Source: a virus. From it: DNA of 37,305 nucleotides. Below the pieces are notes generated by a model. That model was not told the DNA's origin. It ran no database searches and saw only the letters and a list, made by a program, of their open reading frames with translations. This document shows, piece after piece, positions 1 through 37,305 of this stretch. The translations under genes and the position numbers were made by a program. The stretch's first letter is position 1; each line of letters opens with the position of its first letter. The stretch covers positions 1 to 37,305 of IMG/VR virus record IMGVR_UViG_3300044530_001708; one strand, 5' to 3'.

Positions 1-503
1 GGGTTTGCGGGATAAGCAGAATATTCTTCACAATTTGGATTGTTAGGGTCTAACTGATTATGTTCAGGATACATACATGCCGATGACGAGTAAAATACTT
101 TTTTAACTCCTTGTTCGACACATTCTTTAGCAACATTTAAGTTAATCATCGCCGAGTTATGCATAACATCCGCATCGTGTTCTCCTGTAAAAATATATCC
201 TGCACCACCCATATCTGCTGCAAGTTGATAAACTTCGTCAAACGAAGTTACTTCGGAATAAGGTTGTTTGAGATATGAAAATGGTATAATTTTATTTTCG
301 TAAGTTTCTACTCTAATAACTGCTTCCACATTTTTTGGGTCACGTAAATCGTAAGTTAAAAATTCATTACACATTTCTTCAGGTGTAAAATATTCGTGAC
401 TTTTTATGTCGACTACTCTTACGTAGTTACCTTCATCTTTTAATTTTTTTGCCAAGTGACCACCTATAAATCCGCCGCCACCAAGAATTAATATTTTTTT
501 CAT
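1..503 (-). CDS. GDP-mannose 3,5-epimerase-like NAD-dependent sugar epimerase (partial, 3' end outside window)
   Basis: This is the N-terminal 167 residues of an extended short-chain dehydrogenase that acts on nucleotide sugars. A Rossmann dinucleotide-binding loop, GGGGFIGG, lies at residues 8-15. QLAADMGG at 93-100 and FYSSSACMYPE at 137-147 are signatures of GDP-mannose 3,5-epimerase, which makes GDP-L-galactose and GDP-L-gulose. The catalytic Tyr-Lys pair is beyond the left edge. Between DLRD (52-55) and QLAADMGG there are about 20 more residues than I expect for the plant enzyme. The ATG at 501-503 lies two bases after the stop of the upstream gene, so it is the distal visible gene of the glycan operon. 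Another sugar-nucleotide epimerase of the same family is possible. Confidence 0.8.
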   Translation of the reverse strand, partial: MKKILILGGGGFIGGHLAKKLKDEGNYVRVVDIKSHEYFTPEEMCNEFLTYDLRDPKNVEAVIRVETYENKIIPFSYLKQPYSEVTSFDEVYQLAADMGGAGYIFTGEHDADVMHNSAMINLNVAKECVEQGVKKVFYSSSACMYPEHNQLDPNNPNCEEYSAYPAN

Positions 504-505
504 AA

Positions 506-886
506 TTAATATTCTACGTATTCTTTAACTTCTCTAATTTCAGAAGAAGTTCTTTCGTTTATTTCATTTTTTAATTTGAATCTTTTATCATTTGTGTGAT
601 ATACATTTCTTGAAAGTTCAATAAACTTTGAATTAAAAATTTTTTCAGTTTCAATAATTCTTAACATATCTTCAATCTCCCATAGTTTTGAATTAGTATC
701 AACTAACTCGTGGTATAATTTTGTTATTTCTTCATCGTTTAAATAATCTGAAGAGAAGTTATATAATAATTCAAATTCTTTATTAACGTACACCAATTTT
801 TCAAGGTTAGTTATTTTTATTTTTTTAACGTGAAGGATTGATAATTTGTCAATTAATTCTCCAACACTAACAGGTATTGTAATCAT
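506..886 (-). CDS. DUF6165 family protein
   Basis: This 126-residue protein matches my recollection of DUF6165. The N-terminus IPVSVGELIDKLSILHVKK resembles the family's (V/I)SxGELIDKxTILxIK pattern. LWEIEDMLR near residue 68 and the late VYHTNDKRFKLKNEIN stretch are also typical. It is mostly helical with no catalytic motif that I can see. Family members are often found in polysaccharide and glycosyltransferase loci, as here between an epimerase and a methyltransferase. The function is unknown. ATG at 884-886. Confidence 0.7.
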   Translation of the reverse strand: MITIPVSVGELIDKLSILHVKKIKITNLEKLVYVNKEFELLYNFSSDYLNDEEITKLYHELVDTNSKLWEIEDMLRIIETEKIFNSKFIELSRNVYHTNDKRFKLKNEINERTSSEIREVKEYVEY

Positions 887-888
887 AG

Positions 889-1473
889 TTATTTTTTTTT
901 AAAAATCATTATGGTTTTTAGAAACCAAGATGCAATTGCAGGTGAAACTGAATTACGTGCACTCATACTATCATTTTCCAAGTAGTCAAAACCTAAATCA
1001 TTCATTTTTAAAATAACTTCATCATTATTCATACAATTAACATGACCATCACCTAATTGACCAATGATGGCCCAAGACAATATTATTTTATTTGTAGTGA
1101 GTGATGTAATGTTATCTAAAAAAATTGATTCATATTGCTTTGGTATATGTTCACCAACTTCTAAACAAATTGTGTTGTATGCGTTATTTTTTAAATTGTC
1201 ATAATTTTTATAGTTTTTTATTGGGTTTGACAAATCCCAATTTTTAATAAATTTTAGACTTCCCTTTCTAACCTCACCTTCAAATCCGTGTAAGTTTGTG
1301 AATCCATTGTTATGTAAATTTTTAAGATAATCCCCAAAACCACATCCAAAATCAATTAATTGTTTATCCTTATCATCCTGTAGGTAATTTAAAATCCAAT
1401 TTGCTAAGCTTGGGTCATGCACATGGATTGCTTCTGTGTCATCTGATGTCCAATATCCTGTTTCTGTTATCAT
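889..1473 (-). CDS. class I SAM-dependent methyltransferase
   Basis: A 194-residue Rossmann methyltransferase. The SAM-binding motif I is LIDFGCGFGDYL at about residues 39-50, followed by the acidic end of strand 2 (HGFEGEV). LEVGEHIP near residue 104 is the motif IV/V region, and GQLGDGHVN follows the fourth strand. The substrate is not evident. Its position between sugar-modifying genes suggests methylation of a sugar or glycan intermediate, but this is inference. The ATG at 1471-1473 follows the stop of the upstream fusion gene at 1475-1477 by one base. No target-recognition domain of a DNA methyltransferase is seen. Confidence 0.75.
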   Translation of the reverse strand: MITETGYWTSDDTEAIHVHDPSLANWILNYLQDDKDKQLIDFGCGFGDYLKNLHNNGFTNLHGFEGEVRKGSLKFIKNWDLSNPIKNYKNYDNLKNNAYNTICLEVGEHIPKQYESIFLDNITSLTTNKIILSWAIIGQLGDGHVNCMNNDEVILKMNDLGFDYLENDSMSARNSVSPAIASWFLKTIMIFKKK

Positions 1474-1474
1474 T

Positions 1475-3235
1475 TTATTTTTTATAAAAAAGTTTATCGT
1501 TTTCTAAAGTTTCTCTCACTTCAAAATTATTCTCAATAAGAATAGTTTCCATGTCACCTAAAGAATTCCCATTATTTTCTGTTAAGTTTTTATCCCATTC
1601 AAGATAAATGTAAACATCGTTACAATTTTTAAGAAATCCTGTCATGCCCTCCAACACTTCTTTTTCAAATCCTTGAACGTCAATTTTAATAAATCCAATA
1701 TTAAGATTTTTATTTTTTTTAATCCAATCATCAAACGTGGTGCAATTAACTGTTTCTTCAATATAATTTTTACTAAATGACATATTACTTATTGCAACAT
1801 CTTTATTAAAAGATGTGTTGTCTGAACAATATGGTATGTAGATTGTTTCTTTTTTTGTTTTATTAGAAACTCCCATATTTACAATATTAAAATTATTACA
1901 TTTGTTTTCTTCTCTTCCTAATTCTAACAATTTTATATTCATTCGTACAGGTTCAAAACCGTATACTTCATATCCGTTTAGTGAGGATGGAATACTAAAT
2001 AAACCACAATTTGCACCAATATCAATAATAATTTTTGATTTATCTACCAAACTTATTAACTCTTGTAATTTACTATATTCTTTATATTCCTCATTTACAA
2101 CATTAGTTTTTTGGTAATAAAGATTTGTAAAATAATCGTAGTTATATATTACGTAATTTAGATTATAACTATTTTTAAATTCATATCTGTTTATACTTGT
2201 TGATATCTTATTATTTATTTTTTCAAAATATTTGTCGTAGTCAAAATCATCTTGTTTAATTTTTGTTTTATCAAAAATTTTAGATTTAATTTTTTTAGAA
2301 TCTCTTTCTGAAATATATTTTTCAAAATATTTTTCATAATCAAAATCTTTAAGGTTATTCACGTAATAGTGTTCACCAACAATTAATTTAAATTCGTTAG
2401 GGTCTTTATTACTACCATCAATATCGCTATGACTAACCCTTTGGTTTGCCATTCCTGGAGTAAAAGAATAACAATTTAACTTACTTTCAATTTTGGAGCA
2501 ATACACATGGTCAATTGCATAAGTGTCGGCAATGTTTTCATCAATCAATTTTAAAATTTTATCAATTGATTTTGGGTTAACCAAATAAGCATGTGTTGTA
2601 AATGCGCCATAAACTCTGTGGATATATTTTGTATCAGTTAATTCAAAATCACCTGAAGGGTTCCATCTATCTTTATGTTCATTCAAATGGTAGTACGATG
2701 ATAAAAAGAATATATCCCAATCTAAATTAAAGTTGTCTTCAATATACTTAAACCTGTCCAAAAAATCTTCACATAATTCAACATCATCTTCAAATATACC
2801 TAAAATTTTATTACTGTCATGTGTTTTAAGTAATTTATAGTGTGAAAGAAAACAACCCTTTTGACCTTTACTGTAAGCCTTTGGAAAATTAACATCATAT
2901 TCATTATCATCAACAATTGCGTCAAAAAATTCATAGTTTATATTAAACTTTGGTAAATGAGAGTTAATCCAATCCCTTCTATCATTTCTTTTTTTTAGAT
3001 TAATACATTTAAAATCTATATCATCTAATTTAATTTTATTAAATTTAGTCTTACTTGGGGGTAAATTTTCTAAAGAATCTATTTTTTTATTTAAAAACCA
3101 AGAAGCTTTTTTTAATTCTTCCAAATCATTAAAATCTTTATTTTTTGAATTTAAAATGTGAAACAATGAATTACCAACAGTGTATGACAAATTCCAATTC
3201 TCAATAACATCTATTATATTTTTATCTAAATTCAT
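1475..3235 (-). CDS. three-part fusion: degenerate DUF3310 domain + GT25-type glycosyltransferase + FkbM methyltransferase
   Basis: About 586 residues in three parts. Residues 1-57 resemble DUF3310 (VIENWNLSYTVGNSLFHI, then LEELKKASWFLNKKI) but lack the HPxHY opening. Residues about 75-290 look like glycosyltransferase family 25: CINLKKRNDRRDWI, KGCFLSHYKLL, then FEDDVEL near 148-154 as the acidic sugar-nucleotide/metal motif. Residues about 402-575 are an FkbM methyltransferase: IIIDIGANCGLFSIP, YGFEPVRMN, FIKIDVQGFEKEVLEG. A linker holds two copies of FDY(E/D)KYFEK. I chose the ATG at 3235, which makes an ATGA overlap with the upstream gene. A TTG at 3262 would also be in frame but overlaps that gene by 31 bases. 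The protein probably adds a sugar and methylates it or a neighbour. Confidence 0.8.
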   Translation of the reverse strand: MNLDKNIIDVIENWNLSYTVGNSLFHILNSKNKDFNDLEELKKASWFLNKKIDSLENLPPSKTKFNKIKLDDIDFKCINLKKRNDRRDWINSHLPKFNINYEFFDAIVDDNEYDVNFPKAYSKGQKGCFLSHYKLLKTHDSNKILGIFEDDVELCEDFLDRFKYIEDNFNLDWDIFFLSSYYHLNEHKDRWNPSGDFELTDTKYIHRVYGAFTTHAYLVNPKSIDKILKLIDENIADTYAIDHVYCSKIESKLNCYSFTPGMANQRVSHSDIDGSNKDPNEFKLIVGEHYYVNNLKDFDYEKYFEKYISERDSKKIKSKIFDKTKIKQDDFDYDKYFEKINNKISTSINRYEFKNSYNLNYVIYNYDYFTNLYYQKTNVVNEEYKEYSKLQELISLVDKSKIIIDIGANCGLFSIPSSLNGYEVYGFEPVRMNIKLLELGREENKCNNFNIVNMGVSNKTKKETIYIPYCSDNTSFNKDVAISNMSFSKNYIEETVNCTTFDDWIKKNKNLNIGFIKIDVQGFEKEVLEGMTGFLKNCNDVYIYLEWDKNLTENNGNSLGDMETILIENNFEVRETLENDKLFYKK

Positions 3236-3849
3236 ATATTTTTGTTTACCCAAGACTCCCAAACAAAGTCATATTTATAATTGATTTCAAATCCATTTCC
3301 TTTTAATCCCTCAAATATTTTTTCATAGTTTTCTTCATAATTTTCACAAAAGGTATGAAATTGTATTTGTAGGTATTTTACATTTTTTAAAAATCCTGTC
3401 TCAATCCAATTTAAAAGTAATGGATATTCTTCACATTCAATGTTAATTTGAATTAAGTCAATTTTATTTAAATTATATTTGGATATAAAATAACCAATGT
3501 CGTACGAATCAACACTAATTTTTCTTTTTGAAACTTCAATTGTTTCTGAAGTTGCACACCCATTAACATACAAGTTTATTTTTTTATTTGATGTTGATAT
3601 TGCAACTCCTTCAATGTTAACTTTTGGATTTTCACCAAAATTACGTGTTAACTCATAAACAAAATTAGGGACTGGTTCCACAATAATTAAGTTTGGATTA
3701 AACTTATCAATAATTTTTTTAGACCATACTCCAGTAAATCCACCAAGTTCAATTACTTGGGAATTAGAATCTAACGGATAATCAATAATTTTAATTTCAT
3801 CTCCTCTATCTCTTTCCCACATTTCTTGTGGGGTTAAAACATTTTCCAT
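3232..3849 (-). CDS. FkbM family methyltransferase
   Basis: A 205-residue SAM methyltransferase of the FkbM type. Motif I is VIELGGFTGVWSKKI at about 33-47. IIVEPVPNFVYEL marks the end of strand 2, and IDLIQINIECEEYPLLLNW near 134-152 is the family's conserved (D)xIKIDxEGxE region. FkbM relatives O-methylate sugars or small metabolites. It overlaps the downstream fusion gene by an ATGA, which points to coupled translation. That partner carries its own FkbM domain, so the operon has two diverged copies of this activity. ATG at 3847-3849. Confidence 0.75.
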   Translation of the reverse strand: MENVLTPQEMWERDRGDEIKIIDYPLDSNSQVIELGGFTGVWSKKIIDKFNPNLIIVEPVPNFVYELTRNFGENPKVNIEGVAISTSNKKINLYVNGCATSETIEVSKRKISVDSYDIGYFISKYNLNKIDLIQINIECEEYPLLLNWIETGFLKNVKYLQIQFHTFCENYEENYEKIFEGLKGNGFEINYKYDFVWESWVNKNI

Positions 3850-3854
3850 ATTTC

Positions 3855-4694
3855 TTATTGATTAATTCTTTTCCAAGTTATTGGTAATAACGCACTCCTA
3901 TCGTGTTGAGTGTATGCCGAACCAAACCAATCTTCTTCTTTAGGACAACAAACTATCTTATTTTTATTTTTACTTAAAAATGATGACCACCAAGAAAATG
4001 TACTATTTGCAATAACAAAATGTTGACATAAACTTTGTGATACGAAATCTGTTATATAGTCGCTGTCGTAATCAAAATAGACAACTGTAACTCCAAATTT
4101 TTCAAACTTACCAAAAATAAAATCTTTGGTGTCTTCGTTATCTGTAAAAATTAAAATTTCATCAATTTTAGTTTCATTTAAAATAAAATTTATTGCATTT
4201 TCATAATAGTTAAGTGACATTGTTGGGTGCCACTTTTCAAAACCCTTATGACCACCACCAGTTTTTCTATCATATACATCTCCCCACCTAACATGAACAC
4301 ATAATTTTATTGTGTCTTTGGACATTTTAGATAATGCTTTATCAATCCTTTCTTTAGAAAAAGATAATTCTTCAATTACCTCATTTTCAAATCCCTCAAG
4401 ATATTTCCACGATTGGAAAAATCCATTTATTTCCAAAAGACCTGAATTGCTAGGTATGTCGTGATATGCAAATGATGGTTCTTGGTGTGTTGATGATACA
4501 TTATGTTTAATATCATTTACTGATATTTTATTTTTTAAATTGGGAAACAAATCGCAGTGATCCCATTCTTTTGGGATGTAATATTCAACATTACGTTTCA
4601 TTGATTCTCCAACTACCGCACCAATTCTAAAAAGTTGATTTCCAAATCTACCTTTTTCATGGTGTAATATTTCGGTATTAGTTAGTCCTATCAT
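3855..4694 (-). CDS. GT11 alpha-1,2-fucosyltransferase-like protein (copy 1)
   Basis: A 279-residue GT-B fold enzyme of family GT11. RFGNQLFRIG at residues 16-25 is the N-terminal motif. HVRWGDVYDR at 134 onward corresponds to the HxRRxD GDP-sugar-binding motif, and NSTFSWWSSFLSKNKNK near the C-terminus is the third family motif. The second Arg of HxRRxD is Trp here, while the neighbouring copy at 5770-6591 keeps Arg-Arg. Activity with GDP-fucose or a related GDP-L-sugar is expected from the family, but the Trp makes this copy less certain. ATG at 4692-4694. Confidence 0.8.
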   Translation of the reverse strand: MIGLTNTEILHHEKGRFGNQLFRIGAVVGESMKRNVEYYIPKEWDHCDLFPNLKNKISVNDIKHNVSSTHQEPSFAYHDIPSNSGLLEINGFFQSWKYLEGFENEVIEELSFSKERIDKALSKMSKDTIKLCVHVRWGDVYDRKTGGGHKGFEKWHPTMSLNYYENAINFILNETKIDEILIFTDNEDTKDFIFGKFEKFGVTVVYFDYDSDYITDFVSQSLCQHFVIANSTFSWWSSFLSKNKNKIVCCPKEEDWFGSAYTQHDRSALLPITWKRINQ

Positions 4695-4708
4695 AATTTT
4701 GATATGTT

Positions 4709-5764
4709 TTAATTAAATTTATCGTATTTCTCTCTATATTCAATATTGTTATAATAATCTAACATTGATTTATAGTCCATAGCCAATAATTTATCACACA
4801 ATTTATGATTTTTGTCGTAATATTTATTATCCCCGTTACTAAATGGTGTTCTTGAATGTTCAAAATGATACACAAGATTATCTACTCTTGATACATTATA
4901 TTTTAAAGTTATAAACCTATTTTCTCTTTCTTGGTCTTCAGGTCCATATCCAATAAAATTTTCATTTTCTCCACCACATTTTCTATATTTTTTTGTATTT
5001 GCAAAAACACAATGACCATATTTTGACGTAAAAGTTTTTAGTAAATTAGTATCAATTGAATTTATATCAAAATTTATATTAAACTCATCCCTGTTAAAAC
5101 TTAAAGAAATTTCCCTTTGAAATTCACCATCACCGTAAGGATAAACAAAATCTGAATTACCATTAAGTATTAAATTTTGTGACTCAACGTAAGAGTCAAC
5201 AGGTAAAATAACGTCAATATCATAATTAACAACTACAGGTGTTTTTACAATATTTAACATTTCGTTTAATTGTTTTGTTCTGTGGTAGTAATCCAAATTA
5301 TCTTTTTGAAGAATGTGATTTATTTTTAAGTTTTTTAATGAACTAATAAAATCTAATTTACTTTCTTCTTTAGTTAATTCATGTATAATAACATTTGTTT
5401 TAAAATTTTTATTTAAAAACCCAAGTACACTTACAGCGTTATTATATCTGTCCTTGGATTCAACACAAACTGGAATAATAAATGTTGTTTTTGTTAAGTC
5501 TTTTACGTCAATATCTAACTCATCAGTTTCGTCTTGTAAAGTAAAATCATTATCTTCTAATTTTTGTATTTTTCTTTCAATATACCATAAAGATTTTTTT
5601 AAATCTTCTAACTCAGTATCAATACTTTTTTTACCCGCTCTTGAAATGTATTTTATTGCATTGCCAAGATGAAATCCTAAATCCCAAGATTCAATCACTT
5701 TAATGGCTTCATATGGATTATCTTCTCCACCATAATGTTCAGGATGATTTATTTGATTTTCCAT
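4709..5764 (-). CDS. fusion: DUF3310 domain + GT-A glycosyltransferase (Glyco_transf_7C-like)
   Basis: A 351-residue two-domain protein. Residues 1-70 are an intact DUF3310 domain: HPEHYGG at 7-13, LGNAIKYISRAGKK at 33-46 and LEDLKKSLWYIERKI at 52-66. DUF3310 is normally a short stand-alone phage protein, sometimes annotated as nucleotide-kinase related. Residues about 92-345 are a GT-A transferase: IIPVCVESKDRYNNA, a DxD in NYDIDVILP at 180-188, and GGENENFIGYGPEDQER at 264-280, which resembles the C-terminal domain of beta-4-galactosyl and polypeptide GalNAc transferases. It sits between the two GT11 genes. Sugar and acceptor are not evident. ATG at 5762-5764. Confidence 0.8.
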   Translation of the reverse strand: MENQINHPEHYGGEDNPYEAIKVIESWDLGFHLGNAIKYISRAGKKSIDTELEDLKKSLWYIERKIQKLEDNDFTLQDETDELDIDVKDLTKTTFIIPVCVESKDRYNNAVSVLGFLNKNFKTNVIIHELTKEESKLDFISSLKNLKINHILQKDNLDYYHRTKQLNEMLNIVKTPVVVNYDIDVILPVDSYVESQNLILNGNSDFVYPYGDGEFQREISLSFNRDEFNINFDINSIDTNLLKTFTSKYGHCVFANTKKYRKCGGENENFIGYGPEDQERENRFITLKYNVSRVDNLVYHFEHSRTPFSNGDNKYYDKNHKLCDKLLAMDYKSMLDYYNNIEYREKYDKFN

Positions 5765-5769
5765 TATGT

Positions 5770-6591
5770 TTATAATTTTATCATATTTTCTGTATATAAA
5801 TCATCGGTAATGTATGTTGAATACCCTGTACCGAGCCATTTGATTGGAGCGATGATTTTTTTATTTTTATTTTTTGATAAGTAACTACTCCACCAACTGA
5901 ATGAACTATTTGAGATTATGTGGTGGTCACATAGTGACATAACACATAAATCAACATAAGGTGATTTTGAATTAACAACAGTAAAGTTTTCGTCATTTCC
6001 CCAAACATTATTGCACCATTCGTAATCGTCAGAGCAAACTACAAAATGGTACTCATCTTTATTAAAATGTTCTATTGCGGGATTAAAGAAATCTAAACCT
6101 GTTAATGGATGATACGGATTAGGTACTGCGGCATCAGTTCTTCTAACATGAATTGACACTAATGTCTTATCTGTCTTTGGTAGGTATGATTTTGCTGATG
6201 TTATAATAGAATCTTTAAATTTTAAAATGTCCATTATTTTATCTGAACAATGTTTAAAATATTTTTCTGATTGTAGATAACCATTAACATCCGTGTTGTC
6301 TAAAATATTAAACAAGTTTTCATCAAAATGAAAAAATCTTTCACTAACTCTTTTCTCAATTATTAAATCATCAGTGAAAAATTTTTGGTCAATATCAAAA
6401 CATTCATTTATTTCAAAATATGCGACAAAAGTCTTGTTTTCTCTTGTTGATGATATGTTTATTTGTTTTAGATTTTTTTTAGGAAATAAAACTTCATAGT
6501 TTAATTTATCCCCAATTCCGATTAAAGATGCGAATTGGAATAGTTGATTACCAAATCTTCCATTGTCACCTATGTTACTACATGTTATCAT
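5770..6591 (-). CDS. GT11 alpha-1,2-fucosyltransferase-like protein (copy 2)
   Basis: A 273-residue GT11 enzyme. RFGNQLFQFASLIG lies at 12-25, the canonical HVRRTD at 148-153, and NSSFSWWSSYLSKNKNKK near residue 228. The C-terminal motif is nearly identical to that of the gene at 3855-4694, so the two look like paralogues that diverged elsewhere. The expected reaction is transfer of L-fucose, or another GDP-L-sugar, to a terminal sugar. ATG at 6589-6591, one to five bases from its neighbours on either side. Confidence 0.85.
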   Translation of the reverse strand: MITCSNIGDNGRFGNQLFQFASLIGIGDKLNYEVLFPKKNLKQINISSTRENKTFVAYFEINECFDIDQKFFTDDLIIEKRVSERFFHFDENLFNILDNTDVNGYLQSEKYFKHCSDKIMDILKFKDSIITSAKSYLPKTDKTLVSIHVRRTDAAVPNPYHPLTGLDFFNPAIEHFNKDEYHFVVCSDDYEWCNNVWGNDENFTVVNSKSPYVDLCVMSLCDHHIISNSSFSWWSSYLSKNKNKKIIAPIKWLGTGYSTYITDDLYTENMIKL

Positions 6592-6594
6592 AAT

Positions 6595-7413
6595 TTATTT
6601 TTTAAATGTTATCAACCAATGCCAACCAAGTATAGATTCTAAATAACTAAAAATGGATTTTGGTATAAGTTTAATTATAGTTTTTTTATTATAGTTATGT
6701 TTTATATAATCCTTAATTACATAGGGAAAAATATGGTCTTTTCTAACAGATGTAATTTTAAAATTATTATCTAATTCCAACAAGTTTATTAATTCTTTTT
6801 TAGTGTATGTAAATGCTACAGGACAATCTAATTGAGCTTCAGCGTAATATTGTATTGTTTTATTAAGGTTGAAATTAAATTTATACCCATTTCTAATGAA
6901 AAACTCAAATGTTTTCCATGAGTGTTTTGCATACATCATTATACGAACTTCAGTGTTTTCGTTCATATATTTTTTAATTTCGTCAAATACATTTTGTGGT
7001 GTTGGGGTATGATGAATAACTCCAAAAGAATATATTAAATCGTATTCTTCAATTGGAACAACTTTGGATAGTTCTTCAGCGTTTGCACAATAAAAATCGG
7101 CATTTAAACCAAAAATTTCAAACCTTTTTTTACACAATTCTAAAGACTTTTCAGATAACTCAACACATGTTAATTTAGCACCCGCTTTTGCAAAATTTAT
7201 TGAATCGGTACCTATACCACATCCAATTTCTAAAACTTTTTTTCCTTTCCACTTTTCAAATTCTGCAAATTCTGGTATGTGTGGTTCTACAAAATATTTA
7301 CGATGTTCTACGTCGTTAAAGTATTCTTTACTACCAATTTCTTTTTTTGAATGTCTAATATTACATGGTCTACTATTCCAATAATTTTTAACATCTTTTA
7401 CTGTTTTTGTCAT
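6595..7413 (-). CDS. class I SAM-dependent methyltransferase (Methyltransf_11-like)
   Basis: A 272-residue methyltransferase. [18 protein letters not shown] near residue 59 is motif [19 protein letters not shown] is the strand-2 acidic motif, and [19 protein letters not shown] is the post-IV motif common in small-molecule methyltransferases. The N-terminal segment ([14 protein letters not shown]) is a pattern I associate with natural-product and sugar methyltransferases. The substrate is unknown. It overlaps the upstream glycosyltransferase by an ATGA at 7410-7413, so it may methylate that enzyme's product. Confidence 0.75.
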
Positions 7414-8120
7414 ATTTTATTGTAAGGTGTTTTATTTCTAATTATGTTTACAATTGAATTTACCATTGGCATATTAACCTTATGGTCATTCAAAGGATTA
7501 TTTTCGTTATAAATGTAAGTTATTGTTGAAATATGTCTATAATGTTTTTCACCTGACATTTCAAACATTGGAAACATAAACGCCAAATCGCCTGCTACAC
7601 TCCAATAGTTTCCTTCAGAATCTTGTAAATCTTCTTCTTTAATTTTTTTCCATAACCAAGATTTCCATGTTCGTAAATGTGATAGAGTAAACCCTTGCTG
7701 TCTAATGTTATTAAAACTTGTGGGTGGTGTTGAAAATCCTTGAGAGCCATTACTATACTTAAATGAACCACTTGTCATCCAGACATTTTCATCTTGGTAA
7801 GTTTCATTAATTAATCCTAACACATTTGAATTTGGTAACCAATCATCCCCATCAATTTCAACACAAATTTCATCATCAGGAACATTAAGACCACGAATGA
7901 CTTGGTCATAATTCCCTGGTTGATACATCTTTGTTTTGTTTTCAATTAAAACAAATCTGTCATCCCCTTGTATTGTTTTTTTAATTATTTCAACCGTATT
8001 ATCAGTAGATAAATCATCTGTTATATAACAAGTAAAATCTTTAAATCTTTGAGTCATAATTGTCATCAAAGATTTTTCAATAAAGTTTTCGCAGTTATAT
8101 GATGTTGTTAAGATTATCAT
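7410..8120 (-). CDS. family 2 glycosyltransferase
   Basis: A 236-residue GT-A fold transferase. The opening [20 protein letters not shown], followed by [14 protein letters not shown], is the classical GT2 nucleotide-sugar binding start. The DxD region is [12 protein letters not shown] near residue 88. A short C-terminal part contains the [15 protein letters not shown] stretch. No membrane segment is seen, so it should act in the cytoplasm. The donor and acceptor cannot be read from the sequence. Its start codon overlaps the stop of the UDP-sugar dehydrogenase gene by one base. Confidence 0.8.
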
Positions 8121-9277
8121 TATAGGGTAATTTTGTATCCTTGAGGGTTAGTCCCTGGTTTAAAGAATTTTAATCTGTTATTATAAGATTCACTCATTTG
8201 TTGTAACTTATTTGTAATTGCATCAATTTCAATAACATGTAAGGTATAACCTTCATTTAACAAATCAACACACAATTGGAATTGTTGTGACTCCTCTATA
8301 ATATCAGTACCTTTTTTATAGGTAATATAATCCATTACAAATGGTACCATTCTATCAGGATTTTTTTGAATAAAATAGTCCTTAATGAAATTAGCGTGTT
8401 CTTTATTAAAATTGTCTACAGTTAAAGGTAAATTCAACTCCATTCCAAGATTTTTTGCAAAATGACCTAACGCTCGGTTATCTCTTGGTAAACAAGGACC
8501 ACCAAATCCAAATCCATATTTTAAGTATTTTTTACCAACTCTTGAGTCTCCACCAATTGCACTTAAAACCATATCAATTTCACTTTGAATACCAGCCTTA
8601 ATCATAATTTGTCCCATCATGTTTGCATAACTAATCTTTGTTGTTAAAAAGCAGTTAATGCCAATTTTGGTTATTTCTGCAGCTTTTGGTGACATTACAT
8701 AAGCATTAACAGGTGTGGTTTGAATCTTATTATAAATTTCAATTAATTGATTTGATAGTTCAGTATAGTCAGTCCCAATTAAAACAATGTCTGATTGTTC
8801 AAGACCTTTTACTATTTCACCTTGAGCAATGAATTCAGGGTTATATGCAACCTGAATGTTAAACATGTTTAATCTTGTTTGGATTTGTTCTACATCACCA
8901 GGGTTAGTTGTACATCCGACAATGAATTTCTTTTCGTATAAAGGGATGTTTAATGACGATGCGGTATAAAAATCTGCAACAACTTCAAATACTCTTGTTG
9001 TGTCGTAATTACCGTCTAATGTTGATGGGGTTGCAACGAATGTAAAAATAACATCAGAGTTTTCAATAACCTCAATATTTTTAGTTGTTGCACTAAAATT
9101 TTTTGAATCCAACAACATTGATTGGATTAATGGTTCGTTTGTTAAACAAATTTTTTGGTTTAAGTTAAAGACATAATCTTCTCTAACATCAGATACAATT
9201 ACTTCGTATCCGTTTTTTTCACATAATAGAGCAAAAGTTAATCCTAATCTGCCTGCTCCGATAATTCCTATTTTCAT
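8120..9277 (-). CDS. UDP-glucose/UDP-ManNAc 6-dehydrogenase family protein
   Basis: A 385-residue member of the NAD+-dependent UDP-sugar 6-dehydrogenases, which oxidise UDP-glucose or a relative to the uronic acid using two NAD+. The Rossmann motif GIIGAGRLG is at 3-11, YNPEFIAQGEIVKG near 145, Lys214 and Asn218 lie in EITKIGINCF, and the catalytic Cys262 is in GFGFGGPCLPRDNRAL. All key residues are present. The C-terminal domain is somewhat shorter than in typical 400-430-residue enzymes. Which UDP-sugar is used cannot be told. The upstream gene is NAD synthase, which makes its cofactor, with an ATGA overlap at 9274-9277. Confidence 0.85.
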   Translation of the reverse strand: MKIGIIGAGRLGLTFALLCEKNGYEVIVSDVREDYVFNLNQKICLTNEPLIQSMLLDSKNFSATTKNIEVIENSDVIFTFVATPSTLDGNYDTTRVFEVVADFYTASSLNIPLYEKKFIVGCTTNPGDVEQIQTRLNMFNIQVAYNPEFIAQGEIVKGLEQSDIVLIGTDYTELSNQLIEIYNKIQTTPVNAYVMSPKAAEITKIGINCFLTTKISYANMMGQIMIKAGIQSEIDMVLSAIGGDSRVGKKYLKYGFGFGGPCLPRDNRALGHFAKNLGMELNLPLTVDNFNKEHANFIKDYFIQKNPDRMVPFVMDYITYKKGTDIIEESQQFQLCVDLLNEGYTLHVIEIDAITNKLQQMSESYNNRLKFFKPGTNPQGYKITL

Positions 9278-10053
9278 ATTATTTCGTTTTGTTTTAAATC
9301 AAAGATTGGTATTGAAACCATTTTATGTTTATTTTTTTCATTAAAGTTTTGGTACGTTTGGAGAACTTTAAATTCTTTTTCGGTGTGTGATATTTTATTA
9401 ATACCATATTCCATAACCCATTCTAACTCTTCATAAGTAGCACCAATTTGAGATTCATCGTTTCTATCATCATCCCATAAACCGTCTGTTGGTGTTGCAT
9501 CAATAATTTCTTGAGGAACTCCCAAATAACGACCAAGTTCTCTAACCTCTGTTTTATATAAATCGGCAATTGGAGAAATATCAACACCACCATCACCATA
9601 CTTGGTAAAAAACCCAACACCAAAATCCTCAACTTTATTTCCTGTTCCTATAACAATACCACTTGTAACTGTTGCTATATGGTATAATGTCATCATTCTT
9701 AATCTTGATTTGCTATTCGCATTAGCCAATTCAGATTTAAACGTTTGAGACATAAGGGTTTCAAAGGATTTAAATGTCTCACTTAATTCAATTTCAACCG
9801 TCTTAACATTTAATTTGGATAAAAACTCTAATTGAAGGTTTGATAATGTTGTATTATTAAGTTTTGAATTCAACGGCATTCCAACAGCGATTGTTGGAAT
9901 CCCCGTTTTTGCACATAAAGTAGAGACAACTGCGGAATCAATTCCACCTGAAACACCAATTACTAAAGTTTTGATGTTGTTGTTTAATACATAATTTTCA
10001 ATCCAACGTTGTATTTCGTTTGATAAATTTTCGTAATCTATAATTCTATTCAT
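9274..10053 (-). CDS. nadE: ammonia-dependent NAD+ synthase
   Basis: A 259-residue N-type ATP pyrophosphatase that converts nicotinate adenine dinucleotide to NAD+ with ATP and ammonia. The P-loop SGGIDS is at 35-40. IGTGNKVEDFGVGFFTKYGD near 135-155 and DISPIADLYKTEVRELGRYL are hallmark NadE segments, and PTDGLWDDDRNDESQIG follows. There is no glutaminase domain, so it is the short ammonia-using form of usual length. It lies in a glycan operon directly before a dehydrogenase that consumes NAD+. Possible roles are cofactor supply or replacement of NAD+ destroyed by host defence; both are inference. Confidence 0.9.
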   Translation of the reverse strand: MNRIIDYENLSNEIQRWIENYVLNNNIKTLVIGVSGGIDSAVVSTLCAKTGIPTIAVGMPLNSKLNNTTLSNLQLEFLSKLNVKTVEIELSETFKSFETLMSQTFKSELANANSKSRLRMMTLYHIATVTSGIVIGTGNKVEDFGVGFFTKYGDGGVDISPIADLYKTEVRELGRYLGVPQEIIDATPTDGLWDDDRNDESQIGATYEELEWVMEYGINKISHTEKEFKVLQTYQNFNEKNKHKMVSIPIFDLKQNEII

Positions 10054-11690
10054 TATAAAATTTTTATATACTCGTTTTTTATTTGTTGAGCAACTTTTAA
10101 AGTATTGTATTTTTCAATATCTACAGGAGGGTCAAATTTTTCTTTAGATAAGATAAACCCACCAGCATCTACTTTGTATATCCAACTTGGTTTACCACAC
10201 ATCCATCCTTCAATAGTTGTTCTACCTAATTGAATTCCTGCTGTCTCATAAGATTTAAAAATATAATTTTCAATATTCCATGTTGATGGGAAATGTTTTA
10301 CGTGAGATTCTAATAAAACGTTTTCCAAATAATTTCCATTGTTTTCACCTACTAACCACAATTCTTTACCAATTTCTCTGGTGTATTCAATTAAATCTAA
10401 AATTGACTCTTTTCTTAAATAATCTATAGTACCAACAAATAACACATAATTTTCTGATGGTATATTTTTTGGTTGGAATTTTTCATTGTCAACTGGATTA
10501 TATATAACCTCAATCATTTCTTCAGGTACATCAAAATTTTGAATTAAATGAGATTTAATCTCAGGTCTAATTGCGATGAATTTTTTTATACTTTCGTGTA
10601 TTACTGGATTTTCTAACTCTTTAGACATAACCTCAGAATGTATTGTACAAATTTTATCTAATTCGGGGTACATACTAAGTATTCTTTCCGCAACAGGTTT
10701 GTGTTGGATATGAATAATATCATAATCAACTTCAGATATACGATATAATGCGTTTGGTGTAGATGGTGTAAAACCTTCAGGTGTGTTCATTCCCCATTGA
10801 CCATCGCCAAGTTTAAACCCTGGTGCGTTTTCAAATGAAATACATTTAATACCTAATTTTTTTGCCATATCTGTAAGTGGACCTCCAATTTGAGAAAGAA
10901 TGGTAACACTACAATTTAATTTCATTAAACTTTTGGCTAACTCATAAACATATAATTCTGAACCAGTAAACCCTCTAAAAAATAAACAAGATATTAATAC
11001 TTTTAATCTTTTGTTTGGGTCAAAAGGAATTTTACTTGGTAAATTTTTACCGTACTTTTGAACAAAAAATTCTCTGTTTTGCTCCCATTGTTCATTAGTT
11101 TGTCCAATAGATTTGTGAGTAATTCTAATATTAGTAATTACACCAACCTTGACACCTTCTAAATGATTTTTAAAACAAAATGCTATATCATAAAAGTGAA
11201 ACCCTTTAAAATCTTCATCAAAATTATGTTTAATCTTTGATTTACTTAACGCAATAAAAAGACCATCAACAATTGCAGTCTGTCTAATTGATTTACCAAA
11301 ATCTTCAGAATATTTTGATGTCCATTTTTTTCCACCATTTTCGTGGTTAACAATACCAATCATATTTTTTCTACGATTGGTTTCCCACCATTTACCAGTT
11401 TCTGACATATGTGTGGTTCCAGCAACACCTAAAATACCATACTCACTACTTTCAAAATGAGTCTTCAATTTGTAGTACCAACTATTGGTATCAAAGTAAA
11501 TGTCGTCATGACACAATACAACTATGTCAGTTTTTGATTCTTCAAGTATTTCATTATAAACTTGAGAAAGGGATTTCTCCCCATTATTAATTTTTTCTAT
11601 CACTTCAATTTTCTTGAAACCTGAACTTTTTTTCAAGTATTCAATAAATTTTGGATTATGTTCTCTTGTTGAGTATCCTACTGTTATCAT
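10053..11690 (-). CDS. two-domain glycosyltransferase: N-terminal GT2-like (Glyco_tranf_2_5) + C-terminal GT4
   Basis: A 545-residue protein with two catalytic units. Residues 1 to about 220 look like the PF13712 type of GT-A transferase: MITVGYSTREHNPKFIEYL, then IVVLCHDDIYFDTNSW near 57-72 with the acidic metal motif, and HFYDIAFCFKNH. Residues from about 228 onward form a GT-B GT4-like enzyme: KVLISCLFFRGFTGSELYV, IHIQHKPVAERIL, LFVGTIDYLRKESI, and the donor site AGIQLGRTTIEGWMCGKPSW. Such pairings usually add two successive sugars. No membrane segment is visible. ATG at 11688-11690 overlaps the upstream HAD gene by ATGA. Confidence 0.8.
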   Translation of the reverse strand: MITVGYSTREHNPKFIEYLKKSSGFKKIEVIEKINNGEKSLSQVYNEILEESKTDIVVLCHDDIYFDTNSWYYKLKTHFESSEYGILGVAGTTHMSETGKWWETNRRKNMIGIVNHENGGKKWTSKYSEDFGKSIRQTAIVDGLFIALSKSKIKHNFDEDFKGFHFYDIAFCFKNHLEGVKVGVITNIRITHKSIGQTNEQWEQNREFFVQKYGKNLPSKIPFDPNKRLKVLISCLFFRGFTGSELYVYELAKSLMKLNCSVTILSQIGGPLTDMAKKLGIKCISFENAPGFKLGDGQWGMNTPEGFTPSTPNALYRISEVDYDIIHIQHKPVAERILSMYPELDKICTIHSEVMSKELENPVIHESIKKFIAIRPEIKSHLIQNFDVPEEMIEVIYNPVDNEKFQPKNIPSENYVLFVGTIDYLRKESILDLIEYTREIGKELWLVGENNGNYLENVLLESHVKHFPSTWNIENYIFKSYETAGIQLGRTTIEGWMCGKPSWIYKVDAGGFILSKEKFDPPVDIEKYNTLKVAQQIKNEYIKIL

Positions 11691-12073
11691 TTAAAAACTT
11701 CTATTTTGTGTTCTACTTTTATTAATTCTCCCCATCTACCATCATACCTTGTTGCTCTAACAATATGATTATCAATCCAATGGTAGTTACCACCCCTTGG
11801 CTTGTTAAACAAGATGTTATGGTATTTAAAACCATGTTTATCTAACCATTGTTTGGTGACAATTTCGTGTTCATCTGTTCTTGATGTAAAGAAAGTAATG
11901 ATATGACCATCATCAAACCAAGAATTAATTATTTCAACAGAACCATCATATGGTAATGATGTTTCCATTCTCCAAGGTTCTTCGTTTGGAATATCATCGG
12001 TGATTGTTCCATCAATGTCAATTAAATAATTTTTAACACCATCAGGTAATGCGGGACTAATATTATTTTCCAT
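11687..12073 (-). CDS. HAD superfamily phosphatase-like protein of glycan loci
   Basis: A 128-residue small HAD-fold protein. Motif I is LIDIDGTITDD near residues 17-27 with the nucleophile Asp, motif II is ITFFTSRTDEHE near 59-70, and KPRGGNYHWIDNHIVRATRY near 91-110 supplies the motif III Lys and motif IV acid. The small size means little or no cap domain. Similar proteins occur in capsule and LPS gene clusters. The substrate, possibly a sugar phosphate, is unknown. It ends in an ATGA overlap with the two-domain transferase and begins one base into the dUTPase stop. Confidence 0.7.
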   Translation of the reverse strand: MENNISPALPDGVKNYLIDIDGTITDDIPNEEPWRMETSLPYDGSVEIINSWFDDGHIITFFTSRTDEHEIVTKQWLDKHGFKYHNILFNKPRGGNYHWIDNHIVRATRYDGRWGELIKVEHKIEVFK

Positions 12074-12693
12074 TATATTCCTGTACTACCAAAACCGTTG
12101 TTACCTCTATCTTTATCCTCAACTTGACCAACTTGTTCAATGCTAACATATTTACCTTGAACTACGGGGCATAAAACACCTTGACCCACTTTCATTCCTT
12201 TTGGAATTGTTACTGTTGTGTTGTTGGTGTTAAACACAATAACTTGTATTTCGCCAGTATATCCTTGGTCTACTGTTCCTGGAGTGTTAAGAACTGTTAA
12301 TCCTTGTTTAATAGCTAAACCACTTTTTGGTCTAACTTGTATTTCATAACCTTCTTCAAAAGAAACTTTTAGACCTGTTGGAATTAAAGCTCTGCCAAAT
12401 GGCCCAATAATAACCTCTTCAGTTGCATGTAAATCAAACCCTGAATCTGAAGGGTATGCGTATTTTGGAAGAACCGCGTCTTCATGTACTAATTCAACTT
12501 TAATTGTTCTTAATTTAGCAATATTGTTAATTTCTTTTTCCATATCTTCAAATGAAAGACCTAACATGTCTTCTAATTCTTTTTGATATTCTTCGTCGGG
12601 TTGAATACCCATTTCAGATTGAATTTTTTTAAATTGTTTTTCAATCTCTTCTCTAATTTTTGGGTCAAAATGACCAAGTTGTCCTAAATCCAT
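12073..12693 (-). CDS. dut: dUTP diphosphatase with N-terminal extension
   Basis: This trimeric-type dUTPase hydrolyses dUTP to dUMP and keeps uracil out of DNA. All five motifs are readable: PSDSGFDLHA (81-90), RPKSGLA (111-117), GTVDQGYTGEIQV (129-141), KGMKVGQGVLCP (155-166) and DRGNNGFGSTG (195-205). Motif 4 reads VGQGVLCP instead of the common IAQLxxxP. Residues 1-60 are an extra acidic helical extension absent from ordinary enzymes of about 150 residues. The gene lies between a HAD phosphatase and an exonuclease, all translationally coupled. ATG at 12691-12693. Confidence 0.92.
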   Translation of the reverse strand: MDLGQLGHFDPKIREEIEKQFKKIQSEMGIQPDEEYQKELEDMLGLSFEDMEKEINNIAKLRTIKVELVHEDAVLPKYAYPSDSGFDLHATEEVIIGPFGRALIPTGLKVSFEEGYEIQVRPKSGLAIKQGLTVLNTPGTVDQGYTGEIQVIVFNTNNTTVTIPKGMKVGQGVLCPVVQGKYVSIEQVGQVEDKDRGNNGFGSTGI

Positions 12694-13394
12694 TATTTTA
12701 ATTCGTTTAATTTTTTTATTACATCAATTAATACTGACACATCTTTTTCACAATATTTTACAATACCTTTAATATCTTTTTTAATCCAAAAAGCATCGTG
12801 AACTTTATTACCTGTAATTTCCATTGTTTTAGATGACTCAACACCTAAACAAACACACATAAGTTCTAATGAAGCAATTGAACCATATCCACCATATTGC
12901 CATACTTCTTTGGTATCTAACGCTTTAATTTCCCATGGTTTTGTGTCGTGACCTGGTAAAATTTTAGGTGGCATGATACCATTCATAATCATTCTTTTTG
13001 CCATCATTGGAATATCAAATCCTTTTACATTGTGACCACATAAGTAAAACCCAAGTTCACCAACTCTATATAGAAGTTTTTGAACATCTTGTAATAGTTT
13101 CTTTTCATCAGGATCGCTAAATGATTGCATTTTAACATCACCTTTATCTGTTACGAATGCAACGCTAACACATGCAATTCTTGCGAATTCAGGAACCAAT
13201 GCCGATCTATTTACAAACATCTGACCAACACCTTTATCGGCGTCTTCAGGAAATCTTTTTTGAAACCAATCAAAATAGTTTTCAAATTGAAATGAGAGAG
13301 CTTCGTTATATTTGACCAAAGAATCCCAATCAGGTTGAACACCTACAGTTTCAATGTCTAAGAATAATAATTTTGTAATTGGTATGTTTATCAT
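12693..13394 (-). CDS. PolB-type DEDDy 3'-5' exonuclease (stand-alone)
   Basis: A 233-residue RNase H-fold exonuclease resembling the family of predicted 3'-5' exonucleases related to the PolB proofreading domain (DNA_pol_B_exo2). Exo I is LLFLDIETVG (9-18), Exo II is CGHNVKGFDIPMMAKRM near 121-137, and Exo III is KYCEKDVSVLIDVI near the C-terminus, which gives the DEDD acids and the final Tyr. It likely degrades or trims DNA or RNA 3' ends during replication or repair. The window's DNA polymerase has its own proofreading domain, so this is a second such nuclease. Confidence 0.82.
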   Translation of the reverse strand: MINIPITKLLFLDIETVGVQPDWDSLVKYNEALSFQFENYFDWFQKRFPEDADKGVGQMFVNRSALVPEFARIACVSVAFVTDKGDVKMQSFSDPDEKKLLQDVQKLLYRVGELGFYLCGHNVKGFDIPMMAKRMIMNGIMPPKILPGHDTKPWEIKALDTKEVWQYGGYGSIASLELMCVCLGVESSKTMEITGNKVHDAFWIKKDIKGIVKYCEKDVSVLIDVIKKLNELK

Positions 13395-14599
13395 TTGATT
13401 ATTGATTTATAAAATTGTGCCCTATCTTTTGTTACGTTATTTAAATCGTATTTGTCTTTAACCGTTTCATATAATCTTTCACCCATGTCTTTTGCCATAT
13501 TTGGGTTTTTAAGTAATTTTTCAATGTATTTAGACCAATCAGAATGATTTCTTTTCTCATCTACTAACATTGCATTTCCGTCAACATATTCACCATTTTT
13601 TAAACAATGTTTTAAATCAATAGTGTAAGGTCCAATATCAGAGGCAATAATCGCTTTTTTATAGAAACCAGCCTCAATAACTTTTAATTGTGATTTAACT
13701 CTATTAAAAAGATGGTTTTTAATTGGTGCCAAAGATACATCAAATTTTGAATAATTCTTAGCATAAGATGTAACAGGTTTTGTCCACACTCGTAAATAAG
13801 GTTCATTCATTTCGTTTGGAAATGATTCTTGAGTGTAATTTAATAAGAATTTTTTATAATCTTCAGAAACAGTTGTTAGATTTTGTGTAAAGATTTTTTC
13901 ATATTGTGCCCAAACAGTTTCATGAGGTAAGATGTTTCTTTGTTTTTGTTCTTTTGTTTGTTGATTTATTTCAGTAACCGTACCTCTAGTGTCAAATCCA
14001 CATAAAACAAATTGTAACTTGTCTTTATACTGAGATAATCTTCCTAAATCTAATAATTGTAAGTCATGTAAGTGAGATGAACCACCTAACCAACCAACTC
14101 TTAATCGGTCTGATTCAGGGGTGGGCTCTTTAAATTGTGGTTCGTTTGGATTAATTGCGTTAGGAAATACGACAACATTCTTGTTTAATTTTTTAATTTC
14201 ATCCGCAAAAATTGTTGTGGTTGTTGTAACATATTTTGAAACCTTAAGATTTGCCATGATTTTTTCGTTAATCTTATTAACTCTAATAATATCATGAATT
14301 GGATGTTCTTTTCCTGGCATCCAATAGTCATCAATATCACAAACCGTTATAATCTCTAATGAGTTTAACATTTGGATTAATCTGTTAGCCCTATCAAAAT
14401 CAGAACCAATACTTCTATGGAATACAACAATTTGATACCCTTTCCAAAAATTCATATCATCGTATGATGGTTCGTAAATAATATCTACGTGGAAATCGTC
14501 ACCGTAAAGATTTTGTAAAAAGACGTGAGGGTCTACTGACCTAAATTTACCCACACCTGTTCTATCAGAGGGGACAACTAATACTTTGATTTTAGACAT
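13391..14599 (-). CDS. GT4-like glycosyltransferase
   Basis: A 402-residue GT-B protein. KVLVVPSDRTGVGKFRSVDP opens the N-terminal Rossmann domain. VVFHRSIGSDFDRANRLIQM and CDIDDYWMPG follow, then VVVFPNAINPNEPQF at the domain border. The C-terminal donor domain begins LRVGWLGGSSHLHDL near 168 and holds VIEAGFYKKAIIASDIGPY near 307, the usual E-x7-E region of GT4. It is the first gene of the long glycan operon. An ATGA overlap links it to the exonuclease gene. A TATTTATT element lies 41 bases before its ATG. Confidence 0.75.
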   Translation of the reverse strand: MSKIKVLVVPSDRTGVGKFRSVDPHVFLQNLYGDDFHVDIIYEPSYDDMNFWKGYQIVVFHRSIGSDFDRANRLIQMLNSLEIITVCDIDDYWMPGKEHPIHDIIRVNKINEKIMANLKVSKYVTTTTTIFADEIKKLNKNVVVFPNAINPNEPQFKEPTPESDRLRVGWLGGSSHLHDLQLLDLGRLSQYKDKLQFVLCGFDTRGTVTEINQQTKEQKQRNILPHETVWAQYEKIFTQNLTTVSEDYKKFLLNYTQESFPNEMNEPYLRVWTKPVTSYAKNYSKFDVSLAPIKNHLFNRVKSQLKVIEAGFYKKAIIASDIGPYTIDLKHCLKNGEYVDGNAMLVDEKRNHSDWSKYIEKLLKNPNMAKDMGERLYETVKDKYDLNNVTKDRAQFYKSIIK

Positions 14600-14655
14600 A
14601 ATAAATTAATATATTTTATCAAAATATAGTAATTCACGACTAATAAATAAAGCGG

Positions 14656-15291
14656 TTAGGATAATTTTTTAATTTTGGTAACTTTACCCTCAAAGATGTG
14701 TTTACCAACTTTAAAACTAAAAACTTCGTTTGATTTTTCAGAACTTTCGGTTATTAAACCATTTTCATGTAATGCATCATTAACCGCTTCATTAATCATT
14801 TTTTTGATTAATTTATAGTCAATTCCTCCTACAGATGGTTGTGTTTGTTGAACTTGTTGTTTTGGTTTTGCCGATTCAGGAATATATCCTTCTTTGTTTG
14901 TATTCATTAATCTTGACGCTCTTTCAATCAAATCATTAGATATTGTTGTATTTTGTTGTTGGGGTTGTCCAATAGGATGTTCCATCATTAACCTTTTAAT
15001 TTCATCAGGTAATTTAGAATTTTTAATTGCGTCTACTGTAGGAACTCCAACTGGCTTGGTGTTTTCTCTTGGTACATTTGAAAGGTAAGGTTGTTGTGTT
15101 TGTTGTGTTTCCTGTAAAAATTCTGCAGGAATATTGTATTTTGCGTTTGGAATGTCAAATGTTTCAGGTGAATTTAGTTGTTGTAATGATGTCGGTGGTA
15201 ATCCTCCGTTCATAGAATTTGAACTTTTAATTCCATCTGATTTATCCATAATTGCTTTAGACAAAGCTAATTTTTCCATTAATCTATCCAT
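14656..15291 (-). CDS. unrecognised protein, candidate virion or assembly component
   Basis: 211 residues with no family I can name. The middle (about 60-160) is Gln/Pro/Asn-rich and probably disordered (QETQQTQQPYL, QPQQQNTT, KQQVQQTQPS). It is followed by a compact C-terminal part: GGIDYKLIKKMINEAVNDAL, then FSFKVGKHIFEGKVTKIKKL, which reads as a helix followed by a small beta hairpin. The sequence GLITES between the two resembles the L/I-x-E context cut by T4-type prohead proteases. It is last in a five-gene unit that starts at 17336. ATG at 15289-15291. Confidence 0.65.
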   Translation of the reverse strand: MDRLMEKLALSKAIMDKSDGIKSSNSMNGGLPPTSLQQLNSPETFDIPNAKYNIPAEFLQETQQTQQPYLSNVPRENTKPVGVPTVDAIKNSKLPDEIKRLMMEHPIGQPQQQNTTISNDLIERASRLMNTNKEGYIPESAKPKQQVQQTQPSVGGIDYKLIKKMINEAVNDALHENGLITESSEKSNEVFSFKVGKHIFEGKVTKIKKLS

Positions 15292-15292
15292 A

Positions 15293-15748
15293 TTATGTTA
15301 TATTTTCTTCTTCGGGTGTTTGAGGTTGAGTTGGTGGTGTTTGAGGTTGTGGTGTTTGAGGATTATTATCAAACTTAGCATTTATTATAACACTGACCAT
15401 ACTTTTATCACCGTTAAAATTATAACCTGGTTTAGGTTCATTGTAAACCTCACCTGTAGGTTTGTTTGATAGTATTTTATCTAATCTAAAAAGTCTCCAA
15501 CCAGGCAATGGTTGTTCACCCTTATATCCTGTATGAGACGCTCCTTCACTATCCCACGCCCTTAAAACTTTATTACCCGCTTTACTAACTCCTAAGCATA
15601 CAGGTTCAATTTGACGTATACCTCTACCACCTGGTTCGTCACCATCATAGTAAATAATAACGACTTTTCGTCCTTTAATAGCATCAATAATACTATCTAA
15701 AGAAGCAATTTCGCAAATTAAACCTTTTAACGCTCCTTGTAGTTTCAT
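15293..15748 (-). CDS. WYL-like beta-barrel protein with Pro/Gln-rich tail
   Basis: A 151-residue protein. Residues about 28-95 resemble WYL domains, small Sm-like barrels that bind nucleic acids or nucleotides. The visible features are KVVIIYYDGDE, RQIEPVCLGVSKAGNKVLRA and LPGWRLFRLDKILS. There is no helix-turn-helix, unlike the bacterial WYL regulators. The last 25 residues are a Pro/Gln/Thr tail (TPQPQTPPTQPQTPEEE), likely disordered. The role is unknown; it sits among candidate virion genes. ATG at 15746-15748 overlaps the upstream stop by one base. Confidence 0.6.
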   Translation of the reverse strand: MKLQGALKGLICEIASLDSIIDAIKGRKVVIIYYDGDEPGGRGIRQIEPVCLGVSKAGNKVLRAWDSEGASHTGYKGEQPLPGWRLFRLDKILSNKPTGEVYNEPKPGYNFNGDKSMVSVIINAKFDNNPQTPQPQTPPTQPQTPEEENIT

Positions 15749-16041
15749 TAGAAATTAGGGTATACTTTTGACGAGTTAAATTTATTGATTTTTATTTCAC
15801 TTTTTCTTTCAACAACGTCTTCAATTGTTCCTGCTCCCGTGTTATATACGTCTAAGAACTCTCCAGTTCCTCTACCTAAAGAGTCTCCGTCAGCGATAGC
15901 GTCTTTATTAACTACTGAGTATTCATTACCAACTTTATTGTAGTCGTTTTTTGGAATTAATTTAGCTCTTTCTTGGTCGGCGACAGCGGAAAGTGTGTTT
16001 GGTTCCGTTTGATTTAAATCAACAGGTGTTTGTTGTGCCAT
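15748..16041 (-). CDS. small unrecognised protein
   Basis: 97 residues, polar, with no signal peptide, membrane segment or known motif. It contains GDSLGRGTGEFLDVYNTGAG in the middle and ends in a basic, hydrophobic KINKFNSSKVYPNF. A small structural role in the virion is suggested only by its position between other candidate structural genes. The reading frame is supported by tight coupling: its stop overlaps the next start by one base and it begins five bases after the upstream gene ends. ATG at 16039-16041. Confidence 0.6.
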   Translation of the reverse strand: MAQQTPVDLNQTEPNTLSAVADQERAKLIPKNDYNKVGNEYSVVNKDAIADGDSLGRGTGEFLDVYNTGAGTIEDVVERKSEIKINKFNSSKVYPNF

Positions 16042-16045
16042 ATTA

Positions 16046-16513
16046 TTATATTTTTGATATTAGTTCGTTTATTCTTTTAACACTTTCATTAACAGATGGA
16101 TTATATTTGTCCACAGTTTTTGAATGTTCTTGAGATGGTCTTACATTTGTAAAATCTTTTTTCTCGTGAGAGTCAATAAATTGGTTCATCATACCACCAT
16201 TCATTTTGTTTGTCTTGGTATTCTTAACATAATCCCTCATTTTTCTTAATTCATCGTTAACCCAATTTTTTATTTCAGCGCCACCATTTAAAATAAATGA
16301 AGGTTCTTTATGGTTACCTTTAAAGTTATCAAAAAAGTTTTTAATTCTTTTTAATTGTTTATAATTGATAAATTTTTGAGATTGAAGTTCTTTATTTCTA
16401 TTATAACCTTCAGTATTTTCATCCGCATTTTTTACCATATGAAAACATTTTTTCATATGTTCCCTTTTGTCGGATGGGAATTCTATTTCGTTATCGTATA
16501 AACTTTTATTCAC
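16046..16513 (-). CDS. unrecognised basic helical protein, GTG start
   Basis: 155 residues, Lys/Asn-rich and predicted helical by eye (YKQLKRIKNFFDNFKG; IKNWVNDELRKMRDYVKN). NGGMMNQFIDSHEKKDF precedes a C-terminal ESVKRINELISKI helix. The start is GTG at 16511-16513, with AAGG directly before it, and overlaps the upstream gene by 8 bases. The next in-frame ATG, about 20 codons in, would leave a gap and drop conserved-looking sequence. I do not recognise a family. It is probably an assembly or virion protein by context. Confidence 0.6.
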   Translation of the reverse strand: MNKSLYDNEIEFPSDKREHMKKCFHMVKNADENTEGYNRNKELQSQKFINYKQLKRIKNFFDNFKGNHKEPSFILNGGAEIKNWVNDELRKMRDYVKNTKTNKMNGGMMNQFIDSHEKKDFTNVRPSQEHSKTVDKYNPSVNESVKRINELISKI

Positions 16514-17336
16514 CTTTTTTTATGAGTTTAATTAAATCTTCTTTTGAGTAACCATTTTTTTCAACATGATTTAAAAGAGACTTTAAATTTTTTCTAATTA
16601 ATAATGGTAATTCATCAATGCTTTTACCCATTTCTTTTTTACTAACTTCAGAATTATCTGAATTTTTTTTATTCATCAACATATCTTCCACAACTTTAAT
16701 CATTTTTTGTTTTTGAATTTCTGATAGAGTTGCTCTTGTTACAAAATTTTTGTCTTTATAATATTTTGATTTTTTATCTTTGTTTCCTGTTGGGTCTTGT
16801 CCTTTTTGTTTTGTTCTTTCTTTAGCTTCGTCAGGGTCCATACCCATCTTCTTTACTAAATATTTGTAAGTTTGAGCTCCGTCCATATCTTCAGTTTCTT
16901 CGTAACCAAAAGCGCCTGACATATCAATTTCACTAACTTCTTCAACTGACTCACCATAATATGTTCTATAACCACGAGAAATAGGGTCATTTGTAATTCT
17001 TGCTGCAGCAACAGTTTGGTCCATGGTTTTCATTGGGTGAAGTTTCGGGTCAAGAATTGGAATTTTAGAATTGGATAATGCTCCATCTAAATTGACTAAT
17101 TCTTCTAAATCTTTCTTAAGACCTTTAGTTGTTTTAATTTTTTTCTCTTTGGCAACTTTCTTAAGATGGTTTTTAACCTTAACACCTTTACTTTTTTCAA
17201 AATGAATTACCTCGTCTTTTTTACGAGCTTCTGTTAAATTTTCCTCCACAGAGTAGTATAAAGAGTATTTTTCTCCCTTATCTCTTAAAAGAAAATAGTA
17301 TGGTGATGAATAAAATTCTGTATCTGTTGTAATCAT
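16506..17336 (-). CDS. unrecognised charged protein, first gene of a five-gene unit
   Basis: 276 residues, highly charged (about a third Lys/Glu/Asp by eye). An N-terminal beta segment ([20 protein letters not shown]) is followed by a Lys-rich helical region, then a region with [20 protein letters not shown] and a short [20 protein letters not shown] helix. ENLTEA near residue 32 resembles an (L/I)-x-E prohead-protease site. A scaffold or internal head protein is possible but unsupported. It is transcribed away from the large fibre gene; a minus-strand AGTATTTAT box lies 17 bases before its ATG at 17334-17336. Confidence 0.6.
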
Positions 17337-17353
17337 CTCTTCTTTTTTATCTT

Positions 17354-17362
17354 ATAAATACT
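17354..17362 (-). promoter_or_regulatory. AGTATTTAT box before the minus-strand unit
   Basis: On the minus strand this reads AGTATTTAT and ends 17 bases before the ATG of the gene at 16506-17336. The same box recurs before other unit-leading genes on both strands. On the plus strand the site reads TATAAATA, the T4 late-promoter consensus, about 30 bases before the ATG at 17390. Which strand it serves is therefore unclear. Confidence 0.35.
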
Positions 17363-17371
17363 AGCACACAA

Positions 17372-17380
17372 GGTATTTAT
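17372..17380 (+). promoter_or_regulatory. GGTATTTAT box before the large fibre gene
   Basis: GGTATTTAT lies nine bases before the ATG at 17390. With the box at 17354-17362 it makes a dyad with 9-base arms (8 of 9 matching) and a 9-base spacer in the 53-base divergent region. This suits a shared control site. Function is inferred only from position and recurrence. Confidence 0.35.
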
Positions 17381-17389
17381 CATTGTAAT

Positions 17390-20300
17390 ATGGCATATCA
17401 AAATATTAATCAATATAATTTTAGAAGATTTGGTCTAAAACCTGTCAATGAAGTGACCGACTTATGTCTTGCATCAGATGAAAAAGATTATGACCAAGAA
17501 GTGATCTTTTCACCGTTATTAATTGGTGAAGACGATGGTAATAGAATGCCATTCAAATTTAATTTTAATAGTAGCGGTACCACATTATGTCAGGTTTCAC
17601 CTTGTGTTTTTAGTAGTGATACAATCGTTTCTGAAAATTATTGGAATCCAACAGATACTGACCCAAATTTTTGTCCTATTGTTACTAATTTATGTGATGT
17701 TGGTCTGACAGGTATTGACAACGGGTTAGTTCAGAATATGTCAGGAGAAACTATTCAAGTAACAACAGGGTTATATACAAATATTTCTGATAAATTTAGC
17801 AGATACAAATATGATAGGAGAATGAAACTTCATCCTATTACTGGTTTTACAACAACACAAAATAGATTATGGAATGATGGTTCATACAATTATGATTTAT
17901 CTTACACAAACGCTGGTGGAGATATTGGATATGTTGCAACTTTAAATGGTGGTTTCTATCAAGGGTTTTACAAACTTGCAGGATATGATTATCAAGTTTT
18001 CCCTGAAAGAGTTAGTTTAGGTTGGACGGCAGAGTTCATGTTAAAATATAGATGGACAGGTAATACTTCAGTTGGATTAAATGTTAGATACCCTGAAAAT
18101 AAAGGAACCTTCTTTTATATGGGGGCAAGATCCGAAAATAAATTTTATCATTATGCCGATGGTAGTCCAAAACAAGATACAGGATATACAAGAGTTACCT
18201 CAGGTTTAACTTGTATGCATACTTGTGGTTGTGCTAGTAGTGCAAACACATCTTCAGAATGCCTTCAAGTATATCAACCATCAGGAGGAACAATAACAAC
18301 ATGTACTTGTGGATGTGCGTGTGATTGTACGACCACAGCACAATACCCTGAAAAAGACCCATTATATGATGAGGTTTCAAACGCGCTGTCATTAAGATTA
18401 AGTGGGGATACTGGTAGTCCAAGATTATGTGTTAAAACATATAGAATAACTGGCGGATGTGAAAGTACTGGAACTTGTCTTACAGGATTAACATATGTTA
18501 CAGGAACTTCAGTGACTGAATGGTGTTCAACAAGAGGTATCTTTGATGATTGTTCAGGTACAACATATCAAAATGTTGAACATTGGGCTCAAATTGATGC
18601 CGTATTCCAAAGATATGAATGGTTTGACACTTGTGACCTTTACGATAAAGGTGGGTTAGGGTTATTAGTTAAAGATGTGTATTTTGCAACAATTGAAGGT
18701 AGGAGTGTTTCGTTAATTGAACCGCCAATTACCCGTGAACAACCTTATGACCCAGCGTCGACTGAAGTTGTAACATTTAATGACATGTGGACTGAAGAAC
18801 AAAAGTACAGATTAGGTACACTTAAGTTCTATGTTAATGGTAAGTTATTCATGGTTGCCGAAAACTTTGAAGAAATTATTCCAAGATTATTAAATGTTGA
18901 AAAAGAAAAACAAATTGGTGTTGGGTACAACATTTCAATTGGTGGTGGTACCCAAGGTCTTCACGATAACTTAACTTTTTCAGGTGGATGTCCCACTGAT
19001 TTAAGTGGTTTACAATATCAACAGGACCCTGAATGTTTAACAACTTATGATTTAGACAATACAATTTATTCAGGTTTAACAACCCAAATTAGATTAGAAG
19101 AACTTTTTGGCGGTAGTATGATTGGTGATATTAGTGCATTTAGAATGTACACCGAACCATTAAATCCTGCTCAAATAAAACACAACTTTAGAATATTAAA
19201 AAACACATATAATTTATTAAATCCTGATTGTCCTAATTGTAGAATTGTAATACCATCAAACGATTTATATTACATAATAATACCTGATAATGATTTATCA
19301 TATATTAGTATACCTGCGAATGATTTGTATTATGAACTAATTCAACCTAGTCCAACACCAACAAATACACCAACAGTAACTCAAACCCCGACAAATACAC
19401 CAACACCAACGGTAACTCAAACCCCGACAAATACACCAACGGTAACTCAAACTCCGACAAATACAGAAACGCCAACAAACACACCAACGGTAACTCAAAC
19501 CCCAACAAATACAGAAACGCCAACAAATACACCAACGGTAACTCAAACTCCGACAAATACAGAAACGCCAACAAACACACCAACTACAACCGAAACACCT
19601 ACACCAACAAATGCTTTGGATGTTTTTAATATAACTTCAGGTTCAACCGCAAATATTGCTTGTGATAGTGGTGTTATTGGAGTAATATATGCAGAAAATT
19701 TATCTTTTGATACTAATACACAATTCTATAATAATCCAAATGGAGCCGTTATTGGTGATATGTCAGGATATTATAGTTATAGTGGGTTAGTTGTTGAATT
19801 AGACTCAAATGGTTTTGAGATAGGTGGATTTAGTTCTTGTGCTGTGGTTCCTTCGGTTACACCAACTAACACTCCAACTGAGACACCAACACCAACTAAC
19901 ACACCAACACCAACTGAGACTCCTACTAATACACCAACCGAAACCTCAACACCAACTAATACATTAACACCAACTGAAACACAAATCATTACTCCAACAC
20001 CAACAAACACTAATACTCCAACCAATACACCATCCTCAACACCAAGTATTGTAACTTCAGGTTTGGTTATTCAACTTGACGCATATGAAAGCTCAAGTTA
20101 CCCTGGCACAGGAACAACTGTTTTTGATATTACAGGTGGGTATGACCATACATTAATTGGTGCAACTTACACAGTTCTTAATGGTATAAAATGTTTTGAT
20201 TGTACAACAGGAAATAATAGAGTTGATTACAACTTAACAGGACCTTTATTACCAAATTCAGGATACACATATATCACTTGGGCAAGATTGATACCTAGTA

Positions 20301-21571
20301 ATGCTGGATTTAGAACAGTACTTTATACAAAGGGTCCTCCTAAAATCACACCAATTACAATACCTAATGGAACAAGTACATTAGGATATTGGGCAACAGG
20401 ATTTGTAAGCTCAGGATATGATGTAGCATCTTCAGCTGGCGTTTGGGTTCAGTTTGCGGTAGTTGGAACAAACACATCTCAAACATTCTACATAAATGGT
20501 TCACAGGTGGGAAGTACAATCAATGAGGGTGCTGGTGGAACTAGACACTGGGGATGGGGTAATAATGATACGGCGGGTCAACCTTGGGGACATGTTGCCA
20601 ACATGTATTTCTATAACAGACAATTAAACCTTGCCGAAATAACACAACAATATAATTATTTGGCTCCAAGATTTATAGAACCAACCGCAACACCTACACC
20701 AACAGTAACTACAACTAACACTCCAACACCCACTGAAACACCAATAACAGAACTAATTAATCCCGTTTTAATAAGTGGTATTAATGAATATATTTCAGTT
20801 GGTAATGGTGAGTATTTGGAATTTTTTGAACCAGAACCAACACCAAGTCCAACAGTAACTAAAACACCAACTAATACACCAACTCCAACTTCAACACCTG
20901 TAGTTCCCGTAACTACTAATCTTAGGTTATATTATGACCCAAGTAATTTATCAAGTTACCCTGGAACAGGTACGACAATTAATGATTTATCGGGTAATGG
21001 ATTAAATGGAACAATGTCCAATATCACATATACATCACCATACTTCACATATAATGGAACCTCATCACAAGTTAGTGTTGCGGATAATGTGTTATTAGAA
21101 CCAGGAAGTGGGGATTGGACTATGGAAGTATGGGTTAACCAATCGGTTTTGGGTAATGATGTTGTATTAGGGAAGTTCAATAATGGAGGGCTTTCAGCAA
21201 ACGTAAGTTATAGTATTAGAACAACCAACACTACATATTACACTCAAATAGGTAATGGTATTGGTGTTGTTAACAGTACTAATTATACAGGAACAATTGG
21301 TACGTGGTACCAATTAGTTTATGTGTTTACTAATGTTGCGTCTAATACGCTTCAAACATTTGTAAATGGAGTAAGTATAGGAAGTGCGGCACATAGTTTG
21401 GCTAGTGTATTAAACTCAGTTAATCCACTTTATATAGGTAGTTACAATGGAGGAGAGTACCCTCAATGGTTTGATGGAAAAATTGGTATAACACGTTTAT
21501 ACGACGCATCATTAACTTCATCACAAGTTTTACAAAACTTCAATGCAGATAAATCCAAATATGGACTATAA
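17390..21571 (+). CDS. large LamG-domain fibre/adhesin-like protein with Thr/Pro-rich linkers
   Basis: 1393 residues in a clear modular order. Residues 1-610 are an N-terminal region ending in a LamG/concanavalin-like fold ([11 protein letters not shown] near 215, [16 protein letters not shown] near 482, [18 protein letters not shown] near 580), with Cys-rich insertions at about 275-320. A triple decapeptide repeat lies at 619-648. A Thr/Pro linker follows (about 652-742), then a Cys-bracketed module (743-817), linker 2 (820-885), a LamG domain (886-1097), short linkers, and a final LamG domain (1172-1393). Both later LamG domains start with SSYPGTGTT. LamG folds bind carbohydrate, so a receptor-binding or virion-decoration role is likely. 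There is no signal peptide or anchor, which argues against a bacterial surface protein. Confidence 0.85.
19244..19333 (+). repeat. triple decapeptide repeat in the fibre protein
   Basis: Three tandem 10-residue units at residues 619-648 follow the pattern I-x-I-P-x-N-D-L-(Y/S)-Y. They join the N-terminal LamG-like part to the first Thr/Pro linker. The regular hydrophobic/polar alternation suggests a short beta-solenoid or stalk. Confidence 0.8.
19441..19584 (+). repeat. 48-bp tandem repeat, three copies, in Thr/Pro linker 1
   Basis: Three units of exactly 48 bp begin at 19441, 19489 and 19537, each encoding the 16-residue pattern [16 protein letters not shown]. The units differ at a few third positions only. 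Related shorter units precede them from about 19372. The plus strand is A/C-rich and almost free of G. In-frame slippage or unequal recombination would change linker length without a frameshift. Confidence 0.9.
19855..20043 (+). repeat. Thr/Pro-rich linker 2 of the fibre protein
   Basis: A degenerate run of [12 protein letters not shown] units between the Cys-bracketed module and the second LamG domain. The codons are more scrambled than in linker 1, so it is a protein-level rather than a DNA-level repeat. Confidence 0.75.
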
Positions 21572-21592
21572 AAAAAATTAATATAAAATAAA

Positions 21593-22102
21593 ATGGCAAA
21601 TACAAAAATAAGTCAATTACCAACATTTACGGGAGACACCACGGGTACTTATATTGTTATGGATAATAGTAGTTTAACTGAAACCTTTAAAGTTCCAAAA
21701 GAAACATTATTTAGTGGATATTCAACAAATGTAGTGTCACCAGTCTCAGGTAGTTGGACGGTGACTCCAGGGACTAATAACTACAGTTTTACAGTTGATA
21801 TTAATAACACATATAACTTATGGGCTCTTGCAAATATACCAAATGGTATAATAGTTTATAATGCCACAGTAAGTGTTAGTAATACTAATGTACCCGTAAT
21901 TGGTGTTCAGTATGCATGGAATTATACTGGTGGGGGTAGTCCAATATTGTTTACAAGCATACCTGCACAGATTATAGGAACTGCAGGTGCAATATCCACC
22001 GATTCAACAGTTGTTACATCAACAAATACATTTGTATTCGGTATTCAAAACAATACGGCATCAAATATTACGGTTAATTACGGATATATTAAAATAAGTT
22101 AA
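21593..22102 (+). CDS. small phage fibre or tail-associated protein
   Basis: 169 residues. The start MANTKISQLPTFTGDTTGTY, followed by IVMDNSSLTETFKVPKETL, is an N-terminal pattern I recognise from phage structural and tail-fibre proteins (KISQLP...T.K). The rest is beta-rich and Asn/Thr/Ser-rich, ending in NYGYIKIS, which suggests a small beta-sandwich. It has no Thr/Pro linker, unlike its neighbours. It follows the large fibre gene by 21 bases and is followed after one base by the next gene. A virion role is likely; the exact part is unknown. Confidence 0.7.
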   Translation: MANTKISQLPTFTGDTTGTYIVMDNSSLTETFKVPKETLFSGYSTNVVSPVSGSWTVTPGTNNYSFTVDINNTYNLWALANIPNGIIVYNATVSVSNTNVPVIGVQYAWNYTGGGSPILFTSIPAQIIGTAGAISTDSTVVTSTNTFVFGIQNNTASNITVNYGYIKIS

Positions 22103-22103
22103 A

Positions 22104-22673
22104 ATGTATACAACCGACTGTAACTACTTTAGAATAACAAATTATAATAACACTCAAGAAGGGTATTATAAGTGGACAGGATGTACTGACATTGTTAGTG
22201 TTAGTACGATTAATCCATTAGAAACCGAATACGTTTGTGCAAAAGACGTATCCGTTGAAAGTTACAGTGCACCTTTAGATATTGTATTTGTTGGACTATG
22301 TCCTTCAACAACACCAACACCAACTATTACCTCGACTCCAACTCAAAGTTCGGTAACACCAACACCTACTTCTACATCACCAACACCAAGTCCTACCGCA
22401 ACACCAACGATGACTCCAACAACTGTTTATATGTATAACTTACGAACAGGTGGTTGGTATCAGAATGTTTGTCAGTCTGTTAGTATGATTGCAAATCCTA
22501 GTAACGTACAAATTTTTACATCAAAACCTTTCACGTCATTAGAACCAGGTGATTATGTATACGGTAACCAATCATTAACAATACCTCCAATAGGTGCTGA
22601 CTTTACAATATCAAACGGTAATAGATTCATTCAACTTAGTGGTAATCAAATTATTAATGTTGGGTTATGTTAA
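22104..22673 (+). CDS. fibre-like protein: N-terminal Cys-rich domain, Thr/Pro linker, Cys-bracketed module
   Basis: 189 residues. Residues 1-66 form a small beta domain with four cysteines (MYTTDCNYFRITNY, YKWTGC, YVCAKD, FVGLC). A Thr/Pro/Ser linker spans about 67-107, and a C-terminal module runs from about 110 to the last residue. That module opens YNLRTGGWYQNVC and ends in a terminal Cys (IINVGLC). It matches modules in the genes at 17390 and 23269. Probable virion surface or fibre protein, though no function can be assigned directly. Confidence 0.7.
   Translation: MYTTDCNYFRITNYNNTQEGYYKWTGCTDIVSVSTINPLETEYVCAKDVSVESYSAPLDIVFVGLCPSTTPTPTITSTPTQSSVTPTPTSTSPTPSPTATPTMTPTTVYMYNLRTGGWYQNVCQSVSMIANPSNVQIFTSKPFTSLEPGDYVYGNQSLTIPPIGADFTISNGNRFIQLSGNQIINVGLC
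22303..22424 (+). repeat. Thr/Pro/Ser-rich linker
   Basis: Degenerate TPTPTxT units (STTPTPTITSTPTQ, TPTPTSTSPTPSPT) join the two folded parts of the protein encoded at 22104-22673. There is no exact DNA period. Confidence 0.7.
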
Positions 22674-22693
22674 AGGATAAAATAAAAGTTTTG

Positions 22694-22702
22694 AGTATTT
22701 AT
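22694..22702 (+). promoter_or_regulatory. AGTATTTAT box
   Basis: AGTATTTAT ends four bases before the ATG at 22707. An AGGATAAAATA stretch lies about 20 bases upstream, at 22675-22685. The same pair recurs before the gene at 23269. The short distance to the ATG argues against a conventional -10 box, so a translation or regulator site is possible. Confidence 0.3.
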
Positions 22703-22706
22703 TAAC

Positions 22707-23186
22707 ATGGCAGATTGTGGTGTATATATTTCAAGTGTAAGTTTAAGCGGGTTAACTACCGAAGTTACGTTTTTTCCTCAAACGGGAGGGACTTCCGTTG
22801 ACTTAGGTAATCAAATTTTTCCGTTTAGTTATGTTGCGGATTATTATTACGGAACATATAATTGTTACGTTCCAACATATGCTTATTCGTATACTGTTGT
22901 GGTACCAGCACCGAGTCCTACACCAACAACCACATCAACTCCAACACCTACACCAACCGCTCCAACACCTACGCCAACAGAAACTCCAACTAATACTCCA
23001 ACAGAAACATCAACTCAAACACCAAGTCCAACACCTACAAATACGGAAACTCCAACTAATACTCCAACACCTACAAATACGGAAACTCCAACTAATACTC
23101 CAACTCCAACCAATACGGAAACTCCAACTAACACTCCAACACCAACCAATACGGAAACTCCAACACCAACCCCAACCACCACATAA
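22707..23186 (+). CDS. fibre-like protein ending in a Thr/Pro repeat
   Basis: 159 residues. An N-terminal beta domain (about 1-65) starts [20 protein letters not shown] and has cysteines in DCGV and YNCYV. The rest, about 90 residues, is Thr/Pro repeat with a 12-residue unit [12 protein letters not shown]. The protein stops inside this repeat region (TPTPTTT), whereas its neighbours continue into a folded module. It may be a truncated version of such a protein or a free mucin-like tail. An AGTATTTAT box sits four bases before its ATG. Confidence 0.7.
23041..23163 (+). repeat. 36-bp tandem repeat
   Basis: Units of exactly 36 bp begin at 23041, 23077, 23113 and 23149 (the last partial), each opening ATACGGAAACTCCAAC. 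They encode [12 protein letters not shown]. Copies differ at only a few bases, so they are recent or kept uniform by recombination. A, C and T dominate the plus strand. Confidence 0.9.
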
Positions 23187-23240
23187 CAACCGATAATAAA
23201 TTAAAAATAAAAATCAATTTAGAAAATTAGGATAAATCGT

Positions 23241-23249
23241 AGTATTTAT
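23241..23249 (+). promoter_or_regulatory. AGTATTTAT box
   Basis: AGTATTTAT ends 19 bases before the ATG at 23269. It forms a short inverted repeat with ATAAAT at 23232-23237 (spacer CGTAGT plus the box's first bases). TTAGGATAAA at 23228-23237 is shared with the region before 24432. Confidence 0.35.
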
Positions 23250-23268
23250 TTAGTAAATAACATTTAAG

Positions 23269-24351
23269 ATGGCATGTAGCAAATATACTCTAACAAATAC
23301 GGGTTCCACGATTGTGAACTTTAATTACAGACGATGTGATGATTCTCTATGGGAATATCAAGTTGAACTAAATCCAGGTCAAACAAAAAACATTTGGTTA
23401 CTTAACGGAACGTTTTCGATTGCCCCTGTTTATACCACTATGATTTCTCTTATTAATCAAGGAGCGTTTCCACCGATTAGTGAAACGGCAACGCCAACGC
23501 CTACACCAAGTGTTACACCAAGTAATACTCCAACAGGAACTGCTGCGGTGACACCGACACCAACTAATACAGGAACTCCAACAGGAACTCCAACGAATAC
23601 TCCAACAGGTACTTCAGCGTCTACACCAACTCCAACTCCAACGAATACTGAAACTCCAACGAATACACCAACAGGTACTTCGGCGGTTACTTCAACACCA
23701 ACTCCAACAAGTACGGAAACACCAACTCCAACTAACACCTCTACAGTAACACCAACGAATACTCAAACTCCAACTCCAACAGACCCACAACCAGCAAGAT
23801 ATGAGTTCTCAGTTAACCATAGTGAGACTTCTTCTGAGGAAGCTTGTTATACTACTAATAACGCAACAATATTCGGTAACGCAGCAACTTTCCAAGAAAC
23901 AGTTGATGAATATAATTTCTTCTGGGCTTGTCCAACAGGAACTTGTCCTGAGGTAGATTTAGCAGGATGGTATATTAATGATGGTGATGTTTATGAATTA
24001 GACAGTGAAGGTAATGTATTAGGAATTGCTCCATGTGGAGTAACTCCAACACCAACAGTAACTCCTTCAGTAACACCAACTAATACTCCAACACCAACAC
24101 AAACAATAGGATACTACCAATATAGTTTAGGTACAGGAGCAACATCTACAGATGCTTGTACAGACTTCAGTGTAGCACCTAATACAATCTACGGAACTGT
24201 CGCGGGTGGTGAAGGTCCAAATGTTAATGAATCACTATACTTCAACACAGGATTAACTGTCCCTGTAATTGATGGATACTATTCTAACGGATTTAGATGG
24301 TATCAAGTAACAGGTGGTTCAGGATTAATTACCGCAAGTAACCTTTGTTAA
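23269..24351 (+). CDS. fibre-like protein: N-terminal domain, Thr/Pro linker, two Cys-bracketed modules
   Basis: 360 residues. Residues 1-70 form a beta domain ([18 protein letters not shown], then [15 protein letters not shown]). It resembles the N-terminal domain of the protein at 22104. A Thr/Pro linker follows (about 73-174), then two tandem modules of about 80 residues (176-255 and 281-360) joined by a short Thr/Pro linker. Each module has an early Cys (SSEEACY; STDACTD), a late GWY/GYY, and closes on a Cys (GIAPC; ASNLC). It is the last gene before a strong terminator. A virion receptor-binding or decoration role is likely. Confidence 0.75.
23485..23789 (+). repeat. Thr/Pro-rich linker
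   Basis: A run of TPTNT, TPTGT and TPTPT units with interspersed GTSA steps ([18 protein letters not shown]). Several GGAACTCCAAC and CCAACAGGTACTTC DNA words recur, but there is no single exact period. Confidence 0.75.
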
Positions 24352-24376
24352 CTAAATTAAAAAAAATAATATAACT

Positions 24377-24406
24377 AAAACCCTTCACCTTCGTGAAGGG
24401 TTTTTT
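24377..24406 (+). terminator. Rho-independent terminator after the fibre genes
   Basis: A perfect 8-bp stem CCCTTCAC/GTGAAGGG with a CTTC loop lies at 24381-24400, flanked by AAAA (24377-24380) and followed by TTTTTT. The flanking A/T pairs extend the stem. It lies 25 bases after the stop of the gene at 23269-24351 and before the glycosyltransferase unit. Confidence 0.92.
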
Positions 24407-24431
24407 ATTTTTAGGATAAAATATACTGTAA

Positions 24432-25697
24432 ATGAAAATTTTTGTACAAATTGCGTCTTATAGAGACCCACAACTAGTTCCAACCATAAAAGATATGTTA
24501 GCAAACGCTAAGAAACCAAAGAACTTGGTATTCTCAATTGCCAGACAATTCGCAGAAGAAGATGGATTCGATAACTTAGACGAATTCAGAAACGATAAGA
24601 GATTTAAAATATTAGATATACCATATGAAGAGGCTAAGGGTGTATGTTGGGCGAGAAACCTGACACAACAACTTTATGACGGAGAGACTTATACTCTTCA
24701 AATTGACTCTCACATGAGATTTGTTAAAGATTGGGATGATATCTTAATCAAGATGATTAAGGGTCTACAAAAGGATGGGTACAAGAAGCCTCTACTTACG
24801 GGTTATGTACCATCCTTCGACCCTGAAAACGACCCAGCGGGAAGAGCAACAGACGCTTGGAGAATGGTATTCGATAGATTCATTCCTGAAGGAGCGGTAT
24901 TTTTCTTACCTGAAACAATTCCAGGTTGGAGAGAAATGAAAAAACCTGTTACCGCAAGATTCTACTCAGCTCACTTCTGTTTCACATTAGGAGAGTTTTC
25001 AAAAGAAGTTCAACACAACCCCGAATACTATTTCCACGGAGAAGAAATTTCAATCGCCGCAAGAGCTTACACATGGGGTTATGATTTATTCCACCCACAT
25101 ATTCCTGTAGTTTATCACGAGTACACTCGTAAAGGTAGAACTAAACAATGGGATGACGATAAAACTTGGGGAGATAAAAACAAACACTCTCATTTGACGA
25201 ATAGAAAACTATTTGGAATGGATGGTGAGAAACAAGAAGGTCATGACGGTCCTTACGGATTTGGTACCGTTAGAACATTAAAAGATTATGAAAAGTATTC
25301 AGGTCTTTTATTTGAAAAACGAGCAATCGACAAGTACACCTTGGATAAGAACTATCCACCAAACCCTTATAATTTTGAAACAGAACAAGAATGGAAAGAT
25401 AGTTTCTGTATGGTCTTCAAACACTGTATTGATATTGGATATTCTCAAGTTCCTGAAACAGATTATGATTTTTGGGTTGTTGCTTTCCACAACGATAAAG
25501 ATGAGACTCTATACAGAAAAGATGCCGACAAGAATGAGATTGCAGGTTTCATGAGAGACCCCGACAAGTATTGTAAAGTGTGGAGAGATTTCCAAACAGA
25601 TGAAATGCCTTCTTACTGGGTAGTATGGCCTCACTCAGAATCTAAAGGATGGTGTGATAGAATAACAGGTCGATTAACTCACAATCACGTTAGTTAA
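24432..25697 (+). CDS. PF11397-type GlcNAc-transferase-like protein
   Basis: 421 residues with the hallmark start of the glycosyltransferase (GlcNAc) family: IFVQIASYRDPQLVPTIKDM at 3-22, then SIARQFAEED, GVCWARNLTQQLYDGE and the metal-binding LQIDSHMRFVKDWDD near 96-110. FYFHGEEIS-like (YYFHGEEISIAARAYTWGYD) and HIPVVYHEYTR follow. Known relatives include cytoplasmic enzymes that attach GlcNAc to polypeptides such as Skp1. This is the first gene of a four-gene transferase unit directly after the Thr/Pro-rich fibre genes. Transfer to those linkers is an attractive but unproven idea. Preceded by TTAGGATAAAATATAC. Confidence 0.82.
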   Translation: MKIFVQIASYRDPQLVPTIKDMLANAKKPKNLVFSIARQFAEEDGFDNLDEFRNDKRFKILDIPYEEAKGVCWARNLTQQLYDGETYTLQIDSHMRFVKDWDDILIKMIKGLQKDGYKKPLLTGYVPSFDPENDPAGRATDAWRMVFDRFIPEGAVFFLPETIPGWREMKKPVTARFYSAHFCFTLGEFSKEVQHNPEYYFHGEEISIAARAYTWGYDLFHPHIPVVYHEYTRKGRTKQWDDDKTWGDKNKHSHLTNRKLFGMDGEKQEGHDGPYGFGTVRTLKDYEKYSGLLFEKRAIDKYTLDKNYPPNPYNFETEQEWKDSFCMVFKHCIDIGYSQVPETDYDFWVVAFHNDKDETLYRKDADKNEIAGFMRDPDKYCKVWRDFQTDEMPSYWVVWPHSESKGWCDRITGRLTHNHVS

Positions 25698-26443
25698 TGA
25701 AGTTTAACGAAATTCCCAAGTTTGTAATTAATTTGGATAGAAGACCCGATAGAATGGAGTCGATTACTAAAGAGATGGAATACCTCGGATGGGAATTCGA
25801 AAGGTTCTCAGCAATCGACACCAATTCTTATATGGGGATTACCAAATCAACTCTCGAAATCATTAAGATTGCGAAAGAAAGAAATTACCCTCGAGTAATG
25901 ATTATTGAGGACGACTGTGGGGTTATGCCGTACGCTAAAGACTTACTACAAAAGATAGAAGATTCATGTCCTAACTTAGAATTCGCTATGATGAATTTAG
26001 GTCCGACTCAAAATAGACCAATAAACATCAGTGAGAATTGTGAACTATTGTTAGACATGACTAACCTACCTGACGCTCCCGAAGAGGCGAGAGGTATATT
26101 TGGTGCGAATATGGTTATTTACGACCAATCAATCTACGATACAATGTTTGATATTTCGTTAACCGCATATACAAGTAGTGGAGAATATTATCATGCGTTA
26201 GACGATTATACTTTTAAATTTATAGTTCAAAAATATCAAAGTTATTGTCCTATAATTCCAATTGCCCCTCAGAAAACAAGTTATTCAAATATTTCTGAAG
26301 GAGTATATAATAACTGGTATATGCAAACATACAATTGGAATAGGTGGTGTCCTACCAAAATTCCAAATGAATTCATGGACCAGTATAAAGTTCAAGAGGT
26401 TAAAGACCGAAATGAACACAAAGAATTTTATTATGTCAGTTAA
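25697..26443 (+). CDS. GT25-type glycosyltransferase
   Basis: 248 residues. The opening FVINLDRRPDRMESITKEME, followed by ERFSAID, is typical of family GT25. The acidic motif is VMIIEDDCGVM near residue 68. GIFGANMVIYDQSIYD and ALDDYTFKFIVQKY correspond to the later conserved segments, including the acid pair before the C-terminus. GT25 holds bacterial LPS galactosyltransferases and the collagen galactosyltransferases. Its ATG overlaps the upstream TAA by one base. It is a separate, shorter relative of the GT25 domain at 1475-3235. Confidence 0.78.
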   Translation: MKFNEIPKFVINLDRRPDRMESITKEMEYLGWEFERFSAIDTNSYMGITKSTLEIIKIAKERNYPRVMIIEDDCGVMPYAKDLLQKIEDSCPNLEFAMMNLGPTQNRPINISENCELLLDMTNLPDAPEEARGIFGANMVIYDQSIYDTMFDISLTAYTSSGEYYHALDDYTFKFIVQKYQSYCPIIPIAPQKTSYSNISEGVYNNWYMQTYNWNRWCPTKIPNEFMDQYKVQEVKDRNEHKEFYYVS

Positions 26444-27314
26444 ATTTATAACGTCAATATATAGTGACTTATATGGTACCGAATTTGGTGGAAGACCAAA
26501 TAGAGGAGGTCACTATAGATACAGCTTGTTATCCTTATTAAAGATGACAGATGCCGATTTTTTATGTTACACCTCAGACAGAGAATTACCTTCACTTGAA
26601 GAGTTTTTTTATATTGAACATTCAATATCCAAAGAGAAACTTAAATTTCAAGTGTTTGACATTGGTAACACCAAGTTTAAAGATTTGATTAACCAATATA
26701 AAAATATTGAAGAGACGAAGAACGGTGATAGATGTGTGGAGGTTCAATACAGTAAATTTCATTGGTGGTGGAACGAAGATAAGTCCTACGACTATTATTA
26801 TTGGATTGATGCTGGATTATCTCACTGCGGATTAATTCCTTTGAAATATCTTACAAGTGAACACATCCAACAAAGATATTACGAAAGTAACTTATTCAAT
26901 AACGAGTTCCTAAAAAATGTTATTGAAGATACTCAAGATAAGTTCCTTATTTTAGGTAAGGAGAATGACCGAAACTATTGGTCGGGTACTGTGGATAGAA
27001 AATGGTATAAAGAATACGACAGAAGTATCCATGTAATTGGTGGTATGTTTGGTGGACACAGAGATAAGTGGGATGAAATAGTTGGATTGTTTGAAGATTA
27101 TATACAAAAAATTATATCTGAAGACAAAGGTCTTCCTCACGAAGAACATGTTATGACGTTAATGTATTTTAATCATTTAGATTTATTTGTGAGAAAACAT
27201 TTCGATATTTGGTGGTGTAGAGACAACGCTCCTAAAGGAGTATCAAACGAACTTTTTGAACAGAACAAAAGTTTCTATAAAATTTTAGAAGAATTCAACA
27301 GAATATATGAGTAA
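26433..27314 (+). CDS. HtrL/YibB-like glycosyltransferase
   Basis: 293 residues from the ATG at 26433. The start KFITSIYSDLYGTEFGG, the segment YYWIDAGLSHCGLIP near 122-136, and VIGGMFGGHRDKWDEIV with a later EEHVMTLMYF resemble the HtrL/YibB (WlaTC-like) family, a group of putative transferases from LPS loci. I chose this ATG because it overlaps the GT25 gene by only 11 bases. An in-frame TTG at 26262 would overlap by over 180 bases and its extra residues look like an out-of-frame shadow. An ATG at 26412 is a weaker alternative. Confidence 0.72.
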   Translation: MSVKFITSIYSDLYGTEFGGRPNRGGHYRYSLLSLLKMTDADFLCYTSDRELPSLEEFFYIEHSISKEKLKFQVFDIGNTKFKDLINQYKNIEETKNGDRCVEVQYSKFHWWWNEDKSYDYYYWIDAGLSHCGLIPLKYLTSEHIQQRYYESNLFNNEFLKNVIEDTQDKFLILGKENDRNYWSGTVDRKWYKEYDRSIHVIGGMFGGHRDKWDEIVGLFEDYIQKIISEDKGLPHEEHVMTLMYFNHLDLFVRKHFDIWWCRDNAPKGVSNELFEQNKSFYKILEEFNRIYE

Positions 27315-28980
27315 TATAACTTTAGTAACAGGTATATGGGACATCGGTAGAGGAGAACTTACCGAAGGTTGGTCAAGACCGTACCAACATTATTTAGATA
27401 AATTTGAGAAACTATTAGAGGTTGAGGAAAACCTTATAATATTCGGTGACGAAGAGTTAAGAGAATTTGTTTTCAAAAAAAGAAAACCCGAGAACACTCA
27501 ATTTATTGTTAGACCATTATCATGGTTTACCAACTCAGAGTTTTTTCCAATGATTCAAAAAATTAGAACAAACCCTAACTGGTATAACCAAGTTGGTTGG
27601 TTAAAGGAATCAACACAGTCTCGTTTAGAGAACTATAATCCTTTAGTAATGTCTAAGGTGTTCTTACTACATGACGCCAAAATTATGGACCAATTCGATT
27701 CAGAATATATGTTTTGGATTGATGGTGGATTAACAAACACAGTACACCCTGGATACTTCACACATGATAAAGTGTTGGATAAGTTATCAAAATACGTATC
27801 AAAGTTTTCATTTATTAGTTTTCCTTACGGAGCTGAGAATGAAATTCATGGATTTGAATATAACAAACTAAATTCTATTGCGGGTGCGAAGGTAACTAAA
27901 GTTGCTCGTGGAGGGTTTTTTGGTGGTCCTAAACACACCATTGGAGATATTAACGGTATCTATTACGGATTATTAAAATCTACATTAGATGAGGGTTATA
28001 TGGGAACTGAAGAATCAATTTTCAGTATTATGACCTATAAACATTCTGACTTGATTAATTACTTTGAAATTGAATCCAACGGATTAGTTGGAAAGTTTTT
28101 TGAGGATTTAAAAAATGATGAACTTAAAGTAAAAAGTGAAAATGCTGGTAAAGAAACTAACTCATTGGATACTAACAAGGTGGGATTATATGTTATTACA
28201 TTCAATAGTCCTAAACAATTTAGAACTCTTATCGATTCTATGTTGGCTTACGATGGAGATTATATTTTAAAAACTAAAAAGTTTTTATTAGATAATTCAT
28301 CTGATTTAACAACAACCGAAGAGTATATTAAAATTTGTGAAGAATTCGGATTTGAACATATTAAAAAAGATAACTTAGGTATTTGTGGTGGTAGACAGTG
28401 GATTGCCGAACACTTTGATAAGACCGACTTAGATTATTATTTGTTCTTTGAAGATGATATGTTTTTCTTTCCAAATGAAGGAACTGTTTGTCGAAACGGA
28501 TTTAATAGATATACTCCAAACTTATATACCAAGTCATTAGAGATTATTAAGAAAGAAAATTTTGATTTCTTAAAGATGAATTATTCAGAATTCTATGGAG
28601 ACAACGGTACTCAATGGTCATGGTATAACGTACCTCAAAGTGTAAGAGAAGAATTTTGGCCAAGTAAACCAAGACTACCTCAAATTGGACTTGACCCTAA
28701 CGCGCCTAAAACTCAATTCAACGCGGTTTTATCACACAAAGGAGTACCATATGCTGTAGGTGAAGTTTACTATTGTAACTGGCCTCAAATTGTTAGTAGA
28801 ATAGGTAATAAAAAGATGTTTTTAGATACAACATGGGCACACCCGTTCGAACAAACGTGGATGAGTCACATGTATCAACTAGTTAAAAAGGATGAACTTT
28901 ACCCAGGTTTATTACTTATGACACCTACAGAACACGATAGATTCGAACATTATAATAGAGAGTTGCGTAAAGAATCATAA
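27307..28980 (+). CDS. two-domain transferase: HtrL/YibB-like + GT-A domain
   Basis: 557 residues. The N-terminal half (1 to about 275) opens ITLVTGIWDIGRGELTEGW and has MFWIDGGLTNTVHPG and ARGGFFGGPKHTIGDINGIY, the HtrL/YibB pattern also seen in the upstream gene. The C-terminal half begins VGLYVITFNSPKQFRTLIDS near 295. It has KDNLGICGGRQWIAEHF and the acidic LFFEDDMFFFPN near 380-391, a GT2-like GT-A core. The 8-base overlap with the upstream gene and their shared domain suggest duplication followed by fusion. The acceptor is unknown. Confidence 0.72.
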   Translation: MSNITLVTGIWDIGRGELTEGWSRPYQHYLDKFEKLLEVEENLIIFGDEELREFVFKKRKPENTQFIVRPLSWFTNSEFFPMIQKIRTNPNWYNQVGWLKESTQSRLENYNPLVMSKVFLLHDAKIMDQFDSEYMFWIDGGLTNTVHPGYFTHDKVLDKLSKYVSKFSFISFPYGAENEIHGFEYNKLNSIAGAKVTKVARGGFFGGPKHTIGDINGIYYGLLKSTLDEGYMGTEESIFSIMTYKHSDLINYFEIESNGLVGKFFEDLKNDELKVKSENAGKETNSLDTNKVGLYVITFNSPKQFRTLIDSMLAYDGDYILKTKKFLLDNSSDLTTTEEYIKICEEFGFEHIKKDNLGICGGRQWIAEHFDKTDLDYYLFFEDDMFFFPNEGTVCRNGFNRYTPNLYTKSLEIIKKENFDFLKMNYSEFYGDNGTQWSWYNVPQSVREEFWPSKPRLPQIGLDPNAPKTQFNAVLSHKGVPYAVGEVYYCNWPQIVSRIGNKKMFLDTTWAHPFEQTWMSHMYQLVKKDELYPGLLLMTPTEHDRFEHYNRELRKES

Positions 28981-28981
28981 C

Positions 28982-28993
28982 AGTATATTTATT
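28982..28993 (+). promoter_or_regulatory. AGTATATTTATT box
   Basis: A variant of the AGTATTTAT box ends three bases before the ATG at 28997, in the only gap (16 bases) between the transferase unit and the next gene. Confidence 0.25.
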
Positions 28994-28996
28994 GTT

Positions 28997-29374
28997 ATGG
29001 AATTTTATATTAAAAAGAATGCAACTTTACCTGTTTTAAAAATGCAGGTAGTAAAAGACGGGAGGTCAGGTTATTTGCAACTTATGCAAGACTTGGAGGT
29101 TTCCACTATCTATTTTACTATGATTGATGTGGAAACAGGAATTCCTAAAATAGTTTCAGCCCCATGTGAGATTGTTAATTTAATCTTGCCTGAAGGTGCC
29201 GACCCCGAATACTACATTTATTTCAAGTTTACTGAAAGAGACACTAATACACCTGGAAGATATACAGGACAGTTTTTAATACAGAACGATGAGGGTAATT
29301 TAATTCTTCCAATCAGAGAAGAACTTTACATAAACATACAAGATAGTTTCATATCTAAAACCGCTTGTTGTTAA
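28997..29374 (+). CDS. unrecognised small beta-rich phage protein
   Basis: 125 residues. MEFYIKKNATLPVLKMQVVK, then STIYFTMIDVETGIPKIVS, and later RYTGQFLIQNDEGNLILPI and a final CC, describe an immunoglobulin-like or BppU-N-terminus-like beta sandwich. This pattern (a short fold comparing a physical quantity with upper and lower sheets) is common in baseplate and fibre-adaptor proteins. I cannot name the family. It is followed with no gap by the gene at 29375, so the two are probably made together. Confidence 0.6.
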   Translation: MEFYIKKNATLPVLKMQVVKDGRSGYLQLMQDLEVSTIYFTMIDVETGIPKIVSAPCEIVNLILPEGADPEYYIYFKFTERDTNTPGRYTGQFLIQNDEGNLILPIREELYINIQDSFISKTACC

Positions 29375-29869
29375 ATGAAGTTAACTAAACTACTAACTCA
29401 GATAATTTTAGAAGATAGTGGCAGCGGTATAATACCTGTTACAAAATTTGTCTATGACGGATATTTAATTAACCTTACAGCCTCCTACCACCAATGGAAT
29501 GAGAGACAAGGGCTTAAATCTTTGGAAGAAATTGTTAACATATACGAATACAATGCCGTCTATAAGGAAAAATATTATGATAGGGTTGGGGTTCCGAATA
29601 GAATGATTAAAGAAATTTTTACAGATAACTTTGAGGTGATTAAAAATAGAATGTCAAAGTTAAGTTTAGTCAGACCTGACAATACGGTTGTTTTTGTTAA
29701 GGAGGTTGGAGAGGCTCTTGATTTACCACAGTATATGGACTACGCTGAAATTATTCTTTTAACTGAGGATTTAAAAAATTATAAGATTATAACTTCAGTA
29801 TTTTCACCGACAGGGACTTATTTAAAAAAATTTGGAAAAAATCAAAATAGTCCAAGATTTACGCTGTAA
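29375..29869 (+). CDS. unrecognised phage protein
   Basis: 164 residues, with ATG directly after the upstream TAA. The N-terminus MKLTKLLTQIILEDSGSG is an amphipathic helix ending in ILED, a pattern resembling propeptides cut by T4-type prohead proteases. The body is mixed alpha/beta, with YDGYLINLTASYHQWNERQG and a C-terminal AEIILLTEDLKNYKIITSVF, then SPTGTYLKKFGKN. A small RNase-like fold is conceivable from the C-terminal beta pattern, but no catalytic set can be pointed out. Function unknown. Confidence 0.6.
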   Translation: MKLTKLLTQIILEDSGSGIIPVTKFVYDGYLINLTASYHQWNERQGLKSLEEIVNIYEYNAVYKEKYYDRVGVPNRMIKEIFTDNFEVIKNRMSKLSLVRPDNTVVFVKEVGEALDLPQYMDYAEIILLTEDLKNYKIITSVFSPTGTYLKKFGKNQNSPRFTL

Positions 29870-29885
29870 AAATAAAATTTTATAC

Positions 29886-29893
29886 TATCTTTG
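29886..29893 (+). promoter_or_regulatory. candidate Bacteroidota-type -7 promoter element
   Basis: TATCTTTG matches TAnnTTTG, the -7 consensus of Bacteroidota primary-sigma promoters, followed by TACTC. The expected TTG about 19 bases upstream is only CTG (29864-29866), so the match is partial. It precedes a small ORF and a terminator, which form a complete tiny unit. Confidence 0.4.
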
Positions 29894-29931
29894 TACTCAA
29901 CAAAACGATAACCCTTTAAAACACAAACACC

Positions 29932-30045
29932 ATGACAACTGTAACCCTAACAATGCAAGAGATTTGGATGTCAACAAGACCATCAATCCAAAAAAGTAAA
30001 AAAGCCTACACAAGAAAACCAAAATACAAACAAAAGTACAACTAA
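29932..30045 (+). CDS. putative 37-residue basic protein
   Basis: ATG at 29932 to TAA at 30043-30045. The N-terminal half, MTTVTLTMQEIWMSTRP, is neutral. The last 18 residues contain seven Lys and one Arg, alternating with Tyr, Pro and Gln (KAYTRKPKYKQKYN). It lies between a TAnnTTTG box and a Rho-independent terminator. The stretch 29870-30185 holds only this unit and the polymerase leader. It could instead be a small RNA whose ORF is incidental. A nucleic-acid-binding or host-takeover peptide is possible but not shown. Confidence 0.45.
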   Translation: MTTVTLTMQEIWMSTRPSIQKSKKAYTRKPKYKQKYN

Positions 30046-30050
30046 TAGAT

Positions 30051-30078
30051 AACCCGATATGAAAGTGTCGGGTTTTTT
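30051..30078 (+). terminator. Rho-independent terminator after the small ORF
   Basis: Stem AACCCGA (30051-30057) pairs with TCGGGTT (30068-30074) around a 10-base loop and runs into TTTT. It starts five bases after the stop of the 37-residue ORF and separates it from the DNA polymerase gene. Confidence 0.85.
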
Positions 30079-30127
30079 ATTGGTCTGTAGTTTGACTAAG
30101 AGTTTTATTTTTTTATATTTATATACA

Positions 30128-30157
30128 ATGAGTAAGGTGAACTTCACAATGTTGTGA
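30128..30157 (+). other. possible leader mini-ORF and hairpins before the DNA polymerase gene
   Basis: A nine-codon ORF (MSKVNFTML, then TGA) lies in the leader of the polymerase gene, just after TATATTTATATA (30115-30126). It contains two short alternative stems that share bases: GTGA/TCAC (30137-30147) and TCACA/TGTGA (30144-30157). T4 DNA polymerase represses its own translation through a leader hairpin, so control is conceivable here. The stems are short and the evidence is weak. Confidence 0.25.
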
Positions 30158-30185
30158 TTGCCAATAAACCACTCGTAATTTATAT

Positions 30186-32981
30186 ATGTTTACAGACCAA
30201 GATATTGAATCGTTCCTACACGGAAACGACCCCGAAGAATTTATAGTCGCTATCGAATACGACTATCGCGAGAACTGCATTTACAAAATCAAAGAAATCC
30301 CTGGTAAAGGAAAGGAAATCCGAAAAGATACATTCACACCATTTGCATGGGTGGGTGATTTACGTCAGATTAACTTTTACAACGGTTCCAAAGACGCTCA
30401 GAGAGATGCCATGACCAAACATGGTATCATGATTGAAAAGTTAGAAACCCACGGTAATGACAGATTACAAAGAGGTATGACTTTCATGGTTAAATCACTA
30501 AAAGGTTACAGAGAACTTATCCAATTCTTTAGAGAAGGTGGATGTGACCCATGGGGAGATAAGACCAAAGACAAAGTAATGATTCTACCTCCCGTAGAAC
30601 AATATTTAATTTCAAAAGAAAAAAGACTATTCAAAGGTTTCGAGAACTATGAAGAAGTGACCCGAATGGTATATGACTTAGAGACGACCGCTCTTGAACC
30701 TCAACACGGTCGTATCTTCATGATTGGAATTAAAACCAATAAAGGTTACCACAGAGTAATCGAATGTATGGATGAATCTGAAGAGAGAAATGCCATCATA
30801 GAATTCTTCAAGGTAATCAACGAACTTAAACCAAGTATTATTGGTGGTTACAACTCAGCGAACTTCGACTGGCATTGGATATTCGAAAGATGTAGAATCT
30901 TAGGTATCGACCCAAAGAAGATTTGTAAGTCATTACACCCCGACCATTCGTTCACAAGAAAAGATAGTATGTTGAAACTTGCTAATGAGGTTGAGAACTT
31001 TACTCAAACTTCTATTTGGGGTTACAACGTAATTGATATTATCCATGCTGTTCGTAGAGCACAGGCGATTAACTCAAGTATTAAAGCTGCGGGTTTGAAG
31101 TATATCACCCAATTCATTAATGCGGAGGCCCCTGACCGTGTGTACATTGACCATACAGATATTGGTCCATTCTACGCTAAGAAGGAAGACTTTTGGTTAA
31201 ACATTCAAAACGGTAAGTACAAGAAAGTTGGTGTTGATTCTAAGATTGACGCAGCTTGTTCTAAACGTACTGACGTATATGTTACAATCACAGGTGATAA
31301 GTTAGTTGAGATGTATCTTGACGATGACTTAGATGAAACCCTTAAGGTGGACCAAGAGTTCAACCAAGGTTCGTTCTTGTTGGCTGCGATGATTCCAACA
31401 ACATACGAAAGGGTTTCAACCATGGGTACTGCAACATTATGGAAAATGTTAATGTTAGCTTGGTCTTACAAACACGGACTTGCAATCCCCGCCAAAGAAT
31501 CCAAGACAGACTTCGTAGGAGGTCTTTCTCGACTACTTAAGGTTGGTTATAGTAAGAATGTACTTAAACTCGACTTCTCGTCTCTATACCCTTCTATTCA
31601 GCTGGTACACGATGTGTTCCCCGACTGTGATGTGACAGGTGCAATGAAAGGTATGTTGAGTTACTTCCGTAACACCCGTATCAAATACAAACAACTTGCA
31701 GAGGAATTCTATGCAACTGACCGTAAGAAATCTGAATCATATGGTAACAAACAGTTACCGATTAAGATTTTCATTAACTCGATGTTCGGTGCATTATCCG
31801 CTCCTCAGGTTTATGCTTGGGGTGATATGTACATGGGTGAACAGATTACTTGTACAGGTAGACAATACCTTCGTCAGATGATTAAGTTCTTCATGACTAA
31901 AGGATATGTTCCATTGGTAATGGATACGGACGGTGTGAACTTTTCAACTCCTGATGAGGCGAATGATAGAGTTTATGTTGGTCGTGGATTGAATTGGAAA
32001 GTTAAAGAGGGTAAAGAATATTACGGACCTGAAGCTGATGTTGCGGAGTACAACGATATCTTCATGAGAGGTGAGATGGCACTTGATACCGATGGGGTAT
32101 GGCCGTCAACTATTAACTTAGCTCGTAAGAACTATGCGGTTATGGACGCCAAGGGTAAGATTAAACTAACAGGTAATAGTATTAAATCTAAGAAACTTCC
32201 ATTGTATATTGAGGCGTTTTTGGATAAAGGTATTAAGATGTTGTTACAAGGTGATGGTAAAGCATTCGTGGAGTATTACTACGAGTATCTTCAAACCATT
32301 TATGATAAGAAGATTCCACTTAGTAAGATTGCACAAAGAGCTAAAGTTAAATTAAGTCTTGATGATTATAACAAGAGACTAACCACTAAGACCAAAGCTG
32401 GTAACAGTATGAGTAGAATGGCTCACATGGAGTTGGCATTACAGAATAACTTGAATGTGAACTTGGGTGATGTGATTATGTATGTTAATAACGGTACCAA
32501 GGCGTCTCAAGGTGATGTTCAGAAGATGACTGTGAAACAGATTAAAGATACAAACGCGTACAACGCACTTATGAACCCTAAGACAAAACCTATTACCGAT
32601 GGGGTTATGGTAAACTGTTATATGTTAGACAAGGACATCTTAGATAACGACCCCGACTTAACAGGTGACTATAATGTACCAAGAGCTATTACAACATTCA
32701 ATAAGAGAATTGAACCTTTAATGGTTGTCTTTAAGGATGAAGTTAGAAATAGTTTAATTGTTAACGACCCTGCGGATAGAGGAATATTCACAACAACTCA
32801 ATGTGAACTAATCAATGGACACCCGTTAGACGAGGGTTCTCAAGATAGTTTAGAAGAGGTTATGACGTTATCAGACGGTGAATTATCTTATTGGGAAAAA
32901 AGAGGTCTTGATTCCAATTACATGTATGAGTTAGCCGAAGAAGGTTGGGAAAAAAAATTAGGATTGCTTCAGACCGTCTGA
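30186..32981 (+). CDS. family B DNA polymerase with 3'-5' exonuclease domain
   Basis: 931 residues, close to the 898 of T4 gp43. Exo I is VYDLETTALEPQHGR near 160, and Exo II is IIGGYNSANFDWHWIFERC near 220. Polymerase motif A is LKLDFSSLYPSIQ near 459-471, motif B is KIFINSMFGALS near 527, and motif C is VMDTDGVNF near 578 (MDTDG in place of the common YGDTDS, both Asp kept). KNYAVMDAKGKIKLTG supplies the KxY region. Both proofreading and synthesis should be active. The start at 30186 is an ATG after a leader of about 107 bases. The gene ends by overlapping the convergent gene by 24 bases. Confidence 0.95.
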   Translation: MFTDQDIESFLHGNDPEEFIVAIEYDYRENCIYKIKEIPGKGKEIRKDTFTPFAWVGDLRQINFYNGSKDAQRDAMTKHGIMIEKLETHGNDRLQRGMTFMVKSLKGYRELIQFFREGGCDPWGDKTKDKVMILPPVEQYLISKEKRLFKGFENYEEVTRMVYDLETTALEPQHGRIFMIGIKTNKGYHRVIECMDESEERNAIIEFFKVINELKPSIIGGYNSANFDWHWIFERCRILGIDPKKICKSLHPDHSFTRKDSMLKLANEVENFTQTSIWGYNVIDIIHAVRRAQAINSSIKAAGLKYITQFINAEAPDRVYIDHTDIGPFYAKKEDFWLNIQNGKYKKVGVDSKIDAACSKRTDVYVTITGDKLVEMYLDDDLDETLKVDQEFNQGSFLLAAMIPTTYERVSTMGTATLWKMLMLAWSYKHGLAIPAKESKTDFVGGLSRLLKVGYSKNVLKLDFSSLYPSIQLVHDVFPDCDVTGAMKGMLSYFRNTRIKYKQLAEEFYATDRKKSESYGNKQLPIKIFINSMFGALSAPQVYAWGDMYMGEQITCTGRQYLRQMIKFFMTKGYVPLVMDTDGVNFSTPDEANDRVYVGRGLNWKVKEGKEYYGPEADVAEYNDIFMRGEMALDTDGVWPSTINLARKNYAVMDAKGKIKLTGNSIKSKKLPLYIEAFLDKGIKMLLQGDGKAFVEYYYEYLQTIYDKKIPLSKIAQRAKVKLSLDDYNKRLTTKTKAGNSMSRMAHMELALQNNLNVNLGDVIMYVNNGTKASQGDVQKMTVKQIKDTNAYNALMNPKTKPITDGVMVNCYMLDKDILDNDPDLTGDYNVPRAITTFNKRIEPLMVVFKDEVRNSLIVNDPADRGIFTTTQCELINGHPLDEGSQDSLEEVMTLSDGELSYWEKRGLDSNYMYELAEEGWEKKLGLLQTV

Positions 32982-32983
32982 AG
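32951..32983 (-). terminator. possible terminator hairpin at the convergent gene ends
   Basis: A 7-bp stem, CTTCAGA (32967-32973) and TCTGAAG (32977-32983) with loop CCG, spans the overlapping ends of the polymerase and the convergent gene. Read on the minus strand, a run of seven T (32951-32957) follows after nine bases. The gap between stem and T-run makes it a weak candidate. Confidence 0.3.
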
Positions 32984-33293
32984 ATAGGATATACCAATTA
33001 CCACCAATAAATCTGAATTCAATACAAGCATACTTATCAGCGACTATTTCATCGTAGTCTTCATCGATTTTACCGATGTCTGGTTTGATTGTAAGTCTTG
33101 TCATTGATTTTACAACAACGTGGTCCGTAGTGATAGAATCTAAAGTTATTGTTGATTCGCTAACTCCTCTCACTACAACACAAGATTCTCCTGTTGTACG
33201 ATATTCTGTTTCTGAAACTACTGAAAGTTCAGATGTTTCGATAACTAACCCACTAATTATTTTTCTTGAGGGTATTGTTTTTACTATTGCCAT
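32958..33293 (-). CDS. small beta-rich protein, likely virion component
   Basis: 111 residues, almost entirely short beta strands with alternating Thr/Val/Ser (YRTTGESCVVVRGVSESTIT, HVVVKSMTRLTIKPDIG). The end, IEFRFIGGNWYILSSDGLK, is a pattern I associate with phage head-fibre or decoration proteins. It overlaps the convergent polymerase gene by 24 bases and lies five bases after the neck-like gene, so it is the last gene of the visible minus unit. ATG at 33291-33293. The exact role is unknown. Confidence 0.6.
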   Translation of the reverse strand: MAIVKTIPSRKIISGLVIETSELSVVSETEYRTTGESCVVVRGVSESTITLDSITTDHVVVKSMTRLTIKPDIGKIDEDYDEIVADKYACIEFRFIGGNWYILSSDGLKQS

Positions 33294-33297
33294 AAAA

Positions 33298-34419
33298 TTA
33301 GATTACATATATTTGACGAGGCATCGCTCTGAACTTCATTTGTTTATTTAAATTCTCCGCAATCAACGCTTCTCTTTCCATAACTTTTTCAGGTCTCATT
33401 CTTGTTAACCATCCTTCAGCTCCAGTAAGTTCTTCTATTAGTTTAGTTTTTTCGTCTTTAGCCTCGGTTAATAAACTCTGATAATCCATTGTAATTTCAC
33501 TATCAGGTGTCTTAAGATTACCACTGTATTTACCTCTAACTCTTGCTAAAGTTTCTTTACAATATGCGGTAAACCATCTTCTAACCCACTGTTGACCAGG
33601 AACATTAATATCTGTCCAAGTTAATTCCTCGATAGGAACATCTGTAGGTAGTTTAATAACGTCAGGGTTATTTTTTAAGCAATCGGCTCTACTATCAGGT
33701 TCAACATCATAATACCAATACCATACGGCTTTACCAACGTATTGACCATAACTTGACCAATTGAATCTACCACCTGGTGTATTGTATAAGTGAATCATTT
33801 TTTTACCATCAGGTAAACCTGTGATTCTATAAGTTAAAGAACCCCCTAAAATTCTATTAAGGATATTCGATTCTTGAGCTCTGATTAAATAATCAAATCC
33901 TGACATCATAAAGTAAGAACCTTGATTACCCATTTGAGCGAATCCCGCTTCACTGGCTCCAAGACCAACTCCACCGAAAGGACCTGCAATTCCACCTAAT
34001 CCAAGATTATATGGACGGTCACTAAACCATAATAGTTCGTTAACCTCTCTGCCCGCAGGAATTTCATATGTTTGGACATTCTTCTCAAGAATAAAATAAT
34101 CTTTCTTCAAAACCCAAGGACCTTCAGTTTGAAGACCAACAATTTTAGAATACGAATAACTAAACTGTTGTTCAAAATCCATTGTTCTTGTAACCAAAGC
34201 TCTTGCAACAGACCTTTCGTTCATATTTAAGTTGACAAGGTTAACCCATTGTGAATCAATTAACCATTGTAGGATATACTCTTCGTAATCCCCAATCGCC
34301 AATTCCATTAATGAGTCCATCATTTCATCTTCAAGTTCAACACTTCTTAGTGGTGCACCTAATTGATGTTTGATTCTCGTATATATTCTACTTCTTTCTG
34401 GTTCAGGTATTGCTGGCAT
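33298..34419 (-). CDS. T4 gp13-like neck / head-tail connector protein (probable)
   Basis: 373 residues. The N-terminal helical segment, RIYTRIKHQLGAPLRSVELE followed by MMDSLMELAIGDYEEYILQW, is like the start of T4-type neck protein gp13 and other connector adaptors. The middle has a Gly-rich beta region (NLGLGGIAGPFGGVGLGASE). KAVWYWYYDVEPDSR and QQWVRRWFTAYCKETLARVR come before a helical C-terminus. It is a little longer than T4 gp13 (309). Its position between a small beta-rich protein and the dismutase fusion suits a structural cluster. An ATAAATATC site (GATATTTAT on the coding strand) is four bases before the ATG. The assignment is by pattern only. Confidence 0.55.
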   Translation of the reverse strand: MPAIPEPERSRIYTRIKHQLGAPLRSVELEDEMMDSLMELAIGDYEEYILQWLIDSQWVNLVNLNMNERSVARALVTRTMDFEQQFSYSYSKIVGLQTEGPWVLKKDYFILEKNVQTYEIPAGREVNELLWFSDRPYNLGLGGIAGPFGGVGLGASEAGFAQMGNQGSYFMMSGFDYLIRAQESNILNRILGGSLTYRITGLPDGKKMIHLYNTPGGRFNWSSYGQYVGKAVWYWYYDVEPDSRADCLKNNPDVIKLPTDVPIEELTWTDINVPGQQWVRRWFTAYCKETLARVRGKYSGNLKTPDSEITMDYQSLLTEAKDEKTKLIEELTGAEGWLTRMRPEKVMEREALIAENLNKQMKFRAMPRQIYVI

Positions 34420-34423
34420 GTCT

Positions 34424-34432
34424 ATAAATATC
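34424..34432 (-). promoter_or_regulatory. GATATTTAT box
   Basis: On the minus strand GATATTTAT ends four bases before the ATG of the neck-like gene (34419), like the boxes before 22707 and 28997. It falls in the 17-base gap after the dismutase fusion gene. Confidence 0.3.
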
Positions 34433-34436
34433 TTGA

Positions 34437-35975
34437 TTATTCTATTTCGTGAATCAATGAATTCTCATTAAACACATATTGGTTATGATTCTTAATCGGT
34501 TTGTTTTCAAAAATCAAAACTTTATTCGATTTTGTATTTATAAATATCATCCAATCCACATCATAAGGTTTAACATTACCAGTATCTTTAACGGTAATCT
34601 TTCCGTTTACATTGCTCGTCGTTGAAAACTGTTTAATCTGAGCTGTGTATTCTTTACCTTCTAAAGTTATTTTCAAATCAACCCCTTCGATAGCATCTTC
34701 TTTCTGACCATGCCCACCAATTTTTTCTAAAGTTGCTGAGTCACCAAAATACTTTTCAATTTTAACAAACACATCGTTTTCAGATTTTTGACCTCGGTCC
34801 CAAAGTTTCTTAAGGACTTTAATTATGTTAATAAAATCTTGGTTGTTTCTTGTGAATATTTTAGATTTAAAGTGGTCGATGGCTTTAAGTAATCGACTTA
34901 TCTCTTTTATAGTTCTGTTTTCTTTTTTTGAAAAATCAAATTTCTTTTCAGACTTACCAATATTTTCAATTTGATTATTAACCGATTTGGTTAATAAACA
35001 GAATGAGTTGAAGTTTGTGTTAAGGTTATTCAATATTGACCTTCCTTCTTTTGATTCAACACCGTAGAATCCCGACATTTCTTTATTGGTACTGTCTACC
35101 CAAAATTGACTGAACACTTCTTTTAAAATGTCAGTTACTCCGTCTTGATAAAGTTTTTTAATTTTTGGATTGTTGATAAGTTCTCTGTAGAATTGAACTT
35201 CTTTAGCGTCACAGAATTGAGCCTCTTTGGATTCAGTTAAAAGTTTTTCGAGTTTTATAGATTCCAATAATTTGGTTTCCGTTCTCATCTCGTATAGTTT
35301 TGATACGAATTCCCAGTTAACGACTTTCCAAAAGTTTGTAATGTACTCGTCTCTTTTGTTTCTATACTTAAGGTAGTAAGCGTGTTCCCAAAGGTCTAAA
35401 CCTAAAATTGGAAACCCACCGCCTTCAATAACATTCATTAAAGGATTATCTTGATTTGGTGTCGACATAATCTTTAATGTGTTCTTGGCTGTAAGTACTA
35501 ACCATACCCAACCTGAACCGAATCTTTCTTTGGCAACAGTATCGAATTGTTTCTTGAAGGCGGTGAAACTTCCAAATTGTTTCGTAATCTTTTCGTATAA
35601 AGGGCCCTCTAATTTTTTAGGTTTTGGGGTCAACATGTTCCAAAACAATGCGTGGTTAAATGCTCCACCTGCGTTATTTCTTATTGTTTTATCAAAACGA
35701 CTTATTGTTTTGATTATTTGTTCTAACTCAACATCCCCGTATTTTTTCTTTGACAACGCGTCGTTTAGTTTGTCGACGTACCCTTTGTAATGTTTGTTGT
35801 AGTGAAAGTCCATTGTTTCGGGGTCAATAAACTGTTTCAGGGCTGAGTAAGAATAAGGTAATTTTTCTATACCTATTTTCTTCATTTCTGTAATCAATAA
35901 CTCTTTCTCTTTGTTTACGTGGTTTTCAAGTATCTGTGTTTCGAGTTGTTGAATTTGTTTTTCTATTTTTTTCAT
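34437..35975 (-). CDS. fusion: Fe/Mn superoxide dismutase + PD-(D/E)XK nuclease-like domain
   Basis: 512 residues. Residues 38-230 form a complete Fe/Mn superoxide dismutase. Metal ligands are His58 (FHYNKHYKGYV), His108 (NNAGGAFNHALFW), Asp194 and His198 (LGLDLWEHAYYLKY), with the conserved GSGWVWLV at 153-160. Residues 1-37 are a helical lead. A linker at 231-260 contains KLLESIKLEKLLTES. Residues 261-390 are helical and unassigned. Residues 391-490 resemble a restriction-endonuclease fold: SEND at 398-401, GVD at 432-434 and AQIKQ at 445-449, giving E-D-(Q)xK, then a strand DVDWMIFIN. No signal peptide is present. Its place beside the neck-like gene raises the possibility that it is packaged in the virion. 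ATG at 35973-35975. Confidence 0.85.
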   Translation of the reverse strand: MKKIEKQIQQLETQILENHVNKEKELLITEMKKIGIEKLPYSYSALKQFIDPETMDFHYNKHYKGYVDKLNDALSKKKYGDVELEQIIKTISRFDKTIRNNAGGAFNHALFWNMLTPKPKKLEGPLYEKITKQFGSFTAFKKQFDTVAKERFGSGWVWLVLTAKNTLKIMSTPNQDNPLMNVIEGGGFPILGLDLWEHAYYLKYRNKRDEYITNFWKVVNWEFVSKLYEMRTETKLLESIKLEKLLTESKEAQFCDAKEVQFYRELINNPKIKKLYQDGVTDILKEVFSQFWVDSTNKEMSGFYGVESKEGRSILNNLNTNFNSFCLLTKSVNNQIENIGKSEKKFDFSKKENRTIKEISRLLKAIDHFKSKIFTRNNQDFINIIKVLKKLWDRGQKSENDVFVKIEKYFGDSATLEKIGGHGQKEDAIEGVDLKITLEGKEYTAQIKQFSTTSNVNGKITVKDTGNVKPYDVDWMIFINTKSNKVLIFENKPIKNHNQYVFNENSLIHEIE

Positions 35976-35997
35976 ATTTTTGGATTATCCATTTCTT

Positions 35998-36006
35998 ATA
36001 AATAAT
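35998..36006 (-). promoter_or_regulatory. ATTATTTAT box
   Basis: On the minus strand ATTATTTAT ends 22 bases before the ATG of the dismutase fusion. The 42-base gap to the helicase gene is the largest in this minus unit, which would suit an internal promoter. Confidence 0.3.
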
Positions 36007-36017
36007 CCACATTTCAT

Positions 36018-37305
36018 TTAACGACGCATTTCCTGAATTCTCTTTAAAATTTCTTCAGCCGCATCGGCAGTGTTTTGATTGTCCCCCATTACTGTGGCAA
36101 TCACTTGTTTCTTGTTATTTAATATGTCGTAGATAATTCCTTCGATTGTGTTCTCGAATATGGGGTAATAAACTAATACATTGTTTTTTTGACCATATCT
36201 GTAAGCTCGGTCTTCTGCTTGGGCGTGGTCTGATGGTAAGAATGATAGGTCGTTCATAATAACCGCTTCAGCCGCAGTTAGTGTTATACCAACACCCGCA
36301 GCTTTAATGTTACCAACAAATACTTTTATCTTATCGTTTTCTTGAAAGGAATCCACACTATGTTGTCTCTCAGGTTTGGACATTGACCCATCCACTTTAA
36401 CTGCCGCTTTACCAAAGTGTTCACATATTTTATTAAGTGAGTCGGTGAAGTTACAGAATATGATTACCTTCTTACCTTGTTCTACAATGTTCTCGGCAAG
36501 TTCTATTGTCTGTGAAATTTTTTCATCGGCAATAACTTGACGTATCTTTGTTAATTTGGTGAATTGAACTGTAAGTGATTTTGACTCCTCGGGGTTCTTA
36601 TCGTACCAATCGTAATACTCACCCATAATTTCTTCATACATCTTAGATTTCAATCTAAGATATACTGGTGTAATAATCTTATCAGGTAAGTCAAGTACGT
36701 TCTCTTTAAGTCGTCTTAGAGTAAGTCCTGAAGTTCGGTCTCTTAATTCTTCAAGATTTGATGCTCCCATAACATTCCACACTTTTCTACCACCAACGTT
36801 GAATTGGTATCCTTGACAGTATCTGATGGCATAAGCCATCCAGTTCTTGGCAACAGGAGATTCAATTAAACTTAATAGGTTGAAATAATCGATAGGTCGA
36901 GAGGTCATCGGAGTACCTGTTAATAACCAAAGTCGGTCCACCTTTTTAACAAGGTCGTTAATTAGTTTTGTTCTTTGGGCTGTAGCATTTTTGATATAGT
37001 GTGCCTCGTCAACGACCACCAAATCAAAATTGGCATCAAGAATCTGTGACTCACCTTTCTTTTTTGTATCATGAAAATTTTTAATAATGTCGTAGTTTAT
37101 AATAACAAAGTCCGCATCCGTACTGAAGTTCTTACCTTCAGCGATATAAACTGTTTTGTCTGAATAATTTTCAATCTCTCTTTTCCAGTTAATTTTTAAA
37201 GTTGCTGGACAAATGATTAATACTTTCTTAGAACCTGATTCTAATGCCGCTATAATCGTTGAGGTTGTTTTTCCAAGACCCATATCATCGGCAAGGATAA
37301 ACTTC
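36018..37305 (-). CDS. SNF2-family DEAD/H helicase-like ATPase (partial, 5' end outside window)
   Basis: About 429 residues are visible, and the reading frame is open to the right edge. The Walker A region reads KFILADDMGLGKTTSTI from the edge inward, so the ATG at 37281-37283 is internal, not a start. Motif Ia is LIICPATLKINWKREI, motif II is VVVDEAHYIKNATAQR, motif III is LWLLTGTPMTSRP, and the C-terminal helicase core has KVIIFCNFTDSLNKI, GNIKAAGVGITLTAAE and QAEDRAYRYGQKN. The fold is of the SNF2/SMARCAL1-like translocase type, close to phage recombination/repair helicases. In T4-like phages UvsW has a comparable role in fork remodelling, but I do not claim orthology. Confidence 0.9.
   Translation of the reverse strand, partial: KFILADDMGLGKTTSTIIAALESGSKKVLIICPATLKINWKREIENYSDKTVYIAEGKNFSTDADFVIINYDIIKNFHDTKKKGESQILDANFDLVVVDEAHYIKNATAQRTKLINDLVKKVDRLWLLTGTPMTSRPIDYFNLLSLIESPVAKNWMAYAIRYCQGYQFNVGGRKVWNVMGASNLEELRDRTSGLTLRRLKENVLDLPDKIITPVYLRLKSKMYEEIMGEYYDWYDKNPEESKSLTVQFTKLTKIRQVIADEKISQTIELAENIVEQGKKVIIFCNFTDSLNKICEHFGKAAVKVDGSMSKPERQHSVDSFQENDKIKVFVGNIKAAGVGITLTAAEAVIMNDLSFLPSDHAQAEDRAYRYGQKNNVLVYYPIFENTIEGIIYDILNNKKQVIATVMGDNQNTADAAEEILKRIQEMRR

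Follow-up and report, generated by a model that had tools for sequence, protein, structure and literature searches.

Uncultured freshwater T4-like giant (jumbo) phages, which form a large group, encode a 512-aa protein joining a superoxide dismutase (SOD) domain, intact in sequence, to a C-terminal half that modelling and conservation predict to be an intact PD-(D/E)XK-type nuclease module. Purifying selection acts on both domains. We postulate that this protein is a modular virion precursor that would be cut by the prohead protease into SOD and nuclease, a reading that in our view could equally well prove right or wrong. Packaging, cleavage, ejection, and both enzymatic activities are inferred; there is no virion proteome and there are no assays.

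The fusion gene and its genomic setting

The gene was found in an IMG/VR virus record of 37,305 bases, the whole of which was analysed and is referred to here as the window. The features discussed below are as follows.

34437..35975, minus strand: SOD–nuclease fusion gene, 512 aa, ATG start
35886..35975, minus strand: predicted helical N-terminal propeptide, residues 1-30 (model helix 2-33, low confidence; variable, dN/dS 0.16)
35886..35897, minus strand: LITE, residues 27-30, a conserved motif and predicted prohead-protease-type site, cut before M31
35286..35870, minus strand: Fe/Mn SOD domain, residues 36-230, ligands H58, H108, D194, and H198 (Pfam, PDB sequence match, fold, invariance)
35232..35273, minus strand: linker residues 235-248, KLLESIKLEKLLTE, with two predicted protease-type sites, E238↓S239 and E248↓S249
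34821..35231, minus strand: conserved helical part of the predicted nuclease module, residues 249-385 (model, alignment, free-standing homologue in phage W01)
34440..34820, minus strand: predicted PD-(D/E)XK nuclease core, residues 386-512, with E399, D433, and Q446-x-K448 (model, fold matches, conservation)
36018..37304, minus strand: SNF2-type helicase, directly upstream, truncated at the contig end (PF00176, E 2.2e-28; phrog_62)
33298..34419, minus strand: T4 gp13-like neck/head-completion protein (phrog_211, head-tail adaptor Ad2, E 7.4e-11; head-completion protein of phage immuto)
32958..33293, minus strand: conserved neighbor of 111 aa (synteny)
30186..32981, plus strand: family B DNA polymerase, convergent, the conserved edge of the block

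The fusion gene and the downstream gp13-like gene are on the same strand, separated by 17 nt, and belong to a conserved block in the order SNF2 helicase, SOD gene, gp13-like neck gene, 111-aa gene, and convergent DNA polymerase. This block is also kept in most of 80 viral contigs sampled with an SOD DNA motif, which represent a much wider T4-like lineage with genomes of up to ~320 kb. Because the sample was picked by the SOD motif, it is silent on how often the slot has no SOD. Within the stretch fetched, the gp13-like gene adjoins the SOD–nuclease gene in 43 of 47 fused loci.

A scan of IMG/VR identified 80 loci matching the 512-aa product at 72 to 100% identity over near full-length alignments. 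The fused state was found in every complete distinct close-clade open reading frame (65/65, from the loci of three scans), including those on contigs of 317 to 326 kb, and therefore is not a join artefact; on the same evidence, an assembly chimera was ruled out. The 317-kb relative (G001) encodes homologues of T4 gp17, gp18, gp20, gp21, gp23, and gp25, which are closer to those of Flavobacterium phage immuto, and its gp21-like protease matched T4 gp21 with an E value of 1.5e-17. Bacteroidota hosts are hinted at by the relation to immuto and by the SOD tree described below, which is not proof and leaves this assignment a possibility. No nuclease module was present next to gp13 at the loci examined in the immuto lineage.

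The content of the SOD slot varies. The nuclease module was detected at a strict cut in 47 loci of the 80-contig sample. In other loci the SOD ends about 30 residues after the motif, or it carries different C-terminal modules, including several distant relatives that have a D...QVK signature. The SOD-only versions are an alternative occupant of the slot rather than the product of a faulty assembly. Five loci (L444, L445, L460, L463, and L504) encode, in the same slot, an SOD with an N-terminal domain of ~130 aa that bears HEW(I/V)H (HExxH) and is metallopeptidase-like, and one 914-aa frame (L484) contains an SOD followed by two successive nuclease modules, each after an LxES...xNE tag. None of these added domains, the HExxH domain included, is named by a Pfam model.

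Elsewhere in the window, positions 1475-9277 hold a sugar/glycan cluster comprising a GT25–FkbM methyltransferase fusion, a DUF3310–glycosyltransferase fusion, two GT11 genes, and a UDP-glucose dehydrogenase gene. It is followed by an NAD synthetase-like gene at 9274-10053 (phrog_11189, E 4e-83), for which an NAD-replenishing role is possible.

The dismutase domain and the predicted nuclease module

The N-terminal half matched the Pfam models Sod_Fe_N (residues 36-115; E 3.5e-22, 79.1 bits against a cut-off of 27) and Sod_Fe_C (residues 124-226; E 2.3e-40, 137.2 bits against a cut-off of 20.9), and the best PDB sequence matches were the MnSODs of Sphingobacterium sp. T2 (E 2.6e-60). In 44 divergent alignment rows, the ligands H58, H108, D194, and H198 were invariant wherever aligned, as were the second-sphere gateway residues H62, Y66, E197, and Y201 and the Gln at the MnSOD position. 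Q175, together with G192-L193 ahead of the ligand Asp, hints at Mn, an inference that rests on known families only. The median dN/dS of the domain was 0.042 (Nei-Gojobori). Dismutase activity itself is inferred from sequence alone. In the SOD tree, the phage domains grouped together with moderate support (73/89), beside and among SODs mainly from Bacteroidota, and one long-branch MAG row (L317) sits beside the phage group.

An alternative hypothesis is that the SOD is a catalytically dead scaffold or carrier for the nuclease. The SOD is indeed common to proteins with different C-terminal domains, but neither its metal ligands nor the second-sphere residues checked vary, its dN/dS is 0.04, and SOD-only versions are kept; we consider this explanation very unlikely. 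An earlier note, made from the window's letters before this analysis, had listed among its candidate roles a dismutase part that is structural only, which is disfavored on the same grounds, as all catalytic residues are kept.

Because modelling the full-length protein gave only a weak structure (pLDDT 67), the C-terminal half was folded alone from 49 sequences, yielding a model with a pLDDT of 88.2. It consists of helices, including a long helix (379-413) bearing E399, and strands from D433 on that bear Q446 and K448; a beta hairpin occupies the place where the canonical helix after the third strand is expected. Foldseek searches of the PDB with this model returned I-Ssp6803I (E 3.7e-4), SPARDA nucleases, archaeal Hjc resolvases, NhoI, and RecU, and VIA-align recovered the same nuclease families at Z of about 8 over residues 386-512. 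A Z of 8 is middling on its own; the weight lies in the fact that nearly all top matches belong to one superfamily and in the invariance of the active site. E399, D433, Q446, and K448 were invariant in 33 close homologues, and among the 44 divergent rows E399 was found in 44/44 and D433, Q446, and K448 each in 43/43, with one gap. A chance E/D/Q/K pattern was thus ruled out, given this invariance and the confident fold. Median dN/dS values were 0.11 for the middle part and 0.19 for the nuclease (Nei-Gojobori). DNA cleavage by the module is inferred.

A free-standing homologue of 290 aa is encoded by the 735-kb phage LR756501 (W01). It is 25 to 28% identical to the module, keeps the E, the D, and the Q-x-K as well as the D-to-Q spacing of 13, and also contains the helical part corresponding to residues 249-385. 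An IMG/VR search with this homologue as the query gave no match. Profiles in Pfam, PHROGs, PADLOC, and PDB sequences provided no useful match to the C-terminal half, a PDB sequence search with its own profile found nothing real, and one pattern scan of GTDB genomes detected no bacterial homologues.

Two other identities were considered for the C-terminal half. A known defense nuclease was rejected, with no PADLOC match. Identity with the phage's gp4 was ruled out as a family match, and W01 carries a separate gp4 besides its module homologue. No gp4 was detectable in G001-G003 or in immuto, and it remains possible that the module functionally replaces gp4 in these phages, which we cannot exclude.

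A 423-aa protein of G001 (L166, at about 176.4 kb) has an REase-like core that is weakly related (E about 1e-6), and its gene adjoins two RLTESDL-tagged genes.

The earlier note had described a full Fe/Mn dismutase with four metal ligands, followed in one frame by a region with the spacing of an REase-like core (E399, D433, Q446-x-K448). These claims held: the reading frame (34437-35975), the domain matches, and the C-terminal fold support the two-part architecture, the dismutase ligands are exactly the residues it named, and the four nuclease residues are present and invariant. What it took for about 130 unassigned helical residues is really a conserved helical part (249-385) of the same module. 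It had held that the proposal would fall if the C-terminal model lacked an REase core or if homologues ended after residue 230 with an assembly error explaining the join. Neither was the case: the PDB matches are almost all PD-(D/E)XK nucleases, and no such homologues were met in the close clade.

Predicted protease sites and the virion-precursor reading

The earlier note did not mention the hydrophobic-x-Glu sites that flank the domains, the slot beside the neck gene, or the modularity. The predicted sites resemble those of the T4 prohead protease and occur as LITE30↓M before the SOD and as LLE238↓S and LLTE248↓S in the linker. In all 66 of 66 sequences with the block, the first site (LITE in 42, LINE in 15, LLTE in 8, LIQE in 1) lies directly ahead of MKK(I/L)GIE at the SOD start. 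Across 67 divergent SOD genes, 84% had a site within 25 residues before the SOD, compared with 18% in shuffles. The linker pattern, K/R-hydrophobic-x-E238-S/T plus hydrophobic-hydrophobic-x-E248-G/S, was found in 37 of 43 linkers (shuffle mean 0.6, maximum 4), with E238 kept in 43/43 and E248 in 40/43; outside the hydrophobic-x-Glu positions the linker is variable (median dN/dS 0.17). Because the shuffles leave common descent uncorrected and all these phages belong to a single lineage, the ratios should not be read as probabilities. The short motif is also common: 52 of 385 G001 proteins have an N-terminal hydrophobic-x-Glu motif, versus 24.5 in shuffles.

In the major capsid protein of the clade, the propeptide ends with the site LINE↓AS, where T4 gp23 has FLTE↓A. 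In the T4 gp24 control, LLRE↓S was found at residue 10, in agreement with the published loss of the first 10 residues of that protein (PMC9958956). Double-site patterns like that of the linker also start other G001 proteins, for example RLTESDLVRLVKRVVKE and MSKKIVRLTESDLVRLVKRVVKEQ. The linker tag is missing from SOD-only versions, so its presence is tied to that of the C-terminal cargo. Alignment of the free-standing W01 protein with the fusion begins at residue 251, close to the cut predicted after residue 248. Another phage (G050, 322 kb) has both the fusion and a separate free-standing nuclease module of 318 aa, which starts MKITISEGQYKILSE, with TISE/ILSE at its N terminus. This second gene sits between the prohead protease (T4 gp21, E 1.4e-22) and a scaffold homologue, which is the place of core/internal proteins in T4-like head operons.

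Related starts and tags were seen elsewhere. G001 genes at 98.9, 177.5, 177.9, 187.5, 208.3, 217.3, and 245.4 kb have a linker-like two-site start, (K/R)(L/I)(T/K)E(S/N)DL...(V/I)(V/I/L)xE(Q/S/H). At 192 to 208 kb of the same genome (L179-L180), a run of ~12 small unrelated proteins starts with M(K/R)xI(I/L)TE(Q/S)Q, possibly a short capsid-targeting and cleavage tag. In phage LR756501 (L081), several unrelated proteins have the motif DPYGEE(D/N)W at one end or close to it.

In T4, internal proteins and Alt enter the prohead by means of N-terminal capsid-targeting sequences and are later ejected (PMC7411985), and gp21 removes propeptides of the capsid, Alt, and internal proteins (PMC5694885). 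By this precedent, the N-terminal helix, the linker tag, or both would bring the fusion protein into the prohead, where a gp21-type phage protease would cut at E30↓M31, E238↓S239, and E248↓S249 and thereby release the SOD (about residues 31 to 238 or 248) and the nuclease (249-512) from each other inside the head. Both enzymes would be ejected with the DNA. The SOD may clear superoxide in the vicinity of the DNA or within the cell just infected. The nuclease may act on host or competing DNA or on branched phage DNA; shared delivery would not require a common substrate. There is precedent for an SOD near nucleic acid, FeSOD3/PAP4 in the plastid RNA polymerase (PMC13140286), and giant viruses have virion SODs (PMC9405923). 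Also against the precursor reading, E30 abuts the conserved block M31-E37 and may be kept for another reason, the Met after the predicted cut differs from the Ala/Ser of T4, and the upstream helicase is a non-structural gene.

The rival with the most standing, which we consider possible, is an uncut bifunctional enzyme whose SOD part, as a dimer or tetramer, keeps the nuclease domains together and shields their DNA substrate from superoxide in the cell. Fe/Mn SODs are obligate oligomers. The nuclease fold is nearest to I-Ssp6803I and SPARDA DREN; DREN is active only as a tetramer and forms tetramers similar to those of I-Ssp6803I (PMC12205087), so that the SOD could set the oligomeric state. 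This hypothesis is further favored by a product length that stays at 512 aa throughout almost the entire close clade and by the plastid FeSODs, which place an SOD at a nucleic-acid machine. Against it, the linker is variable except at the hydrophobic-x-Glu residues, and SOD and nuclease are also found apart.

A third alternative is that the gene serves intracellular defense against reactive oxygen species (ROS), with the fused nuclease used for phage recombination or host DNA breakdown and no role in the virion. ROS-defense genes of freshwater phages do include SODs (PMC6802176), a helicase gene adjoins the fusion gene, and the nuclease fold resembles Holliday junction resolvases. We find this explanation unlikely, however, in view of the slot beside gp13, the protease-like sites, and the free-standing nuclease gene between protease and scaffold genes.

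Returning to the precursor reading, the virion-packaged role that the earlier note had raised gains support from the protease-like sites and the gene context, with packaging itself inferred; its redox-linked nuclease remains a possibility. A bolder version is that, in this large T4-like lineage, virion polyproteins are built around a constant SOD and carry exchangeable enzymes on protease-cleavable tags. The cargo would be one or two C-terminal nuclease modules or the N-terminal metallopeptidase-like HExxH domain, and dismutase and nucleases would be delivered with the genome. We lean slightly against this extension.

Significance and comparison with known systems

If the precursor reading is true, freshwater bacteria infected by these phages receive, along with the injected phage DNA, an antioxidant enzyme and a nuclease that are ready for use, and a capsid protease matures enzyme polyproteins, as in some animal viruses. 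The double-Glu tag would then mark the head-packed ones among hundreds of unknown giant-phage proteins, offering a way to recognize, from sequence, which proteins uncultured phages inject.

No paper on an SOD–nuclease protein was found in the open-licence literature searched, and within that scope the earlier note's statement that no protein of this architecture has been described held. A similar protein has already been deposited, apparently unremarked: BFVD holds UniProt A0A6J5L953, a 501-aa protein from an uncultured Caudovirales phage, with "superoxide dismutase" as its sole annotation and a C-terminal part that matches our model (TM 0.80, 27% identity). Its name and length imply the same fusion, which is an inference. 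Standalone phage SODs were already known; those of PA5oct/MIJ3 and Vibrio phage 2.275.O are likewise phage-encoded Fe/Mn SODs, but they show 27 to 31% identity, are unfused, and lie in another gene context.

Bacterial MnSODs (Sod_Fe_N/Sod_Fe_C; e.g., Sphingobacterium sp. T2, 6gsc) share the full fold, the metal ligands, and the second-sphere residues with the phage domain, which differs in being fused to the predicted nuclease and in having a phage-specific N-terminal helix with a hydrophobic-x-Glu site. The C terminus shares its fold and the E/D/Q-x-K order with Hjc resolvases, I-Ssp6803I, SPARDA DREN, and NhoI; unlike these PD-(D/E)XK nucleases, it has no detectable sequence family in Pfam, PHROGs, PADLOC, or the PDB and contains an extra conserved helical part. 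T4 gp4, a TnsA-like head-completion nuclease that is virion associated (PMC7824862), is also an REase-fold nuclease of a T4-like phage, but it matches TnsA and phrog_218, whereas the fusion protein matches neither and represents a different family. Compared with T4 Alt and internal proteins, for the fusion packaging is only inferred; it shares with them an N-terminal segment ending in hydrophobic-x-Glu and a gp21-type protease in the genome, and it differs in its longer N-terminal segment and in the second predicted site between two enzymes.
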